64,000 bases of DNA from Blautia sp. Lineage in GTDB: Bacteria; Bacillota; Clostridia; Lachnospirales; Lachnospiraceae. Position 1 is the first letter of the stretch, and each line of letters opens with the position of its first letter. The stretch spans positions 18,074-82,073 of the forward strand of contig JAFTPT010000021.1 in NCBI GenBank assembly GCA_017463155.1. Direction: 5' to 3'. Positions 1 to 64,000 of the stretch are shown in pieces. The notes beneath the pieces are model-generated. The model did not search any database. It was not told the origin of the DNA and worked only from the letters and a program-made list of their open reading frames with translations. The translations under genes were made by a program, and so were the position numbers.

Positions 1-1
1 G

Positions 2-862
2 GGCGGAGACGAGATCCGCATCACCGACATCCTCGCGGTGGACACACTGGCTCCGGTGGAGATCTCCGGTTCCCTTGCAGGGGAGACCTGCATGGAAAAG
101 GCGGTCGGCATCGCGGCCATGGTCAAGACGCAGCAGCTTCCCATGCAGCAGATCGCGGCGCGGCTGGAAAGAGATTACCACATACACGCAGTCGTCGCCG
201 GCGTGGAAGCCGTCATGGCTTCGCTCGGTGCGCTGACAACGCCGGGCACGACGCTGCCGCTGGCCATCCTGGATATGGGCGGCGGGTCTACGGACGCGGC
301 CGTTCTGGAGGCGGACGGGACCGTCCGGACCACACACCAGGCCGGGGCCGGGGAACTGGTCAGCATGCTGATCCAGACAGAGCTGGGCCTTGAGAGCCGC
401 GTGACGGCCGAGCAGATCAAAAAATACCCCATGGGCAAGGTGGAAAGTCTTTTCCATATGCGCCTGGAGAACGGAGCCATGCAGTTCTTTGAGGAGTCCA
501 TCGATCCGAGGTACTTCGGCCATGTGGTGCTTCTTTCACCCGGCGAGATGCTGAAGGTGGAGGAGGATATTCCCATGGAGCGGATCCTGGAGGTCCGCCG
601 GGACGCCAAGCGCAAGGTATTTGTGCGGAATGCACTCCGGGCGCTCCGTACGGTGGCGCCGGATCATGATATACGCAGGATCCCGAACGTGGTACTGGTC
701 GGCGGCTCTGCGGAGGATTTTGAGATCCCGGAGATGCTGATGGAAGCGCTGTCCGAGTACAGGATCGTATGCGGACGCGGCAATATCAGGGGAAAAGAAG
801 GTCCGCGCAACGCGGTCGCGACCGGCCTTCTGCTTTCGTATCTTGGAACAGGAGAGCGTTGA
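2..862 (+). CDS. pduG: Diol/glycerol dehydratase reactivase, large subunit (C-terminal part)
   Basis: The reading frame is open from the left edge, so the 5' part of the gene lies outside the window. The visible part carries an actin/Hsp70-type ATPase motif (LDMGGGSTDAAVL, near nt 270-310) preceded by GVEAVMASLGALTTPG, both typical of the DdrA/PduG family. Members form a complex with the small subunit and use ATP to exchange damaged cobalamin from B12-dependent diol or glycerol dehydratase. The stop codon overlaps the start of the next gene (TGATG), so the pair is translationally coupled. The dehydratase subunits would be expected upstream. I cannot tell propanediol from glycerol dehydratase, so the symbol is by family. 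Confidence 0.9.
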   Translation, partial: GGDEIRITDILAVDTLAPVEISGSLAGETCMEKAVGIAAMVKTQQLPMQQIAARLERDYHIHAVVAGVEAVMASLGALTTPGTTLPLAILDMGGGSTDAAVLEADGTVRTTHQAGAGELVSMLIQTELGLESRVTAEQIKKYPMGKVESLFHMRLENGAMQFFEESIDPRYFGHVVLLSPGEMLKVEEDIPMERILEVRRDAKRKVFVRNALRALRTVAPDHDIRRIPNVVLVGGSAEDFEIPEMLMEALSEYRIVCGRGNIRGKEGPRNAVATGLLLSYLGTGER

Positions 863-1200
863 TGGTTGTAAACAGACCTTCCATAATCGTTTATACGGAT
901 CATCCCGACGAGGATCTTCTGAAGGAGGTACTGGCAGGGATCGAGGAAGAGGGCGTTCTGTACCAGGTGTCCGAACGAAACGGTGACCTGGACACACTGG
1001 CCTTTGAAGCGGCGGCGGAGTCCATGCTGGGGAGCGGGATCGGGATCCTGGGAAACCGCATGGCCATGCAGATGCAGCGGCTTCCGAAGGGGCACAATGT
1101 TTTTGAACTGGATTCGCCACGGTTCTGGCAATGCAGGAACCTGGGGGCGAACAGCGCGAGGGCGATCAAAAAAATGCCCTTCAGGCCTCTTTACGGGTAA
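862..1200 (+). CDS. pduH: Diol/glycerol dehydratase reactivase, small subunit
   Basis: This 112-residue protein starts at the ATG that overlaps the TGA of the large subunit. It opens with VVNRPSIIVYTDH and holds the LGSGIGILGNRMAMQ region, as in PduH/DdrB. It partners the large subunit and substitutes for a dehydratase beta-like surface during cobalamin exchange. Length and position fit the family. A longer frame extends upstream inside pduG, but the overlapping ATG is the natural start. Confidence 0.88.
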   Translation: MVVNRPSIIVYTDHPDEDLLKEVLAGIEEEGVLYQVSERNGDLDTLAFEAAAESMLGSGIGILGNRMAMQMQRLPKGHNVFELDSPRFWQCRNLGANSARAIKKMPFRPLYG

Positions 1201-1236
1201 TCCATCGAAAAAACCTGCTTTTGGAGAAATGATGCC

Positions 1237-2319
1237 ATGAACATATATACCAGAAACGGAGACAGAGGAACGACGAGCCTCATCCGCGACAAGAATATAT
1301 CCAAATCGGACGACCGGATCCAGCTGGTCGGGACGATCGATGAACTGACAAGCCATCTGGGCCTCGTCAAGACCATGCTGCGGGACGCGGACACGGTTCA
1401 TCTCCTGGAGAAGATCCAGGGGACGCTGATCACGGTCATGGCAGGTGTGGCCGATCCCTACAATCGGGAATACAAGATCGAGGATGGCCGGACGGAGGAG
1501 CTGGAGACCGAGATCGACCGGCTGGAGGGCCTATTTGAGAGACCGAAAAAGTTCATCCTTCCCGGCGGCAGCCGGCTTTCCGCCGAGATTGACGTGGCAA
1601 GGACAGTCGCCAGAAGAGCCGAACGGGCACTGGCGCTGGTCAGCGTACGGTTCGGTGCGGATGCCGGGACCAAACGATATATGAACCGGCTGGCCGATTA
1701 TCTGTATGTGCTGGCCAGATATGAAGATGCAAAGGCAGAAGGTAGGATCATGGCAGAAAAGAATCCGGAGAACAGCTACAGGATGCCGGTGGTGCGGGAC
1801 GCGGAGCTCGAAAAGGAGCCGGCCGGGACGATCCCCGGCGGAGCAGGCAGTTCTTCCTTCAACGAGGCGGTCATTCAGGAGGTCATGCGCCGCATGACAG
1901 AGACCACCCGCATATCCCTGGCTTCGGCCAAGAAGCTGATCGACAGACTGGAGAAGGAAGCAGAACGCAGGGGAAGCAAGGCCGTATTCGCCATTTGCGG
2001 TCCCGAAGGAAATCCGATCGCAGTCCATGTGATGGACGGGGCTTTCCTGGTCAGCTTTGACGTTGCCACCAAAAAGGCCTACACCGCGGCAGCGGTGAAG
2101 ATGTCGACGATGGAGCTCTCCGCACTCGCGCAGCCGGGCGGTACCTTCTACGGCGTCGATAAGATGGAAAACGGAAAGATTGTGATCTTTGGAGGCGGGA
2201 TCCCGCTCACGGCAGGCGGACGGATCATCGGGGCGCTCGGCGTAAGCGGCGGGACCGGTGAGGAGGACCACAGCCTGGCGGAATACGGACTGTCGATCCT
2301 TCCGGAGGTTTTACAGTAA
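1237..2319 (+). CDS. pduO: PduO-type corrinoid adenosyltransferase with C-terminal GlcG/HbpS-like domain
   Basis: This is a 360-residue two-domain protein. Residues 1 to about 170 form the PduO-type ATP:cob(I)alamin adenosyltransferase: TRNGDRGTTSL near the N-terminus, then the helical bundle with LPGGSRLSAEIDVARTVARRAER, the usual ATP and corrinoid-binding region. Residues from about 205 to 360 match the GlcG/HbpS-like domain that forms the C-terminal half of PduO (FNEAVIQEVMRRM, GGGIPLTAGGRIIGALGVSGG). It would make the adenosylcobalamin cofactor that the reactivase loads into the dehydratase. It lies 36 bases after pduH in the same operon and is the last gene before a palindromic repeat that could end transcription. 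Confidence 0.9.
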   Translation: MNIYTRNGDRGTTSLIRDKNISKSDDRIQLVGTIDELTSHLGLVKTMLRDADTVHLLEKIQGTLITVMAGVADPYNREYKIEDGRTEELETEIDRLEGLFERPKKFILPGGSRLSAEIDVARTVARRAERALALVSVRFGADAGTKRYMNRLADYLYVLARYEDAKAEGRIMAEKNPENSYRMPVVRDAELEKEPAGTIPGGAGSSSFNEAVIQEVMRRMTETTRISLASAKKLIDRLEKEAERRGSKAVFAICGPEGNPIAVHVMDGAFLVSFDVATKKAYTAAAVKMSTMELSALAQPGGTFYGVDKMENGKIVIFGGGIPLTAGGRIIGALGVSGGTGEEDHSLAEYGLSILPEVLQ

Positions 2320-2330
2320 CAGGAAAAGTA

Positions 2331-2392
2331 GACAGGGGACGGTTCTGTGTCTTGTTTGACTCGTCAAACAAGACACAGAACCGTCCCCTGTC
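2331..2392. repeat. 62-base palindromic repeat, copy 1
   Basis: Two perfectly complementary 29-base arms (beginning GACAGGGGACGG) flank a CTCG loop. The outer flanks (GGAAAAGTA and TTTCCC) extend the stem imperfectly. The same sequence recurs exactly at 39069-39130, with a changed loop at 19893-19954 and as a diverged form at 19119-19192. Here it sits between the convergent ends of pduO and the carboxypeptidase, where it could act as a bidirectional terminator. Confidence 0.95.
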
Positions 2393-2401
2393 TTTCCCAT
2401 A

Positions 2402-3700
2402 TCAATCATCGGTGGAGTGATCTGCCGGTGGTCTGTGCAGTACTTTTTTCATGGCACGTATGAGGAAGAAGAGAAGCAGGATCCCGGCCGCTCCGATCAG
2501 GAAATACGGGATCAGATTGATCTGTTTTGAATAATCCGCGGCCTCCTGAAGATGCTTGTCGGAGGCGATGGAAACGGAATTATCCTCGACAGCGGGAACC
2601 TCCGCGATGGCATGTCCGACCACGGCACCGCCGAACAGGTAGGTCCGGTCAAGGTCGCCGTTCTCCATCGGGACGTCCTTGATCTCAAGATTGTCCGCGG
2701 AAGCAGCCGAGGGATAGACGACCGTTCCGCCGCTTATCACGTGGAAATCATCGGTCCCCAGGTCTTCGATCTTGAAATTGTCAAATGCGTAGTTGAGCAG
2801 TTGGATCGCCTGGTCATCCGTCATATCCGCCTGGCCCATCATGACGACACAGACGAGCGTCAGATCTCCGCGCGTGGCGGCACAGCTGAGTACACTGCCG
2901 GAAGCTTCGGTATAACCTTCTTTTCCACCGATACAGTCCGGATAATAAGCATCGCTGGACGGCTCCGTCATCGTAAAGCGGTTGGACAGGGCACGTTCGC
3001 CGCCGGAAACATTGGTGGCCGGGATCGTGTAGGAAGTGGTGCTGCAGATCGTCCGGAAGGTCTCGTCCGCCATGGCGGCCTTGGTGATCAGGGCCAGGTC
3101 GTGGGCTGTCGTATGCTGCGCCGGATCGGGCAGGCCGGTGGGATTGGTAAACAGTGTATCCGTGCAGCCGATCTCTGCAGCCTTCTGGTTCATCATGTCG
3201 ACAAAGCCCTCGACGGAGCCGCCGACATGCTCGGCAACCTGCAGGGCCACATCGTTGGCGGAGACCAGCATGATCGCGTACAGGCACTGCTCCATGGTGA
3301 AGACCTCGTCGATCTGGGCGGCAATATGGGCGCCGCCGTCCGTGACGCCGGACACGCCGGTCGCGGTCATTACGACTTCGTCGGTCAGAGAACTGTTTTC
3401 CAGAGCGACAAGGCATGTCATCAGCTTGACGGAGCTGGAAGGATACAGCGCTTCATCCATATTCTTGGCATAGAGGATGGTGTCCGTCGACACCTCCTGT
3501 ACGAATGCGGATTCCGCGGGGATCTCGGGTCCCTGCGGCCATCCGGGAATCGCGTTTGTCGTGACGCCGGGATTGGACGCCGGAACGGTTTCCTCCGTGC
3601 TCTCTACGGTTTCTTCTGCGTAGGTGACAGTCCGGAGCCCGCTGGCCAGAATAAGAAGAATACAGAGAAAAAAGGCAAGATGTATATACTTGTTTCTCAT
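2402..3700 (-). CDS. D-alanyl-D-alanine carboxypeptidase (peptidase S11), membrane-anchored
   Basis: This is a 432-residue penicillin-binding protein of the low-molecular-mass DacA/DacF type, which trims the terminal D-Ala of peptidoglycan stem peptides outside the membrane. An N-terminal signal segment (about residues 5-28), the SxxK motif (S89-K92 in YPSSSVKLM) and the SxN motif (S147-N149) are present. The third motif is KEG (260-262, GGKEGYT) instead of the usual KTG. A C-terminal hydrophobic helix followed by basic residues (INLIPYFLIGAAGILLLFF) would anchor it. I chose the ATG at 3700 because GGGAG lies eight bases before it; a start seven codons further upstream has no such site. Confidence 0.9.
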   Translation of the reverse strand: MRNKYIHLAFFLCILLILASGLRTVTYAEETVESTEETVPASNPGVTTNAIPGWPQGPEIPAESAFVQEVSTDTILYAKNMDEALYPSSSVKLMTCLVALENSSLTDEVVMTATGVSGVTDGGAHIAAQIDEVFTMEQCLYAIMLVSANDVALQVAEHVGGSVEGFVDMMNQKAAEIGCTDTLFTNPTGLPDPAQHTTAHDLALITKAAMADETFRTICSTTSYTIPATNVSGGERALSNRFTMTEPSSDAYYPDCIGGKEGYTEASGSVLSCAATRGDLTLVCVVMMGQADMTDDQAIQLLNYAFDNFKIEDLGTDDFHVISGGTVVYPSAASADNLEIKDVPMENGDLDRTYLFGGAVVGHAIAEVPAVEDNSVSIASDKHLQEAADYSKQINLIPYFLIGAAGILLLFFLIRAMKKVLHRPPADHSTDD

Positions 3701-3732
3701 AATGAAAACTCCCGTAACCATAATCTCAGGTC

Positions 3733-3762
3733 AGTATAGCACATTTGGTGCCTTCCTTGCAA
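3733..3762 (-). promoter_or_regulatory. Promoter of the carboxypeptidase gene
   Basis: Read on the minus strand, TTGCAA (3762-3757) is followed after 18 bases by TATACT (3738-3733), about 33 bases before the ATG at 3700. The hexamer TTGCAA is its own reverse complement and also serves the plus-strand promoter. Confidence 0.6.
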
Positions 3763-3785
3763 AAAATACCGCATAATGTTACAAT
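3757..3785 (+). promoter_or_regulatory. Promoter of the glycosyltransferase operon
   Basis: TTGCAA (3757-3762) is followed by a 17-base spacer and TACAAT (3780-3785), about 33 bases before the ATG at 3819. It shares the whole -35 hexamer with the divergent promoter. Confidence 0.6.
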
Positions 3786-3818
3786 ATCTTAATAAATACT
3801 AAACAAGGAGGCGTCTGT

Positions 3819-5681
3819 ATGGGAAAAAACGATCCCTGGATGGGAAAGATCCGATGGACAAAGGTCCTTCATAAGCTGTCTCCCTACACGATCCTGAAGG
3901 GGGTCAGGTATCTCAGGCATTACGGGCCGAAGGAATTCTGGATCCGTCTCCACGAACGCTTTGAGCCGGAGGAGATCCCCTACGAGCTTTGGTATGAGGC
4001 ATACAGGCCTGATGAAAAGACCCTGGACAAACAAAGAAAAAAAGATTTCCGCATCCGGCCGCTGATCAGCATTGCCGTTCCTGTGTACAGAACGCCGGAG
4101 ACTTTTCTCAGGCAGATGATCGAATCCGTGCAGGCACAGACCTACACGAACTGGGAGCTCTGCATTGCGAACGGGAGTCCGGAGGACGGAACCGTCTCAA
4201 AGGTACTCGCGGAATATGAGGCCCGGGACAAGCGGATCCGGCATCAGGACCTTGCAGAAAACGAAGGGATCGCGGGAAACACAAACGCCGCCTTTGCCAT
4301 GGCACAGGGTGATTTCGTCGGTCTTCTGGACCACGACGACCTGCTGGCCCCGAACGCGCTCTTCGAGATCGTTTCTCTTTTGGAACGGGAGAAGGACTGC
4401 GACGTGATCTACACGGACGAGGACAAGGTGACCATGGATGCGAAGGAGCATTTCCAGCCCCATTTCAAGCCGGATTTCAACCTGGACCTGCTCCGTTCCA
4501 ACAACTATATCTGCCATTTTCTGGTGATCAGGCGGAGTCTCCTCGCCCGGACCGGCGGTTTCCGGGCCGGGTTTGACGGAGCGCAGGATCACGACCTGAT
4601 CTTCCGCTGTGTGGAGAAGGCCGGAAAGGTTGGACATGTCCCGGAGATCCTGTATCACTGGAGGACACACAGGGCTTCCACGGCCGACAATCCAAACAGC
4701 AAGATGTACGCCTACGAGGCAGGGAAGAGGGCCATCGAGGAGCACCTGGAACGGACAGGTGTCAAAGGAGAGGTCAGCCATACCAAAGACTACGGCTTTT
4801 ACAGAGTGAAATATCCTGTCCGGGGAGAGCCGCTGGTCTCGATCCTGATCCCGAACAAGGATGAGACGGAGACGCTCAGGAACTGTATCGACGGGCTTCT
4901 TCATAGGACGGCCTACCACAATTTCGAGATCCTTCTGATCGAGAACAACAGTACGTCGAAGGAGATCTTCCGGTATTACAGGAGCCTGCGAAACGAGCCG
5001 AAGATACGCCTTCTCCGGTACAAGGGCCCCTTCAACTATTCTGCCATCAACAATTTCGGAGCCGCAAAAGCCAGAGGAGAGTTCCTACTGTTCCTCAATA
5101 ATGACATCGAGATCAAAGAGGAAGACTGGCTCAACGAGATGCTCGGCACCTGTCAGCGGCCGGACGTGGGCGCCATCGGCGCAAAGCTTCTGTATCCGGA
5201 CGGAAAGATCCAGCATGCCGGGATCGTGATCGGGATCGGCGGGATCGCCGGGAGCATGTTCGTGGACATGCCGGGGGAGAGGACCGGCTACCTTCATAAG
5301 GCTTCGCTCATGCAGGATATGAGCGCCGTGACGGCAGCCTGCATGCTGATGAAGCGGGATGTGTTCGAGCGGCTGGGAGGCTTTACGGAGGAACTGGCGG
5401 TCGCGTTCAATGATGTGGACCTCTGCCTGCGGGTGAACCGGGCCGGTCTTCGGGTGGTCTATGACCCGTACGCCGTCCTGTACCATCTGGAGTCCCGTAC
5501 CAGGGGCGCCGAGGACAGCAAAGCCAAGGTCAGGCGGTTCCAGAACGAGATCGAATATATGCGGTGCAACTGGATCGATCTGTTGAAAAAGGGCGATCCG
5601 TACTATAACAAAAACCTTTCTCTCACGAAGTGGAATTATTCTTTGCGCCCGCTTCCGGGAATGGGAGAAAAGAAGGGATAG
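3819..5681 (+). CDS. Tandem-domain family 2 glycosyltransferase
   Basis: This is a 620-residue protein with two GT-A fold family 2 domains. The first starts near residue 81 (PLISIAVPVY) and has the nucleotide/metal-binding acidic motif DHDD at 171-174. The second starts near residue 338 (PLVSILIPNK) and has NND at 427-429 plus the acceptor-side motif FNDVDLCLR. Such proteins add sugars, often rhamnose, to lipid-linked or surface glycans at the cytoplasmic face. A strong AAGGAGG site precedes the ATG. It is followed after three bases by another GT2 gene, then a polyprenyl-phosphate sugar transferase and an LCP ligase, which suggests a role in a wall or capsule glycan. The sugar cannot be deduced. 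Confidence 0.88.
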   Translation: MGKNDPWMGKIRWTKVLHKLSPYTILKGVRYLRHYGPKEFWIRLHERFEPEEIPYELWYEAYRPDEKTLDKQRKKDFRIRPLISIAVPVYRTPETFLRQMIESVQAQTYTNWELCIANGSPEDGTVSKVLAEYEARDKRIRHQDLAENEGIAGNTNAAFAMAQGDFVGLLDHDDLLAPNALFEIVSLLEREKDCDVIYTDEDKVTMDAKEHFQPHFKPDFNLDLLRSNNYICHFLVIRRSLLARTGGFRAGFDGAQDHDLIFRCVEKAGKVGHVPEILYHWRTHRASTADNPNSKMYAYEAGKRAIEEHLERTGVKGEVSHTKDYGFYRVKYPVRGEPLVSILIPNKDETETLRNCIDGLLHRTAYHNFEILLIENNSTSKEIFRYYRSLRNEPKIRLLRYKGPFNYSAINNFGAAKARGEFLLFLNNDIEIKEEDWLNEMLGTCQRPDVGAIGAKLLYPDGKIQHAGIVIGIGGIAGSMFVDMPGERTGYLHKASLMQDMSAVTAACMLMKRDVFERLGGFTEELAVAFNDVDLCLRVNRAGLRVVYDPYAVLYHLESRTRGAEDSKAKVRRFQNEIEYMRCNWIDLLKKGDPYYNKNLSLTKWNYSLRPLPGMGEKKG

Positions 5682-5684
5682 ACC

Positions 5685-6638
5685 ATGCAGCAGGTATCGG
5701 TGATCATTCCGAACTACAATGGAAAAAAATATCTGGAAAGCCTGATGGAAGCACTTTCCGTCCAGACATGCCGGCATTTTGAGGTGATCGTCGTGGATAA
5801 CGGCTCCACGGACGGAAGCGCTGCTTTTCTGTATGAGCAGTATCCGGAGACGAGGGTACTTTGTTTTCCCGAGAACCTGGGCTTTGCGAGGGCGGTAAAC
5901 GAGGGGATCCGGGCGTCTTCGCTCCCCTACGTGCTGCTTCTGAACAATGACACCGTGCCGGACCGGGAGTTCGTCCGGGAAATGCTGCAGGCGATCCGCC
6001 GCCATAAAAAAGCCTTTTCGTGCCAGGCCCGGATGATGCAGCTGCACGCGCCGGAGCTTCTCGATGACGCGGGAGACTGCTACTCGGCCCTCGGCTGGGC
6101 TTTCGCCCGCGGCAAAGGAAAGAAGGCGGACCGGTATATGGAGGAGCAGAGGATCTTTTCAAGCTGCGCAGGGGCCGCCATCTACAGGCGCAAGCTTTTT
6201 TCACGGACCGGCCTATTTGATGAGGAGCATTTTGCCTATCTGGAGGATCTCGATATCGGCTACCGCGCGAGACTCCTCGGGTACGAGAACTGGTACGCGC
6301 CGAAGGCCGTTGTCCTGCACGTGGGCAGCGGGACCAGCGGCTCCCGTTACAACCAGTTCAAGACCCGGTATTCCTCCCGGAACAATGTGTATCTGATCTA
6401 CAAAAACATGCCGGCGGCACAGATCATCCTGAATTTGCCGCTTCTGGCGGCCGGATTCGGCATCAAGCTTGTATTCTTTACTTTCCGGGGACTCGGCAGA
6501 GAGTATCTGGCAGGGATCAAGAACGGCTTTTCCATCAGCAGACGAGATAAAAAGCTTCCCTTTTCCCTGACACGTCTTCCGGCCTATGCCCGGATCCAGA
6601 TGGAACTCTGGAAGAACCTGTTCCTGCGTTTTCGCTGA
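5685..6638 (+). CDS. Family 2 glycosyltransferase, rhamnosyltransferase-like
   Basis: This is a 317-residue GT2 enzyme. It opens with VSVIIPNYNGKKYLESL, carries NND at 87-89 as the metal/nucleotide motif and HFAYLEDLDIGYRA as the catalytic-base region. A hydrophobic stretch near 242-262 (AQIILNLPLLAAGFGIKLVFF) suggests membrane contact. This pattern is common in dTDP-rhamnose transferases of the WbbL/RfbF type, but the donor is an inference. It lies three bases after the tandem GT2 gene and is probably co-transcribed with it. Confidence 0.87.
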   Translation: MQQVSVIIPNYNGKKYLESLMEALSVQTCRHFEVIVVDNGSTDGSAAFLYEQYPETRVLCFPENLGFARAVNEGIRASSLPYVLLLNNDTVPDREFVREMLQAIRRHKKAFSCQARMMQLHAPELLDDAGDCYSALGWAFARGKGKKADRYMEEQRIFSSCAGAAIYRRKLFSRTGLFDEEHFAYLEDLDIGYRARLLGYENWYAPKAVVLHVGSGTSGSRYNQFKTRYSSRNNVYLIYKNMPAAQIILNLPLLAAGFGIKLVFFTFRGLGREYLAGIKNGFSISRRDKKLPFSLTRLPAYARIQMELWKNLFLRFR

Positions 6639-6783
6639 GGACAGGAGGAGGTTTACGTAATTTATTTTTCCTTTTTTGGAAGAATCTGTTGAAATTCTGT
6701 TACGGATATTATAAGATAATTGCAATGATGTCGATGGGGTTGGGGGAACTATGCCCTGACACAGAATCGCAGAGGTGACAGAA

Positions 6784-8187
6784 TTGATTATCGATAATGA
6801 AAAGCATTTCAGCCGTCTGCATATACTGATCGATATTTTCATCATTGCGCTGTCCTACGCATCGGCCTGGGCATTGCGCTTTGTAGGTATATTTTCCAAT
6901 ACGGCAGTCAGGGCCAAGAGTTTTCAGGAGTACATGTTCCTTCTGATCTTCATCATTCCGGCCTACCTGCTGCTGTACCAGGCGTTCGACCTGTATACGC
7001 CGCTGCGGATGCAGGGGAGACGGCTGGTGCTCGCCAACGTGATCAAGGCAAACACGCTCGGCCTTCTGCTGATCATCGCCGCCTTGTATATCGTATGGGA
7101 GCAGTATTATTCCAGACTTACCTTCCTGATCTTCTATTTCATCAACATCGCGCTTGAGTGGATCGTGCGCATGGCGATCTTCTATGTCCTCCGGGACATG
7201 CGGCGCAAGGGTCTCAACCAGAAACAGGTCCTGCTGGTCGGATACAGCCGCGCGGCGGAGGAGTACATCGACCGGATCCAGGAGAATCCGCAGTGGGGCT
7301 ACCTGGTGCGCGGGATCCTGGATGACAGGGTGGATGCAGGAACGGAATATAAAGGCATCAAGGTCCTCGGCAGGATCGCGAATCTTCCGGTGATCCTTCC
7401 GATCAGCCATCTGGACGAGATCGCCATTACCCTTGGTCTGGGAGAATACTACCGTCTGGAAAAGATCGTCAGCATGTGTGAAAAGTCGGGAGTACACACA
7501 AAGTTCATTCCCGATTATAATAATATCATACCGACAAAGCCGTACACGGAGGACATCCAGGGGCTGCCGGTGATCAACATCAGGTATGTGCCGCTCAGCA
7601 ATACCTTTAATTTTATGGTCAAACGGATCATGGACGTGATCGGTTCTCTGATCGCCATCGTGGTGTCATCGCCGGTCATGCTTGTCATGTGCATCCTGAT
7701 CAAGGCGACTTCACCGGGGCCGCTGATCTATAAACAGGAGCGGGTCGGGTTACATAATAAGACCTTCCGGATGTACAAATTCCGTTCGATGGAGATCCAG
7801 TCCGACGAGGCCGAAAAGAAAGCCTGGACGGTCAAAAATGACCCGCGGGTCACCGGGATCGGACGGTTTATGCGGCATACCAGCATCGACGAGCTGCCGC
7901 AGCTGTTCAATATCCTGAAGGGTGATATGAGCCTGGTGGGACCGCGCCCGGAGCGGCCGTTCTTTGTCGAGAAATTCCGTGAGGAGATCCCGCGCTATAT
8001 GGTCAAGCACCAGGTGCGCCCGGGCCTGACCGGCTGGGCACAGGTGAACGGCTTCCGCGGCGATACCTCCATCCGCAAGCGGATCGACTGCGATCTGTAT
8101 TATATTGAAAACTGGAGCATCGGATTTGATATCAAGATCCTTCTGCTGACGTTTTTCAAAGGCTTTGTCAACAAAAACGCATATTAA
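6784..8187 (+). CDS. Undecaprenyl-phosphate sugar phosphotransferase (exopolysaccharide initiating enzyme)
   Basis: The product is about 467 residues. The N-terminal part has four or five membrane helices, the middle a nucleotide-binding-like region (QVLLVGYSRAAEEYIDRI), and the C-terminus, from about residue 275, the bacterial sugar transferase domain with KRIMDVIGSL, PGPLIYKQERVG, RHTSIDELPQL and PGLTGWAQVNG. The family transfers a sugar-1-phosphate from a nucleotide sugar to the lipid carrier, starting a surface polymer. A GTG at 6775 is part of AGAGGTGA, a good ribosome site for the in-frame TTG at 6784, so I prefer TTG. A 145-base gap upstream holds only a weak possible promoter. Confidence 0.92.
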   Translation: MIIDNEKHFSRLHILIDIFIIALSYASAWALRFVGIFSNTAVRAKSFQEYMFLLIFIIPAYLLLYQAFDLYTPLRMQGRRLVLANVIKANTLGLLLIIAALYIVWEQYYSRLTFLIFYFINIALEWIVRMAIFYVLRDMRRKGLNQKQVLLVGYSRAAEEYIDRIQENPQWGYLVRGILDDRVDAGTEYKGIKVLGRIANLPVILPISHLDEIAITLGLGEYYRLEKIVSMCEKSGVHTKFIPDYNNIIPTKPYTEDIQGLPVINIRYVPLSNTFNFMVKRIMDVIGSLIAIVVSSPVMLVMCILIKATSPGPLIYKQERVGLHNKTFRMYKFRSMEIQSDEAEKKAWTVKNDPRVTGIGRFMRHTSIDELPQLFNILKGDMSLVGPRPERPFFVEKFREEIPRYMVKHQVRPGLTGWAQVNGFRGDTSIRKRIDCDLYYIENWSIGFDIKILLLTFFKGFVNKNAY

Positions 8188-8198
8188 AGGGGAAAAAC

Positions 8199-9767
8199 AT
8201 GTCAAAAAGAAGACTGGCATTCATATTGGAGATCCTGGTACTTTTGCTGTTCCTGGGCGGTCTCTACGTATATGGAAAATTCGACAAGATCGGCACGACG
8301 GTGCTGGATGAGAACCGCATCAAGGTGAACGAGGGTGTGGCGGATCCGGGCACCGGCTCCAGACAGACGGCAGCCCAGCCGGAGCAGGCGGAAGGTACGC
8401 AGATGGTACAGACCGGTACGGCTGTTTCCACGGAAACGGAAGCGATCGACTCGGTCGACGCGGTATCCGCAACGGAGGGATCGGCAGGACATGAAGAGAT
8501 CCTGATGACCGCACCGCTGACCGGATATACGACTTACGCGCTCTTCGGGATCGATCACCGGGACAAGAATGAAGCTCTTGACGGAGAGAACAGCGATACC
8601 ATTATCATCGCCTGTGTCAACAATGATACCAAGGAAGTCCGCCTTGCCTCTGTATACAGAGACACACTGATGAACATCGGCACCGGTATCTATGCCAAAG
8701 CGAACGCGGCTTACGCGTACGGAGGACCGGAGCAGGCGATCTCCATGCTGAATACCAATCTGGATCTGAACATCCATGACTATGTGAGCATCGACTTCAA
8801 CGCGCTGGCCGAGGCTGTCGACTGTCTCGGGGGTCTTGACATCGAACTCAGCTATGCCGAGATCGAGCACATGAACAATTACTGCAAGGAAGTGGCGGAA
8901 GAGACCGAAAAGACCTATGAACCGGTACCTCTTCCCGAGCCGAAGCCGGCAGATCTGGAAGCCCCGGTGGGCACATACCATCTGAACGGCGTACAGGTGA
9001 CATCCTACTGCCGGATCCGTTATACGGGCAATCTGGACATGGGCAGGACCTGGCGGCAGCGTGTCGTGATCCAGCTGATCGTCCAGGAGGCCAAGAACGC
9101 CGGGATCGGCGCGATCTTCAGCCTGATGGACCGGGTATTCCCGATGGTCACGACCTCCGTTCCGAAGACGGAGATCCTGCAGCTGCTTCCGGCACTGATC
9201 AATTACAAGATCACGGATACGACCGGGTTCCCGGAATCCTTCAAGTTCTCGGATATCCGCGGTGCCATCATCGTACCGACGGACCTGGTCTCCAATGTCC
9301 AGAAACTGCATGAGTTCCTCTACGGGGAGATCAACTACGCACCGACAGGGAATGTATATACCGTCAGTGAACGCATCAAGGAGATCGTCGGAGGCGAGGA
9401 GAGACTTCGGGACGAGGCACCGGTCGTCAAGGAGGAGGACGAGAACACCGCCAGCGACAGTATCTTCTTCCAGGACAACGGTGACGGAACCTATACGGAG
9501 CCTTACTATAATTATAATAATTATGACAATGATTACAGCGGCGGGGATTATTCCGGCGGCGATGGCAGCGGAGGAGACTATTCCGGCGGCGATGGCGGCG
9601 GAGACTATTCCGGCGGTGATGGCGGCGGGGATTATTCCGGCGGTGATGGCGGCGGAGGAGATTATTCCGGCGGTGATGGCGGCGGAGAATCCTATGCCGA
9701 GGTCGTCGAGCAGAATGACGAGCCGGGGGATGGTGCATCGTACGATGGACAGGATTCCTACGAGTAA
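8199..9767 (+). CDS. LCP-family (LytR-CpsA-Psr) cell-wall polymer ligase with Gly/Asp/Ser-rich tail
   Basis: This is a 522-residue protein with one N-terminal membrane helix (about residues 7-25) and an extracellular LCP domain from about 105 to 330. Diagnostic segments are NSDTIIIACVN, RLASVYRDTLMNI with the conserved Arg, and the SYCRIRYTGNLDMGRTWRQR block. LCP enzymes transfer undecaprenyl-linked glycans onto peptidoglycan, which fits the preceding initiating transferase. A charged linker and a low-complexity C-terminus of about five GGDYSGGDG units follow and end in acidic residues. The gene is eleven bases behind the sugar transferase, and a strong terminator follows. Confidence 0.92.
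   Translation: MSKRRLAFILEILVLLLFLGGLYVYGKFDKIGTTVLDENRIKVNEGVADPGTGSRQTAAQPEQAEGTQMVQTGTAVSTETEAIDSVDAVSATEGSAGHEEILMTAPLTGYTTYALFGIDHRDKNEALDGENSDTIIIACVNNDTKEVRLASVYRDTLMNIGTGIYAKANAAYAYGGPEQAISMLNTNLDLNIHDYVSIDFNALAEAVDCLGGLDIELSYAEIEHMNNYCKEVAEETEKTYEPVPLPEPKPADLEAPVGTYHLNGVQVTSYCRIRYTGNLDMGRTWRQRVVIQLIVQEAKNAGIGAIFSLMDRVFPMVTTSVPKTEILQLLPALINYKITDTTGFPESFKFSDIRGAIIVPTDLVSNVQKLHEFLYGEINYAPTGNVYTVSERIKEIVGGEERLRDEAPVVKEEDENTASDSIFFQDNGDGTYTEPYYNYNNYDNDYSGGDYSGGDGSGGDYSGGDGGGDYSGGDGGGDYSGGDGGGGDYSGGDGGGESYAEVVEQNDEPGDGASYDGQDSYE
9535..9690 (+). repeat. In-frame tandem repeats coding a GGDYSGGDG tail
   Basis: About five imperfect units of 27 to 36 bases (core ATTATTCCGGCGG) encode the C-terminal tail of the LCP protein. 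Units differ by multiples of three and keep the frame, so copy number can change without breaking the protein. Confidence 0.85.
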
Positions 9768-9794
9768 CGGCCGGGACAGACGATAAAGACAGCA

Positions 9795-9825
9795 GGGCTG
9801 CTGCAGGCATGCAGCAGCCCTTTTT
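9795..9825 (+). terminator. Terminator after the LCP gene
   Basis: The perfect 11-base-pair stem GGGCTGCTGCA/TGCAGCAGCCC with a GGCA loop is followed by TTTTT. It closes the surface-glycan operon. Confidence 0.9.
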
Positions 9826-9843
9826 ACCATCAGGAGGATATCC

Positions 9844-10767
9844 ATGGAGACGCGGAAGGTGGACATCATCATTCCGACATACAGACCGGGACAGGATTTT
9901 CCGGAACTGCTTCGAAGGCTTTCGGAGCAGACCGTGCAGCCGGACCGGATCAGGATCGTAAATACGGAGGAAAGCTTCTGGGATCATGGCTGGGACGGCC
10001 TGGTTCCCCGGCTGGAGGTCCGTCATATCAAAAGGGAAGAATTCGACCATGGCGGGACCCGCCGACAGGAGGCAGAACGCTCCGACGCGGATATCCTTGT
10101 GTTCATGACCCAGGATGCCCTTCCGGCGGACCGGCTTCTGCTGCAGAACCTGCTGAGTGGCTTTTCGGAGGAGGAGATCGGAGCCGTATACGCAAGACAG
10201 CTCCCCGGAAAGAACGCGGGGGAGATCGAAAAGATCACCAGAGGGTTCAACTATCCGCCGTTCTCCTGCGTGAAAGGAGAGGAGGACGTCCTTACATACG
10301 GGATCAAGACCTATTTCTGCTCCAATGTCTGTGCCGCCTACCGGGCAGATATCTACCGTCAGACGGGCGGATTCGAGAAAAAAGCCATCTTTAACGAAGA
10401 CATGATCTATGTGGGCCATATGCTGCAGCAGGGCTGGAAGGTCGCCTACACGGCTGACGCGAAGGTGATCCACTCACATAATTATACAGCCGTACAGCAG
10501 TTCCACAGGAACTTTGACCTGGGCGTCTCCCAGGCGGAGCATCCGGAGGTGTTTGCCGCTGTCCCGTCGGAAGGGGAGGGCATGCGACTCGTAAAGGAGA
10601 CGGCCATGCGGCTGGTCCGGAAAGGCCGCCCGCTGTCCGTGATCACGCTGGCGTGGCAGAGTGCCGCCAAGTATCTTGGGTACTCTCTCGGGAAGCATTA
10701 CAGGAGCCTGCCGGGCTTTCTTGTAAAAAGGTGTACGACGGACCCCGGGTATTTCGGATACCGGTAA
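9844..10767 (+). CDS. Family 2 glycosyltransferase, rhamnosyltransferase-like
   Basis: This is a 307-residue GT2 protein starting with VDIIIPTYRPGQDFPELLRRLSEQT. The DILVFMTQDALPAD segment holds the acidic nucleotide site and FEKKAIFNEDMIYVGHMLQQGW the acceptor/base region. It lacks membrane helices and would act on the cytoplasmic face. It resembles rhamnosyltransferases of the RfbF type, but the donor is not proven. A GGAGGATATCC ribosome site precedes the ATG. The gene follows the terminator of the LCP operon, so it may have its own promoter or depend on read-through. Confidence 0.85.
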   Translation: METRKVDIIIPTYRPGQDFPELLRRLSEQTVQPDRIRIVNTEESFWDHGWDGLVPRLEVRHIKREEFDHGGTRRQEAERSDADILVFMTQDALPADRLLLQNLLSGFSEEEIGAVYARQLPGKNAGEIEKITRGFNYPPFSCVKGEEDVLTYGIKTYFCSNVCAAYRADIYRQTGGFEKKAIFNEDMIYVGHMLQQGWKVAYTADAKVIHSHNYTAVQQFHRNFDLGVSQAEHPEVFAAVPSEGEGMRLVKETAMRLVRKGRPLSVITLAWQSAAKYLGYSLGKHYRSLPGFLVKRCTTDPGYFGYR

Positions 10768-10874
10768 CACACGGAAATACATCGAAATATGGTTTTTTAT
10801 CACACTTTCTACACAATTGGCTGTTATCATGATCATAGTGAAAAAAGTCTTTTAGAAAAAAAGGAAGCGATCAT

Positions 10875-12338
10875 ATGACAGACAATGAAAGATTTGGTGT
10901 GACGGAACCGGCGGACAGGGAGCCGGACCGGACAGAAGAGCAGCGCTCGGCGCGTCCTTCGTATAATTACTACAGGGTGGGACAGCAGCCGGAGAAGCCT
11001 GTACCTGTACATAAAAAGAAAAGAAAAGAAAGCTTCGGGAACAGGATCCTTCGTGCAGCCGGCCTGGCCGCCGTGGCGGGCCTTGTGTTCTCCCTGGTAT
11101 TCCAGGGCGTGAACCTGGCCGTCAAAAAGGTCATTCCTTCCGGGATGAATACGGATATCCGGCGGGCTGTGGCCTCCACGGAGATGGTCGCAGAAGCGGA
11201 GGCGGAAGCAGAGACAGGGGTGGAACGGGCTTCGGACACGGACCTTTCCCTTCTCGATATGGAATCTGAGACGAGCGGATCTTCCAAGGGACCGGTGGCG
11301 GACGTCGCGGCGGCCTGTATGCCCTCCGTTGTGGCGATCACGACGGTCAGCGTACAGGAGATCACGGACTTCTTTTACGGAACCAGGAAATACCAGAGCG
11401 CCGGAACCGGTTCCGGCATCATCGTAGGGGAAAACGACGAGGAGCTTCTGATCGCGACGAACAACCATGTGGTCTCCGGGGCTTCGACCTTAAGCGTCTG
11501 CTTTATGGATGCGGATGTGGCAAGCGCGGAGCAGGAGACGATCATGGAAGCCTCCGGACGGCAGGAAGCCGTCTATGAGAATGCGGTATCCGCCCAGATC
11601 AAGGGAACCGATGAGGAGAATGACCTGGCGGTGGTCGCCGTGCGTAAGGAGGACATCCCCGAAGAGACGATGGCGGAACTGAAGATCGCGACCCTGGGAG
11701 ATTCGGACGACCTGGTGATCGGAGAGCAGGTGGTGGCGATCGGCAACGCGCTCGGCTATGGACAGTCGGTCACCTCCGGCTGGGTGAGCGCGCTTCACAG
11801 ATCCTTTACGAGCGGTGATGAATCGGCATCCGATCTGATCCAGACGGACGCGGCGATCAATCCGGGCAACAGCGGAGGCGCTCTTCTCAACATGCAGGGC
11901 GAACTGGTCGGTATCAATTCGGCCAAATCCTCCTCAAGCTCGGTGGAGGGGATGGGCTACGCGATCCCGATCTCCAAAGCAATGCCGATCCTGGAGAATC
12001 TGATGACCCGCAAGACAAGGACGAAGCTTTCGGAGGACGAAGCGGCCTACCTGGGCGTGACGGTCGCGGATCTCTCAAGAGAAGCCATCCGGTTTTACAA
12101 TATGCCGCAGGGAGCGTTCGTGACGGAAGCACTCTCCGGAGGCCCGGCAGAGGAAGCCGGCATTCTCCGCGGCGACATCATCGTCAGCATCGACGGACAG
12201 AAGGTAGACGGGAGGGATTCGCTGAGCGAGCTTCTCGCCTATTATGCCGCCGGGGAGACGGTCGATTTTGTCGTCGAGAGACCCGGCGAGACCGATTATG
12301 AGGAACAGACGATCGAGGTCACCTTCGGACATCGGTGA
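10875..12338 (+). CDS. HtrA/DegP-type membrane serine protease with PDZ domain
   Basis: This is a 487-residue protease with a cytoplasmic basic N-terminus, one membrane helix (about 57-83), an acidic linker and an extracellular trypsin-like domain. The triad is H198 (TNNHVVS), D250 (ENDLAVVAV) and S333 (GNSGGALL). One PDZ domain spans about 385-480 (YLGVTVADL, GPAEEAGILRGDIIVSIDG). Relatives degrade misfolded exported proteins. The topology matches Gram-positive HtrA/YyxA proteins. An AGGAAG site precedes the ATG. The gene stands alone between the glycosyltransferase and clpX; I see no clear promoter or two-component operator next to it. Confidence 0.92.
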   Translation: MTDNERFGVTEPADREPDRTEEQRSARPSYNYYRVGQQPEKPVPVHKKKRKESFGNRILRAAGLAAVAGLVFSLVFQGVNLAVKKVIPSGMNTDIRRAVASTEMVAEAEAEAETGVERASDTDLSLLDMESETSGSSKGPVADVAAACMPSVVAITTVSVQEITDFFYGTRKYQSAGTGSGIIVGENDEELLIATNNHVVSGASTLSVCFMDADVASAEQETIMEASGRQEAVYENAVSAQIKGTDEENDLAVVAVRKEDIPEETMAELKIATLGDSDDLVIGEQVVAIGNALGYGQSVTSGWVSALHRSFTSGDESASDLIQTDAAINPGNSGGALLNMQGELVGINSAKSSSSSVEGMGYAIPISKAMPILENLMTRKTRTKLSEDEAAYLGVTVADLSREAIRFYNMPQGAFVTEALSGGPAEEAGILRGDIIVSIDGQKVDGRDSLSELLAYYAAGETVDFVVERPGETDYEEQTIEVTFGHR

Positions 12339-12406
12339 TGTGCGGAATTAAGACGCATTTTAGACTCTTTATAAAAAGTTTATTAGGAAACGGTGCCTTT
12401 GTGTGT

Positions 12407-12412
12407 TATACT
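12407..12412 (+). promoter_or_regulatory. Extended -10 element upstream of clpX
   Basis: TGTTATACT contains a TATACT -10 box (12407-12412) preceded by TG, giving an extended -10. No good -35 hexamer is visible 16-18 bases upstream. It lies 26 bases before the clpX ATG. Confidence 0.4.
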
Positions 12413-12438
12413 GATACTGCAACAGGAAAGGAGAACGG

Positions 12439-13794
12439 ATGTCGGATCAGCAGAAGGATAACGAAAACGAATACGAACGGTTCTGCTTTCTGTGCCGCAG
12501 ACCGGAATCGGAATGCCGCGGCATCATAGAACTGCCGAACAACATCTGCGTCTGCAATGACTGTATGCAGAAGAGCTTTGACTCCATGAACCGGCAGTTC
12601 TCGAACGGAAACCTCAATCTGTCGGATCTCATGAACCAGATGGGAAACGTCAGCCTGATCGACCTTTCGGCCATGAACAACGCAGCACAGCAGCCGAAGA
12701 TCCGCAAGCGCAAGGAGGCGGAGGAGCAGCCGGCTTTTGACTGGAAACGGGTGCCGGCGCCGCACCGGATCAAGGCTTCCCTTGACGAGTACGTGATCGG
12801 ACAGGAGCAGGCCAAGAAGATCATTTCCGTCTCCGTCTACAATCACTACAAACGTGTCGGATCGGATCCGGCGGACGGGGTCGAGATCGAAAAATCCAAT
12901 ATGCTGATGATCGGTCCTACCGGCTGCGGCAAGACCTATCTGGTCAAGACACTGGCAAAGCTTCTGGACGTACCGCTCGCGATCGCGGACGCCACCTCCC
13001 TTACGGAGGCCGGGTATATCGGCGATGATATCGAGAGCGTGGTCTCCAAGCTTCTGGCCGCGGCGGACAACGACGTGGATAAGGCTGAACACGGGATCAT
13101 CTTTATCGACGAGATCGACAAGATCGCCAAAAAGAAGAACACCAACCAGCGGGATGTGAGCGGCGAGGCTGTCCAGCAGGGACTTTTAAAGCTGCTCGAG
13201 GGCAGCGTGGTGGAAGTCCCGGTGGGCGCGGGCAGCAAGAACGCCATGGTACCCATGGTGAACGTGGATACCCGGAATATCCTTTTTATCTGCGGCGGCG
13301 CCTTCCCGGATCTGGAGAACGTGATCAAGGAGCGGCTGAACGAGCAGGCTTCGATCGGGTTTTACGCCGATCTTAAGGACAAATATGACAATGACCCGCA
13401 TCTTCTGCAGAAGGTGAGCGTTGAGGATCTGAAGACTTTTGGCATGATCCCCGAATTCCTCGGCAGGCTCCCCGTGATCTTCGCGATGGACGGGCTTACG
13501 GAGGACATGCTCGTGCAGATCCTGAAGGAGCCCAAAAACGCCATACTCAAGCAGTATCAGAAGCTTCTCGCGATGGATGAGGTGGGACTCGAATTTGAGG
13601 ATGAGGCGCTCCGTGTGATCGCCCGCAAGGCGATGGAGCGGCACACAGGTGCCAGAGCGCTCCGCGCCATCCTCGAAAAATACATGCTGGACATCATGTA
13701 CGAGATCCCCAAGGACAAAAATATCGGCAGAGTCGTGATCACACAGGCATATATTGAAGGCAGCGGCGGCCCCGGCATTCAGCTGAGGGGCTGA
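12439..13794 (+). CDS. clpX: ATP-dependent Clp protease ATP-binding subunit ClpX
   Basis: This is a 451-residue AAA+ unfoldase that delivers substrates to ClpP. The N-terminal zinc-binding domain has C16, C19, C39 and C42. Walker A is GPTGCGKT (159-166), Walker B IIFIDEIDK, and the substrate-gripping and sensor regions (GYIGDDIESVVSKLL, EFLGRLPVIF, RHTGARALRAI) are present. ClpX also handles ssrA-tagged proteins, and the tmRNA gene lies 6 kb downstream. No clpP or tig is next to it, which differs from the common tig-clpP-clpX order. It may be the only ClpX or a second copy; that cannot be told here. Confidence 0.93.
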   Translation: MSDQQKDNENEYERFCFLCRRPESECRGIIELPNNICVCNDCMQKSFDSMNRQFSNGNLNLSDLMNQMGNVSLIDLSAMNNAAQQPKIRKRKEAEEQPAFDWKRVPAPHRIKASLDEYVIGQEQAKKIISVSVYNHYKRVGSDPADGVEIEKSNMLMIGPTGCGKTYLVKTLAKLLDVPLAIADATSLTEAGYIGDDIESVVSKLLAAADNDVDKAEHGIIFIDEIDKIAKKKNTNQRDVSGEAVQQGLLKLLEGSVVEVPVGAGSKNAMVPMVNVDTRNILFICGGAFPDLENVIKERLNEQASIGFYADLKDKYDNDPHLLQKVSVEDLKTFGMIPEFLGRLPVIFAMDGLTEDMLVQILKEPKNAILKQYQKLLAMDEVGLEFEDEALRVIARKAMERHTGARALRAILEKYMLDIMYEIPKDKNIGRVVITQAYIEGSGGPGIQLRG

Positions 13795-13829
13795 CTACAT
13801 AGATTCTATAAGCAAAGGAGATAAGAACT

Positions 13830-14375
13830 ATGGCAAACGATTTCTTTAACGATCTTAGCGAAACTCTCAGCAAGACCGCCAAGGGTCTCAGCGAGCGCAT
13901 GGGCAGCATGTACGACGCGCAGAAGATCCGCAGCAAGATCGCCGGAGAGGAAAAACTGATCAACAAGGCTCTGGCAGATATCGGACAGATCGTCTTTGAC
14001 CGCTTTGCAGAAGGTGGGGAGGTAGAGGAGGATATCCGCGCACTTTGCGAGGAAATCTGCCAGCATAACGAGAGCATCGAGTCTCTCAAGGAAGAGGCGG
14101 CCGGCAAGAAGGGCCAGAAGATCTGCCCAGGCTGCAAGAAGAGTGTAGATAAGGAAGTCTCCTTCTGTCCGTTCTGCGGAACGCCGGTTCCGGATCCGGA
14201 ACCGCCCGTAGAAGAGGAGCCTGAAGAGGCGGAGGAGTTCTTTGAAGACGAACAGACGGCCGAAGAGGTCGCCGAAGAGGCTGTCAGGGAAGCCGTGGAA
14301 GAAGGTAAAGCAGCAGCAGAAGAATTTGCCGACGCAGTAGCGGATGCGGTGGCAGGAACCGAGGAGAACGAGTGA
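13830..14375 (+). CDS. Zinc-ribbon protein with acidic C-terminal tail
   Basis: This is a 181-residue soluble protein. Residues 1-90 are predicted helical and probably coiled coil (SETLSKTAKGLSERMGS, then EEICQHNESIESLKEEA). A double-CxxC zinc ribbon follows (CPGCKKSVDKEVSFCPFCG, about residues 99-117). The last 60 residues are rich in Glu and Ala. No enzymatic domain is seen, and the function is unknown. The gene lies 35 bases after clpX with its own AAAGGAG site and could share its transcript. An adaptor role is possible but unsupported by sequence. Confidence 0.8.
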   Translation: MANDFFNDLSETLSKTAKGLSERMGSMYDAQKIRSKIAGEEKLINKALADIGQIVFDRFAEGGEVEEDIRALCEEICQHNESIESLKEEAAGKKGQKICPGCKKSVDKEVSFCPFCGTPVPDPEPPVEEEPEEAEEFFEDEQTAEEVAEEAVREAVEEGKAAAEEFADAVADAVAGTEENE

Positions 14376-14406
14376 TCCGGTCCTGTACCGGGTTCCGGCG
14401 GTATAT

Positions 14407-15612
14407 ATGAAGTTTACAAAGCGCATCCTGTCCGGGCTGGTATTCACAGGCATGATCCTGTGCCTGCTGGTGCTTCCCGTGCAGGGTGCACAGACGTCCA
14501 CAGCGCCGATCGTCGGGGTTTCGGCTCCCAAGAAGCCGGCCCTGAAGGGAAAGGTATCAGGGACCAAACTGACACTTTCCTGGAACAAGGTGAGCGGCGC
14601 CAAGGGCTATTATCTGTACCTCTATAACAAATCACAGAATACCTTCCGCTACTACAAGAATATTTCCGGCACCAAGACGAGCTTTTCCTTCACAGGGAAA
14701 AACAACAGTACATGGAAATTCCGGCTCAAGGCCTACAAGGTCTCGAACGGCACCAAGGTATTCAGCGCTGCTTCTTCCACCGTCACTCTTAAAACACCAC
14801 CATCCCCGGCGGTCACGATCACGACGGCCGGTCATTCCACGTCCACAAAGATCCTGCTGAGATGGAGCAAGAACCCGTACGCGGAAGGATATCAGATCTA
14901 CCGCGCGGACGGGGCCAAGGGCGCCTTCAAGCAGATCAAGACACTCAGCGGGAATACCACGCTTTCGTATACGGACAGCGGACTGAAGACAGGCGTCACC
15001 TATTACTACAAGATCCGCTGCTACCGCAAATATACGGGAGGCACTGTCTATTCCGCCTACAGCAGCACCAAGGCAATCTCTCCCTCCAACACGTCGGGGA
15101 AGACTGTACTGAAAAGGCCCATCCTCCTGGTGGGAGATTCGCGGACGGTCTTTCTCAAACACTATTTTGAGAATGACGATGCCGGGATCACCTGGATCTG
15201 CAAGTCCGGGGCGGGCTTAAGCTGGCTGACGTCAACGGCGGAGAAGGAGATCGCGGCCAGGCTGAACGGCAAGACAGACCTGTATATCTGGCTGGGGGCG
15301 AATGACGCCGGATACATGGACCGGTACGTGGCCTACTACAACAAGATGATCCCTGAATGGAAAAAGCAGGGAGCGAATGTCTACATCATCGCCGTAGGAC
15401 CGATCGAGAGCGATCCGTACGTGTCCGATGCCACCGTTAAGAAGATGAACGTGATGCTTAAGAATGACGTCCAGGGAGCTACCTTTATGAGTCTGTATTA
15501 TTACATGCAGAATAACGGCTTCAAGACGATCGACGGGATCCACTATGACTACGCGACCTGCAAGCTGGTGTACGATTACATCATGAAGCAGGCCAAAAAG
15601 GCCAAAGCGTGA
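14407..15612 (+). CDS. Secreted FN3-SGNH hydrolase
   Basis: This is a 401-residue exported protein. The ATG at 14407 gives a clean signal peptide (MKFTKRILSGLVFTGMILCL...VQGA). Two fibronectin type III-like repeats follow (about residues 38-125 and 135-230, with WNKVSGAKGYYLYLY and WSKNPYAEGYQIYRA). The C-terminal SGNH hydrolase domain has GDS (LLVGDSRTVF), GAND (WLGANDAGY) and the DxxH motif (DGIHY). Family members remove acetyl or acyl groups from carbohydrates, plausibly wall glycan here. The ribosome site is weak. An upstream in-frame GTG-type start would put a non-signal extension on the protein and is less likely. Confidence 0.82.
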   Translation: MKFTKRILSGLVFTGMILCLLVLPVQGAQTSTAPIVGVSAPKKPALKGKVSGTKLTLSWNKVSGAKGYYLYLYNKSQNTFRYYKNISGTKTSFSFTGKNNSTWKFRLKAYKVSNGTKVFSAASSTVTLKTPPSPAVTITTAGHSTSTKILLRWSKNPYAEGYQIYRADGAKGAFKQIKTLSGNTTLSYTDSGLKTGVTYYYKIRCYRKYTGGTVYSAYSSTKAISPSNTSGKTVLKRPILLVGDSRTVFLKHYFENDDAGITWICKSGAGLSWLTSTAEKEIAARLNGKTDLYIWLGANDAGYMDRYVAYYNKMIPEWKKQGANVYIIAVGPIESDPYVSDATVKKMNVMLKNDVQGATFMSLYYYMQNNGFKTIDGIHYDYATCKLVYDYIMKQAKKAKA

Positions 15613-15670
15613 CCCGGAACGGAGCACAACGAAACCCAAAAATAAACCTCACTAAATTGTAAAAAAATGC

Positions 15671-15699
15671 TTGACATTTGAGACAATTCGAGGTATGCT
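15671..15699 (+). promoter_or_regulatory. Promoter of tRNA-Leu
   Basis: A consensus TTGACA (15671-15676) is followed by a 17-base spacer and TATGCT (15694-15699), 31 bases before the tRNA. Confidence 0.85.
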
Positions 15700-15730
15700 A
15701 GTTAAGCAGTCGCGAAGACGACTGCTGAAT

Positions 15731-15815
15731 GCAGGAGTGGCGGAATTGGCAGACGCGCAGGCTTCAGGTGCCTGTGGTCGTTAAGATCGTGTGGGTTCAA
15801 GTCCCATCTCCTGCA
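15731..15815 (+). tRNA. tRNA-Leu (CAG)
   Basis: The 85-base cloverleaf has acceptor stem GCAGGAG/CTCCTGC, a long variable arm typical of class II tRNAs, and anticodon loop TTCAGGT with anticodon CAG, reading CUG. The T loop is TTCAAGT and the discriminator base is A, as required for leucine. CCA is not encoded. Confidence 0.95.
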
Positions 15816-15824
15816 TTTTTTAAT

Positions 15825-15865
15825 GCCCGGAAAACCTTGCACAACGAGGAAATCCGGGCGTTTTT
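15825..15865 (+). terminator. Terminator after tRNA-Leu
   Basis: The arms GCCCGGA (15825-15831) and TCCGGGC (15853-15859) enclose a 21-base loop and are followed by GTTTTT. Confidence 0.7.
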
Positions 15866-15946
15866 GGCATTATAGACCTGTATTCCCGGACAGCAAAGAC
15901 AAAAACAGTGTATGACGAAGGGCAAGATGAATGGAGGAGGTTACTT

Positions 15947-17071
15947 ATGAGCATTGATCTTGGCAAAATGCCGAAACTGGGCTTTGGCCTTATGCGTCTG
16001 CCCGAAACAGACGGAAAGATCGATCATGAGCATGTATGCAGGATGGTCGACGCCTACATGCGCGCGGGCTTGAACTACTTTGACACAGCCTATGTGTATC
16101 ATGGCGGCCTGTCCGAGGTTGAAGCCAGGGAGGCTGTTGTAAAGCGCTACCCGAGGGAATGCTTTATGCTGGCGACAAAGCTGCCCGCCTGGGAGATTAA
16201 GAAGGAGGAGGACATCGAACGGATCTTCAACGAACAGCTCGAGAGAGCCGGTGTGGAATACTTTGATTTTTATCTTCTTCATTCGGTCGAGGATGGCAGC
16301 AACTATGACACCTACGTCAAATACAACTGCTTTGACTGGTGTGTGAAGCGAAGGGAAGAGGGGAAGATCAGGCATTTCGGTTTCTCCTTCCACGGAAGCC
16401 CGGAACTTCTGGAAACGATCCTCGATCAACATCCGGAGGTGGAGTTCGTCCAGATCCAGTACAATTATCTTGACAGGACAAATCCGGTCGTTCAGTCCCA
16501 GAGACTGTACGAGATCCTGAGCGGCAGGAACATTCCGATCATTGTCATGGAGCCCGTGCGGGGCGGAATGCTCTCGGCTTTGGCGCCGGAGATCCAGGCG
16601 AAGTTCAAGGCCTGCAGACCGGATCATTCCACGGCCTCCTGGGCCCTTCGTTTTGTGGGATCTCAGCCCGGGATCATGACGATCCTTTCCGGAATGTCAA
16701 CGGAAGAACAGATGGCCGACAATATCGCGACCTTTACAGATTTTGAGCCGATGTCGGATAAGGAGATCGCGGTCGTGGACGAGGTCACCGATGAACTCCT
16801 CCGCATTCCGCAGATCGGCTGTACGGCCTGCAAGTACTGCTGTGATGGATGTCCGCAGCAGATCAGCATTCCGGATGTTTTCCGAACGGTCAACACGCTG
16901 CGGCGCTATCCGGATGACTGGCGCGCGAAGAATTTCTATTCCGGCCTGATCACAAGGAGCGGAAAGGCTTCGGACTGCGTCGCGTGCGGCCAGTGCGAGG
17001 GCGTATGTCCGCAGCATCTCCCGATCATCGAACTGATGAAGGAAGCGGCGGCGCTTCTCGATAAAGAATAA
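15947..17071 (+). CDS. Aldo/keto reductase with C-terminal 4Fe-4S ferredoxin domain
   Basis: This is a 374-residue protein. The AKR barrel covers about residues 1-270: GFGLMRLP, NYFDTAYVYHGG with catalytic Asp and Tyr, LATKLP with Lys, and YFDFYLLH with His. The C-terminus has two cysteine clusters (CTACKYCCDGCPQQ and CVACGQCEGVCPQH) that fit two 4Fe-4S centres. Such AKR-ferredoxin fusions occur widely in anaerobes, and their substrates are mostly unknown. The start is set by GGAGGAGG seven bases before the ATG; an upstream in-frame start is less likely. It is followed by an amidase gene after 27 bases. Confidence 0.88.
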   Translation: MSIDLGKMPKLGFGLMRLPETDGKIDHEHVCRMVDAYMRAGLNYFDTAYVYHGGLSEVEAREAVVKRYPRECFMLATKLPAWEIKKEEDIERIFNEQLERAGVEYFDFYLLHSVEDGSNYDTYVKYNCFDWCVKRREEGKIRHFGFSFHGSPELLETILDQHPEVEFVQIQYNYLDRTNPVVQSQRLYEILSGRNIPIIVMEPVRGGMLSALAPEIQAKFKACRPDHSTASWALRFVGSQPGIMTILSGMSTEEQMADNIATFTDFEPMSDKEIAVVDEVTDELLRIPQIGCTACKYCCDGCPQQISIPDVFRTVNTLRRYPDDWRAKNFYSGLITRSGKASDCVACGQCEGVCPQHLPIIELMKEAAALLDKE

Positions 17072-17098
17072 AATCAATGAAATGGATGGAAGAGGATC

Positions 17099-17983
17099 TT
17101 GAATAATAAAACAGCTCTGGTCCTTGCGTGCGCGGGGATCTGCATGATGATGAGAACAGCAGTCATGGGGGAGGGGATGCTTTCGGCCCCCTCCGAAGAT
17201 AATGAGAGTATATTTTCCGCCAATGTTTCGGCCGAACAGGAGATCGGCTGGGATGAGTCCTGGCAGTTTGCGGACTACTCGAAGATCCACACGGGAACGG
17301 CGGTCCTGCATACGCCGTCACAGGGAAACGGGATCGTTGTCTGCGTCAATGCAGGACACGGAACTTCGGGAGGAGACAGTGTAAAGACGCTCTGCCATCC
17401 GGACGGAAGCCCGAAGGTCACGGGAGGGTCAACAGCGGAAGGAGCCACCTACGCGACGGCCGTCTCGGGAGGGGCCACGATGGCAGATGGTACATCGGAA
17501 GCGGCCGTGAACCTGCAGCTGGCACTTCTTCTTAAGGAGAAGCTGCTTGACGCAGGCTTCAGCGTGCTGATGATCCGCGAGGATACGGATGTGCAGCTGG
17601 ACAACATCGCAAGGACCGTGATCGCGAATGAGAATGCGGCGTGTCACCTGGCACTGCATTATGACAGTACAGCGTCGGACAAGGGATTTTTCTATATCGG
17701 TGTTCCAGGAGAAGCATCCTACCGGAGCATGGAGCCGGTGGCTTCCCACTGGACGGAACACGAAGACCTGGGGCAGCACATCCTGGCGGGCGTCAGGGAC
17801 AGCGGGTACCGGATCTTTGGTTCCGGGACGATGGAGATCGACCTGACCCAGACCTCCTATTCGACGATCCCGTCGGTCGATCTGGAGTGCGGAGACACGG
17901 CGAGTGACTGCTCCGTACCGACGCAGACCCTTCTGGCCGAGGGGATCACGGCGGGGCTTCGGTCTTATTTTGGGGTGGAATAA
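17099..17983 (+). CDS. Secreted N-acetylmuramoyl-L-alanine amidase (amidase_3 type)
   Basis: This is a 294-residue protein with an uncleaved or weak signal segment at the N-terminus. The zinc-amidase features are CVNAGHGT (first His), TSEAAVNLQLALLLKEKL (Glu ligand), HLALHYDST (second His) and SVDLECGD (catalytic Glu). Enzymes of this family cut the amide bond between MurNAc and the stem peptide. The start is TTG at 17099, supported by GGAAGAGGA upstream; no ATG fits the frame nearby. It follows the aldo/keto reductase by 27 bases. No choline or SH3b binding module is present. Confidence 0.8.
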   Translation: MNNKTALVLACAGICMMMRTAVMGEGMLSAPSEDNESIFSANVSAEQEIGWDESWQFADYSKIHTGTAVLHTPSQGNGIVVCVNAGHGTSGGDSVKTLCHPDGSPKVTGGSTAEGATYATAVSGGATMADGTSEAAVNLQLALLLKEKLLDAGFSVLMIREDTDVQLDNIARTVIANENAACHLALHYDSTASDKGFFYIGVPGEASYRSMEPVASHWTEHEDLGQHILAGVRDSGYRIFGSGTMEIDLTQTSYSTIPSVDLECGDTASDCSVPTQTLLAEGITAGLRSYFGVE

Positions 17984-18060
17984 AAGTAGTTTCCATAGAA
18001 GTGTGAGCCGGGAAAATGGATACTTACGCTGTAAGGTGCGCGATTTCCTTCGAAAAGGTG

Positions 18061-18089
18061 TTGCAAAAATATTAACGATATGTTACTAT
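18061..18089 (+). promoter_or_regulatory. Promoter of the BIG2 protein gene
   Basis: TTGCAA (18061-18066), a 17-base spacer and TACTAT (18084-18089) preceded by TG form a good promoter about 50 bases before the start codon. Confidence 0.65.
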
Positions 18090-18137
18090 GAAGTGGCTTA
18101 AACCGACGTTTTTTGCAACATTGAAAGGAGTATCGTC

Positions 18138-19115
18138 GTGTCAGATTTCCATAAGATTGCCAAAAGGCTTTCTGTTTTTGCAATACTTGTCATGATCGTT
18201 CTCGGCTGCAGGTCCGTAAGCGCCGCGACGCCGCAGCTTAATAAAGTAGAAGCCAGGCTCTATGTCGGAAAGACCTTCCGGCTGTATCCTTCCTCCGGCA
18301 AGGCAACAAACTGGAAGAGTTACAATACCAAGGTCGCGACCGTCAGCAAAAACGGCGCGGTGACCGGACGTAAAAAAGGGACGGCAACCATCTGCTGTAC
18401 CGTGTCCGGAAAAACGCTGAAATGCACGGTCAATGTACTCAACACGCAGACCAGCAAATATGTGAGCAACAAGTACGCCGAGGTGTGGCTGAACATCCTT
18501 GGCGCTGTGGAGACCGGCGGGCAGTCCTATGGTAAACGAAACTATGCCAGCTACATCGGTCCCTATACAGGATCACCCAACGAGCACAGCAGCACGGCCG
18601 GCGCTTATCAGGAATACGGCGAGAATCTCCGCCAGCTGCTTCTGGCCATTCAGAAACAGTATCCGACAACCTTTAAGGCCAAGGATACTGCTGGGATCGC
18701 GGATGACATCAAGAGGAACTGGTCCAGTTCCCACTACACGGTCAAGGCCGGGACAGCCAAGGCCAAATGCATCCAGAAGATCATTTCCAGCTACGTGGGC
18801 AAGCTGGTGCAGGACCAGCGGGCGATCGAGCTTCTTGATGAGTACCTTAAAGGGATCAGGAAGCTGGGCGTCAAGAACCTTCGCTGCGGGTTGTTTATGG
18901 CGGAGTGCTATCATCTGGGCGGCTATGCGGCCGTCAAACGGGTGGTGGCCCGCGCGACCAACAAGAACAGCCTCGTTGCACTTAAAAAGTCACTCTATCT
19001 GGATCAGAAGGATAAGAGCAGCAGCTACCAGATCGGGGATGCGGTCTACAAGAGCCGGCACGAAGCGATCTACAAATGGCTGGCGACCTATATTCCCAGC
19101 AGCACCAAATACTGA
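18138..19115 (+). CDS. Secreted BIG2-domain protein with probable lysozyme-like domain
   Basis: The protein has 325 residues. A signal peptide (about 1-30) is followed by a BIG2 Ig-like module near 33-98 (KVEARLYVGKTFRLYPSSG, KVATVSKNGAVTGRKKGTATI). The rest, from about 110, begins ILGAVETGGQSYGKRNY and continues with STAGAYQEYGENLRQLL. It resembles, from memory, a lysozyme-like domain of phage endolysins in gut Clostridia, in which ETGGQ.YG holds the likely catalytic Glu. Peptidoglycan cleavage is therefore an inference. The GTG start follows GAAAGGAG. The gene has its own promoter and ends next to palindromic repeat copy 2. Neighbouring amidase and SGNH hydrolase genes support a wall-remodelling role. 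Confidence 0.7.
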   Translation: MSDFHKIAKRLSVFAILVMIVLGCRSVSAATPQLNKVEARLYVGKTFRLYPSSGKATNWKSYNTKVATVSKNGAVTGRKKGTATICCTVSGKTLKCTVNVLNTQTSKYVSNKYAEVWLNILGAVETGGQSYGKRNYASYIGPYTGSPNEHSSTAGAYQEYGENLRQLLLAIQKQYPTTFKAKDTAGIADDIKRNWSSSHYTVKAGTAKAKCIQKIISSYVGKLVQDQRAIELLDEYLKGIRKLGVKNLRCGLFMAECYHLGGYAAVKRVVARATNKNSLVALKKSLYLDQKDKSSSYQIGDAVYKSRHEAIYKWLATYIPSSTKY

Positions 19116-19118
19116 ACA

Positions 19119-19192
19119 GGAAAAGAGAGGGGGCGTTTCTCTGTCTTGTTAGCAAAAGCAAACAAGACAGAGAAACGCTCCCTCTCTTTTCC
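19119..19192. repeat. Palindromic repeat, diverged copy 2
   Basis: The palindrome runs from GGAAAAGAGAGGGGGCG to its near-perfect complement ending CTTTTCC. It matches the family in architecture and in the core TCTTGTT/AACAAGA, but both arms have changed together compared with the other copies. It lies between the BIG2 gene and the duplicated ssrA 3' end and could end both transcripts. Confidence 0.9.
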
Positions 19193-19221
19193 AGATGCCT
19201 CTAATGGACCTGGCGGGAATC
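19192..19221. repeat. ssrA: Direct repeat: extra copy of the ssrA 3' end
   Basis: These 30 bases are identical to 19355-19384, which cover the last 17 bases of tmRNA (minus strand) and 13 bases beyond. The copies are 163 bases apart. The extra copy joins directly to palindromic repeat copy 2. It may be an attachment-site scar or a local duplication. Confidence 0.85.
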
Positions 19222-19302
19222 CCGCCGGCGCCCAAGGCGCCTTTCAGGCCGCGTCGGCGTCGAAGGTCCACCGGACCTTCTCCTTCCGCATGCGATGCAT
19301 GC
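19212..19302. repeat. Run of five perfect hairpins, each with a 3-base loop
   Basis: Five successive perfect inverted repeats are seen: GGCGGG-AAT-CCCGCC (19212-19226), GGCGCC-CAA-GGCGCC (19227-19241), GCCG-CGT-CGGC (19248-19258), GAAGGTCC-ACC-GGACCTTC (19262-19280) and GCATGC-GAT-GCATGC (19288-19302). All have a 3-base loop. They lie between the two copies of the ssrA 3' end. No known element explains them. Confidence 0.85.
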
Positions 19303-19331
19303 TCCCTCCTTGTTCGATACCCGCCAAATCC

Positions 19332-19365
19332 AAAGAGGCACCTGCACTTGCGTACAGATGCCTCT
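19332..19365 (-). terminator. Probable tmRNA terminator
   Basis: On the minus strand AGAGGCA (19365-19359) and TGCCTCT (19340-19334) form a stem with an 18-base loop, followed by a short T run. It begins three bases after the tmRNA 3' end. Confidence 0.5.
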
Positions 19366-19384
19366 AATGGACCTGGCGGGAATC
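19355..19384. repeat. ssrA: Direct repeat: native copy at the ssrA 3' end
   Basis: This partner of 19192-19221 spans the tmRNA acceptor/T-arm end and part of its terminator stem. Confidence 0.85.
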
Positions 19385-19711
19385 GAACCCGCGTCCGAAA
19401 GTCTATCCCCTGGGCTTCTTCCATCACAGTCGGTGGTTTGACATTCCCTCTATGCAGCGCCCTCCGACAGGCTCAGCATTTCAGTAGCTTCATGATACAT
19501 CTGACGGGGCAAAGCTTACCCGCCAAGGTTTCTCACATCGTCGACGCCAGGTTCTCCCCGTGTGAGTGCGGGAAGGCTGACGAGCAGCCTCAGGCTGCTA
19601 ACGCGTAACTTTCGTCTGCGTTTATATTTAATTGCCCGGTTATTACGCAGTCTGGGCGGCTGCGGATGGCTTCCCCAACTTCAAAACCCCCGTCGAAACC
19701 AGTACAAGCCC
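19368..19711 (-). ncRNA. ssrA: tmRNA (SsrA)
   Basis: The 344-base transcript frees stalled ribosomes and tags their products for proteolysis. The 5' end GGGCTTG pairs, with G-U pairs, to CAGGTCC near the 3' end, which carries the tRNA-like T arm CGGGTTCGATTCCCG. CCA is not encoded. The tag frame reads GCA GAC GAA AGT TAC GCG TTA GCA GCC TGA, giving ADESYALAA followed by stop, at about 19610-19581. The LAA end is the usual ClpXP degron. The strong promoter, the terminator and clpX in the same region fit an active gene. Confidence 0.95.
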
Positions 19712-19738
19712 TTGGGTGGTTGTTCCAGTTGTGAGACT

Positions 19739-19767
19739 ATTATACGGAACGCAATTCGAAATGTCAA
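19739..19767 (-). promoter_or_regulatory. Promoter of tmRNA
   Basis: On the minus strand a perfect TTGACA (19767-19762) and a perfect TATAAT (19744-19739) are separated by 17 bases. The -10 box lies 27 bases before the mature 5' end. Confidence 0.9.
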
Positions 19768-19775
19768 GCCGCAGG

Positions 19776-19823
19776 ATTTATGAGAATCCGTGCTTTTGTA
19801 TTTATGAGAATCCGTGCTTTTGT
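19776..19823. repeat. Two exact tandem copies of a 24-base unit
   Basis: The unit beginning ATTTATGAGAATCC is repeated exactly at 19776-19799 and 19800-19823. It lies just upstream of the tmRNA -35 box, between that promoter and palindromic repeat copy 3. It could bind a regulator or be a simple slippage duplication. Confidence 0.85.
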
Positions 19824-19892
19824 GATCAGACGATTCATGATATGCTGAATACGATCGGATTGTATTGGCAGACACAACGAAAGCGCGGGGAA

Positions 19893-19954
19893 GACAGGGG
19901 ACGGTTCTGTGTCTTGTTTGACAAATCAAACAAGACACAGAACCGTCCCCTGTC
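19893..19954. repeat. 62-base palindromic repeat, copy 3
   Basis: The 29-base arms match those of copies 1 and 4, apart from a changed loop region (ACAAAT replaces ACTCGT), so the apex still pairs. It lies between the divergent tmRNA and dtd promoters. Confidence 0.95.
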
Positions 19955-19960
19955 TTTCCC

Positions 19961-19989
19961 TTGAGTTTTTTTTGCCGTCATGCTACTAT
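19961..19989 (+). promoter_or_regulatory. Promoter of dtd
   Basis: TTGAGT (19961-19966), a 17-base spacer and TACTAT (19984-19989) lie 25 bases before the dtd ATG. Confidence 0.6.
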
Positions 19990-20013
19990 AAGCAATAGAA
20001 AGGTGTGAGGATT

Positions 20014-20475
20014 ATGCGCTTTGTGATCCAGGTCGTTTCACAGGCAAAGGTAGAAGTGGAAGGCAAGATCGTCGGGCAGATCGGCAAGGGCTACGCGGTG
20101 CTTGTCGGTGTGGGACGGGAGGACACAGAGGCCGTTGCGGACAGGATGGTCAAAAAGCTGCTGGGGCTCCGGATCTTCGCGGATGAGAACGGCAAGACCA
20201 ACAGATCCCTGGCGGACGTGAACGGGGAGGTGCTGCTGGTTTCGCAGTTTACGCTCTATGCAGACTGTACCCACGGCAACCGGCCGGGCTTTACCAATGC
20301 GGGACTGCCGGAGCGGGCCAATGAGCTTTATGAATACATCATCGGGAAAGTAAAGGAGACCGTATCGGTCGTGGAGAAGGGCGTCTTTGGCGCGGACATG
20401 CACCTGACGCTCACCAACGAGGGACCGTTCACGATCATTCTTGATTCAGATGAACTGTTTCCGAAGAAACCATAA
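20014..20475 (+). CDS. dtd: D-aminoacyl-tRNA deacylase
   Basis: This is a 153-residue enzyme that hydrolyses D-amino acids and misplaced glycine from tRNA. The two family signatures are clear: SQFTLYADCTHGNRPGF in the middle and TNEGPFTIILDSDE near the C-terminus, which corresponds to the cross-subunit NxGPxT motif of the dimer. The ATG at 20014 starts the canonical MRFVIQVVSQAKV; another ATG nine bases upstream has no better ribosome site. It begins an operon with the downstream response regulator, 28 bases away. Confidence 0.93.
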   Translation: MRFVIQVVSQAKVEVEGKIVGQIGKGYAVLVGVGREDTEAVADRMVKKLLGLRIFADENGKTNRSLADVNGEVLLVSQFTLYADCTHGNRPGFTNAGLPERANELYEYIIGKVKETVSVVEKGVFGADMHLTLTNEGPFTIILDSDELFPKKP

Positions 20476-20503
20476 GAAAAGAGAACAGGAGAGGATAGAC
20501 ACA

Positions 20504-21202
20504 ATGGATGGCCTGAAGATACTGGTTGTTGATGATGAGAGCCGTATGCGAAAGCTGGTCAAGGACTTTTTGACGCGCAAGAACTTTCAGGTGCTGGAGG
20601 CTGGTGACGGGGAGGAAGCCGTCGACCTGTTTTATCAGGACAAGGATATCGCCCTCATTATCCTGGATGTGATGATGCCCAAGATGGACGGCTGGCAGGT
20701 CTGCCGGGAGATCCGCAAGGAATCCAAGGTGCCGATCATCATGCTGACCGCCCGGGGCGACGAGCGGGATGAGCTGCTGGGTTTCGAACTCGGTGTGGAC
20801 GAGTACATTTCCAAGCCCTTCAGCCCCAAGATCCTGGTGGCCAGGGTGGAAGCGATCCTCCGGCGTACCGGACAGGGGAACGCGGATGATGTGATCTCGG
20901 CCGGCGGCATCGTGATCGACAAGGCGGCCCACCAGGCGACCGTAGACGGAAAGCCCATGGAGCTCAGCTTCAAGGAATTTGAACTCCTGACGTATTTCCT
21001 GGAGAACCAGGGCATCGCCCTGTCCAGGGAGAAGATCCTGAATTCCGTCTGGAACTACGATTACTTTGGCGACGCCCGCACCATTGACACGCACGTCAAG
21101 AAGCTGCGCAGCAAGATGGGCGATAAGGGTGAACTGATCCGTACCGTGTGGGGCATGGGCTACAAATTCGAATGTCCGTCTTCTGATAATAACGAATCAT
21201 AA
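20504..21202 (+). CDS. OmpR-family response regulator (orphan)
   Basis: This is a 232-residue regulator. The receiver domain has D10/D11, the phosphoacceptor D55 (LIILDVMMPKMDG) and the conserved Lys in YISKPFSP. The C-terminal winged helix (about 135-226) has ELSFKEFELLTYFLENQG and the recognition region ARTIDTHVKKLRSKM. It should bind DNA when phosphorylated. No kinase gene is adjacent; the only sensor kinase in the window starts 9.7 kb downstream at 30871 and has no regulator next to it. The start is chosen at MDGLK with AGGAGAGG upstream. Confidence 0.92.
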   Translation: MDGLKILVVDDESRMRKLVKDFLTRKNFQVLEAGDGEEAVDLFYQDKDIALIILDVMMPKMDGWQVCREIRKESKVPIIMLTARGDERDELLGFELGVDEYISKPFSPKILVARVEAILRRTGQGNADDVISAGGIVIDKAAHQATVDGKPMELSFKEFELLTYFLENQGIALSREKILNSVWNYDYFGDARTIDTHVKKLRSKMGDKGELIRTVWGMGYKFECPSSDNNES

Positions 21203-21256
21203 ACAGGGACTGTAGAACAGGAAAAACCAGCATGGAGAAAGGCGGCGTAGAAAAAC

Positions 21257-21886
21257 ATGGCAAAAGTATTGATATTGAACGGGAGCGCGAAGGCAAACGG
21301 CTGTACCGCTACAGCCCTGAATGAGATGATCCGCGTTTTTGAGGCGGAGGGGATAGAAACCGAGCTGATCCAGGTCGGCAAGCTGACAGTCCGCGGATGT
21401 CTTTCCTGCGGGTACTGTGCAAAGAACGGAAAATGTGTGATCAATGACGATCCGGTGAACGAGATTGCCGCAAAATTTGAGGCGGCGGACGGCCTGGTGA
21501 TCGGAAGCCCGGTTTATTACGGTTCGCCGAACGGAACGATCCTGTCCTTCCTGGACAGACTGTTCTACAGCACGTCGTTCTCCAAGCACATGAAGGTCGG
21601 TGCAGCCGTCGTAAGCGCGAGGCGCGGCGGCAACACGGCGTCCTTCGACGTACTGAACAAGTATTTTACCATCAGCGGCATGCCGGTTGCCTCGTCCACC
21701 TACTGGAACCAGGTACACGGCTTTACCGCAGACGATGTGCGTAAGGATCTGGAGGGCCTGCAGACCATGCGGAACCTGGCCCGGAATATGGTATTTCTGA
21801 TGAAAGCCATCGCGGATGCAAAAGAAAAATACGGCCTGCCTGAGCAGGAACATGAATTCTTTACCAGCTTTCCGGACGGGAAGTGA
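21257..21886 (+). CDS. Flavodoxin-like NAD(P)H-dependent oxidoreductase
   Basis: This is a 209-residue flavoprotein of the NADPH-dependent FMN reductase/iron-sulfur flavoprotein family. The N-terminal FMN phosphate loop is LNGSAKANGCTATAL. A cysteine cluster GCLSCGYCAKNGKC follows, and GSPVYYGSPNG forms the flavin-binding loop. It probably reduces quinones, nitro compounds or iron with NAD(P)H. It lies 54 bases after the response regulator and may belong to the same transcript. The physiological substrate cannot be inferred. Confidence 0.85.
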   Translation: MAKVLILNGSAKANGCTATALNEMIRVFEAEGIETELIQVGKLTVRGCLSCGYCAKNGKCVINDDPVNEIAAKFEAADGLVIGSPVYYGSPNGTILSFLDRLFYSTSFSKHMKVGAAVVSARRGGNTASFDVLNKYFTISGMPVASSTYWNQVHGFTADDVRKDLEGLQTMRNLARNMVFLMKAIADAKEKYGLPEQEHEFFTSFPDGK

Positions 21887-22131
21887 AAAGAGGGCGCGAT
21901 GCCGGATAATTGTCCCGGACGGGAATGCTCTACCGGAATGCGGGACGGTGCGGGATGACGGCACAACGACGGTAACACTGAAAAACGTCGGACTCTATAC
22001 GATCCTCGTATTCTGACGCTGAATGAGATATATCACAAATCACAGGAACGTGGAATAAAACACGGAATGAAACAGCAGAGTATTTTCGCGGCAGGGGTCG
22101 TGGCAGATCTATGCTGAAGAGATGAAAACAT
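21887..22131. other. Gap without a confident gene
   Basis: In one frame the segment up to 22016 reads ...DDGTTTVTLKNVGLYTILVF then stop, like the C-terminal strand of a larger beta-sandwich protein, but it has no start of its own and overlaps the oxidoreductase. It could be a gene remnant. No hairpin or promoter stands out. Confidence 0.3.
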
Positions 22132-22845
22132 ATGATTGGAACATTGATCAACACAGGTGCGATCGTGGTCGGCGGCCTTTGCGGACATTTCTTCGGAAGG
22201 CTGCTGCAGGAACGGCACCAGGAAACCTTGACCATGGCGTGCGGCGTGGGCACGATCTTTATCGGCATCGCGGGCGCCATGAATTACATGCTTCATAACG
22301 AATATTTCCCCTCCGGCGGCTCGATGCTCGTGGTGATCTGCCTGGCCCTGGGAGGGCTGCTGGGAGAGATCCTGAACATCGAGCACGGATTTGAACGCTT
22401 CGGTGAATGGCTGAAGCAGAAGACCGGCAACGCCGGAGATACCGGTTTTGTCAATGGATTTGTAACGGCGTCGCTTACGGTGTGTATCGGCGCGATGGCG
22501 ATCGTCGGTGCGATTCAGGATGGGCTGACACAAGACTGGTCAACCCTGGGTGCCAAGGCGGTCCTGGACCTGATCATCATCCTGGTCATGACCTGTTCGC
22601 TCGGAAAGGGCTGTATATTCTCGGCCATCCCGGTATTTTTGTGGGAAGGGGCGCTGACTCTGCTGGCCTCGGCGGTCAAGCCGGTCATGACAGAGCAGGC
22701 GATGAGCTATCTGTCCCTGGTCGGCAGCGTGCTGATCTTCTGCGTGGGACTCAATCTGGTCTGGGGCAGGAAGATCCGTGTGGCCAACCTGCTGCCGGCG
22801 GTGGTGATCGCTGTCGTGGCGGCATTCCTGCCGATCCAATTCTAG
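22132..22845 (+). CDS. DUF554 family membrane protein
   Basis: This is a 237-residue integral membrane protein with six or seven predicted helices. It begins MIGTLINTGAIVVGGLCGHFFG and contains GVGTIFIGIAGAMNYM and SLTVCIGAMAIVGAIQDG, as in the DUF554 family (YdfK-like). The biochemical role of the family is unknown; transport has been suggested by its topology. It is followed after eleven bases by an esterase gene with its own GGGAGGAG site. Confidence 0.88.
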   Translation: MIGTLINTGAIVVGGLCGHFFGRLLQERHQETLTMACGVGTIFIGIAGAMNYMLHNEYFPSGGSMLVVICLALGGLLGEILNIEHGFERFGEWLKQKTGNAGDTGFVNGFVTASLTVCIGAMAIVGAIQDGLTQDWSTLGAKAVLDLIIILVMTCSLGKGCIFSAIPVFLWEGALTLLASAVKPVMTEQAMSYLSLVGSVLIFCVGLNLVWGRKIRVANLLPAVVIAVVAAFLPIQF

Positions 22846-22856
22846 GGAGGAGAACA

Positions 22857-23837
22857 ATGAACTTCGAAAATGAACGCCTGGGAGTACTTCTCAGTGACCC
22901 GCGCATCGCTCCGATCGCAAAGGATGCGGTCCGGGGCAGGGATATGAGCACTGAAACCATCTGGGATTACACGCTGCTGCGGCTCAGGGAAGAGCAGTTC
23001 TTTACGGGCAGTATAGCGCCCGGGATCGAACGCCTGTACAAGGCGGCGGAGACGGGTGAATGGTACTATCCGTTGTACAGTGAGGAGGAATGCGCCAAAA
23101 GTCCGGCCCGGAAGGACGTGAACGTTGTCTGGTTTCCTTCAGAGGAGGCTGGCGCTGACGAGAGGCCCTTTATCCTGCTGGTGCCCGGAGGCGGTTTTGT
23201 CAATGTGTGGAGCCTGACGGAGGGGTGGCCGGTCGCGGAGCAGTTTAACCGGTACGGCTATCACGTGTTTATCCTGACCTACCAGGTGGAAGGCGAGGAG
23301 CGTCTGCTCGAAAAGAACATGGAGGACTTTGCCAGGGCGCTCACATTCATCAAAGAGAATGCGAAGAAGTTCCACCTCTGTGGAGACCAATATATCACCT
23401 GCGGCTTTTCGGCGGGCGGGTATCTGGTCTGCCTCTGGAATACGAAGAAAGGATATCCTCTTCACGGCCTTCCGAAACCGCAGGCCACGTTCCCCATCTA
23501 CCCGGTGACCAGCCTTCGAAAGGACATCCGGTACGGGGAGGAGGACCTCGCTTCGGCGATCCGGCTGTACGGATGCAGCCTTTCCGAGGCGGCGGAGACG
23601 GAGTTTAACATTCCCGAGCATGTGGAAGGCTTTCCGCCAAGCGCGATCTTTGTGGCGGCGGAGGATGAACTGGTCGATCCCCGGAATTCCAAAGTCCTGG
23701 CGGAGGCGCTCACAAAGAAGCACATTCCCTGCCGGCTGGAGGTCGGCCCTACCGGCGGCCACGGCTTTGCGGACGGCTCCGGCACATGCATGGCCGGATG
23801 GACAAAACGGGCGGCGGAGTGGTTTGAATCGCTATAG
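22857..23837 (+). CDS. Alpha/beta hydrolase, acetyl-esterase-like
   Basis: This is a 326-residue hydrolase. The oxyanion-hole motif is VPGGGFVN, the nucleophile elbow GFSAGGYL, the acid Asp in EDELVDPRNS and the His in GGHGFADG. The HGG-like motif places it near the acetylxylan/BD-FAE esterases and hormone-sensitive lipase relatives. It lacks a signal peptide, so it acts in the cytoplasm. The ATG at 22857 follows GGGAGGAGAACA; the frame is open further upstream inside the DUF554 gene but that part is not protein-like. Confidence 0.85.
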   Translation: MNFENERLGVLLSDPRIAPIAKDAVRGRDMSTETIWDYTLLRLREEQFFTGSIAPGIERLYKAAETGEWYYPLYSEEECAKSPARKDVNVVWFPSEEAGADERPFILLVPGGGFVNVWSLTEGWPVAEQFNRYGYHVFILTYQVEGEERLLEKNMEDFARALTFIKENAKKFHLCGDQYITCGFSAGGYLVCLWNTKKGYPLHGLPKPQATFPIYPVTSLRKDIRYGEEDLASAIRLYGCSLSEAAETEFNIPEHVEGFPPSAIFVAAEDELVDPRNSKVLAEALTKKHIPCRLEVGPTGGHGFADGSGTCMAGWTKRAAEWFESL

Positions 23838-23878
23838 AATCGAAAAGGAAGCTATTACTCAAAGAGGGAGGAGATCAC

Positions 23879-24670
23879 ATGAGTTATATTGACATCAGGA
23901 TCGCGGATATCACGACTCTGGAGATGGATGCCATCGTGAACGCGGCGAATTCCGGCCTGTGGGCGGGAGGCGGCGTCTGCGGCGCGATCTTTAAAGCGGC
24001 AGGACATGAAAAGCTTCAGGCAGCCTGTGAAAAGATCGGTCACTGTGATACCGGCTCTGCGGTGATCACCCCCGGCTTTGACCTGAAGGCAAAGTACATC
24101 ATTCATGCCGTGGGCCCGAAGTGGTCCGGCGGAAAAAGAGGCGAGCCGGAGCAGCTGCTTGGGGCCTACACAAAGTCCCTGGAGCTGGCGGAGGAGAATG
24201 GCTGCGCGTCGATCGCGTTTCCGCTGATCTCTTCCGGCATCTACGGGTATCCCACGGAACAGGCATGGGAGCAGGCGATCCTGGCCTGCAAGGAGTACGC
24301 GGAGGACAATCCGGAATCGGCACTCCGGATCACCTTTGCCGTGCTGAATGACCGGCTTCTGGAGATGGGCAAAAGGACACAGCAGGAGCTATACCCGGCG
24401 AGTATCCTCCGGGAGGAAGACGCCGGCGGCACACATTTGGACTATGAGACGGCGGTCAGGACCATCACGCCGGGGAAATACCGCCACTACAAGGGCAATG
24501 AATACGAAGTCCTCTGCATCGCCCGGCACTCGGAATCCACCGAGCCGATGGTGGTCTACCGTGCCTTGTACAAGGAACAAGAGGTGTGGGTCCGCCCGGC
24601 CTTTATGTGGAATGAGACCGTAGAGGTGGACGGACAGACGATGAAACGATTCGAGAAGATCGACGCGTAA
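23879..24670 (+). CDS. Macro domain - DUF1653 fusion protein
   Basis: This is a 263-residue two-domain protein. Residues 1-170 form a macro domain: ADITTLEMDAIVNAANSGLW, then GGGVCGAIFKAAG and ISSGIYGYP, which make up the ADP-ribose pocket and loop. This family removes acetyl from O-acetyl-ADP-ribose or ADP-ribose from proteins. Residues about 199-262 form a DUF1653 module (PGKYRHYKGNEYEVL, then VVYRALY and WVRPAFMWNETV), whose role is unknown. The two are usually found as separate proteins. A GGGAGGAG site precedes the ATG. Confidence 0.87.
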   Translation: MSYIDIRIADITTLEMDAIVNAANSGLWAGGGVCGAIFKAAGHEKLQAACEKIGHCDTGSAVITPGFDLKAKYIIHAVGPKWSGGKRGEPEQLLGAYTKSLELAEENGCASIAFPLISSGIYGYPTEQAWEQAILACKEYAEDNPESALRITFAVLNDRLLEMGKRTQQELYPASILREEDAGGTHLDYETAVRTITPGKYRHYKGNEYEVLCIARHSESTEPMVVYRALYKEQEVWVRPAFMWNETVEVDGQTMKRFEKIDA

Positions 24671-24773
24671 ATCGAACGCTCTATCTGAAAGATGTTTACA
24701 CCGAAACGAAAGAATATGGTGATACTTAGATTTGATTCGGGCAGAAGCTGATTGCGAATCGAAAATCCGCCCC

Positions 24774-24802
24774 TTGCATTTGTCTCATCCGGTTGTTACA
24801 CT
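24774..24802 (+). promoter_or_regulatory. Promoter of the Lrp/alpha-CTD-like operon
   Basis: TTGCAT (24774-24779), a 17-base spacer and TACACT (24797-24802) lie 48 bases before the Lrp start codon. Confidence 0.6.
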
Positions 24803-24850
24803 GGAAGTACAAAGAGTCGACGCTTTGGAAACCAGATCGGAGGTACCGTT

Positions 24851-25357
24851 ATGCACATAGAAGGGTTGGATGAACTGGACAACCGGATCCTGACGCTGCT
24901 TACTGAGAATGCAAGGCTGTCTTATTCCGAGATCGGAGAGAAGGTCGGTCTGTCGAGAGTCTCCGTAAGGAGCCGCATGACAGGATTGGAAGAAAAAGGG
25001 ATCATCCGCGGCTATCATGCCGTGATCGATCCGGCCAGGGTTCCTGATTCGATCCGCTTCCTTCTGGATGTCGAGACGTCCCCGGAGAGCTACAACGAGA
25101 TCGTGGATGCGATTGCGGACAGTAAGATGATCCGGCAGATCTTCCGTGTGACGGGAGAATGCAGGATCCACGCAGTCGGGCTGGCGCCCAATACCAAGGA
25201 GATGACTCGTTTTGCCAACTCCCTGTACTCCGGCATGAAAGGAGTCAGGAGACTCCGGTGTGACACGGTGCTTTCCGTCATCAAAGATTTGGACGGAGGC
25301 GTGGATTATGTACGATGTGAAGAACATGAACATCTGGAAGGAGGAGCAGCCCGATAA
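24851..25357 (+). CDS. Lrp/AsnC family transcriptional regulator
   Basis: This is a 168-residue regulator. The winged helix-turn-helix is DELDNRILTLLTENARLSYSEIGEKVGLSRVSVRSR (quoted by key parts: LDNRIL, YSEIGEKVGLS, VSVRSRM), followed by the linker IIRGYHAVIDP and a C-terminal RAM-type ligand/oligomer domain (IRQIFRVTGECRIHAVG). Family members sense amino acids. The ATG at 24851 follows CGGAGGTACC. The last 50 bases overlap the start of the next gene in another frame, so expression of the two is linked. Confidence 0.88.
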   Translation: MHIEGLDELDNRILTLLTENARLSYSEIGEKVGLSRVSVRSRMTGLEEKGIIRGYHAVIDPARVPDSIRFLLDVETSPESYNEIVDAIADSKMIRQIFRVTGECRIHAVGLAPNTKEMTRFANSLYSGMKGVRRLRCDTVLSVIKDLDGGVDYVRCEEHEHLEGGAAR

Positions 25358-25805
25358 GGAGCTGTCGCCGGAGTTTGAACGGACTCCGGTGACGGAACTG
25401 AACCTGAGCGTCCGTTCCTACAACTGCCTCAGGAGAGCAGGCTGTGAGACAATCGGAGATATTCTTCGGGTGCTGGAAGATGACGAGCATGGCGGCCTCA
25501 GAAAGATCCGGAACCTGGGAAGCCGCAGTGAGGAGGAGATCCTGCAGAATGTGGAGAAGCTTCGGAAGGAATATGCGAAACGACCGGCGCCTCCTTCAAC
25601 GGACAGTACGCGGATCCTGGTCCGGCCCGCCCGGAGGGTTTGGGACAGAGACATTACGGATTTTCGTCTGTCCAACTATGCCAGGGAGCGGCTGATGAGC
25701 TGCGGGATCGTCAAGGTGCAGGATCTGTACGCGACGAATCCCCGAAAGGAGCCCGGCTGGTACGCGGTGCGGGAACTGTTCGGGGCAATTGCAAAAGAAG
25801 TTTGA
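25308..25805 (+). CDS. Stand-alone RNA polymerase alpha-CTD-like protein
   Basis: This is a 165-residue protein whose first module (about 27-85) matches the C-terminal domain of RNA polymerase alpha: VTELNLSVRSYNCLRRAG, TIGDIL and IRNLGSRSEEEI. R36, N39, G71 and R73 correspond to E. coli alpha R265, N268, G296 and K298, the DNA-contact surface for UP elements. A second, weaker helix-hairpin-helix module (about 112-163, ITDFRLSNYARERLMSCGIVKVQDLY) follows a Pro-rich linker. The polymerase-binding N-terminal domain is absent. GGAGG lies nine bases before the ATG, inside the Lrp gene. Confidence 0.75.
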   Translation: MYDVKNMNIWKEEQPDKELSPEFERTPVTELNLSVRSYNCLRRAGCETIGDILRVLEDDEHGGLRKIRNLGSRSEEEILQNVEKLRKEYAKRPAPPSTDSTRILVRPARRVWDRDITDFRLSNYARERLMSCGIVKVQDLYATNPRKEPGWYAVRELFGAIAKEV

Positions 25806-25833
25806 AATACGAATAAGGGGTCGAATTCATTCG

Positions 25834-25865
25834 GCGGGCAGCGGAAGCTGCCCGCTCTTTGTTTA
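25834..25865 (+). terminator. Terminator after the alpha-CTD-like gene
   Basis: GCGGGCAGC and GCTGCCCGC pair around a GGAA loop, followed by TCTTTGTTT. Confidence 0.88.
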
Positions 25866-25882
25866 GCTATGACAGGCGAGGA

Positions 25883-25911
25883 TTGCAAAAACAGACATTC
25901 TGCAATATAAT
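25883..25911 (+). promoter_or_regulatory. Promoter of the nitroreductase operon
   Basis: TTGCAA (25883-25888), a 17-base spacer and a perfect TATAAT (25906-25911) lie 39 bases before the GTG start. Confidence 0.8.
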
Positions 25912-25950
25912 TTGTCTATAGCCATGGAAGAAACGGAGGGGAGATTTGCT

Positions 25951-26538
25951 GTGAACATAGAGGAGATCATGGATGTGATCAAGAGCAGAAGGAGCGTCCG
26001 CAGTTATACGGACGCGCCGGTCGAGGAGGAAAAGCTCAGCCGGATCATCGAGGCGGGCCTGTTCGCGCCCTCCGGCGTAAACTTCCAGCCCTGGTATTTT
26101 GTGGTGGTCCGGACGCCGGAGAACAAGGATAAACTCCTGCAGATCATGCAGGGCGTGTCGAAGGACGCGGAGCCGATGCTGCAGGACCGTTTCCAAAAGC
26201 ATCCGCAGACCGTCCGCGAGGTGACGGGGTTTCTTAAGACCCTCGGGAACGCGCCGGTCGTGATCCTGGCCTTTCAGCTGAAGGACAGCTATCCGAAGGA
26301 AGGCGATGTGATCCCGCAGAGCATCGGGGCCGCGATCCAGAACATGCTGCTCGCCGCCCACGCCATGGGGATCGGGTCCTGCTGGATCGGGGCGCCCTCG
26401 GAGACAGGGGCCGACAAGCGCATCCATGAAGAATTTGCACCGGACAAAGGTCCCTTTATGGCCATGATCACCCTTGGGTATCCGGCGAAGGTACCTCCGG
26501 CTCCCAAGAGAAAGGAAGGCCGGTTTGTCCTGATCTGA
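25951..26538 (+). CDS. Nitroreductase family protein
   Basis: This is a 195-residue FMN enzyme. IMDVIKSRRSVRSYTDAPV holds the Arg/Ser phosphate contacts, APSGVNFQPWYFVVV the flavin loop, and GAAIQNMLLAAHAMGIGSCWIG the C-terminal flavin-binding region. Members reduce nitroaromatics, quinones or related compounds with NAD(P)H. The start is GTG at 25951, eight bases after GGAGGGGAG; an in-frame ATG at 25924 (and a frame opening at 25912) would put the ribosome site inside the gene. It is followed by a MATE pump after 25 bases. Confidence 0.9.
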   Translation: MNIEEIMDVIKSRRSVRSYTDAPVEEEKLSRIIEAGLFAPSGVNFQPWYFVVVRTPENKDKLLQIMQGVSKDAEPMLQDRFQKHPQTVREVTGFLKTLGNAPVVILAFQLKDSYPKEGDVIPQSIGAAIQNMLLAAHAMGIGSCWIGAPSETGADKRIHEEFAPDKGPFMAMITLGYPAKVPPAPKRKEGRFVLI

Positions 26539-26563
26539 CCGGCGGGAAGTGATAGGATCGTTT

Positions 26564-27961
26564 ATGAGTAATCTGATTGCAGAAAGGCTGAAGAGCCGCA
26601 GCTGGGAAACAAGATACGGATATCCGCCTCTCTTTGGAAGGAAACGGCTCCTTCAACTGCTGTGGCCCCTTGTGGTCGAGCAGCTGCTGGCCGTGTTTGT
26701 AGGAATGGTGGACGTCCTGATGGTCGCCTCCCTCGGGGAGGCAGCCGTCTCCGGCGTGGCACTGGTCGATTCATTGAATAACCTGACGATCCAGGTCCTT
26801 TTTGCCATTACGGCGGGAGGTACGGTCGTCTGTGCGCAGTTCGTCGGCGCCGGAAACAAACGGGAAGCCGGCAGGACCGGCGGACAGCTTGTGCTCATGA
26901 CGACGGTCTTTGAGATCCTGGTCATGATCCTGTGCATCGCAGGCCGGGGCCCGATCCTTCATTTGATGTTCGGAGGCGTTGAGCCGGATGTGATGGCAAA
27001 CGCGCTGACCTATCTGGCGGTGACGGCGCTCTCGTTCCCGTTCCTGGCCGTCTATAATTCGGGAGCGTCCATATTCCGCGCGAGCGGAAATACAAAGGTT
27101 TCCATGCAGGTTTCCCTGATGATGAACCTGCTGAATATAGCAGGCAACGCGATCTGCATCTTCGGACTGGGGATGGGTGTACTGGGCGTCGCGATCCCGA
27201 CGTTTCTGTCCCGGGCCTTTGCGGCGGTCACGATCATGATCCTTCTGCAGAATAAAGAGAATGAAGTGCGCATCCGCAGCCTGACGGATCTGAAGCCGGA
27301 TACGAAGATCATGCGCCGGATCCTGGCGATCGGGATCCCGAACGGCGTCGAGAGCGGGCTTTTCCAGCTCGGCAAGGTGATGCTGCAGAGCCTTGTGTCG
27401 ACCCTCGGTACGGCCTCCATCGCCGCCTTCGCGGTGGCTTCGAACCTGGTACCGTATCTGTATCTGCCGGGGAACGCCCTGGGTGCGGCCATGATCACCG
27501 TGGTCGGCCAGTGCTATGGAGCCGACGATAAAGAGCAGGCACGGTTTTATATGAAAAAGCTGGTCATCTTAAACTACGTGATGCTGTCTGTGATCTGTAC
27601 GGTGCTGCTGATCGGAAACCGCTTTTTTGTCGGCTGCTACAGGCTGACACCTGAGTCTGCGCCGCTGGCGGAGGGCCTTGTATTCATCCATACCGTCGCG
27701 ATGGTCATCTGGCCGCTGGGCTTTCTGATCCCGTACTATTTCCGGGCGTCGGGCCATGCGGCGCTTACGATGGCGATCGCCGTGTTCGCCATGTGGACCT
27801 TCCGGATCGGCCTCGCCTATGTCAATATCCGGGTGCTGCACATGAATGTGCTCGGCATCTGGTACGCCATGTTCGTCGACTGGATCTTCCGGGTGGCGGT
27901 CTATCTGATCCTGCTGCACCGGGAGAAGCACAAAATGGAGAATAGACCTGCAGATGTCTGA
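26564..27961 (+). CDS. MATE family multidrug efflux transporter
   Basis: This is a 465-residue integral membrane protein with about twelve helices arranged as two homologous halves. Typical segments are LLQLLWPLVVEQLLAVFVG, ISGVALVDSLNN-like SGVALVDSLNNL, NSGASIFRASGNTKVSM and GNALGAAMITVVGQCYGA. It should export cationic compounds using a Na+ or H+ gradient. It is probably co-transcribed with the nitroreductase, and the pair suggests detoxification. The ATG at 26564 is preferred over one five codons upstream, with weak ribosome sites for both. Confidence 0.9.
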   Translation: MSNLIAERLKSRSWETRYGYPPLFGRKRLLQLLWPLVVEQLLAVFVGMVDVLMVASLGEAAVSGVALVDSLNNLTIQVLFAITAGGTVVCAQFVGAGNKREAGRTGGQLVLMTTVFEILVMILCIAGRGPILHLMFGGVEPDVMANALTYLAVTALSFPFLAVYNSGASIFRASGNTKVSMQVSLMMNLLNIAGNAICIFGLGMGVLGVAIPTFLSRAFAAVTIMILLQNKENEVRIRSLTDLKPDTKIMRRILAIGIPNGVESGLFQLGKVMLQSLVSTLGTASIAAFAVASNLVPYLYLPGNALGAAMITVVGQCYGADDKEQARFYMKKLVILNYVMLSVICTVLLIGNRFFVGCYRLTPESAPLAEGLVFIHTVAMVIWPLGFLIPYYFRASGHAALTMAIAVFAMWTFRIGLAYVNIRVLHMNVLGIWYAMFVDWIFRVAVYLILLHREKHKMENRPADV

Positions 27962-27979
27962 CCATAGAGGTGGAAAAAC

Positions 27980-28579
27980 ATGAAACAGGATAAGCATAAA
28001 GACAAAAAGAAGGCAGGCTGCGGCCGGATCGCGGTCCTTTTTCCCGGGATCGGCTACACCTGCGACAAGCCGCTTCTCTACTACGGCGGAAAGCTGGCGG
28101 CGGGCCTCGGCTACGAGGTCGTACCGGTGCCCTACGGGCATTTCCCGAAGGGCGTCAAGGGCGATCCGGAGAAGATGCACCGATGCATGGAGAGTGCCCT
28201 TGCTCAGGCGGAGGAGATGCTCGAAGAGATCCGCTGGGAGGATTATGCGGACATCGTCTTTCTGGGCAAGAGCATCGGAACGGCCGTGGCTGTCCGGTAT
28301 GCTGCGGCCCATGGGCTGAGGGCAGGCTGCGTCCTTTACACGCCGCTTGTCGAGACTTTTTCGGAAGGGCTTTGCGACGCCATCGCCTTTCACGGCACGG
28401 CGGATCCATGGGCGGATACGACCAGGATCAAAGCCCTCTGTGAGGAGGCGGGCATTCCTCTTTACATGACGGAGAATGCCAACCATTCGCTGGAGACCGG
28501 GGATCTGGACATCGATATCCCGACGATCCGTGAGACCATGAAGAGAACGAGAGAATACCTGCTCCCACGCGCAGAATAA
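27980..28579 (+). CDS. Small alpha/beta hydrolase fold protein
   Basis: This is a 199-residue protein with a basic N-terminus (MKQDKHKDKKKAG) and a compact alpha/beta hydrolase core. IAVLFPGIGYTCDKPLLYYGG resembles the oxyanion region, GKSIGTAVA is the nucleophile elbow with Ser, CDAIAFHGTADPWAD carries the acid, and NANHSLETGD the His. No lid domain is present. The substrate is unknown. It lies 18 bases after the MATE gene. Confidence 0.78.
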   Translation: MKQDKHKDKKKAGCGRIAVLFPGIGYTCDKPLLYYGGKLAAGLGYEVVPVPYGHFPKGVKGDPEKMHRCMESALAQAEEMLEEIRWEDYADIVFLGKSIGTAVAVRYAAAHGLRAGCVLYTPLVETFSEGLCDAIAFHGTADPWADTTRIKALCEEAGIPLYMTENANHSLETGDLDIDIPTIRETMKRTREYLLPRAE

Positions 28580-28643
28580 CGGGACAGACGCCGCGGCGGA
28601 TCGTAAGCACGGCGTATGTTCCGGGATCATATAGGAGAAGAGA

Positions 28644-30857
28644 ATGAAAGCAGTTGTTTTGGCGGAGAAGCCCTCCGTCGGGCGGGACATCGCCCGGGTC
28701 CTTCACTGCGGCCAGAAGATCGCCGGCGCCCTGGAGGGACCGAAGTATATCGTCACCTGGGCCCTGGGCCACCTGGTGACGCTGGCGGATCCGGAGGCCT
28801 ATGATAAAAAATATGAAAAATGGGACATGAGCACGCTGCCCATGCTTCCCGACCACCAGAAGCTGGTGGTGATCCCCCAGAGCGGAAAGCAGTTCCAGGC
28901 TGTCAAAAAACAGCTGCTCCGCGCGGACGTGTCCGAGGTGATCATCGCAACGGACGCCGGACGGGAGGGCGAGCTGGTCGCCCGGTGGATCCTTGAGAAG
29001 ACCGGCTGCCACAAGCCGATCAGACGGCTGTGGATCTCCTCGGTGACGGACAAGGCGATCCGCGAGGGCTTTGCCTCTCTCCGGAACGGCCGCGAGTACG
29101 ACAACCTGTACCGGGCCGCGGCCGCGAGGGCGGAGGCGGACTGGCTGGTCGGCATGAACGGGACGAGGGCGCTGACGTGCAAATACAACGCGCAGCTTTC
29201 CTGCGGACGGGTACAGACGCCGACACTGGCCATCATCCGAAAAAGAGAAGAAGAGATAAGGGATTTTACGCCGAAGGAATACTACGGCGTCAGCATCGAG
29301 GCCGACCACGTGCAGTTCATCTGGAAGGATGCAAAGACCGGCAGCAGCCGTACCTTCGATAAGGAGAAGGCGGAGGGACTGGCCGGCAGTCTTACCGGAC
29401 AGAAGAACCTGTCCCTCACCGTCACGTCTGTGAACAGACGGAAGCGTACGGTCCCGGCACCGGGGCTGTATGACCTGACGACCCTGCAGAGGGAGGCCGG
29501 GCAGAAGTACGGCTTTTCCCCCAAGGAGACGCTGAATATCATGCAGCGCCTGTACGAGAACCACAAGGTACTGACCTATCCCCGCACGGATTCCAGATAC
29601 ATCACAAAGGATATCGTGCCGACGCTGAAGGAGCGTCTGCAGGCGGTCCGGGTCGGACCCTACCGGACGCTTGCGTCGGAGCTTCTGAAAAAACCGATCC
29701 ATACGGACAAGAGCTTTGTCAACGACGCGAAGGTGTCCGACCATCACGCGATCATCCCGACGGAGGAGTTCGTGGTGCTGGAACACATGACGAACGAGGA
29801 GCGCCGGATCTACGACATGGTCGTCCGCCGTTTTCTGGCGGTGCTTTCTGCGCCGGCGGAGTATGAGGAGGCCTCGGTGGAGGGCAAAGCCCTCGACGCT
29901 GTTTTTACGGCGAGAGGCGAGATCATGCGCTCCCCCGGATGGCGGGCAGTCTACACGGAAGGCTTCTCTGCCGATGATGAGGAGGACGAGAGCGAGGAAA
30001 CCTGGCAGGCGCCGAAGGAGCAGGCTTTGCCGGAGCTGCAGAAAGGCCAGCGGCTCCTGATCCGCAGCGCGTCTCTTCGGACGGGCCGGACAAAGCCGCC
30101 GAAGAGATTTACGGAGTCGACACTTCTGGCCGCCATGGAAAACCCCGTTAAATATATGGAGAGCCATGACAAGGAAGCGGCAAGGACCCTGGGTGAGACC
30201 GGTGGACTCGGAACCGTGGCGACCCGGGCGGACATTATCGACAAGCTGTTTTCCAGCTTCCTGATGGAAAAGAAGGGAAACGAGATCTACCTGACGGCCA
30301 AGGGAAAGCAGCTGCTGACGCTGGTCCCGGAGGACCTTCGGAAGCCGGAGCTGACGGCGTCCTGGGAGATGAAGCTGTCCCGGATCGCCGAGGGGAAGCT
30401 CAGGCAGCAGGCTTTTCTGTCCGAGATCCGTACCTACACGGAGCAGATCGTGGAGGAGGTCAAGGCCGGCGAGGGAACCTACCGGCATGAGAACCTGACC
30501 AGCAAGGTCTGCCCCACCTGCGGCAAGCGGATGCTGCTGGTGAACGGCAAGAACAGCCGCATGCTGGTCTGCCAGGACCGGGAGTGCGGCTACCGCGAGA
30601 CGATCGCGAGGATCACCAATGCCCGGTGTCCGAAATGCCACAAAAAGATGGAGCTGGTCAAGAAGAGCAATGAGGAGACCTTCGTCTGTGTCTGCGGCTA
30701 CAAGGAACGGCTGAGCGCGTTCCAGGCCCGGCGTGAGAAGGAAGGGGCAGGCGTCAAAAAGGCGGACGTACAGAGATACATGAAGAAGCAGGCACAGGAG
30801 GCTTCCGCGCCTGTCAACAATGCGCTGGCCGAGGCTCTGTCAGGGATCAAGCTTTAG
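28644..30857 (+). CDS. topB: DNA topoisomerase III
   Basis: This is a 737-residue type IA topoisomerase. The N-terminal Toprim domain has KAVVLAEKPSVGRDIARVL with the catalytic Glu and DAGREGELVA with the metal-binding acidic residues. The active-site Tyr is Y312 (LTYPRTDSRYI). The C-terminus holds two CxxC zinc-finger modules (CPTCGKRM...CQDRECGY and CPKCHKKM...CVCGY). It decatenates and resolves recombination or replication intermediates. Many topB genes in Clostridia are on mobile elements, but no relaxase or conjugation gene is present here. It is followed after 13 bases by the sensor kinase. Confidence 0.92.
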   Translation: MKAVVLAEKPSVGRDIARVLHCGQKIAGALEGPKYIVTWALGHLVTLADPEAYDKKYEKWDMSTLPMLPDHQKLVVIPQSGKQFQAVKKQLLRADVSEVIIATDAGREGELVARWILEKTGCHKPIRRLWISSVTDKAIREGFASLRNGREYDNLYRAAAARAEADWLVGMNGTRALTCKYNAQLSCGRVQTPTLAIIRKREEEIRDFTPKEYYGVSIEADHVQFIWKDAKTGSSRTFDKEKAEGLAGSLTGQKNLSLTVTSVNRRKRTVPAPGLYDLTTLQREAGQKYGFSPKETLNIMQRLYENHKVLTYPRTDSRYITKDIVPTLKERLQAVRVGPYRTLASELLKKPIHTDKSFVNDAKVSDHHAIIPTEEFVVLEHMTNEERRIYDMVVRRFLAVLSAPAEYEEASVEGKALDAVFTARGEIMRSPGWRAVYTEGFSADDEEDESEETWQAPKEQALPELQKGQRLLIRSASLRTGRTKPPKRFTESTLLAAMENPVKYMESHDKEAARTLGETGGLGTVATRADIIDKLFSSFLMEKKGNEIYLTAKGKQLLTLVPEDLRKPELTASWEMKLSRIAEGKLRQQAFLSEIRTYTEQIVEEVKAGEGTYRHENLTSKVCPTCGKRMLLVNGKNSRMLVCQDRECGYRETIARITNARCPKCHKKMELVKKSNEETFVCVCGYKERLSAFQARREKEGAGVKKADVQRYMKKQAQEASAPVNNALAEALSGIKL

Positions 30858-30870
30858 AGGAGATGACGAC

Positions 30871-32424
30871 ATGGCAGGAAACGAACAGAAAAAGACCGGA
30901 TCCGTCCATTCCCTGAAGCATCAGATCCTGGCGGTCTTCGTGGTGGCCATGGTGCTGGCCCTTGTGCTGATCACGGCCATGAACGGTCTTTTCCTGGAAA
31001 AATACTATACATCCAAAAAGATCGACGTCCTCCTGGAAGCAAAGGAAGCACTTGAAAAGGTCGATCTGTCAGAGCTTGACGAGGAGGATGCGGACCTGGA
31101 TGACGAAGACGCGATCCGGAAGCTTTTCGGCGTGGACGACGCGGTGGACGACATCAACCGGGACAGCTCCCGGAACAATCTGGCATGGGTGCTGATCAAC
31201 GAGGAGAACAGTGTCTCCTACGGCTGGGGTGAGAACGAGAGGTGGCTCAGGACCCGGCTGTTCGGCTATGCCTACGGCCTGGACGACATGGAGGAGGATG
31301 ATGTCCGCATCATCCGCAGCAACGACGAGTACTCGATCCAGCAGGTCAGCGATCCGTTCACCGGCATGGACTATGTGGAGTGCTGGGGTGAGCTGGACAA
31401 CGGCAGCTATTTTCTGGTGCGGACGCCGAATGCCAGCATCCACGAAAGCGTGGCGATCTCCAACCGGTTCTACTTTTTTGTCGGGCTGGCGGCCGTGGTC
31501 ATCTGCGGGATGCTGGTCTGGTTTATGATGAACCGGGTCACCCGGCCGATCAGTGAGCTGACGACATTGTCGCAGAAGATGGCGGGGCTGGATTTTGAGC
31601 AGCGCTATGAGAGCCATGCGGGCAACGAGATCGACCTTCTGGGCGAAAGCTTCAACCGGATGTCGGATCAGCTGGAGAGCACCATCTCGGAGCTGAAGTC
31701 CGCGAACCTGGAGCTGCAGAAGGATATCGAGAACAAGATCCGCGCGGAGGAACGGCGCAAGGAATTCCTCGACAACGTTTCCCATGAGCTGAAGACGCCG
31801 ATCGCCCTGATCCAGGGCTATGCGGAGGGACTTAAGGAAAACATCTCCGAGGATCCCGAGAGCCGGGAATTCTACTGCGACGTCATCATGGATGAAGCCT
31901 CCAGGATGAACAAGCTTGTCAGGAACCTGCTGACCCTCAACCAGCTGGAAGCCGGCCAGGACGCGGTGGTGATGGAACGCTTTGACATCACGGCGCTGAT
32001 TAGCGGAGTCCTTCAGTCGATGGATATCCTGATCCAGCAGAAGGAGGCAAAGGTCGTCTTTGACCAGAAAGAGCCGGTTTACGTCTGGGGCGATGAATTC
32101 AAGGTGGAGGAAGTGGTCACGAACTACGTGAGCAACGCACTCAACCACCTGGAGGGAGACAGCCAGATCGAGATCAGGGTCCGGAAGGAAGAGAGAACAG
32201 CGCGCATTTCGGTCTTTAATACCGGAACGCCCATTCCGGAGGAGGATCTCCCGAACCTGTGGCAGAAGTTCTACAAGGTGGACAAGGCCAGGACAAGAGA
32301 GTACGGAGGCAGCGGCATCGGCCTCTCCATCGTCAAGGCGGTCATGGAAAGCATGAACCAGCAGTACGGAGTGATCAATTACGAGAACGGCGTGGAGTTC
32401 TGGTTCACGCTGGATCTTCGATAA
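30871..32424 (+). CDS. Membrane sensor histidine kinase (orphan)
   Basis: The protein has 517 residues. A first membrane helix (about 17-38) is followed by an acidic extracellular sensor region rich in Asp and Glu (about 40-205) and a second helix near 209-230. A HAMP domain comes next, then the dimerisation/phosphoacceptor helix with H305 (NVSHELKTPIALIQGYAEG) and the HATPase domain with N box VVTNYVSNALNHL and G box YGGSGIGLS. No response regulator is adjacent. The orphan OmpR-type regulator at 20504 is a plausible partner. The ATG at 30871 follows AGAGGAGA. Confidence 0.92.
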   Translation: MAGNEQKKTGSVHSLKHQILAVFVVAMVLALVLITAMNGLFLEKYYTSKKIDVLLEAKEALEKVDLSELDEEDADLDDEDAIRKLFGVDDAVDDINRDSSRNNLAWVLINEENSVSYGWGENERWLRTRLFGYAYGLDDMEEDDVRIIRSNDEYSIQQVSDPFTGMDYVECWGELDNGSYFLVRTPNASIHESVAISNRFYFFVGLAAVVICGMLVWFMMNRVTRPISELTTLSQKMAGLDFEQRYESHAGNEIDLLGESFNRMSDQLESTISELKSANLELQKDIENKIRAEERRKEFLDNVSHELKTPIALIQGYAEGLKENISEDPESREFYCDVIMDEASRMNKLVRNLLTLNQLEAGQDAVVMERFDITALISGVLQSMDILIQQKEAKVVFDQKEPVYVWGDEFKVEEVVTNYVSNALNHLEGDSQIEIRVRKEERTARISVFNTGTPIPEEDLPNLWQKFYKVDKARTREYGGSGIGLSIVKAVMESMNQQYGVINYENGVEFWFTLDLR

Positions 32425-32448
32425 AAACAAGAAAGAGAGTACCAGGTT

Positions 32449-34854
32449 ATGAATTACGGATATTTTGATGATAAGAACAGAGAATATGTGATCACCAGGC
32501 CGGACACGCCTTCTCCCTGGGCCAACTACCTGGGATCCCCGGAGTACGGGGCTCTGATCTCCAACAACGCGGGCGGGTACAGCTTTGTCCGCTCCGGTGC
32601 CAACGGAAGGATCCTCCGGTATATTTTTGACGGCAAGGACCGCCCGGGACGCTATATCTATCTCCGGGATAACGAGGACGGGGACTTCTGGTCCGTGTCC
32701 TGGCAGCCGGTCGGAAAGGACCTAGCGGTTTTTAAGACCGAATGCCGGCACGGTCTCGGTTATACCACGATCGATACACACTACAGCGGGATCCGCTCGA
32801 CGGGTACCTTTTATGTACCCAGGGAGAAAGACTGGGAGGTCTGGCACCTGACGCTCACCAATGAGAGCGACCGCCCGAGACGTCTTACGGTGACCGGGTA
32901 CGCGGAGTTTACCAACAACAGCAACTATGAGCAGGATTCGGTCAACCTGCAGTATTCCAGGTATATCACCCGCACGGTCTTTTATGATGACCTTCTGCTG
33001 CACCGGATCCACGGAAATGTGGATACGGCCAATCAGAAAAATCCGGCGAAGCATGACGTGGAAGAGCGTTTCTTCGGCCTGACGGGAAGCCCCGTGTCCT
33101 CGTACTGCGGGGACAGAGACCTGTTCCTGGGCAGCTATCATGACTACCGGGATCCGGCCGGCGTGATCTCGGGAGACCTCGGAAACCAGGTCAACTATAA
33201 TGAATATGGCTGCGGGGCCCTGTCCACCGTGGTGGAGCTTGCTCCGGGAAGCTGTGTGCAGATGTCCTTTGTCCTCGGCGCCAAAAGCCTGGCCGAGGCA
33301 AAGACGATCCTGAAAAGCTATGAGGATGAAACGCGGATCGAAAAAGAGATCGAAGAGCTCAGGGAGCAGTGGAGCGAAAGGCTCTCTGCCTTCCGTGTCA
33401 GCACGCCCTGCCCGGAATTCGACACGATGATCAATACCTGGAACGCCTACAACTGTTTTATGACCTTTATCTGGTCCAGGGCGGCTTCCTTTACCTACTG
33501 CGGCCTTCGGAACGGGTACGGCTACCGGGATACGGTCCAGGATATCCAGGGCATCATCCACCTGATGCCGGAGATGGCGGCGGAGAAGATCCGGTTCATG
33601 CTGACGGCCCAGGTGGACAACGGCGCGGGACTTCCGCTGGTCAAATTCACGCACAACCCCGGGCACGAAGATACGCCGGACGATGCCTCCTATGTGAAGG
33701 AGACAGGGCATCCTGCCTATCGTGCGGATGACGCTCTGTGGCTGTTCCCGACGGTGTACAAGTATATAGCGGAGAGCGGCAATACCGCTTTCCTTGACGA
33801 GGTGCTTCCTTTTGCCAACAAGGACGAGGGGACAGTCTACGAGCACATGAAACGGGCGATCCGGTTCTCGCTTTCACATCTCGGGCCTCACGGCATGCCG
33901 GCCGGTCTGTATGCGGACTGGAACGACTGCCTGCGGCTCGGCAAGAACGGGGAGTCCACGTTTGTGGCCCTGCAGTTCTACTACGCCATGACCGTCATGC
34001 GGGCCTTTGCGGAATGCAAGGGTGAAGAAGAGGACCTGCGGTGGCTTACAGAGGAGCAGGAACGTTTCGGATCCCTGGTGGACAGCCTCTGCTGGAATGA
34101 GGACCGTTTTATCCGCGGCTTTACCGAGGAAGGGACCGTGATCGGCGGACGAGGCGACAGGGAAGCGAACATGTGGCTGAATCCCCAGAGCTGGTCCGTG
34201 ATCAGCGGCCTGGCCGGCCGTGACCAGGCAGAGGCCTGCATGCAGCAGGTCCTGGAACGGCTGAATACGGAGTACGGTGCTGTTCTGATGGATCCGCCGT
34301 ATCATTCCGAAGCCTTCGAAGGAGCCCTGGCGGTCATCTTTAACGCGGGTACCAAGGAGAACGGAGGGATCTTTTCACAGTCCCAGGGATGGCTTGTGCT
34401 TGCGGAGGCGCTGCTCGGCCATGGAGACAGGGCGTTTGCCTACTGGAAGGAGAACGCGCCGTCCATGCAGAACGACCGGGCGGAGATCCGGCGGCTGGAG
34501 CCTTACTGCTACGGGCAGTTTACGGAAGGGAAGACAAGTCCGCACTTCGGCCGTTCCCATGTACACTGGCTGACCGGCACGGCGTCGACGATGATGGTCG
34601 GCGTGGTGGAAGGGATCCTGGGCATGCGTCCGGACCTTAAAGGCCTTCGGATCGCACCGTCCATCCCGGCAGAATGGGATCATTTCGAGATCGACAAGAC
34701 GTTCAGAGGAAAGACCCTCCATATCCGGATCGAGAATCCGGAGCACAGGGAGAGCGGCTTTACCTCCGTCGCGCTCAACGGTCAGGCGATGCCGGACAAC
34801 TATGTATCCTATGACGCCCTTAACGAGGAAAACGAGATAAAGATCGTCATGTAA
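32449..34854 (+). CDS. GH94 family disaccharide phosphorylase (cellobiose phosphorylase-like)
   Basis: This is an 801-residue cytoplasmic enzyme of glycoside hydrolase family 94. The N-terminal beta-sandwich starts MNYGYFDDKNREYVITRPDT and includes NNAGGYSFVRSGANGRILRY. The (alpha/alpha)6 barrel follows, with RNGYGYRDTVQDIQG and general-acid candidate D490 in YADWNDCLRLG; VLMDPPYHSEAFEG and KENGGIFSQSQGW line the active site. It should phosphorolyse a beta-linked disaccharide to a sugar-1-phosphate. Cellobiose is the closest known substrate, but others such as diacetylchitobiose cannot be excluded. It begins 24 bases after the sensor kinase. Confidence 0.88.
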   Translation: MNYGYFDDKNREYVITRPDTPSPWANYLGSPEYGALISNNAGGYSFVRSGANGRILRYIFDGKDRPGRYIYLRDNEDGDFWSVSWQPVGKDLAVFKTECRHGLGYTTIDTHYSGIRSTGTFYVPREKDWEVWHLTLTNESDRPRRLTVTGYAEFTNNSNYEQDSVNLQYSRYITRTVFYDDLLLHRIHGNVDTANQKNPAKHDVEERFFGLTGSPVSSYCGDRDLFLGSYHDYRDPAGVISGDLGNQVNYNEYGCGALSTVVELAPGSCVQMSFVLGAKSLAEAKTILKSYEDETRIEKEIEELREQWSERLSAFRVSTPCPEFDTMINTWNAYNCFMTFIWSRAASFTYCGLRNGYGYRDTVQDIQGIIHLMPEMAAEKIRFMLTAQVDNGAGLPLVKFTHNPGHEDTPDDASYVKETGHPAYRADDALWLFPTVYKYIAESGNTAFLDEVLPFANKDEGTVYEHMKRAIRFSLSHLGPHGMPAGLYADWNDCLRLGKNGESTFVALQFYYAMTVMRAFAECKGEEEDLRWLTEEQERFGSLVDSLCWNEDRFIRGFTEEGTVIGGRGDREANMWLNPQSWSVISGLAGRDQAEACMQQVLERLNTEYGAVLMDPPYHSEAFEGALAVIFNAGTKENGGIFSQSQGWLVLAEALLGHGDRAFAYWKENAPSMQNDRAEIRRLEPYCYGQFTEGKTSPHFGRSHVHWLTGTASTMMVGVVEGILGMRPDLKGLRIAPSIPAEWDHFEIDKTFRGKTLHIRIENPEHRESGFTSVALNGQAMPDNYVSYDALNEENEIKIVM

Positions 34855-34866
34855 GAGCTGAGTATA

Positions 34867-34895
34867 TTGAAAATCAACGGTTTTTGGGATATGAT
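34867..34895 (+). promoter_or_regulatory. Promoter of hisH
   Basis: TTGAAA (34867-34872), a 17-base spacer and TATGAT (34890-34895) lie 34 bases before the GTG start. Confidence 0.75.
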
Positions 34896-34929
34896 AGTAC
34901 ATAAGTAATTCAGGGAGTGGACAAAAAAA

Positions 34930-35550
34930 GTGATAGCGATCATAGATTACGATGCCGGTAATATCAAAAGTGTACAGAAGGCACTGGAGCTTCTGGGAGA
35001 AGAGACCTGCGTGACCCGTGACAGGGATATACTGCTCTCGGCTGACAAGGTGATCCTGCCCGGCGTGGGCAGCTTCGGCGACGCCATGCAGAAGCTTCAC
35101 CAGTACGCCCTGATCCCTGTGATCGAACAGATCGCAGATAAGGGGACGCCTTTTCTCGGGATCTGCCTGGGCCTTCAGCTTCTGTTCGAGAGCAGTGACG
35201 AAGCACCCGGCGTGCCCGGGCTCGGCCTTATCAAAGGGAAGATCCTCAGGATCCCCGACGCGGAAGGCCTGAAGATCCCTCACATGGGGTGGAATTCCCT
35301 GCATCTTTTGAACAACGGCAGGCTGTTTGCCGGGATCCCGGAGGAATCCTACGTCTATTTTGTTCACTCGTACTATCTGCAGGCGGACGATCCCGCGGTC
35401 GTCACGGCGGAGACCACCTACGGGGTGACGATCCATGCTTCGGTGGAGCAGGGGAACCTTTTCGCCTGCCAGTTCCATCCGGAAAAGAGCAGCCGGACAG
35501 GACTTCAGATCCTGCGTAATTTTGCCGCACTTCGGAAGGAGAAGAGCTGA
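34930..35550 (+). CDS. hisH: Imidazole glycerol phosphate synthase, glutamine amidotransferase subunit
   Basis: This is a 206-residue class I glutaminase. The nucleophile is C79 ([15 protein letters not shown]), and the His/Glu pair is in CQFHPEKS. It opens [19 protein letters not shown], as in HisH. With HisF it makes imidazole glycerol phosphate and AICAR in histidine synthesis. GTG is the start, with CAGGGAGTGG upstream. The stop overlaps the hisF ATG, fitting a 1:1 complex. No other his genes are nearby. Confidence 0.95.
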
Positions 35551-36320
35551 TGTTTACCAAGCGGATCATTCCCTGCCTGGACGTGAACCGGGGCAGGGTC
35601 GTCAAGGGTGTGAATTTTGTCAATCTGAAGGACGCGGGGGATCCCGTCGAGATCGCGAAGGCCTATGATGCGGCCGGTGCCGACGAGGTGGTCTTTCTCG
35701 ACATCACCGCCTCCAATGAACAGCGTGATACCGTGGTCGACATGGTCAGGGCCGTGGCGGCCAATGTGTTTATTCCGTTTACCGTGGGCGGAGGGATCCG
35801 GACCACGGACGACTTCAAACGTCTTCTCCGGGAAGGAGCGGACAAGATCTCCGTCAACTCCGCGGCGATCGACAGGCCGGAGCTGATCCGGGAGGCCGCC
35901 GACAAGTTCGGGAGCCAGTGCGTGGTCGTCGCGATCGACGCCAAACGGCGTCCGGACGGCGGCTGGAATATCTACAAGCACGGCGGACGGCTGGATACCG
36001 GCATCGACGCACTTTGGTGGGCGAAGGAAGCCGAAAGGCTCGGAGCCGGCGAGATCCTGCTGACCAGCATGGACTGCGACGGAACCAAGGCGGGGTATGA
36101 CATCCCGCTCACCCGGGCAGTCTCGGAGGCAGTCGGGATCCCCGTGATCGCGTCCGGCGGCGCGGGAACACTGGAGCATTTTTACGAGGCGCTGACGACA
36201 GGCGGCGCGGACGCGGCTTTGGCTGCATCCTTGTTCCACTATAAAGAGCTGGAGATCGAGGAGGTCAAGGAATACCTGCAAAAGCGCGGGGTTTCCGTAC
36301 GACGTACAAAGGAGTTTTGA
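35550..36320 (+). CDS. hisF: Imidazole glycerol phosphate synthase, cyclase subunit
   Basis: This is a 256-residue beta/alpha barrel. Catalytic D11 lies in [15 protein letters not shown] and the second Asp in [15 protein letters not shown]. Phosphate loops are present ([23 protein letters not shown]). It condenses PRFAR with ammonia channelled from HisH. It overlaps hisH by one base (TGATG) and is followed one base after its stop by ung, so three genes form a tight unit. Confidence 0.96.
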
Positions 36321-36321
36321 G

Positions 36322-36999
36322 ATGGCGGCAATCGCGGGAGACTGGCTGGAGGCTCTGAGAGATGAGTTCCGGCAGCCCTACTACGCAAAACTATACAAGA
36401 CGGTCAACGAGGAATACCGGACCCGGAAGATCTTTCCGCCGGCGGATGAGATGTTCAACGCGTTTCATTTCACGCCTCTCCATGAGGTGAAGGTGGTGAT
36501 CCTGGGACAGGATCCTTATCACAATGACGGACAGGCCCACGGGCTTTGCTTTTCGGTACGGAAGGGAGTGGAGATCCCTCCGTCCCTCGTCAATATCTAC
36601 CAGGAGCTTCATGACGACTGCGGCTGCTTTATTCCGGATAACGGTTATCTGGAGAAATGGGCGCGCCAGGGTGTGCTGCTTCTGAACACCGTGCTGACCG
36701 TGCGGGCCCATCAGGCCAATTCCCACCGGGGGATCGGCTGGGAGGAGTTCACGGACGCCGCGATCCGGGCTCTTGACAACGAAGACCGGCCCATCGTCTT
36801 CATGCTTTGGGGACGGCCGGCCCAGAACAAAAAAAGCATGCTGCACAACCCGCGGCATCTGGTGCTCGAGGCACCGCATCCGAGTCCGCTTTCGGCTTAC
36901 AGGGGATTCTTCGGGTGCAGGCATTTCAGTCAGGCAAACGAATTTCTGCAGCAGAACGGGATCGCTCCCATCGACTGGCAGATCGAGAATATAGGATAA
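36322..36999 (+). CDS. ung: Uracil-DNA glycosylase
   Basis: This is a 225-residue family 1 enzyme that removes uracil from DNA. D64 in VVILGQDPYHNDGQAHGLCFSV (water-activating motif GQDPYH) and the HPSPLSAYRGFFGCRHFS segment (His and DNA-intercalation loop) are intact. NTVLTVRAHQANSHRG, the usual uracil-binding region, is also present. The start lies one base after the hisF stop, so it is translated from the his transcript. The pairing with hisF has no obvious functional logic. Confidence 0.95.
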   Translation: MAAIAGDWLEALRDEFRQPYYAKLYKTVNEEYRTRKIFPPADEMFNAFHFTPLHEVKVVILGQDPYHNDGQAHGLCFSVRKGVEIPPSLVNIYQELHDDCGCFIPDNGYLEKWARQGVLLLNTVLTVRAHQANSHRGIGWEEFTDAAIRALDNEDRPIVFMLWGRPAQNKKSMLHNPRHLVLEAPHPSPLSAYRGFFGCRHFSQANEFLQQNGIAPIDWQIENIG

Positions 37000-37011
37000 G
37001 GGACAGGGAAC

Positions 37012-38637
37012 ATGGCAAAGAAGAACAATGACAATACACTGGTAAGGAACGCGTCCTTCCTGATGGTGGCAGCGCTGATCTCCAAGATCATCGGAATGCT
37101 CTACAAGAGTCCGCTTTCGACGACTCTCGGCAACAAGAGCTTTGCCCTTTTTCAGTATGCGCAGAATGCCTACTTCATCCTGCTGATGATCGCTTCCTTC
37201 AGTATTCCGCAGGCGGTTTCCAAGATCATGGCCGAAAAGATCGCTTTCCGCCGGTACAGGGACGCCCAGAAGGTGTTTTACTGTTCCTTGCTCTACGCAG
37301 CGATCGCGGGCGGGATCGTGGCCCTGTTCTGTGTGTTCGGAGCCTCGATCATGGTCCCGGACAAGATGGCCGGGGCCAGGCTGGCGCTGCAGATGCTGGC
37401 ACCGACGATCTTCCTTTCGGGGATCCTGGGCGTGTTCCGCGGTTATTTCCAGGCCTACCGGAATATGATGCCGACCTCGCTTTCGCAGATCATTGAGCAG
37501 ATCTTCGTTGCGGTATTCGCGCTTCTGATGTCCGGCATCATGATCCGGAGCCATGGCGGTGCAGGCACGGCCGAGGGGGAAAAATGGGGCGCGGCAGGCG
37601 CGACCATGGGTACCGGCGCGGGCGTGACGGCGGCGCTGGTCTTCATGCTGCTGATCTATCTTCTGAACGCGGGGACGATCCGGCGCAAGATCAGGCGGGA
37701 CCGGGTCTCGGTGGACGAGCCGGTATCCGACGTGATGAAGAACATCGTCCTGATCGTCATGCCGATCATCTTCAGTGCCTTTATCTACAATGTTAACGGT
37801 TATGTGAACAGCTACATGTACACGGATATCCTGGGCCGGAAAGGGATGGACCAGGATCTTCTGCAGTCGCTGTACGCCGAGTACGGATACTTTATGACGC
37901 TCATCAATATCCCGCTGACGCTGGCCAGTACGGCGCCGACCTCCATGATCCCGGAGGTTTCCGCGCACTACGCCAAGAGGGATATTCCCATGGCCAATTA
38001 CAAGATCGACAGGGCGACCTGGATCAGCATGATCATCTCGATCCCGGCGGCGGTGGGGCTCGCGGTCCTGGCGGGACCTGTCACCAGGCTGATCTTCCCG
38101 GGGACGAACGGCGCTGCCGGCAATCTGATGGTGCTGGGCGCCATCACCATCATCCTGAACGGGAACTCGAACATTTCCAACGGCGTCCTGCAGGGGATCG
38201 GCAAACCGAACATTCCGATGATCCACGCGGCCATCGCGTTGGGCGCGGACGTGGTCGCCATGTTCCTGCTGCTTCATTTCACAGATTTCGGGATCTACAC
38301 CATCGTGCTGGCCATGATCGTCTACGCGGTGATCATGTGTGTGCTGAACGGTCTGTCGATCCGCAAATACCTGGGCTACACCAATCCCTGGAAGATGGCT
38401 TACATGAATCCGCTGATCGCTTCGGTGCCCATGGCCGCCGTGGCGGGCGGCGTCTACTACGGCCTGTACATGGTGCTTCATTCCAATTTTATCAGCCTGG
38501 CCGTGGCGGTAGTGCTGGCGGTTGCCGTGTATTTCTTTGTCTATCTGCTGGTGAGCCGTCCCTCGGCGGATGAGATCCGGATGATCCCGGGCGGAGGCCT
38601 TCTTCTGAAGGTGGCCCGGCGGCTCCGGCTGGCCTGA
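37012..38637 (+). CDS. Polysaccharide/lipid II flippase of the MOP superfamily (SpoVB/MurJ-like)
   Basis: This is a 541-residue membrane protein with about fourteen helices. It begins LVRNASFLMVAALISKIIGMLYKSPLSTTLG and contains SIPQAVSKIMAEKIAFRRYRDA, FRGYFQAYRNMMPTSLSQIIEQ and the repeat-half counterpart ISNGVLQGIGKPNIPM. This matches the Firmicutes SpoVB/YtgP/MurJ-related group that flips lipid-linked wall precursors. It lies 12 bases after ung. Whether it moves lipid II or another glycan lipid cannot be decided. It has no sporulation genes nearby. Confidence 0.88.
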   Translation: MAKKNNDNTLVRNASFLMVAALISKIIGMLYKSPLSTTLGNKSFALFQYAQNAYFILLMIASFSIPQAVSKIMAEKIAFRRYRDAQKVFYCSLLYAAIAGGIVALFCVFGASIMVPDKMAGARLALQMLAPTIFLSGILGVFRGYFQAYRNMMPTSLSQIIEQIFVAVFALLMSGIMIRSHGGAGTAEGEKWGAAGATMGTGAGVTAALVFMLLIYLLNAGTIRRKIRRDRVSVDEPVSDVMKNIVLIVMPIIFSAFIYNVNGYVNSYMYTDILGRKGMDQDLLQSLYAEYGYFMTLINIPLTLASTAPTSMIPEVSAHYAKRDIPMANYKIDRATWISMIISIPAAVGLAVLAGPVTRLIFPGTNGAAGNLMVLGAITIILNGNSNISNGVLQGIGKPNIPMIHAAIALGADVVAMFLLLHFTDFGIYTIVLAMIVYAVIMCVLNGLSIRKYLGYTNPWKMAYMNPLIASVPMAAVAGGVYYGLYMVLHSNFISLAVAVVLAVAVYFFVYLLVSRPSADEIRMIPGGGLLLKVARRLRLA

Positions 38638-38654
38638 CGGAGGAAGCCGACAAA

Positions 38655-39044
38655 ATGCTGACATACGAAGAATTCAAGGATATCGTGGAGGAGGAGCTGG
38701 AACTGCTCCCCGAATACGTATACAAGGAACTGAACGGGGGCGTGCTCGTGGAGGAATACACGTACATGCATCCTGCCCGGGTGGCGGACGATCTGTATAT
38801 CCTGGGGATCTATTCGGTCGATCCGATCCTCGGCAAGCAGATCCGGCTTTATTATGGCTCCTTTATGGCCACGATGGGGTACCGGAGCATCGAAGACATA
38901 CGGCTGCAGGTCCGGGACACGGTGCGGCATGAATTCCTGCATCATCTTGAGACCAACGCCGGTCTGTTCGGAAAAGGAACGCTGATCGAAGAAGACCGCG
39001 ACCGCATGCGGACCTACTACATGCGGCATCGGGAAATAGATTAA
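38655..39044 (+). CDS. Small zincin-like metallopeptidase family protein
   Basis: This is a 129-residue protein of the possible zinc metallopeptidase family (zincin_1/DUF1025-type). The HExxH motif is present in RHEFLHHLETNAG, and the upstream ILGIYSVDPILGKQIRLYYGSF fits the family beta region. There is no signal peptide, so it is cytoplasmic. Substrates of this family are unknown. It starts 17 bases after the flippase gene and ends just before palindromic repeat copy 4. Confidence 0.82.
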   Translation: MLTYEEFKDIVEEELELLPEYVYKELNGGVLVEEYTYMHPARVADDLYILGIYSVDPILGKQIRLYYGSFMATMGYRSIEDIRLQVRDTVRHEFLHHLETNAGLFGKGTLIEEDRDRMRTYYMRHREID

Positions 39045-39068
39045 ACAAACTGGGAAGGACAGGAAAAA

Positions 39069-39130
39069 GACAGGGGACGGTTCTGTGTCTTGTTTGACTC
39101 GTCAAACAAGACACAGAACCGTCCCCTGTC
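39069..39130. repeat. 62-base palindromic repeat, copy 4
   Basis: Identical to copy 1 over all 62 bases, with flanks GGAAAAA and TTTTTCC that extend the stem. It lies between the convergent ends of the metallopeptidase and the dehydratase/activase gene. Confidence 0.95.
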
Positions 39131-39144
39131 TTTTTCCTGCTGTT

Positions 39145-42100
39145 TCAGGAGGTTTTTTCGAGGTTTTTGACGGCGGTGGACAGCATCAGCTTGATCCGGT
39201 TCAGCTGGTTGACCTCGCTGGCGCCGGGATCGTAGTCGATGGCCACGATGTTGGCGGTCGGATGGGTCCGGCGGATCTCCTTGATGACGCCCTTGCCAAC
39301 GATGTGGTTCGGCAGGCAGCCGAAGGGCTGGATGCAGACGATGTTCGGCACACCGCCGTGGATCAGCTCCAGCATCTCACCGGTCAGGAACCAGCCTTCA
39401 CCGGTCTGGTTGCCCGTGGATACGATGGGGGAGGCCATGCGGGCCAGCTCCCGGATATCCGCGGAAGGGGTAAAATGCCGGCTGGCCGCGAGGGCTTCGT
39501 CGGCGGTCCTGCGGATCCAGTCGATGCCTTTGACGCCCCAGTTGGCGATGGTCGCCTTGGTTTTTTTGAAGCCCAGGGCATCCACCTTGAAATTCTGGTT
39601 GTACAGACAATAGTTCATAAAATCGATCAGGTCAGGCACCACGGCCTCCGCGCCCTCGGCCTCCAGAAGATCGGCCAGGTGATTGTTGGCGGCGGGCATG
39701 AATTTGACCAGGATCTCACCGACGATGCCGACCCGCGGCTTCTTTTCGCCGGTGACCGGAATGGTGTCGAAGTCGTGGACCATCTCGCGGCACATCTTCT
39801 TAAACTGGCTGTGGCTCACGCTGCTCCCCTGGACAAAGGAGATGACGCGCTGCTCCCAGATCTTGTGCTTGCGGTTGACAATGCCTTTTTCCACCTCGTA
39901 GGGACGCATCCGGTAGGTGCATTTCATGAGGATGTCGCCGAACACGGCCGCGTAGCAGACCCGCTTGATGAGCGGCAGGGTCAGCTTGAAGCCGGGGTTG
40001 CTCTCCAGACCGCTTAGGTTCAGCGAGATCACGGGCACCTGCTCCATGTTGGCTTTTTTGAGGGCCCTGCGGATAAAGGCAATATAGTTGGAGGCACGGC
40101 AGCCTCCCCCGGTCTGCGTCATCAGGACCGCGGTCTTGTCAAGGTCGTATTTGCCGGACAGCAGCTCGTCCATGATCTGTCCGACCACAATCAGGGACGG
40201 ATAGCAGGCGTCGTTGTTGACATATTTAAGACCTACGTCAACCGCGCCCTTGTTGTCGTTCTTCATGACCTGAAGGTTGTAGCCGCAGGTGTTGAAGGCC
40301 GCCTGGAACAGCGAAAAATGGATCGGAGACATCTGCGGGCAGAGGATTGTGTAATCCTTGCGCATCTCCTTGGTAAAGACCACCTTCTCGATGGAGGACG
40401 GCTCGACCACGCGTTCCTTTTTCTGCCGTTCCTTGGCACGCAGGGCGGCCAGAAGCGAGCGCACACGGATCCTCGCGGCGCCGAGGTTGTTGACCTCATC
40501 GATCTTCAGGCAGGTGTAGATCTTGCCGCTCCGCTCCAGGATCTCATAGACCTGGTCGGTGGTGACGGCGTCCAGTCCGCAGCCGAAGGAGTTGAGCTGG
40601 ATCAGGTCCAGGTCCTCCCGGGTCTTGACATAATTGGCGGCGGCATACAGCCTGGAGTGGTACATCCACTGGTCGTTGACACGGATGGGCCGCTCCACGG
40701 GCACCAGATGGGAGACGGAATCCTCCGTGAGCACCGCCACGCCGAAGCTGTTGATCAGGTCCGGGATCCCGTGATGGATCTCCGGGTCGATGTGGTACGG
40801 CCGGCCGGCGAGCACGATGCCGCGGCGGCCTGTCTCTTCGAGATAGGAAAGGGTCTCCTCGCCCTTCTTTTCGATGTCATGGCGGACCTGTTCCATCTCG
40901 GCCCAGCCCTTGTGGGCGGCGGCGCGGACTTCCGCGGCCGGGAGGTCCGGGAAGACCTCGACCAGACGGTCGGTCAGGATCGCTTCCGAGGTGAAGGCCA
41001 TGAACGGATTCCTGAAATCGATGGAAGGATCGTGCAGTTCATCCACATTGTTCTTGATGTTCTCCGCGTAGGAGGTGACGATCGGGCAGTTGTAGTGGTT
41101 GACTGCGTCCGGGAATTCGTTCCGTTCGTAGGGAATGCAGGGATAGAAGATGAACTTCACGCCGTTCCGGATCAGCCAGGTCACGTGGCCGTGGGCCAGC
41201 TTGGCCGGATAGCATTCCGACTCGCTTGGGATAGATTCGATCCCCAGCTCGTAGATCTTGCGGTTGGAGGTGGGAGAAAGCACCACCTCATAGGAAAGCT
41301 CCGTAAAGAAGGTATACCAGAAGGGATAGTTCTCAAACATGTTGAGGACCCTCGGGATACCGACCTTGCCGCGGCGTGCTTTGTCCGGCGGCAGGGGCTC
41401 GTAGGAGAAGAGCCTCTTGTATTTGTACTCGAACAGGTTCGGGATGTTGTCCTTGTTCTTCTCTTTGCCCAGGCCGCGCTCGCAGCGGTTGCCGCTGATG
41501 TACTGACGTCCGCCGGAGAATTTGTTGATGGTGAGCCGGCAGCTGTTGGTGCAGCCGCGGCAGTTGGCCATCCGCGTCGTGTACTCCAGCGAATTGATCT
41601 TGTCGATGGAGAGCATCGTGGTCCCGGTGCCTTCCTCGTAGCGCTCCCTGGCGATGAGGGCGGCGCCGAAGGCCCCCATGATCCCGGCAATGTCGGGCCG
41701 GATGGCTTCGCAGTTGGCGATCCGTTCAAAGCTCCGCAGCACGGCGTCGTTGTAGAAGGTTCCTCCCTGCACGACGATGTGGCGTCCGAGCTCCGAAGCG
41801 TCCGAGACCTTGATGACCTTGTAGAGCGCGTTCTTTATGACGGAGTAGGCCAGGCCGGCGGAAATGTCGGAAACCTCCGCGCCTTCCTTCTGGGCCTGCT
41901 TGACCTTGGAGTTCATGAACACGGTGCAGCGGGTCCCGAGGTCGATGGGGTGCTTCGCAAACAGAGCGGCTTTCGCGAAATCCTGCACGGAGTAGTTAAG
42001 GGACTTGGCGAAGGTCTCTATAAAGGAACCGCAGCCAGAGGAGCAGGCCTCGTTCAGCTGAACGCTGTCGACGGTCTGGTTTTTGATCTTGATGCATTTC

Positions 42101-43374
42101 ATGTCCTGCCCGCCGATGTCGAGGATGCAGTCTACATCCGGATCAAAAAAGGCAGCGGCATAGTAGTGGGAGACGGTCTCCACCTCTCCCTCGTCCAGTA
42201 AAAGGGCGGCCTTGATCAGGGCTTCGCCGTAGCCGGTGGAGCAGGAATAAGCGATCCGGGCCTTTTCGGGAAGGAGCGAGTAGATCTCCTGGATGGAACG
42301 GATCGTGGTCTTTAACGGATTTCCGTTGTTGTTGCTGTAGAAGGAATACAGAAGGGTCCCGTTCTCACCGATGAGGGCGGTCTTGGTGGTGGTCGAACCG
42401 GCGTCGATGCCGAGATAACAGTTTCCTTCGTAGGTCGAAAGCTCGCCGGTCGCTACCTTGTAGGCACTCTGCCGTTCATGGAAAGCCTGATAGTCCTTCT
42501 CGCTTGCGAACAGCGGCTCCATACGGGCCACCTCGAAATCAAGCTTGATGGAATTGTGCAGACGCTCCTGCAGCTCGGACAGATCCACGACGACGTCGGT
42601 TTTGGCGTTCATGGCGGAGCCCATGGCCGCGAACAGGTGGGAGTTGGCGGGCGTGATGGCATGCTCGTCATCCAGCTTTAATGTACGGATAAAGGCGGCC
42701 TTCAGCTCGGGCAGGAAGTGCAGCGGTCCGCCCAGGAAGGCGACGTGGCCGCGGATCGGCTTGCCGCAGGCAAGGCCCGAGATGGTCTGGTTGACCACCG
42801 CCTGGAAGATGGAGGCGGCCAGGTCCTCCTTGGTGGCACCGTCGTTGATCAGCGGCTGGATGTCCGTCTTGGCGAAGACGCCGCAGCGGGCCGCGATCGG
42901 GTAGACGGCCTTGTAATTCCGGGCATAGTCGTTCAGGCCGGACGCGTCGCACTGCAGAAGGGACGCCATCTGGTCGATAAAGGAACCGGTACCGCCGGCA
43001 CAGATCCCGTTCATGCGCTGCTCGATATTTCCGCCTTCAAAGTAGATGATCTTGGCATCCTCACCGCCCAGCTCGATCGCGACATCCGTCTGGGGCGCGA
43101 TCTTCTGCAGCGCGCTTGATACGGCGATCACCTCCTGCACGAAGGGAATCTCCAGGTGGTTGGCCAGCGTCAGTCCGCCGGACCCCGTGATGACCGGAGA
43201 TGCCTTGATCTCGCCCAGTTCGTTGATGGCTTTGCCGAGAAGATCCGCAAGCGTATCCTGTATATTGGCATAATGACGCGCATAGTCCGAAAAACACAGC
43301 GTGTCATTTTCATCGAGAATGGCGATCTTGACCGTCGTGGAACCGATATCGATCCCGAGTGTATAATTCTTCAT
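39145..43374 (-). CDS. 2-hydroxyacyl-CoA dehydratase/activase megaprotein
   Basis: This is a 1409-residue fusion. Two BcrA/BadF-type ATPase activator domains come first: [11 protein letters not shown] near residue 6, with [10 protein letters not shown] and ARCGVFAK cysteines, and [11 protein letters not shown] near 325, with [13 protein letters not shown] and [11 protein letters not shown] cysteine-rich segment ([15 protein letters not shown]), a DUF2229 region ([18 protein letters not shown]) and a C-terminal HgdB/C-like dehydratase part follow. Activators use ATP to push an electron into the dehydratase 4Fe-4S cluster. This architecture is widespread in Clostridia, but its substrate is unknown. 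The ATG at 43374 lies 13 bases after AAAGGAGG; an upstream in-frame start would remove that site. Confidence 0.88.
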
Positions 43375-43420
43375 AAAAAAAGAGAAGCCTCCTTTTGTGT
43401 CAATCAAGGTGTATCAAAAT

Positions 43421-43449
43421 ATTATACGATATCACTTTGAAAATGGCAA
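43421..43449 (-). promoter_or_regulatory. Promoter of the dehydratase/activase gene
   Basis: On the minus strand TTGCCA (43449-43444), a 17-base spacer and TATAAT (43426-43421) lie 46 bases before the start codon. Confidence 0.8.
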
Positions 43450-43490
43450 CAGTTTCATGCATCAAACTTCCGGCCTCCTGCGTAAAGGGA

Positions 43491-43519
43491 TTGCACACGG
43501 GGCTTTTTTTCTATATAAT
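43491..43519 (+). promoter_or_regulatory. Promoter of tgt
   Basis: TTGCAC (43491-43496), a 17-base spacer and a perfect TATAAT (43514-43519) lie 67 bases before the tgt ATG. Confidence 0.8.
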
Positions 43520-43586
43520 GAAGAAACAGGCGGAAAGAACGCCTGGGTAAAAAAGACGATTGAAAGGCCGGAAGGCCGGAGGAACT

Positions 43587-44744
43587 ATGGCAGAATATGA
43601 ACTGATCCGGACGGAGGGACGTGCCAAGAGAGGACGCTTCCACACCGTTCACGGAACGATCGAAACACCGGTTTTTATGAACGTGGGAACCATCGGCGCC
43701 ATCAAAGGCGCCGTTTCCACGATGGACTTAAAGGAGATCGGCACCCAGGTGCAGCTCTCGAACACGTACCACCTGCATGTGCGCCCGGGCGACAGGATCG
43801 TTAAAAAGCTGGGCGGACTGCATAAATTCATGGTCTGGGACCGGCCCATCCTGACAGACTCGGGAGGATTCCAGGTCTTCTCCCTGGCGGGACTCCGCAA
43901 GATCCGTGAGGAGGGCGTGACGTTCCAGTCCCACATCGACGGACACCGGATCTTCATGGGCCCGGAGGAGAGCATGCAGATCCAGTCGAACCTGGGCTCC
44001 ACGATCGCGATGGCCTTTGACGAATGCCCCAGCAGCATGGCGGACAGGGACTATGTGCAGAACTCCGTGGACCGCACCACCCGGTGGCTCAGGCGCTGCA
44101 AGACCGAGATGGACCGGCTGAACAGCCTGCCGGATACCCTCAACAGGGAACAGCTTCTGTTCGGGATCAACCAGGGAGCGATCTACGAGGATATCCGTAT
44201 CCGGCATGCACAGGAGATCGCGGAGATGGATCTTGACGGATATGCGGTCGGAGGACTGGCGGTCGGGGAGACCCACGCGCAGATGTACCACATCCTCGAC
44301 GAGGTGGTCCCGCATCTTCCGCAGAACAAGCCCACCTATCTGATGGGCGTCGGTACGCCGGCCAATATTCTCGAAAGCGTGGAGCGGGGGATCGATTTCT
44401 TTGACTGTGTCTATCCGAGCAGAAACGGACGCCATGGCCATGTGTACACCAATCACGGCAAGATGAACCTGTTTAATTCACAGTATGAACTGGATATGCG
44501 TCCCATCGAGGAGGGCTGCGGCTGTCCGGCCTGCCGGCACTACTCGAGGGCTTACATCCGCCATCTTCTGAAGGCGAAGGAGATGCTGGGTATGCGCCTC
44601 TGTGTTCTGCATAACCTGTATTTTTATAACCATCTGATGGAGGAGATCAGGGACGCACTTGACGCCGGGACCTTCGCCGAATTCAAAAAAATGCGCCTTG
44701 CCGGTTTCGAGGAGGGTAAGATCGCGTCCGACCGTTCTTTGTAG
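43587..44744 (+). CDS. tgt: tRNA-guanine transglycosylase
   Basis: This is a 385-residue enzyme that swaps guanine for preQ1 at position 34 of GUN-anticodon tRNAs in queuosine synthesis. D91 in ILTDSGGFQVFSL is the base-recognition Asp. The catalytic Asp is in ERGIDFFDCVYPSRNGRHG, and the zinc site is CGCPAC plus a downstream His after HYSRAYIRHLLKAKEMLG. The ATG at 43587 follows CCGGAGGAACT. yajC lies downstream, a common order in bacteria; queA is not seen here. Confidence 0.96.
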   Translation: MAEYELIRTEGRAKRGRFHTVHGTIETPVFMNVGTIGAIKGAVSTMDLKEIGTQVQLSNTYHLHVRPGDRIVKKLGGLHKFMVWDRPILTDSGGFQVFSLAGLRKIREEGVTFQSHIDGHRIFMGPEESMQIQSNLGSTIAMAFDECPSSMADRDYVQNSVDRTTRWLRRCKTEMDRLNSLPDTLNREQLLFGINQGAIYEDIRIRHAQEIAEMDLDGYAVGGLAVGETHAQMYHILDEVVPHLPQNKPTYLMGVGTPANILESVERGIDFFDCVYPSRNGRHGHVYTNHGKMNLFNSQYELDMRPIEEGCGCPACRHYSRAYIRHLLKAKEMLGMRLCVLHNLYFYNHLMEEIRDALDAGTFAEFKKMRLAGFEEGKIASDRSL

Positions 44745-44763
44745 AAAAAATCAGGAAAAGGTC

Positions 44764-44792
44764 TTGAAGTCGCGGGATTTTTTGTGTATCAT
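44764..44792 (+). promoter_or_regulatory. Promoter of yajC
   Basis: TTGAAG (44764-44769), a 17-base spacer and TATCAT (44787-44792) lie about 90 bases before the yajC ATG. The 5' leader holds a short hairpin (GGCTG/CAGCC). Confidence 0.65.
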
Positions 44793-44882
44793 AAGGACTA
44801 GTGTTTTTACAGACTGCCTAAGAGCAGGTCCGGGCTGCATAAAACAGCCTGTCAGAGCAAGAAATATACAGGAGGATTACAG

Positions 44883-45182
44883 ATGGACGCATCAGGTGGA
44901 GTAGGAATGGGTTTTACCCTTATTTGGATCGTTGTATTGTTCGGTATCATGTATTTTCTGATGATCCGGCCGCAGAGAAAAGAGCAGAAGCGGATGACAG
45001 CCATGCTGAACAGCATGGAGGTCGGTGACAGCGTGGTCACCACAAGCGGCTTTTACGGCGTGATCATCGATATGACGGAAGAGGATGTCATCGTAGAATT
45101 CGGTAACAACCGTAACTGCCGTATCCCCATGAGGAAGCAGGCTATCGCCGAAGTAGAGAAGGCAGATCAGGCCTCTGCATGA
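44883..45182 (+). CDS. yajC: Preprotein translocase subunit YajC
   Basis: This is a 99-residue protein with one N-terminal membrane helix ([17 protein letters not shown]) followed by RPQRKEQKR and a beta-rich cytoplasmic domain ([15 protein letters not shown]). It associates with SecDF in protein export. An AGGAGG site precedes the ATG. A terminator follows at once, so it forms its own short unit after tgt. Confidence 0.92.
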
Positions 45183-45188
45183 GTAAAA

Positions 45189-45222
45189 GGCAGACACTGG
45201 GTGACGGTGTCTGTCTTTCTTT
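45189..45222 (+). terminator. Terminator after yajC
   Basis: GGCAGACAC and GTGTCTGTC form a 9-base-pair stem with a 9-base loop, followed by TTTCTTT. Confidence 0.8.
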
Positions 45223-45265
45223 AAAAAAGGAAACAGGATCGTTTTCCGGAGGAAAGGATGAGACT

Positions 45266-46939
45266 ATGAAGAGTGATGCAGTAAAAAAAGGCTCTCAGCA
45301 GGCACCCCATCGATCGCTTTTTAACGCCCTCGGAATGACCAAAGAGGAGATGGAGCGTCCCATGGTCGGGATCGTCAGCTCCTACAACGAGATCGTACCG
45401 GGTCATATGAATATCGATAAGATCGTGGCGGCTGTTAAGCTTGGCGTTGCCATGGCGGGCGGCACCCCGGTCGTATTTCCGGCCATCGCGGTCTGTGACG
45501 GGATCGCCATGGGCCATGTAGGCATGAAGTATTCACTCGTGACCCGCGACCTGATCGCGGATTCCACCGAGAGCATGGCGCTGGCGCATCAGTTTGACGC
45601 CCTTGTCATGGTCCCGAACTGTGACAAGAATGTTCCGGGCCTTCTGATGGCAGCGGCGCGCATCAACGTGCCGACGGTCTTTGTGAGCGGCGGCCCCATG
45701 ATGGCCGGCCGGATCGACGGACATAAGACGAGCCTTTCCAGCATGTTCGAGGCGGTCGGCGCCTACGCGGCCGGCACCATCAGCGAGGACAAGCTTACGG
45801 AATACGAGAATAAGACATGTCCTACCTGCGGTTCCTGCTCCGGCATGTATACAGCCAACAGCATGAACTGCCTGACAGAGGCGCTCGGCATGGGCCTTCC
45901 GGGCAACGGTACGATCCCGGCTGTCTATTCCGAGAGGATCCGCCTTGCCAAGCACGCAGGGATGCAGGTCATGGAAATGTACAGAAGGAATATCCGCCCC
46001 CGCGACATCATGACAAAGGAAGCGATCCTGAACGCGCTGACCGTGGACATGGCCCTGGGCTGCTCCACGAACAGCATGCTTCATCTTCCGGCCATCGCGC
46101 ACGAGGTGGGCATGGATTTCGATATCAGCTTTGCCAACGAGATCAGCGAAAAGACCCCGAACCTCTGTCATCTGGCACCGGCAGGCCCCACCTACATGGA
46201 GGACCTGAACCAGGCGGGCGGCGTCTACGCGGTCATGAACGAGCTGAACAAGCTTGGCCTGCTCCATACGGAGTGTATTACCGTGACCGGAAAGACCGTG
46301 GCCGAGAATATCGAAGGATGCGTGAACCTGGATCCGGAGGTCATCCGGCCGGTTGAGAATCCCTACAGCAAAACGGGCGGCCTGGCCGTCCTTAAGGGCA
46401 ATCTGGCACCGGACGGCGGCGTGGTCAAGCGCTCTGCCGTGGTGGAAGAAATGATGGTCCATGAGGGACCGGCCCGCGTCTTTGACTGTGAAGAGGACGC
46501 TATCGACGCCATCAAGGGCGGCAGGATCGTGTCCGGCGATGTTGTCGTCATCCGTTATGAAGGCCCCAAGGGAGGGCCCGGCATGCGTGAGATGCTGAAC
46601 CCGACCTCCGCGATCGCGGGAATGGGCCTTGGTTCTTCCGTTGCACTGATCACGGACGGACGATTCAGCGGGGCTTCCAGAGGCGCTTCCATCGGACATG
46701 TGTCCCCGGAGGCGGCGGTCGGAGGGCCAATCGCACTCGTGGAGGAAGGAGATATCATCAGCATCGATATCCCGAACCTGAAGCTTGAGCTCAGGGTCTC
46801 CGACGAGGAGCTTGCAAAGAGAAAAGCTGCCTGGCAGCCCAGACAGCCGAGAGTGACGACCGGTTATCTTGCCAGATACGCGGCCATGGTCACTTCCGGG
46901 AACCGGGGCGCTATACTTGAAGTGCCGAAGGCAGATTGA
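45266..46939 (+). CDS. ilvD: Dihydroxy-acid dehydratase
   Basis: This is a 557-residue iron-sulfur enzyme that makes 2-oxo acids for valine, leucine and isoleucine. Cluster cysteines lie in [12 protein letters not shown] and [29 protein letters not shown]-like [22 protein letters not shown] near the C-terminus carries the catalytic Ser region. The start is ATG 45266 with GGAGGAAAGGATGAG upstream; an in-frame ATG at 45179 would run through the terminator and is not used. It begins an ilvD-ilvB-serC-serA operon. No T-box or leader peptide is visible. Confidence 0.96.
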
Positions 46940-46950
46940 GGAGGAGAAGG

Positions 46951-48654
46951 ATGGAGAATCCCAGAGAACTGACTGGTGCGGAGATCATTGTGGAATGTTT
47001 AAAGGAGCAGGGCGTGGATACCGTATTCGGCTATCCGGGCGGCGCGATCCTGAACGTCTACGACGCACTGTACAAATATCAGGATGAGATCACACATATC
47101 CTTACGTCCCACGAACAGGGCGCGTCCCACGCGGCGGACGGATATGCGAGAGCGACCGGAAAGGTCGGCGTGTGCCTGGCGACATCCGGGCCCGGCGCGA
47201 CCAATCTGGTCACGGGTATTGCCACCGCGTACATGGATTCGGTCCCGGTCGTGGCGATCACCTGCAACGTAGGAACGGCTCTTCTCGGAAAGGATTCTTT
47301 CCAGGAGGTCGATATCGCCGGCATTGTGATGCCGATCACCAAGCACAGCTTCATCGTAAAGGATATCACCAGGCTTGCCGATACGATCCGCAGGGCATTC
47401 TATATTGCCAAGAGCGGACGTCCCGGTCCGGTGCTTGTGGATGTGACCAAGGATGTCACGGGAGGCATCTGTGAATATATGCCGCACCGGCCGGCAACGA
47501 TCAACCGGGAGACCAGCGAGATCCGCAAGGAGGATATCGACCAGGCGGTGGCCTTGATCGGCAAATCCCAAAAGCCCTATATTTTCGTGGGCGGCGGCGG
47601 GATCATTTCCGGAGCCTCCGAGGAGATCAAGGAGCTGGCCCACAGGATCGACGCTCCGGTCTGCGACAGCCTGATGGGCAAAGGCGCATTCCCGGGTGAA
47701 GATCCTCTGTATACCGGCATGCTGGGCATGCACGGGACCAAGACCTCCGATCTCGGCGTCAGCCAGTGCGATCTGCTGATCGTTCTCGGAGCCCGCTTCA
47801 GCGACCGTGTCACCGGCAAGACCAGCACCTTTGCCCGCAACGCAAAGATCCTGCAGCTGGATGTGGACGCGGCGGAGATCAACAAGAACGTCGTCGTGGA
47901 CGCTTTTGTTGTCGGAGACCTGAAGGTCGCACTGCAGCGGATCCTGGAGGGCGTCAAACCCCAGAAGCATCCGGAGTGGATCGCCCACATTGAGGATATG
48001 AAGCAGAAATACCCGCTGCGGTATGACAAGAGCCAGCTGACCGGTCCCTTTATCCTGGAGAAGCTCTACGAGCTGACCGGAGGCGACGCCATCATTTCGA
48101 CGGACGTCGGCCAGCACCAGATGTGGGCAGCGCAGTATTTCAAATACAATGAGCCCAGAACGTTTCTGACGTCGGGCGGACTCGGGACCATGGGCTACGG
48201 CCTTGGAGCCGCCATCGGCGCCAAGACGGGCATGCCAAAGAAGACGGTCGTCAACATCGCAGGAGACGGCTGCTTCCGCATGAACATGAACGAGATCGCG
48301 ACGGCGGTCCGTACGGGACGGCAGATCATCCAGATCGTCATGAACAATCATGTGCTGGGGATGGTCCGCCAGTGGCAGACGCTTTTCTATGGCAAACGTT
48401 ACTCCCATACGATCCTGAATGACGCCGTGGACTTTGTGAAAGTTGCCGAGGCAATGGGCGCGAAGGGGATCCGTGTGACAAAGCCGGAAGAAGTGGAGCC
48501 GGCGCTTAGGGAGGCACTTGCGTACCAGGGCACGATCGTGCTGGACTGCTGGATCGACCAGGATCTCAGCGTGTTCCCGATGGTTCCTGCGGGCGAGAGC
48601 ATCGATGACGTATTTGATGAGGAGGATATGAAAAAAAATGAGCAGAGTGTATAA
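46951..48654 (+). CDS. ilvB: Acetolactate synthase, large subunit
   Basis: This is a 567-residue TPP enzyme catalysing the first common step to branched-chain amino acids. The N-terminal domain has FGYPGGAILNVYDALY with the catalytic Glu in SHEQGASHAADGYAR; FAD region LGARFSDRVTGK and TPP motif GDGCFRMNMNEIATAV with Asn pair follow. The start is ATG 46951 with GAGGAGGAGAAGG upstream, four residues after an in-frame GTG-type start. The regulatory subunit ilvN is not next to it. The 3' end overlaps serC by 17 bases. Confidence 0.95.
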   Translation: MENPRELTGAEIIVECLKEQGVDTVFGYPGGAILNVYDALYKYQDEITHILTSHEQGASHAADGYARATGKVGVCLATSGPGATNLVTGIATAYMDSVPVVAITCNVGTALLGKDSFQEVDIAGIVMPITKHSFIVKDITRLADTIRRAFYIAKSGRPGPVLVDVTKDVTGGICEYMPHRPATINRETSEIRKEDIDQAVALIGKSQKPYIFVGGGGIISGASEEIKELAHRIDAPVCDSLMGKGAFPGEDPLYTGMLGMHGTKTSDLGVSQCDLLIVLGARFSDRVTGKTSTFARNAKILQLDVDAAEINKNVVVDAFVVGDLKVALQRILEGVKPQKHPEWIAHIEDMKQKYPLRYDKSQLTGPFILEKLYELTGGDAIISTDVGQHQMWAAQYFKYNEPRTFLTSGGLGTMGYGLGAAIGAKTGMPKKTVVNIAGDGCFRMNMNEIATAVRTGRQIIQIVMNNHVLGMVRQWQTLFYGKRYSHTILNDAVDFVKVAEAMGAKGIRVTKPEEVEPALREALAYQGTIVLDCWIDQDLSVFPMVPAGESIDDVFDEEDMKKNEQSV

Positions 48655-49720
48655 TTTTTCCGCAGGCCCGGCCGTACTGCCGGAGCCGGTACTTGAGGAA
48701 CTGGCAGCTGAGATGATGGACTACAACGGGACCGGCATGTCCGTGATGGAAATGAGTCACAGAAGCGCTGCTTTCCAGAAGATCATTGACGACGCCGAGC
48801 AGGATCTTCGTGATCTTATGAACATTCCGGACAACTACAAGGTGCTGTTCCTGCAGGGAGGCGCTTCCCAGCAGTTCGCGATGATCCCCCTGAACCTGAT
48901 GAAGAACAAGGTTGCGGATTTCATCGTGACCGGCCAGTGGGCCAAGAAGGCTTACCAGGAAGCCCAGAAATACGGAAAAGCCAACAAGATCGCAAGCTCC
49001 GAGGACAAGACCTTTTCCTACATCCCGGACTGCAGCGACCTTCCCGTAAGCCCGGACGCGGACTATGTATACATCTGTGAAAACAATACGATCTATGGCA
49101 CCAAGTTCAAACAGCTTCCGGATACCAAGGGCAAGGACCTGGTGGCCGACGTTTCCTCCTGCTTCCTTTCCGAGCCGGTGGACGTTTCCAAATATGCCAT
49201 CATCTACGGCGGCGTGCAGAAGAATATCGGCCCGGCCGGTATGGTCATCGTGATCATCCGTGAGGACCTGATCCGTGAAGACGTGCTTCCGGGCACTCCG
49301 ACCATGCTCACCTACAAGACCCATGCGGACGCGGGTTCCCTGTACAACACGCCGAACTCCTACTGCATCTACGTATGCGGCAAGGTGTTCAAGTGGCTGA
49401 AGGGCCTGGGCGGCCTGGAGGCGATGAAGCGCATGAACGAAGAGAAGGCCGCGATCCTGTATGACTATCTGGATCAGAGCAGACTCTTCAAGGGCACGGT
49501 CGTCAAGGAAGACCGGTCCCTCATGAACGTCCCGTTCGTCATCGGCGACAAGGACATGGAAGCGAAATTTGTGAAGGAAGCTGCCGAACACGGACTGGTC
49601 AACCTGAAGGGACACAGGACGGTCGGCGGCATGCGTGCCAGCATCTACAACGCCATGCCGAAGGCGGGCGTGGAGGCTCTGGTCGCTTTCATGAAGAAGT
49701 TTGAGGAGGAGAATATCTGA
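48638..49720 (+). CDS. serC: Phosphoserine aminotransferase
   Basis: This is a 360-residue PLP enzyme that converts phosphohydroxypyruvate to phosphoserine. NFSAGPAVLPEPVLEEL opens the protein. The PLP Lys is in IYGGVQKNIGPAG, preceded by LVADVSSCFLSEP. The C-terminus has GHRTVGGMRASIYNAMP, the usual phosphate-binding region. It overlaps ilvB by 17 bases and serA by one base, so all three are probably translated together. Confidence 0.96.
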   Translation: MSRVYNFSAGPAVLPEPVLEELAAEMMDYNGTGMSVMEMSHRSAAFQKIIDDAEQDLRDLMNIPDNYKVLFLQGGASQQFAMIPLNLMKNKVADFIVTGQWAKKAYQEAQKYGKANKIASSEDKTFSYIPDCSDLPVSPDADYVYICENNTIYGTKFKQLPDTKGKDLVADVSSCFLSEPVDVSKYAIIYGGVQKNIGPAGMVIVIIREDLIREDVLPGTPTMLTYKTHADAGSLYNTPNSYCIYVCGKVFKWLKGLGGLEAMKRMNEEKAAILYDYLDQSRLFKGTVVKEDRSLMNVPFVIGDKDMEAKFVKEAAEHGLVNLKGHRTVGGMRASIYNAMPKAGVEALVAFMKKFEEENI

Positions 49721-50883
49721 TGTTTCAGTATCATTGCCTGAATCCCATTGCTGAAAAAGGTCTTGCCCTTCTGGGTGAGAATTACCGCCAGGCGGAGACC
49801 ATGGAGAACTGTGATGCAATCCTGGTCCGCAGCGCCAAGATGCATGATATGGAGATCCCGGAGAGCGTCTGCGCCATCGCACGTGCAGGTGCCGGCGTCA
49901 ACAACATTCCGGTCAAGGAATGCGCCGAAAAAGGGATCATTGTGTTCAATACACCCGGTGCCAACGCCAACGGCGTTAAAGAGCTGGTGATCGCCGGCAT
50001 GCTGCTGGCCTCCCGCGATATCGTCGGCGGGATCGAATGGGTCGAAAAGGAAAAGGACCGCGAGGATATCGACAAGCTTGCCGAAAAGCAGAAAAAGCAG
50101 TTCGCGGGCTGTGAGATCATGGGCAAAAAGCTCGGCATCATCGGCCTTGGCGCGATCGGTGCCCTGGTAGCCAACGCGGCGTCCGCCCTGGGCATGGACG
50201 TGTACGGCTATGATCCCTACATCTCGATCGACGCGGCCTGGAACCTTTCCAGGACGATCCATCACAGCAAGACCCTGGATGAGATCTTCACCCAGTGCGA
50301 TTACATCACGATCCATGTGCCGCTTCTGGACAGCACGAAGAAGATGATCAACAAGGAAGCCTTCGACAAGATGAAGGATGGCGTGGTCTTCCTCAACTTT
50401 GCCAGAGACCTTCTGGTGGATGAGGAGGCACTGATCGAGGCCGTCGACAGCGGCAAGGTCAAGAAGTACGTGACCGATTTTGCCAATCCCACCGTTGCCG
50501 GACGCGAGGGGATCCTCGTAACGCCGCACCTGGGCGCCTCCACCGAGGAATCCGAGGAAAACTGCGCGGTCATGGCCGTGAAGGAGATCCGGGACTTCCT
50601 GGAGAACGGGAACATCACGAACTCCGTCAATTTCCCGAACTGCAGCATGGGCACCTGCGTGGCGGTCGGACGTATCGCCCTGACCCACAAGAATGTCCCG
50701 AACATGATCAGTCAGGTGACGCAGATCCTTGGCGGCGAAGGACTGAACATCGCCGACATGACCAACAAGAGCAAGGGTGAATTTGCCTACACACTGATCG
50801 ACCTTGAGAGCACCGCCTCCATCGACGCGCTGAACGCGCTGAAGGCCATTGAGGGCGTGACCAGGGTACGTGTCGTCAAATAA
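49720..50883 (+). CDS. serA: D-3-phosphoglycerate dehydrogenase
   Basis: This is a 387-residue NAD enzyme for the first step of serine synthesis. The substrate-binding region has RAGAGVNNIPV, the Rossmann motif is LGIIGLGAIGALVANAA, and the catalytic Arg/Glu/His set appears as NFARDLLVDEEAL, TDFANPTVAG and TPHLGASTEESEENCAVM. A short ACT domain at the end (about 318-387, GEFAYTLIDLEST) may sense serine. The TGATG overlap with serC couples translation. A strong hairpin follows. Confidence 0.95.
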   Translation: MFQYHCLNPIAEKGLALLGENYRQAETMENCDAILVRSAKMHDMEIPESVCAIARAGAGVNNIPVKECAEKGIIVFNTPGANANGVKELVIAGMLLASRDIVGGIEWVEKEKDREDIDKLAEKQKKQFAGCEIMGKKLGIIGLGAIGALVANAASALGMDVYGYDPYISIDAAWNLSRTIHHSKTLDEIFTQCDYITIHVPLLDSTKKMINKEAFDKMKDGVVFLNFARDLLVDEEALIEAVDSGKVKKYVTDFANPTVAGREGILVTPHLGASTEESEENCAVMAVKEIRDFLENGNITNSVNFPNCSMGTCVAVGRIALTHKNVPNMISQVTQILGGEGLNIADMTNKSKGEFAYTLIDLESTASIDALNALKAIEGVTRVRVVK

Positions 50884-50900
50884 ACGACAGAACAGATAAA

Positions 50901-50942
50901 CAGGAAGCCGGGATCCCGTGAGGGATCCCGGCTTCCTGTTTG
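50901..50942. terminator. Bidirectional terminator between serA and the PfkB gene
   Basis: A perfect 17-base-pair stem (CAGGAAGCCGGGATCCC and its complement) with a GTGA loop lies between convergent genes. T-rich sequence follows on the plus side. Confidence 0.88.
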
Positions 50943-50953
50943 TCTGCTGTTTG

Positions 50954-51925
50954 TTATCTTGCGGCGGCCATGAAGGCTTCGACCTCTTCCCGCGTCGGCA
51001 TGACGCGCAGAGCGCCTTTCCGGGTCGTGATCAGGGAGGCGGCCGCGTTGGCGAAGGTGAGGAGCTTTGAAAGCTGCTCATCCGTCAGGGAATCGAGGCC
51101 GTACTCCAGAACAAAGTTGAGAGCGCTGGCGCAGAAGGTATCCCCGGCGCCGGTGGTCTCAATGGTGTTCTCCTGCAGGAAGGGAGCGGCTTCGACTTTC
51201 CGGCCCTTATAATAGGCGCGGCTTCCGTCCTTGCCCAGGGTGATCAGGATGAGCGGGATGTGGTATTTCTCTTCGAGAAGGGCGGCGCCCTTGTCGTAAT
51301 CGGTGGTATCAAACAGGAATTCGACCTCGTTGTCGGAGATCTTCAGGACATCGCACTTCGAAAGGCCGTACTCGATCTCCCGGCGCGCGTCGTCCATGGT
51401 CTTCCAGAGCGGCGGCCGCAGATTGGGGTCAAAGCTGATGATGCAGCCCGCCTCTTTGGCAACGTCGATCGCGTGGCGGGTAGCTTCCCGTACGCCTTCG
51501 TGCGTGGAGGAGAGGGTGCCGAAGTGGAAGATCCTGGAATTGCGGACCAGATCCTCCTGGATCTCCGCCTTTGTCAGCAGCATATCGGCACCGGGATCAC
51601 GGTAGAACGAGAAATCGCGGTCCCCGTCCGGATAGGTGTGAACGAAGGCCAGGGTCGTGTGCGCGTCCTTGTCCATGACGAGGTTGCGGGTGTCGATCCC
51701 GGCTTCACAGACGGCATCCCGGAGCTGCCGCCCGAACATATCGTCGCCCACCTTGCCGATGAAGGCTGTCTGGCGGCCGAGCTTTTTCAGCATGGCAAGA
51801 ACATTGCAGGGAGCGCCTCCGGGGTTGGCTTCCATCAGCGGATTGCCCTGTGAACTGGTTCCGTTCTCGGTAAAATCGATCAGAAGTTCACCGAGCGCTG
51901 TGACATCGAACTGGCGTTTATCCAT
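50954..51925 (-). CDS. PfkB family carbohydrate kinase (fructokinase-like)
   Basis: This is a 323-residue ribokinase-fold enzyme. ALGELLIDFTENG opens it, ANPGGAPCNVLAMLKKLG is PfkB signature 1, and ETTGAGDTFCASALNF is signature 2 with the catalytic Asp and anion hole. DPNLRPPLW is typical of fructokinases, so fructose is the likely substrate, but other sugars are possible. The start is ATG 51925, preceded by TGGAGG; a start five codons upstream would lie on that site. The promoter and a palindrome lie upstream. The divergent neighbour is a GlgB-like gene. Confidence 0.87.
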   Translation of the reverse strand: MDKRQFDVTALGELLIDFTENGTSSQGNPLMEANPGGAPCNVLAMLKKLGRQTAFIGKVGDDMFGRQLRDAVCEAGIDTRNLVMDKDAHTTLAFVHTYPDGDRDFSFYRDPGADMLLTKAEIQEDLVRNSRIFHFGTLSSTHEGVREATRHAIDVAKEAGCIISFDPNLRPPLWKTMDDARREIEYGLSKCDVLKISDNEVEFLFDTTDYDKGAALLEEKYHIPLILITLGKDGSRAYYKGRKVEAAPFLQENTIETTGAGDTFCASALNFVLEYGLDSLTDEQLSKLLTFANAAASLITTRKGALRVMPTREEVEAFMAAAR

Positions 51926-51992
51926 AGGTAGATCCTCCATTTTATGCGCGAAACCGCGCGTATAACTTGTTCTGCGGGTAACTTTTTGTGTA

Positions 51993-52006
51993 TTATTCTA
52001 GAATAA
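51993..52006. promoter_or_regulatory. Possible operator palindrome upstream of the PfkB gene
   Basis: TTATTCTAGAATAA is a perfect 14-base palindrome touching the -10 box of the PfkB promoter on its downstream side. Its position would let a bound repressor block transcription. Confidence 0.4.
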
Positions 52007-52034
52007 ATGTATCCTAAGCGCTCTCATTTGTCAA
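52006..52034 (-). promoter_or_regulatory. Promoter of the PfkB kinase gene
   Basis: On the minus strand TTGACA (52034-52029), a 17-base spacer and TACATT (52011-52006) lie about 80 bases before the start. The leader has a small hairpin (GCGCG/CGCGC, 51946-51959). Confidence 0.7.
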
Positions 52035-52105
52035 TTCTGTTGAAGAGAGTTCTTTTCTTTTGCGGATTCTGATGATATGATAATAGTACAGAGGAGGGAC
52101 GAGAG

Positions 52106-54301
52106 ATGGATAACAGGATCGAAGAATATATGGACTGGCCCAGGATCGAGGGCGTTGTGTATGGCGAGGAAGCATCTCCCAGGGATGTGATGGGCGCCAG
52201 GATCACCACGGACGGGGTACTGATCCAGGGCTTTTTCCCGAACGCCGTCAAAGCATCCGTCGAGACCGGCGGCAGGGTCTTTCAGATGGAAAAAGAGGAC
52301 GAAGCGGGCTATTTTGCCGTGATGGTGCCCATGCACATGATCCCGGCGTACCACTTTAAGGTGGAGTGGAAGGAGCATACGGATGAATTTGCGGATCCGT
52401 ACGTCTTTCCGAACCAGATCACGGAGGATGAGGAGAAGGCCTTCCTGGCCGGCGTCTGGTATGACGCGTATCAGAAGCTCGGGGCCCATCCGATGACGGT
52501 CAACGGGACAGAGGGCGTTTTCTTTGCCGTATGGGCGCCCAACGCGGAACGTGTCAGCCTTGTCGGCGATTTCAACCGCTGGGACGGCAGGGCTCTGCCC
52601 ATGCACCGCATGCCGGCTTCCGGCATCTTCGAATTGTTTGTACCGGGGCTTCCGGACGGAACGTTGTACAAATACGAGATCCGCGCGAAGGGCGGACAGA
52701 TGATGCTCAAAGCGGATCCCTATGCCTTTCTCGCGGAAAAACCGGCCGGAGACGCGTCCGTCGTCCACGGCATCGACGGCTTTACCTGGACGGACGGATC
52801 ATGGATGGAACAGCGGAAACGTTTTGCCGACCGCCATCAGCCCATGTCGATCCTGGAGACGAGCCTTTCCGACTGGGAGTCCGGGGACGAACTGCTCGAT
52901 CATCTTGTGGATCATGGCTACACCCATGTGGAACTGCATCCGGTCATGGAGTATCTCGATGAAAACACGGCCGGCTATTCCACCAGCTCTTATTTTGCAC
53001 CGTCGGCCCGCGTCGGCATGCCGGAAAGCCTGCAGCAGCTGATCAATTCGCTTCACGAAGCCGGGATCGGGGTCCTTCTGGACTGGACGCCGGCCCAGTT
53101 TCCGCGGAACGAGGCCGGACTCTTCAGGTTTGACGGGACGCCCCTCTATGAGGTGGCGGATCCCTCCATGGCCGTTCACCCTATGTGGGATACCATGCTG
53201 TACAATTACGGAAGCCCGATGGTGGTGGATTTCCTGCTTTCCAATGCCTGTTACTGGGCGGAGGTCTATCACGCGGACGGACTGCGGCTGGATGACGTGG
53301 ACGCCATGCTGTATCTGGACTACGGACGTGCAGGGAGCGGCTACAAGCCCAATATCTACGGAACCAACGAGAACCTGGAGGCCATCGAGTTCCTGAAGCA
53401 TTTGAATTCCATTCTCAAAAAACGGTACCCGGGCTTCCTGGTGATCGCCCAGGAGGATGGCCTGTGGCCGGAGCTTACGGGGAGCGTGGAGGAGGACCGC
53501 ATCGGATTCGATTATAAATGGAGCGGCGGCTGGACAGGCGACCTTCTTCAGTATCTGGCCGTGGATCCGATCCTCCGGCAGAATTACCATGACCAGCTGA
53601 CCCTTTCCATGCTGTACGCCTACAGTGAGCACTATATCCTGACGCTCGGCAGCCGTGACGTAGGCAGCTATGCGTCGTTCCTCGACAGAGTGTGGGGAGA
53701 CCGTACGCAGAAGGAAGCGGAAGTGCGGGCGGCATACGCGTACATGTTCCTGCATCCGGGCTGCAAGATGAACGCGCTTGACAAAAAGGCACCAGCCGGG
53801 CTTCTGCAGATGCTGACGGATCTTAATGACCTGTACGTGAGCCATCCGGCCCTGTACCTGAAGGACGATGATTACGACGGATTCGAGTGGATCCAGCTCC
53901 TCAAATACCATGAAAACGTCCTCACATTCCTCCGCTGCGGCGACCGGCCGGAGGATACCCTGCTCTGCATCTGCAACTTTGCGGCTGTTCCGTATGAGAG
54001 ATACATGACGGGCGTTCCTTTCTACGGGAAATACAAGGAGATCTTTAACAGCAATGACGTCCGGTACGGCGGAACGGGAGACGGAAACCCGCGGGCCAGG
54101 GCGGCGCTTCTTTCGGAATGCGATGAGAGAGACTGCTCGCTTCGTGTAAAGCTGCCGGCTCTCTCCGTGCTGGTATTCTCCTGTACACCGGAAGAAATGC
54201 CGGTCAGGAAGCCGGCTGCGGTAAAAAAGCCTGCAAAGGCACCGGCGCGGAAGACAAAAAAGCCGGCTGTCGGAAAAAAGACCCAAAAACAGACAAAATA
54301 A
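52106..54301 (+). CDS. Divergent 1,4-alpha-glucan branching enzyme-like protein (GlgB-like)
   Basis: This is a 731-residue GH13 protein in the GlgB layout: N-terminal segment, CBM48 module (about 125-220, GTEGVFFAVWAPNAERVSLVG), barrel and beta C-domain, plus a Lys/Pro/Ala-rich tail. The acidic triad is kept: D395 (GLRLDDVDAM), E449 (VIAQEDGLWP) and D517 (LGSRDVGSY). Conserved neighbours are changed: DWTPAQFP has Gln where GlgB has His, SRDV has Arg in place of the His of SHDEV, and the GSWGYQ loop is replaced by ENTAGYST. Branching activity is therefore uncertain. No other glycogen gene is nearby. Confidence 0.8.
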   Translation: MDNRIEEYMDWPRIEGVVYGEEASPRDVMGARITTDGVLIQGFFPNAVKASVETGGRVFQMEKEDEAGYFAVMVPMHMIPAYHFKVEWKEHTDEFADPYVFPNQITEDEEKAFLAGVWYDAYQKLGAHPMTVNGTEGVFFAVWAPNAERVSLVGDFNRWDGRALPMHRMPASGIFELFVPGLPDGTLYKYEIRAKGGQMMLKADPYAFLAEKPAGDASVVHGIDGFTWTDGSWMEQRKRFADRHQPMSILETSLSDWESGDELLDHLVDHGYTHVELHPVMEYLDENTAGYSTSSYFAPSARVGMPESLQQLINSLHEAGIGVLLDWTPAQFPRNEAGLFRFDGTPLYEVADPSMAVHPMWDTMLYNYGSPMVVDFLLSNACYWAEVYHADGLRLDDVDAMLYLDYGRAGSGYKPNIYGTNENLEAIEFLKHLNSILKKRYPGFLVIAQEDGLWPELTGSVEEDRIGFDYKWSGGWTGDLLQYLAVDPILRQNYHDQLTLSMLYAYSEHYILTLGSRDVGSYASFLDRVWGDRTQKEAEVRAAYAYMFLHPGCKMNALDKKAPAGLLQMLTDLNDLYVSHPALYLKDDDYDGFEWIQLLKYHENVLTFLRCGDRPEDTLLCICNFAAVPYERYMTGVPFYGKYKEIFNSNDVRYGGTGDGNPRARAALLSECDERDCSLRVKLPALSVLVFSCTPEEMPVRKPAAVKKPAKAPARKTKKPAVGKKTQKQTK

Positions 54302-54319
54302 CAAAAAATACGAACAATG

Positions 54320-54366
54320 AGCGGGGACCTGTCTGAAGAGTCGGTCCCCGCTTCGGTTATGTTTTT
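54320..54366 (+). terminator. Terminator after the GlgB-like gene
   Basis: AGCGGGGACC (54320-54329) pairs with GGTCCCCGCT (54343-54352) and a T-rich tract follows. Confidence 0.75.
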
Positions 54367-54388
54367 CAAAATCAAGCGCATTTTTTTG

Positions 54389-54416
54389 TTGCTTTCATCT
54401 AAAAAAGTGTTATAAT
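54389..54416 (+). promoter_or_regulatory. Promoter of the tRNA cluster
   Basis: TTGCTT (54389-54394), a 16-base spacer and a perfect TATAAT (54411-54416) lie ten bases before tRNA-Val. Confidence 0.8.
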
Positions 54417-54425
54417 AAAACGCAT

Positions 54426-54499
54426 GGAAGCATAGCTCAGCTGGGATGAGCGTTCGCCTCACACGCGAGAGGTCATGGGTTCGAGCCCCATTGCTTCCA
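54426..54499 (+). tRNA. tRNA-Val (CAC)
   Basis: The cloverleaf has acceptor GGAAGCA/TGCTTCC, D stem GCTC/GAGC, anticodon loop CTCACAC with anticodon CAC (reads GUG), T loop TTCGAGC and discriminator A. Confidence 0.95.
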
Positions 54500-54543
54500 T
54501 TTTCTATGGTGCGGGAGCTGTCGCGCTGTCGTGCCATGGATCC

Positions 54544-54616
54544 GGGGCATTAGCGCAGTTGGGAGCGCGCCACATTCGCATTGTGGAGGCCGTGGGTTCG
54601 AATCCCATATGCTCCA
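54544..54616 (+). tRNA. tRNA-Ala (CGC)
   Basis: The acceptor GGGGCAT/ATGCTCC contains the G3-U70 pair that identifies alanine tRNAs. The anticodon loop TTCGCAT has anticodon CGC (reads GCG), and the discriminator is A. Confidence 0.93.
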
Positions 54617-54654
54617 TGTCCGCAGGTTTGATCAATCTGTCCTGTGGTACACAA

Positions 54655-54727
54655 GCTGGAATAGCTCAGTCGGTAGAGCACTTCACTCGTAATGAAGGGG
54701 TCGAGAGTTCGAGTCTCTTTTCCAGCT
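54655..54727 (+). tRNA. tRNA-Thr (CGT)
   Basis: The acceptor is GCTGGAA/TTCCAGC, D stem GCTC/GAGC, anticodon loop CTCGTAA with anticodon CGT (reads ACG), T loop TTCGAGT and discriminator T. Confidence 0.95.
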
Positions 54728-54792
54728 CGGCAAGGAAGGTGCCGGAAGTCCAGCAGATACTGGGTTTCCGGCACTTCATCAATAAAAAATAG

Positions 54793-54830
54793 AAATGCCG
54801 CAACCCCATGCGGGTTTGCGGCATTTTTTA
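54793..54830 (+). terminator. Terminator after the tRNA cluster
   Basis: AAATGCCGCAA and TTGCGGCATTT pair around an internal CCC/GGG helix, followed by TTTT. A further hairpin (GGCCGG/CCGGCC, 54836-54852) lies just before the polyamine operon. Confidence 0.85.
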
Positions 54831-54874
54831 GAATCGGCCGGTATTTCCGGCCATGCATGACAGGCGGGGATACG

Positions 54875-55738
54875 ATGAGAGAGACAAAATGGCGCCGGAG
54901 AGAAGGAGTGATGATGCTTCTTCCGCTCTACCTTTTCACATTGGTCTTTGTGGCAGGTCCGCTGGTATACATGCTGCTTCTCAGCTTTGCCACGGCCCGG
55001 AGCGGGTACGGCGTGGAATGGACCTTCACCATCGATAATTACAGGCGGATCCTGGAGCCGGTCTATCTGAACACATTTGCGGGCTCCTTCCGGCTGGCGT
55101 TCACGAGCACGCTGCTCGTCTGCTTTCTGGGCTATCCGTTCGGCTATTTTATGTCGAAGCTTTCAAGAAAAGGGAAAAAACAGGCCATGGCGGCGCTGAT
55201 GCTGCCGTTCTGGGTGAATTCCCTGATCCGGCTGTACGGCTGGATCATCATCCTGCAGAAAAAAGGCCTTCTGAACCATGTGCTCACGTCCCTCGGCCTG
55301 ACCGGTAAACCGCTGAAGCTTTTGTACAGCTATCCGGCGATCGTGGTCGGGATGATCTATGTCCTGCTCCCCTTCATGGTGCTCTCGGTCTATTCGAGCG
55401 CCGAAAAGATGGACTGGCGCCTCGTGGAGGCCGCGAGGGACCTGGGGGCCGGGAGAATGCGGGCATTCCTGACCGTGACCCTGCCGCAGACGATGCCGGG
55501 CCTTCTTTCCGGGATCATACTGACATTCATTCCGTCGATGGGGCTGTTCTTCATCGCGGATATCCTGGGCGGGAACAAGATCGTCCTGGTGGGCAGCCTG
55601 ATCCAGGAGCAGATGACCAGGGGCAGCAACTGGCCGTTCGCGGCGGCTCTTGCGGTGATCATGATGATCATGACGACCCTGATGCTGAAGCTGTACCGCC
55701 GGGTCACCAGCGGGGGAAGACTGGAGGGGATCGGATGA
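54875..55738 (+). CDS. potB: Polyamine ABC transporter permease, PotB type (first pair)
   Basis: This is a 287-residue inner-membrane permease with six helices. It opens LLPLYLFTLVFVAGPLVYMLLLSFA, contains GYPFGYFMSKLSRKGKK, and has the ATPase-coupling EAA loop EAARDLGAGRMRAFLTVTLP. It pairs with the next gene. The ATG at 54875 follows GGCGGGGA. It starts a six-gene operon; no promoter is obvious between the terminator at 54830 and the start. Family-level assignment to polyamines rests on the whole operon. Confidence 0.88.
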   Translation: MRETKWRRREGVMMLLPLYLFTLVFVAGPLVYMLLLSFATARSGYGVEWTFTIDNYRRILEPVYLNTFAGSFRLAFTSTLLVCFLGYPFGYFMSKLSRKGKKQAMAALMLPFWVNSLIRLYGWIIILQKKGLLNHVLTSLGLTGKPLKLLYSYPAIVVGMIYVLLPFMVLSVYSSAEKMDWRLVEAARDLGAGRMRAFLTVTLPQTMPGLLSGIILTFIPSMGLFFIADILGGNKIVLVGSLIQEQMTRGSNWPFAAALAVIMMIMTTLMLKLYRRVTSGGRLEGIG

Positions 55739-56544
55739 ACGTCAGGAAGAGCAGCATCTGGGAGAGGATCTATCTCGGCATCATGTTTCTTGTCATGTAC
55801 CTGCCCATCGGCGTCGTGATCGCCTTCTCCTTCAATGAATCAAAGCTGCCGGTCCGCTTTACCGGCTTTTCCCTGGTGTGGTATGAAAAGCTGTTTGCGG
55901 ATCATGCCATGATGGAGGCTCTCTTGAACAGCCTGATCCTCGGCGTGCTGAGCTGTCTTCTGTCGGCCGTGATCGGGACGCTCGGGGCGGTGGGCCTTTC
56001 CAGGACCCGCTGGAGATCCAGAGGGCTGATGGAATATATTTCGATCCTTCCGCTTATGATCCCCGAGATCATTCTGGGAATGGTGCTGATGGCATTCTTC
56101 TATATGCTGAGGCTTCCCTTCGGTATGCTGACGCTTCTGATCGGACATACCATATTCTGTGTGCCGTATATTCTGATCGAGGTCAAGGCCAGGCTGGAAG
56201 GACTCGATCCGTTTCTCGAGGAAGCGGCCAGGGACATGGGCGCGGGTCCCCTGCGGACGTTCCGTGACGTGACACTGCCGCTGGTCATGCCGGCGGTCCT
56301 CTCGGGTTCGCTGCTCGCATTCGCCATGTCCATGGATGACGTGGTGATCAGTATTTTTATCAACGGGCCAAGGCTGTCTACGCTCCCGATCAAGGTGTAT
56401 ACCCAGATCAAGACGGGCGTGACGCCGGAGATCAATGCACTGTGTACGATCATGCTGGCCGCGACGGTTCTGGCATTTGCTGCCTGGTATCTGTGTAAAA
56501 AACTGACAGGAGGTAAGGAAGAGGATGAGCAACAAGTTGATTGA
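55735..56544 (+). CDS. potC: Polyamine ABC transporter permease, PotC type (first pair)
   Basis: This is a 269-residue permease with six helices, beginning [24 protein letters not shown], as in PotC. The EAA loop is [21 protein letters not shown], and [20 protein letters not shown] is the typical PotC C-terminal motif. Its ATG overlaps the potB stop by four bases (ATGA). Its 3' end overlaps the ATPase gene by 20 bases. Confidence 0.9.
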
Positions 56545-57571
56545 ACTGAAAGATCTTACCAAGAACTTTGATGACCAGCAGGTGCTTCGTGGGATCAATC
56601 TGGATATCTATGAGAATGAATTCCTGACGCTTCTCGGCCCCAGCGGCTGTGGAAAAACGACGACGCTCCGGATCATTGCCGGATTTGAAGAACCCAGCAG
56701 CGGAGAGGTCCTTTTTAACGGGATCGAGATCTCCAAGCTGCCGCCCTACAAGCGGGAGATCAATACGGTATTCCAGAAATATGCCCTTTTTCCGCACCTG
56801 AATGTGGCTGACAATATCGCTTTCGGTCTGAACCTCAAGAAGGTGGACAAGTCCGTGATCGCGCAGAAGGTGGAGCGGATGCTCAAGATGGTCGGGCTCG
56901 AAGGCTTTGAAAAAAGAGACGTGACGCTCCTGTCCGGCGGACAGCAGCAGCGTGTGGCCATCGCGAGGGCACTGGTGAACGAGCCGAAGGTGCTGCTCCT
57001 CGATGAGCCGCTGGGCGCGCTGGATGCGAAGATCCGCAAACAGATGCAGTTTGAGCTGAAAAAGATCCAGCAGGAGGTGGGGATCACCTTCATCTACGTG
57101 ACGCATGACCAGGAGGAAGCCCTGACGATGTCGGACACCGTGGTCGTCATGAACAACGGGGAGATCCAGCAGATCGGCAGCCCCATCGATATCTACAATG
57201 AGCCGGAAAACCGGTTCGTCGCCAATTTCATCGGTGAATCCAACATTATCGAGGGCGTCATGGTCAAGGATTTCCTGGTCGAATTCGACGGCTTCCGCTT
57301 TGAATGTGTGGACAAAGGCTTTGAGGAGATGGAGGAGATCGAGGTCGTGCTCCGGCCGGAGGACCTGGATATCGTTGCTCCCGAGGACGCGAAGCTCACA
57401 GGCGTGGTGCAGAATACGACCTTTAAGGGCGTCCATTATGAGATCCTGGTCAAGACGGATCTTCGGATCTACAAGGTACAGACCACGGACTATGCCGAGC
57501 CCGGACGAAAGGTCGGACTGAGTTTTGAACCCGAAGACGTTCACGTGATGTACAAAATGGGAGCATACTGA
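56525..57571 (+). CDS. potA: Polyamine ABC transporter ATPase
   Basis: This is a 348-residue ATP-binding subunit. Walker A is [13 protein letters not shown], signature [16 protein letters not shown], Walker [17 protein letters not shown], and the switch His is in [14 protein letters not shown]. The C-terminal beta (TOBE) domain (about 240-348) is typical of PotA/MalK proteins. It is the only ATPase in the operon and must serve both permease pairs. It overlaps the gene before it by 20 bases and the next by one. Confidence 0.93.
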
Positions 57572-58389
57572 TGAAACACTACAAAAAAATGATACAGCCC
57601 TATGTGGTGTGGGCTGCTCTCCTGATCGTGATCCCGCTGATCCTGATCGCGCTCTATGCCTTTACGGAGGAAGGAAACGAGGTCCTGACCCTTTCCTTCA
57701 CCTGGAAGAACTTTGCCAAGTTTCTTGAGTCGACCTATGTGAATGTGGTCGTCAAATCCTTCTGGCTTGGGATCATTACCACGTTCCTCTGCCTGCTTCT
57801 CGGTTACCCGCTGGCCTTTATCATTTCCCGGTTCCCGGAGAAGACGCAGGCCACGCTGATCCTGCTCGTGACGATCCCGGAGTGGATCAATATGCTTCTG
57901 CGCACCTATGCGTGGATGAACATCCTGGCCGACAACGGGATCATCAACCAGCTGCTGGATCTTCTCGGAATGCGGCCGGTGAACATGATGTACACGGATT
58001 TCTCCGTGATCCTGGGCCTTGTGTGCAATTTCATGCCGTTTATGATCATTCCGATCCACACATCGCTCTCCAAGATGGATAAATCCCTGATCGAAGCCGC
58101 CTACGACCTCGGCGCGACGCCGTTCCAGACCTTCCGGAAGGTCATCTGGAAGCTGTCGATCCCGGGCGTCCTGAACGGCATCATGATGGTCTTTCTTCTG
58201 TCCGTATCCACCTTCGTGATCCCGAAGCTGCTCGGCGGCGGTCAGTATATGCTGATCGGTAACCTGATCGAGTCGCAGTTCATCTCCGTCGGCGACTGGA
58301 ACTTCGGAAGCGCGATCTCGCTGATCCTGGCGGTCATCATCCTGATCTTCATGAGCCTGATGAAACGCATGGACAAGCAGGAAGAGTGA
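57571..58389 (+). CDS. potB: Polyamine ABC transporter permease, PotB type (second pair)
   Basis: This is a 272-residue permease with six helices (MIQPYVVWAALLIVIPLILIALYAF at the start). PEWINMLLRTYAWMNIL and EAAYDLGATPFQTFRKVIWKLSIPG (EAA loop) are family hallmarks. It is closer in motif detail to classical PotB than the first copy. The start overlaps the ATPase stop (TGATG), and it partners the downstream PotC part. Confidence 0.9.
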   Translation: MKHYKKMIQPYVVWAALLIVIPLILIALYAFTEEGNEVLTLSFTWKNFAKFLESTYVNVVVKSFWLGIITTFLCLLLGYPLAFIISRFPEKTQATLILLVTIPEWINMLLRTYAWMNILADNGIINQLLDLLGMRPVNMMYTDFSVILGLVCNFMPFMIIPIHTSLSKMDKSLIEAAYDLGATPFQTFRKVIWKLSIPGVLNGIMMVFLLSVSTFVIPKLLGGGQYMLIGNLIESQFISVGDWNFGSAISLILAVIILIFMSLMKRMDKQEE

Positions 58390-58402
58390 GGTGGCGGCGA
58401 AG

Positions 58403-60247
58403 ATGAAAAAGAAAAGCTTTTTTTCCAGATTTTACGTGGTACTGTGCCTGGCCTTCTTTTACCTGCCGATCCTGGTGACGATGATCTTCTCCTTTAACTC
58501 TTCGAAGTCACTGACCAGGATGACCGGCGTTTCGCTCCGGTGGTATTCGGAGCTGATCAACAACGTGGAGGTGGCGAGAGCGGTATACGTGTCGCTCTCC
58601 ATCGCGATCCTGGCGACGGTCATCTCGACGGTCCTCGGGACCATCACGGCGATCGGCCTGTCCAGCCACAGGAAGATCGTCAAGGACATTGTGCTGAACG
58701 TCAACAACATTCCGATCCTGAACCCCGAGATCGTGACGGCCATCGGCCTGATGCTGCTGTTTTCGTCCGCCGGCTTCCGAAAGGGCTATCTGACGATGCT
58801 CCTGGCCCACATAGCTTTCTGTACGCCCTACGTGATCACAAGCGTCTATCCCAAGGTCCGGTCGCTGGATCCGAACCTGGCCAACGCCGCCATGGATCTG
58901 GGCGCCACGCCCTTTGAGGCACTGACCAAGGTCATCGTGCCCATGATCAAGGAAGGCGTCTTCGCGGGGGCGCTGCTGGCCTTCACCATGTCCTTTGACG
59001 ACTTTGTGATCTCGTATTTTGTCACCGGCAACGGCGTCAAGAACATCTCCATTGTCGTCTACAACATGACAAAGCGGATCAACCCCACGATCAATGCGCT
59101 TTCGACGATCGTGATCGTCGTTATCATCGTTGTGCTCGTGAGCGTGAATGTGTTTCTTCCGAAGCTTGAAAAGCGGACAGACCATATCCATCCGCGCGTC
59201 CGCCGGGGCGTGACGATCTTTCTGGTGGCGGCGCTCTGCCTGGGCCTTATCCGGTGCGGCAGCATCAGCTCCCAGAACCATGTGCTGAAGGTGTACAATG
59301 CGGGAGAGTACATCGATCTTTCCCTTCTGGACAAGTTCCAGGAGGAATACAACTGTACGGTCGTCTATGAGACCTTCGAGTCGAATGAGATGATGTACAC
59401 CAAGCTGGCCAGCGGCGAGAGCTATGATGTGCTGATCCCGTCCGATTACATGATCGAACGCCTGATCAAAGAGGATTACCTGCAGCCCCTCGACTGGGAC
59501 CTGATCCCCAACGCCTCCGGCCTGATGGAGGAAGTCATGGACAAGAGCTATGATCCGGGCAACAAGTATTCCTGCCCGTATTTCTGGGGAAGCGTGGGGA
59601 TCCTGTATGACCGGAACATTGTCGATCAGGCGGACCTCTCGGAAGGCTGGGAGCTTCTGAAGGATCCGAAGTACAAGGGTGACCTGTACATGTACGACTC
59701 CGAACGGGACTCCTTCATGATCGCCCTCAAGGCCCTCGGTTATTCCATGAATACCGTGAACGAGGATGAGATCAGGGAAGCTTATGAATGGCTGGTGGAG
59801 CAGAGGGATACGATGGATCCCATCTACGCCGGCGATGATATCATGGACAACATGATCTCCGGAAACAAGGCGATCGCGGTCGTGTATTCCGGCGATGCGT
59901 CCTACACCATTTCCGAAAACCCGGACATGGACTACTTTACTCCGAACCAGGGAACCAATATCTGGTATGATGCCATGGTCATGACCAGGGACTGCAGCGA
60001 GACCGACCTGGCCCATGCATTCATCAACTTCATGATCGATCCGGAAAGCGCGATTGCCAATACCGAGGAGATCGGTTATACCAGTACGGTGAAGAGTGCC
60101 TATGACGCCATGCTCGATGGAACCTACGCGGAGATCAGCTCCTACCTGGTCGACGACAGTGATCCCCGCAATGAGATCTTCGGATATCAGGATCCGAAGA
60201 TCAAGCAGAAATATGCGGAATTGTGGACAAAGGTAAAAGCACAGTAA
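58403..60247 (+). CDS. PotC-PotD fusion: permease joined to substrate-binding domain
   Basis: This is a 614-residue fusion. Residues 1-260 are a PotC-type permease (FYLPILVTMIFSFNSSKS, EAA-like AAMDLGATPFEALTKVIVP, SFDDFVISYFVTG). A seventh membrane segment near 268-285 (GVTIFLVAALCLGLIRCG) then leads to an external PotD-like domain (about 292-614, LKVYNAGEYIDLSLLDKFQEEYN, YDVLIPSDYMIERL, WGSVGILYDRNIV). The binding protein is therefore tethered to the channel. GAGGTGG fits the ATG at 58403; a GTG at 58391 would start inside that site. The fusion is uninterrupted and in frame. Confidence 0.88.
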   Translation: MKKKSFFSRFYVVLCLAFFYLPILVTMIFSFNSSKSLTRMTGVSLRWYSELINNVEVARAVYVSLSIAILATVISTVLGTITAIGLSSHRKIVKDIVLNVNNIPILNPEIVTAIGLMLLFSSAGFRKGYLTMLLAHIAFCTPYVITSVYPKVRSLDPNLANAAMDLGATPFEALTKVIVPMIKEGVFAGALLAFTMSFDDFVISYFVTGNGVKNISIVVYNMTKRINPTINALSTIVIVVIIVVLVSVNVFLPKLEKRTDHIHPRVRRGVTIFLVAALCLGLIRCGSISSQNHVLKVYNAGEYIDLSLLDKFQEEYNCTVVYETFESNEMMYTKLASGESYDVLIPSDYMIERLIKEDYLQPLDWDLIPNASGLMEEVMDKSYDPGNKYSCPYFWGSVGILYDRNIVDQADLSEGWELLKDPKYKGDLYMYDSERDSFMIALKALGYSMNTVNEDEIREAYEWLVEQRDTMDPIYAGDDIMDNMISGNKAIAVVYSGDASYTISENPDMDYFTPNQGTNIWYDAMVMTRDCSETDLAHAFINFMIDPESAIANTEEIGYTSTVKSAYDAMLDGTYAEISSYLVDDSDPRNEIFGYQDPKIKQKYAELWTKVKAQ

Positions 60248-60275
60248 GTGCGGAAAGGACAGAAGAGGTGCCGGA

Positions 60276-61316
60276 ATGAACAGACTGAAAAAAATGATGA
60301 TCGCGGCAGCAGGTATGCTTGCGCTGGGAACGATCCTTCCGGGGACGGCCGTGCAGGCCGCGGACGACGAGCTGGTATTGTTCACCTGGGAGGGAATGTT
60401 CCCGCAGGAAGTACTTGACAGCTTTACCGAGGAGACCGGGATCAAGATCATCTACTCCAATTTTGATACGGATGAGACCATGCTGGAGAAGCTGGCGATG
60501 GCAAAGGGCGGTGATTACGACGTGGTCATCGCGGATGATTACATCATCGAACAGGCGGTCAGGGAAGGCCTGGTCGCCGAGATCGACAAGGAAGCCGTGA
60601 GCAATTTCGGGAACATCAACCCACTGTACCAGAGCCAGACCTATGACCCGGAGAACAAGTATACCGTACCTTACGGGGCGGGGATCCCGCTGATCGTCTA
60701 TGATCCGGATGAGGTGGACTTTGAGATCAAAGGCTATAATGACCTGTGGAACCCGGAGCTCGAGGACAGCGTGGCTCTTACGGCCAACTACCGCGTGATC
60801 TGCGGCATCACCAATATCGCCCTCGGAAAGAGCATGAACGAAGAGGACGCATCCTCCATCGAAGAGACCGGGGAGAAGCTGATCGAGCTTGCCCCGAATG
60901 TGCGCATGATCCAGGATGACAATACGCAGAACGCGCTCCTGAACGGAGAGGCTTCTGTCGCCTTCCTGTATACGTCCCAGGTCACGGCGGCTCTTGCGGA
61001 GGATCCCGACCTTCAGGTGGTCTATCCGGAGGAGGGACTCGGCTTCGGCATCATGAACATGTTCATTCCGAGCCAGGCGCCTGACAGGGAAGCCGCGGAG
61101 AAGTTCATCAACTATATCCTGGAGCCGGAAGTGGCGGCCGAGTGCTTCAATTATATGGGATATTACTGCACGACAAAAGCGGCGGACGAGCTGGTGGATC
61201 CGGCCCTTGTCGTTCCGGAGAACGTGACCCACGGAGAATTTGTGGAGAATGTCAGTCCCGAAGCCGAAGAGGCATACAGCAGGATCTGGACCGAATTCAA
61301 GGATGCCTGTGAATAA
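60276..61316 (+). CDS. potD: Polyamine-binding extracellular protein, PotD type
   Basis: This is a 346-residue substrate-binding protein with a signal peptide (MNRLKKMMIAAAGMLALGTI...VQAAD). DDELVLFTWEGMFPQEVLDSF, DYDVVIADDYIIEQAVREGL and YGAGIPLIVYDPDEV match the PotD fold, with acidic residues expected to bind polyamine amines. No lipobox Cys is seen, so anchoring is unclear. It is a second binding protein in addition to the fused domain. It lies 28 bases after the fusion gene. Confidence 0.85.
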   Translation: MNRLKKMMIAAAGMLALGTILPGTAVQAADDELVLFTWEGMFPQEVLDSFTEETGIKIIYSNFDTDETMLEKLAMAKGGDYDVVIADDYIIEQAVREGLVAEIDKEAVSNFGNINPLYQSQTYDPENKYTVPYGAGIPLIVYDPDEVDFEIKGYNDLWNPELEDSVALTANYRVICGITNIALGKSMNEEDASSIEETGEKLIELAPNVRMIQDDNTQNALLNGEASVAFLYTSQVTAALAEDPDLQVVYPEEGLGFGIMNMFIPSQAPDREAAEKFINYILEPEVAAECFNYMGYYCTTKAADELVDPALVVPENVTHGEFVENVSPEAEEAYSRIWTEFKDACE

Positions 61317-61327
61317 GGAGGAAACAG

Positions 61328-62944
61328 ATGGAGATCTTCAAAGGAAGGTCGGCGTTTGCCGAGATAGCGATCGGGAAGATCGTCTACTATTCCAGAGGAG
61401 AGTATCAGATACGCCAGTACATGGTGAACAACATCGATCATGAGCTGCAGGAATTCCGGCGGGCGGCCGGCCTCGTGGAGGAGGCGCTGTCTGCCCAGTA
61501 CGAGAGCAGGCAGGATGAGCGCTGCCTCGAACAGAAGCAGATCCTGTCGGAGGAAAGCTTCCGCAAGGCTGTAGAGTGCGTGATCCGGTTGCAGAACGTG
61601 AGCGCGGGATACGCGGTGCGCGTGACCAGGGACGAGATGGTGGAAACCTTCCGGAACCTGTCGGACGACTTTATCCGCCGGAGGATCCGGAATGTGCGTG
61701 ATCTGTGCAACCGCCTTCTGTCGGCGCTCGGGCAGAATTACGTGCGGATCTCCCTGGGGGACGGTCCGGTGATCCTGGTCGCCGAGGATCTGGCGCCCTA
61801 TGAGATCATGGAAATGGAAAAAGAGCAGCTGGCCGCCGTCGTTACGAGCAGCGGTTCGGACATTTCCCACGCGGCGATCATGGCGAAGACCATGAACATC
61901 CCGGTCCTCTATGATATTCCCGTGCAGGATGACTGGGACGGGCATACGGCGATCGTTGACGGATATACGGGAAACCTGTACATAGACCCGGACCGGGAGG
62001 TCCAGAAGGAATACACCCTCAGGCAGGAGGAGAACCGTGAAGAGCGGGAGGAGCTGCTGAAGCTGAGGGACGACCCGGATGTGACCGCGGATGGAAAGGA
62101 AGTCCCGCTTCAGGCGAACATCGCGGACATCGGGGACATTTCAAGCGTGCGGTACTACGGTGCCGCGGGGATCGGGCTTCTCCGGAGCGAGTTCCAGTAT
62201 ATGGGCAGGGAGAATTTCCCGCGGGAGGAAGAGCTTTTCAGGCAGTACCGCGCACTGGCGGAGGCCATGGAAGGGAAGCTGACGATCATCCGGACGGCGG
62301 ACCTGGGCGCGGACAAGAGCGACAGCTATATGAAGATCCCGGAAGAACGAAATCCCATCATGGGGAACCGGGGGATCCGTCTGAGCCTGGACCGGGGCCA
62401 GATGTTCCGGACACAGCTCCAGGCCGTGTACCGGGCTGCCTGCTGCGGGAACCTGGCTGTCATGTATCCGATGATCACTTCCTCGGAGGAGCTCCACCGG
62501 ATCAGTCAGTACATTGAGCAGGTCAAGGAGAACCTGCGCAGCCGTTCTCTTCCGTTCGGTGAGCCGAAGCAGGGCATCATGGTCGAGACGCCGGCGGCCG
62601 TCATGATGGCCGGGGAACTGGCGGAGGACGTGGATTTCCTGAGCATCGGGACGAACGACCTGACCCAGTATACGCTGGCCATGGACCGGCAGGATCCGTA
62701 CCTTCAGGACAAATATGACGATCATCACCCGGCGGTCCTCAAGATGATCCGTATGGTGATCGATGCCGGACACGCGGCGGGAAAGCCGGTGTATATCTGC
62801 GGGGAGCTGGCGGCGGACACGACGCTTACGGAGACCTTTGTACAGATGGGCGTGGATGCCCTGTCGGTAGTGCCGGCATGCATCCTTCCGGTGCGGAAGG
62901 CCCTCCGGAAATCATACAGCAGAAACGGGAACAGGGAGTGCTGA
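61328..62944 (+). CDS. ptsI: Phosphoenolpyruvate-protein phosphotransferase (PTS enzyme I)
   Basis: This is a 538-residue enzyme I that passes phosphate from PEP to HPr. The phosphohistidine is H181 (SGSDISHAAIMAKTM). The PEP-binding barrel has GIGLLRSEFQYM, RTADLGADK, NRGIRLSLDR, MVETPAAVMMA, GTNDLTQYTLAMDRQD and the Cys in YICGELAAD. It is slightly shorter than typical enzyme I (about 570). No ptsH or sugar EII gene is near. It lies 11 bases after potD with an AAGGAGG site, so it seems to belong to the polyamine operon. A long hairpin overlaps its last codons. Confidence 0.92.
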   Translation: MEIFKGRSAFAEIAIGKIVYYSRGEYQIRQYMVNNIDHELQEFRRAAGLVEEALSAQYESRQDERCLEQKQILSEESFRKAVECVIRLQNVSAGYAVRVTRDEMVETFRNLSDDFIRRRIRNVRDLCNRLLSALGQNYVRISLGDGPVILVAEDLAPYEIMEMEKEQLAAVVTSSGSDISHAAIMAKTMNIPVLYDIPVQDDWDGHTAIVDGYTGNLYIDPDREVQKEYTLRQEENREEREELLKLRDDPDVTADGKEVPLQANIADIGDISSVRYYGAAGIGLLRSEFQYMGRENFPREEELFRQYRALAEAMEGKLTIIRTADLGADKSDSYMKIPEERNPIMGNRGIRLSLDRGQMFRTQLQAVYRAACCGNLAVMYPMITSSEELHRISQYIEQVKENLRSRSLPFGEPKQGIMVETPAAVMMAGELAEDVDFLSIGTNDLTQYTLAMDRQDPYLQDKYDDHHPAVLKMIRMVIDAGHAAGKPVYICGELAADTTLTETFVQMGVDALSVVPACILPVRKALRKSYSRNGNREC

Positions 62945-62972
62945 ATTTTCAGCACTCCCTGTTTCCGTTTCT
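62921..62972. terminator. Long bidirectional hairpin after ptsI
   Basis: Arms of 24 bases (62921-62944 and 62949-62972, one G-U pair) enclose an ATTT loop. The left arm covers the last seven codons and stop of ptsI. It lies between convergent genes. Confidence 0.85.
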
Positions 62973-62984
62973 GCGTTTCTGTAT

Positions 62985-63851
62985 TTAAAGAGATTCCCGT
63001 AAACAGCGGATGAATTCCGGGGTCGTCCCGCAGCATCCGCCCAGAAGGGAAGCCCCTTCGGCCTTCAGCTGTTTCATGTGGCCGGCAAATTCTTCGGGCT
63101 GCATATGGTAGTGTGCGTGGCCGAGAGCGTCCATGACCGGGGTGCCGGCATTCGGCTTGGCGATGACCGGGATCACGACGGCTTCACGGACCTTGCGGAT
63201 CACGGCCGGCAGCTGCTCGGGACCGACCGAACAGTTGACGCCGACGGCACAGGCCCCTGCGTCCGCAAAGGCTTTGGCGGCTTCGACGGCGGTACCGCCG
63301 GTAAAAAGCCTGCCGCCCGCATCGACGGTCACCGTGCACATGATGGGAAGCGTGCAGACACTCCTGGCGGCGTCAATGGCGGCGAGGGTTTCCTTTATGC
63401 TGATCATGGTCTCGGCGACGAGAAGGTCGACGCCGGCATCGTACAGGCAGCGGATCTGCTCCCGGTAGACCTCGAAGGCCGATTCATAAGTGTAATCGCC
63501 GAAGGGCTCCATCATTTCGCCGGTCGTCGTAATGTCGCCGGCTATATAGACCGAATGCCCGACGGCATCCCGGCAGAAGCCGACCAGCGTTTCATTGATC
63601 TCGGCCAGGCGGTCCTCCAGATGGTGGCGTGTCAGGTTGACACGGTTCCCGCCGAAGGTCGGTGCGTAGATGATCCGGCTCCCGGCTTCTTTATAGGCTC
63701 TCTGCAGATCCTGGATCACACTCCTGTGCTCCAGGACCCATTCCTCCGTGCAGGCCCCGCGCGGCATTCCGGCGGCCATAAGGTTCGTTCCCGTGGCGCC
63801 GTCCAGAAGGACGGTCGTCTGCGCAAGTCTAAGAAATTCTTCTTTTGTCAT
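62985..63851 (-). CDS. Homocysteine S-methyltransferase family protein
   Basis: This is a 288-residue barrel protein resembling the N-terminal homocysteine domain of MetH and stand-alone S-methyltransferases. LLDGATGTNLMAAGMPRG opens it, and the zinc-binding cysteines are in VNCSVGP and GGCCGTTPEF. It probably methylates homocysteine, using a methylated amino acid or folate/corrinoid partner; no cobalamin domain is present. GAGGAGAG precedes the ATG. No other methionine gene is visible in the window. Confidence 0.9.
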   Translation of the reverse strand: MTKEEFLRLAQTTVLLDGATGTNLMAAGMPRGACTEEWVLEHRSVIQDLQRAYKEAGSRIIYAPTFGGNRVNLTRHHLEDRLAEINETLVGFCRDAVGHSVYIAGDITTTGEMMEPFGDYTYESAFEVYREQIRCLYDAGVDLLVAETMISIKETLAAIDAARSVCTLPIMCTVTVDAGGRLFTGGTAVEAAKAFADAGACAVGVNCSVGPEQLPAVIRKVREAVVIPVIAKPNAGTPVMDALGHAHYHMQPEEFAGHMKQLKAEGASLLGGCCGTTPEFIRCLRESL

Positions 63852-64000
63852 GATGATCTCTCCTCGTATAATAGTTTTATAAGGTTAAAAAATACATCTT
63901 ATTCGTCCTTCTGATATGAAAGAAGGGATGGTGGAGGAAGGGTATCCCCCCCACGCTGCCATATCCCATCAGCACCTTGACAATCGATCAATCGGCTTGC
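63852..64000. other. Upstream region of the methyltransferase gene at the window edge
   Basis: No gene is seen. A small hairpin (CCTTCT/AGAAGG) lies within 63906-63925. A plus-strand TTGACA at 63977-63982 could be the -35 box of a promoter whose -10 box lies beyond the edge. I do not recognise an S-box or other riboswitch in the visible part. Confidence 0.3.

What the first reader, a model, noticed from the sequence alone, without database searches (positions are those of the whole stretch)
19212..19302. Five consecutive perfect hairpins, all with 3-base loops, between two copies of the ssrA 3' end
Seen directly: inverted repeats with arms of 6, 6, 4, 8 and 6 bases, each with exactly three unpaired bases, follow one another in about 90 bases. 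The first is a collapsed form of the tmRNA T arm (GGCGGG-AAT-CCCGCC in place of the normal T stem and 7-base loop). Random sequence should not give five in a row with the same loop size. Inference: either a structured RNA/DNA element read from the plus or minus strand, a binding array, or the trace of repeated fold-back DNA synthesis. I know of no described family with this form.
Basis: partly seen in the sequence, partly recalled or inferred. Interest (0 to 1): 0.7.

Follow-up and report, generated by a model that had tools for sequence, protein, structure and literature searches.

The report
Hairpin cassette inserted at tmRNA gene
The five hairpins are part of a very short piece of DNA inserted at the end of a tmRNA gene; relatives with the same fold but different stem letters sit behind many tRNA genes in other Clostridia, and the family looks like an undescribed kind of mobile cassette.

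Summary
In detail: five perfect 3-base-loop hairpins (arms 6, 6, 4, 8, 6) in 91 nt; 0 of 20,000 shuffles reach five. Read on the ssrA (minus) strand they lie in a 163-bp unit: ssrA tail, terminator, 'X' (an inverted copy of the ssrA T-arm), AAGGAGGGA, hairpins, second ssrA tail. Units of this architecture lie behind tRNA-Ser, Arg, Gly, Gln, Val and Pro genes of other Clostridia, some in tandem; the 16 units with both ends in reach are 163-206 bp and begin at the T-loop, GTTCG|A. In 27 aligned arrays the stems covary (54 double-change cells, shuffled mean 9.0). X matches its own target tRNA (25 loci, 0 of 20,000 permutations). Loops of hp1, hp4 and hp5 on the tRNA strand are often cGNAg/cGNNAg (45 of 80; other strand 0), loops known from extra-stable DNA mini-hairpins. 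Some X sites lead to defence genes (R.PabI-type restriction-modification, TIR, AAA/DUF4276). Best reading: a non-autonomous integrative cassette family at tRNA/tmRNA genes, moved in trans, probably integrating as a folded single DNA strand with X as partner strand (inferred). No Rfam family matches; nine literature searches showed no description. No recombinase identified; no activity tested.

The parts
19368..19711 (-). ssrA (tmRNA) gene, target of the insertion; intact
   Evidence: ARAGORN; Rfam RF00023, 147.6 bits, (19365-19711)
19221..19383 (-). the inserted unit, 163 bp, from the crossover in the T-loop (GTTCG|ATTCCC) to the second tail
   Evidence: direct repeat
19355..19384 (-). ssrA 3' end next to the gene, copy 1 of the 30-nt direct repeat
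19334..19365 (-). terminator-like hairpin after ssrA (14-nt arms, 4-nt loop)
   Evidence: repeat I6
19312..19332 (-). X: inverted partial copy of the ssrA T-arm and acceptor stem
   Evidence: repeat I2
19303..19311 (-). invariant block AAGGAGGGA of the family
   Evidence: alignment A1
19288..19302 (-). hp1, GCATGC-ATC-GCATGC
19262..19280 (-). hp2, GAAGGTCC-GGT-GGACCTTC
19248..19258 (-). hp3, GCCG-ACG-CGGC (GCCGACGTGGC in most relatives)
19227..19241 (-). hp5-like hairpin, GGCGCC-TTG-GGCGCC
   Evidence: [quoted passage not shown]
19212..19226 (-). junction hairpin, GGCGGG-ATT-CCCGCC, made of the unit's right end and the second tail; particular to the window
19192..19221 (-). displaced ssrA 3' end, copy 2 of the direct repeat
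19206..19311 (-). match of covariance model R1 (69.4 bits; the window is one of its 27 training rows)
   Evidence: without the window in the model, sequence-only E 3.3e-7 over 19311-19248

Best explanation
A non-autonomous integrative cassette of 163 bp sits in the T-loop of ssrA. It carries its own copy of the ssrA 3' end and a terminator, so ssrA stays whole, and the displaced original 3' end marks its far side (shown by sequence). It belongs to a family of units behind many tRNA genes whose inner part, AAGGAGGGA plus several hairpins, is conserved as a fold (shown). The folding strand is the tRNA-sense strand (supported by loop types), probably as single-stranded DNA (inferred). Proposed mechanism (inferred): a recombinase supplied in trans, most simply a tRNA-specific integrase of another element, joins a folded single strand of the cassette to the T-loop by one strand exchange, as for the CTXphi attP hairpin or integron attC. 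Tail and X pair to make the recombination site. X is complementary to the target on both sides of the crossover (GTTCG|ANTCCC), although the cassette's own strand left of the crossover is unrelated (..AA|ANTCCC); this is expected if only one strand is exchanged and X is the strand on which the incoming tRNA strand must anneal. The hairpin array would protect or present the single strand. Longer relatives carry genes, several of them defence genes.
For: Direct repeat and intact ssrA. Junction GTTCG|A in 16 of 16 units with both ends in reach, right end ..AA in 15 of 16, the window being the exception (28 of 39 X places had a T-loop in reach, 12 of these no second tail within 320 nt). Covariation in 27 arrays: 97.0% of cells pair, 54 double-change cells against a shuffled mean of 9.0, 0 of 500. 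X fits its own target: 196 of 250 positions over 25 of the 39 X places, permuted mean 151.9, sd 6.7, 0 of 20,000. Control: of 63 tRNA/tmRNA genes in 47 loci not known to hold arrays, one has at least 9 nt of complement to its own T-arm within 110 nt, and it proved to be a tandem unit at tRNA-Pro. cGNAg/cGNNAg loops in 45 of 80 hp1, hp4 and hp5 hairpins on the tRNA strand, 0 of 80 on the other; such loops give very stable DNA mini-hairpins (PMC4686876, passages). In a DNA-parameter fold of the circle junction 12 of 16 keep at least 6 tail:X pairs. Same restriction-modification pair after X at tRNA-Ser in one genome and tRNA-Arg in another. CTXphi attP has a fold of two inverted sites with homology on one side only (PMC5357621, passages).
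Against: No recombinase, circle or empty site was found; the integrase gene near the same tail in L162 belongs to a separate element. hp2 has 0 of 27 such loops, the window's own hairpins have none, and 14 of the 80 loops are GNRA, common in RNA. Folding z-scores do not separate strands: RNA -2.95 sense, -4.32 antisense; DNA -4.20, -4.26. 4 of 16 circle junctions keep fewer than 6 tail:X pairs. L199 and L203 have arrays without a good X (6 and 0 nt). The evidence for movement between tRNAs within a genome is modest (168 of 5000 shuffles). X sites without an array exist (11 of 39).
Confidence: 0.45

Rival explanations
1. Ordinary double-stranded site-specific integration: the unit is a minimal, integrase-less island (MITE-like) moved by a T-loop-specific tyrosine or serine integrase in trans. 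X and the array are an accessory part of attP, for example binding sites.
For: The island signature is classical, and tandem integrase-less islands at ssrA are known in Dehalococcoides, there with a serine recombinase (PMC3146451, PMC4383910, passages). A phage-type integrase gene ends about 110 nt before the same tail in L162.
Against: It does not explain why X follows the target across the crossover while the cassette's own strand there does not, nor loops favourable on one strand only.
Confidence: 0.27
2. The array is a structured RNA: X is a 5' guide that pairs with the tRNA gene or with the tRNA, and the hairpins are its scaffold; it guides insertion or regulates the tRNA.
For: Guide-like target match followed by invariant unpaired blocks and covarying stems.
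Against: A terminator-like hairpin stands between tRNA and array; gene-bearing units such as L130 have X but no array; GNA triloops and GN[CT]A tetraloops are not typical of RNA (recalled). No expression data could be examined.
Confidence: 0.15
3. Y1/HUH-type single-strand transposition (as in IS200/IS605, recalled): the unit is inserted 3' of GTTCG, recognised through base pairing with X.
For: Hairpins, single-strand loop types and a guide-like pairing.
Against: The unit restores the tRNA with its own tail, which points to tRNA-specific integrases; no Y1 transposase was looked for.
Confidence: 0.1
4. One reading: hairpins and inverted T-arm arose by template switching during repair and have no function.
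For: Perfect inverted repeats and an inverted T-arm beside a palindromic terminator.
Against: Same order of motifs, invariant blocks and covarying stems in 27 arrays, and T-loop-exact boundaries.
Confidence: 0.03

Closest known systems
Integrative islands in tRNA/tmRNA genes (Islander type; Dehalococcoides ssrA islands)
   Same: Insertion in the T-loop, target restored by an element-borne 3' end, displaced fragment as direct repeat, tandem islands; integrase-less members known.
   Different: 163-206 bp in the 16 tabulated units instead of kilobases, no integrase, conserved hairpin array, X. Islander rejects candidates under 2 kb or without an integrase.
CTXphi attP (IMEX) single-strand integration
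   Same: Two inverted sites about 90 nt apart fold to a recombination site with homology on one side of the crossover only (PMC5357621, passages).
   Different: Target is a tRNA T-loop, not dif; no phage genes; tail-to-X distance here includes a terminator hairpin; mechanism here inferred.
Integron gene cassettes (attC)
   Same: Small cassettes, palindromic site recombined as a folded strand, tandem accumulation, varied cargo (recalled).
   Different: Cassettes sit at tRNA genes, carry a tRNA tail, and the order of the inverted boxes differs by eye; no integron integrase was looked for.
MITEs and REP elements
   Same: Short, without genes, palindromic, repeated.
   Different: Site-specific in tRNA T-loops with restoration of the target; several hairpins with covarying stems.

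Membership tests
Integrative island in a tRNA/tmRNA gene | target gene restored by the element and displaced fragment in direct orientation | tested here: met
Integrative island in a tRNA/tmRNA gene | carries an integrase gene (Islander filter), at least 2 kb | tested here: not met
   unit is 163 bp; mechanical ORFs of 92 and 137 aa run across it, but hp1 length varies as 7, 8, 15, 16, 17 and 18 nt among arrays, so no frame is kept
CTXphi-type element (IMEX) | two inverted sites that fold to a recombination site | tested here: inconclusive
   tail and X pair in the DNA MFE of 12 of 16 circle junctions; folding in the cell not testable
CTXphi-type element (IMEX) | dif-like sites used by XerCD | tested here: not met
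   the insertion point is a tRNA/tmRNA T-loop in the 16 units
Integron gene cassette | attC boxes and an integron integrase | not tested
   box order looks reversed by eye (motif recalled); integrase not searched
Known Rfam RNA family | match at gathering score | tested here: not met
   Searches (window; L001, L065): only tmRNA and tRNA reach it; sub-threshold matches there are mostly microRNA models on a palindromic repeat
DNA mini-hairpin (GNA/GNNA loop, two or more G-C pairs) | loop and C-G closing pair | tested here: inconclusive
   45 of 80 hp1, hp4 and hp5 hairpins of the family have C(GNA)G or C(GNNA)G, hp2 0 of 27, and the window's own hairpins none (definition); the number of G-C pairs was not tallied

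The most novel reading that the evidence does not exclude
A separate class of mobile cassette in Clostridia that integrates as a folded single DNA strand into tRNA T-loops, carries the complement of its own target (X) as the strand that tests homology, restores the tRNA, piles up in tandem like integron cassettes and shuttles antiphage genes between tRNA sites.
Probability: 0.35. Interest if true: 0.9.

Novelty: new variant of a known kind. Interest (0 to 1): 0.75.

Why it matters
If right, tRNA genes of some gut Clostridia act as integron-like docking sites for tiny cassettes that island finders of the Islander type filter out (under 2 kb, no integrase), and some defence genes use the same door. 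It makes testable whether single-strand integration, known from integrons and CTXphi, also happens at tRNA genes, and whether a cassette can carry the complement of its target as part of its recombination site. A covariance model (R1) now exists with which they can be counted.

Tried and rejected
The 171-bp stretch against phages and plasmids gave short matches only; best E among the listed rows 0.1 (20 of 27 and 20 of 84 records listed). A 32-nt consensus gave 3 plasmid and 11 phage records, best E 3. Viral contigs: the 19-mer of hp2 gave one locus, in unrelated DNA by eye; two X-type patterns gave none; X plus GCCGACG gave 35 loci, judged by eye to be chance, without tRNA prediction. The ssrA-type X in 397 family and 391 class genomes found only the window; those two patterns could not match most tRNA-type X. 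Of the 36 X places, L120 and L140 look like chance hits in coding sequence; so does L135. No empty site was obtained: mostly hit the tRNA gene, without synteny. Energy z-scores do not decide strand or nucleic acid.

Rows dropped: of 39 X places, 28 had an array and 11 not; L152 was left out of A1, leaving 27, with right ends trimmed at the tail. One search used the 25 of 39 with a T-arm found within reach. In one search, 11 of 39 had no T-loop string in reach; for L126, L159 and L166 the string used was probably not a tRNA. The G.T/A.C count (8 and 0, 588 Watson-Crick, 5 other) comes from a script that picks the best hairpin; the alignment fold shows one C.A cell at each of two pairs, so I lean on the loops more than on the wobbles.

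Full report
Observation. The five hairpins are exactly as described. None of 20,000 dinucleotide shuffles gave five, and outside the locus no 91-nt stretch of the window exceeds four. The two ssrA 3' ends are real, and ssrA is intact on the minus strand. Between the hairpins and ssrA lies an inverted partial copy of the T-arm (19312-19332, 86% over 21 nt), here called X.

From one locus to a family. The core of X plus AAGGAGG, searched in the species genomes of genome contigs, occurs at three other places, all within about 250 nt downstream of ssrA in Clostridia and on the same strand. One of these genomes (G860) has two further exact copies of the X motif, behind tRNA-Val and, about 310 nt away, tRNA-Gln. 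At tRNA-Val the architecture is that of the window: tRNA, terminator, X, AAGGAGGGAG, a hairpin with a 3-nt loop, CGGAAG, a hairpin with loop GGT, GCCGACGTGGC, more hairpins, then a second tRNA-Val 3' end. A looser pattern in 398 genomes of G860's family gave 36 places in 22 genomes, against 4 places for the reversed control pattern (it contains the 150-genome draw). A class sample of 391 genomes gave 3 places in 2 genomes, control 4. So the family is rare overall and concentrated in some groups. In the window's genus 2 of 64 genomes match: the window's, and G084, where X stands at a contig end so that an array could not be seen; a record with the same flank, L057, is titled uncultured Blautia. 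Target genes named by ARAGORN: tRNA-Ser (GGA, CGA), Arg (ACG, CCG, TCT, CCT), Gly, Gln, Val, Pro and tmRNA.

Anatomy. Of 39 X places, 28 had a T-loop string in reach and 16 of these a second tail within 320 nt. In 16 of 16 the left junction is GTTCG|A; in 15 of 16 the right end reads ..AA before the second tail, the window (GGCGGG) being the exception; these units are 163-206 bp. Variants found in another way give 159-313 bp when the tail is added to the spacing. Tandem units occur. In L115, L117 and L146 the terminator next to the tRNA differs from the one after the second tail, so the unit brings its own; in L122 and L118 the repeat runs through the terminator (51 and 91 nt).

The fold. Alignment A1 of 27 arrays gives an RNAalifold consensus with 21 pairs, 11 of them with double changes. 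With hp1 added, 97.0% of cells pair and 54 cells have changes on both sides (shuffled mean 9.0, 0 of 500); sliding the partners by 1-3 columns leaves 34-48% paired. Related sequences can exceed such shuffles, as the tool warns. 45 of 80 hp1, hp4 and hp5 hairpins have C(GNA)G or C(GNNA)G loops on the tRNA strand and 0 of 80 on the other; hp2 has 0 of 27. Such loops make unusually stable DNA mini-hairpins (PMC4686876, passages), and several hp1 are literally GCGAAGC or GCGAAAGC. This favours single-stranded DNA without proving it: 14 of the 80 loops are GNRA, common in RNA, and energy z-scores do not separate strands. The window is a divergent member: a sequence-only model built without it still finds it (E 3.3e-7, 19311-19248, next best 4.2), but its 3' part does not align and its loops are not GNA/GNNA. 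It is the only R1 match in its genome at E up to 10.

X follows its target. For the 25 of 39 X places with a T-arm in reach, X matches the complement of its own target better than of the others (196 of 250 positions; permuted mean 151.9, sd 6.7; 0 of 20,000). X was part of the search that found most of these, so two further looks: of 10 loci found with a 2-kb query in which X is only a small part, 8 have at least 9 nt of exact complement to their own T-arm within 110 nt, while L199 (6) and L203 (0) do not. For common T-arms the other loci's T-arms match about as well; the clean cases are L200 (15 nt, others at most 7) and L204 (12 nt, others at most 7). As a control, of 63 tRNA/tmRNA genes in 47 loci not known to hold arrays, one has such a complement; that locus, L187 at tRNA-Pro, turned out to hold the unit (tail, terminator, X, hp2-like hairpin, second tail, second X).

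Cargo and movement. The same pair of R.PabI-type restriction enzyme (Pfam E 6.2e-44 and 2.5e-38) and methyltransferase stands after X at tRNA-Ser in G865 and at tRNA-Arg in G931 (the methyltransferase is named by PADLOC, E 1.4e-69, Pfam being weak); in G865 it is bounded by a second tail 2.39 kb on. X at ssrA of G860 precedes a gene with a CAP12/TIR domain (E 9.9e-12), and L161 has an AAA ATPase and a DUF4276 gene between tRNA-Arg and an X-array at the second tail (PADLOC's best name is HEC-01, but the ATPase matches 114 models). Other X sites precede ordinary-looking genes (L112, L131, L055), and whether those genes belong to a unit is unknown. Arrays in one genome at different tRNAs are more alike (8 pairs, 0.821) than arrays at one tRNA in different genomes (39 pairs, 0.747; 168 of 5000 shuffles as large): modest evidence for movement between tRNAs.

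Mechanism. The island signature is classical (PMC4383910, PMC3146451, passages). Added here are the size, the conserved folded strand and X. X is complementary to the target on both sides of the crossover, whereas the cassette's own strand left of the crossover is unrelated to the target. A one-strand exchange on a folded substrate would need just that, and the CTXphi attP hairpin has the same one-sided homology (PMC5357621, passages). The recombinase is unknown: a phage-type integrase gene (PF00589, E 9.2e-12) ends about 110 nt before the same tail in L162 but belongs to a separate element, and the ssrA islands of Dehalococcoides use a serine recombinase. Shown: insertion point, family, covariation, X-target match. 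Inferred: single-stranded DNA, strand exchange, mobilisation in trans, role of the array.

Novelty. No Rfam family reaches its gathering score on the array (for the window, for two loci). Nine completed literature searches showed no description in their listings; passages of four papers were read. The library holds open-licence PMC papers only, so a description elsewhere is possible.

Noticed in passing
window 19119-19192 and about 19890-19959: Two copies of a long palindromic repeat (35-nt arms at the first) flank the ssrA region. A query covering the first gives 57 matches in the genome (both strands counted, one of them the window itself), so it is a dispersed MITE- or REP-like family; the first copy directly abuts the displaced ssrA tail.
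   Followed up: partly
window 19776-19823: A 24-nt sequence (ATTTATGAGAATCCGTGCTTTTGT) is repeated head to tail just upstream of ssrA (read).
   Followed up: no
L021-L048 (ssrA 3' flanks of genus members): By eye the sequence just downstream of ssrA differs among nearly all genus members shown (L037 and L038 are alike), as expected of an integration hot spot.
   Followed up: no
L160:3025-9925: Two X-arrays 6.8 kb apart at one tRNA-Ser-CGA, with sugar-transport and sugar-metabolism genes (by eye) between them: a possible larger composite unit.
   Followed up: partly
L186, L192, L194, L203, L204: Diverged arrays with other sequences after X (for example AACGAGATTCGG or CCTGAGAGGGTGAG) at tRNA-Ser and tRNA-Pro genes: the superfamily is wider than the aligned 27.
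   Followed up: partly
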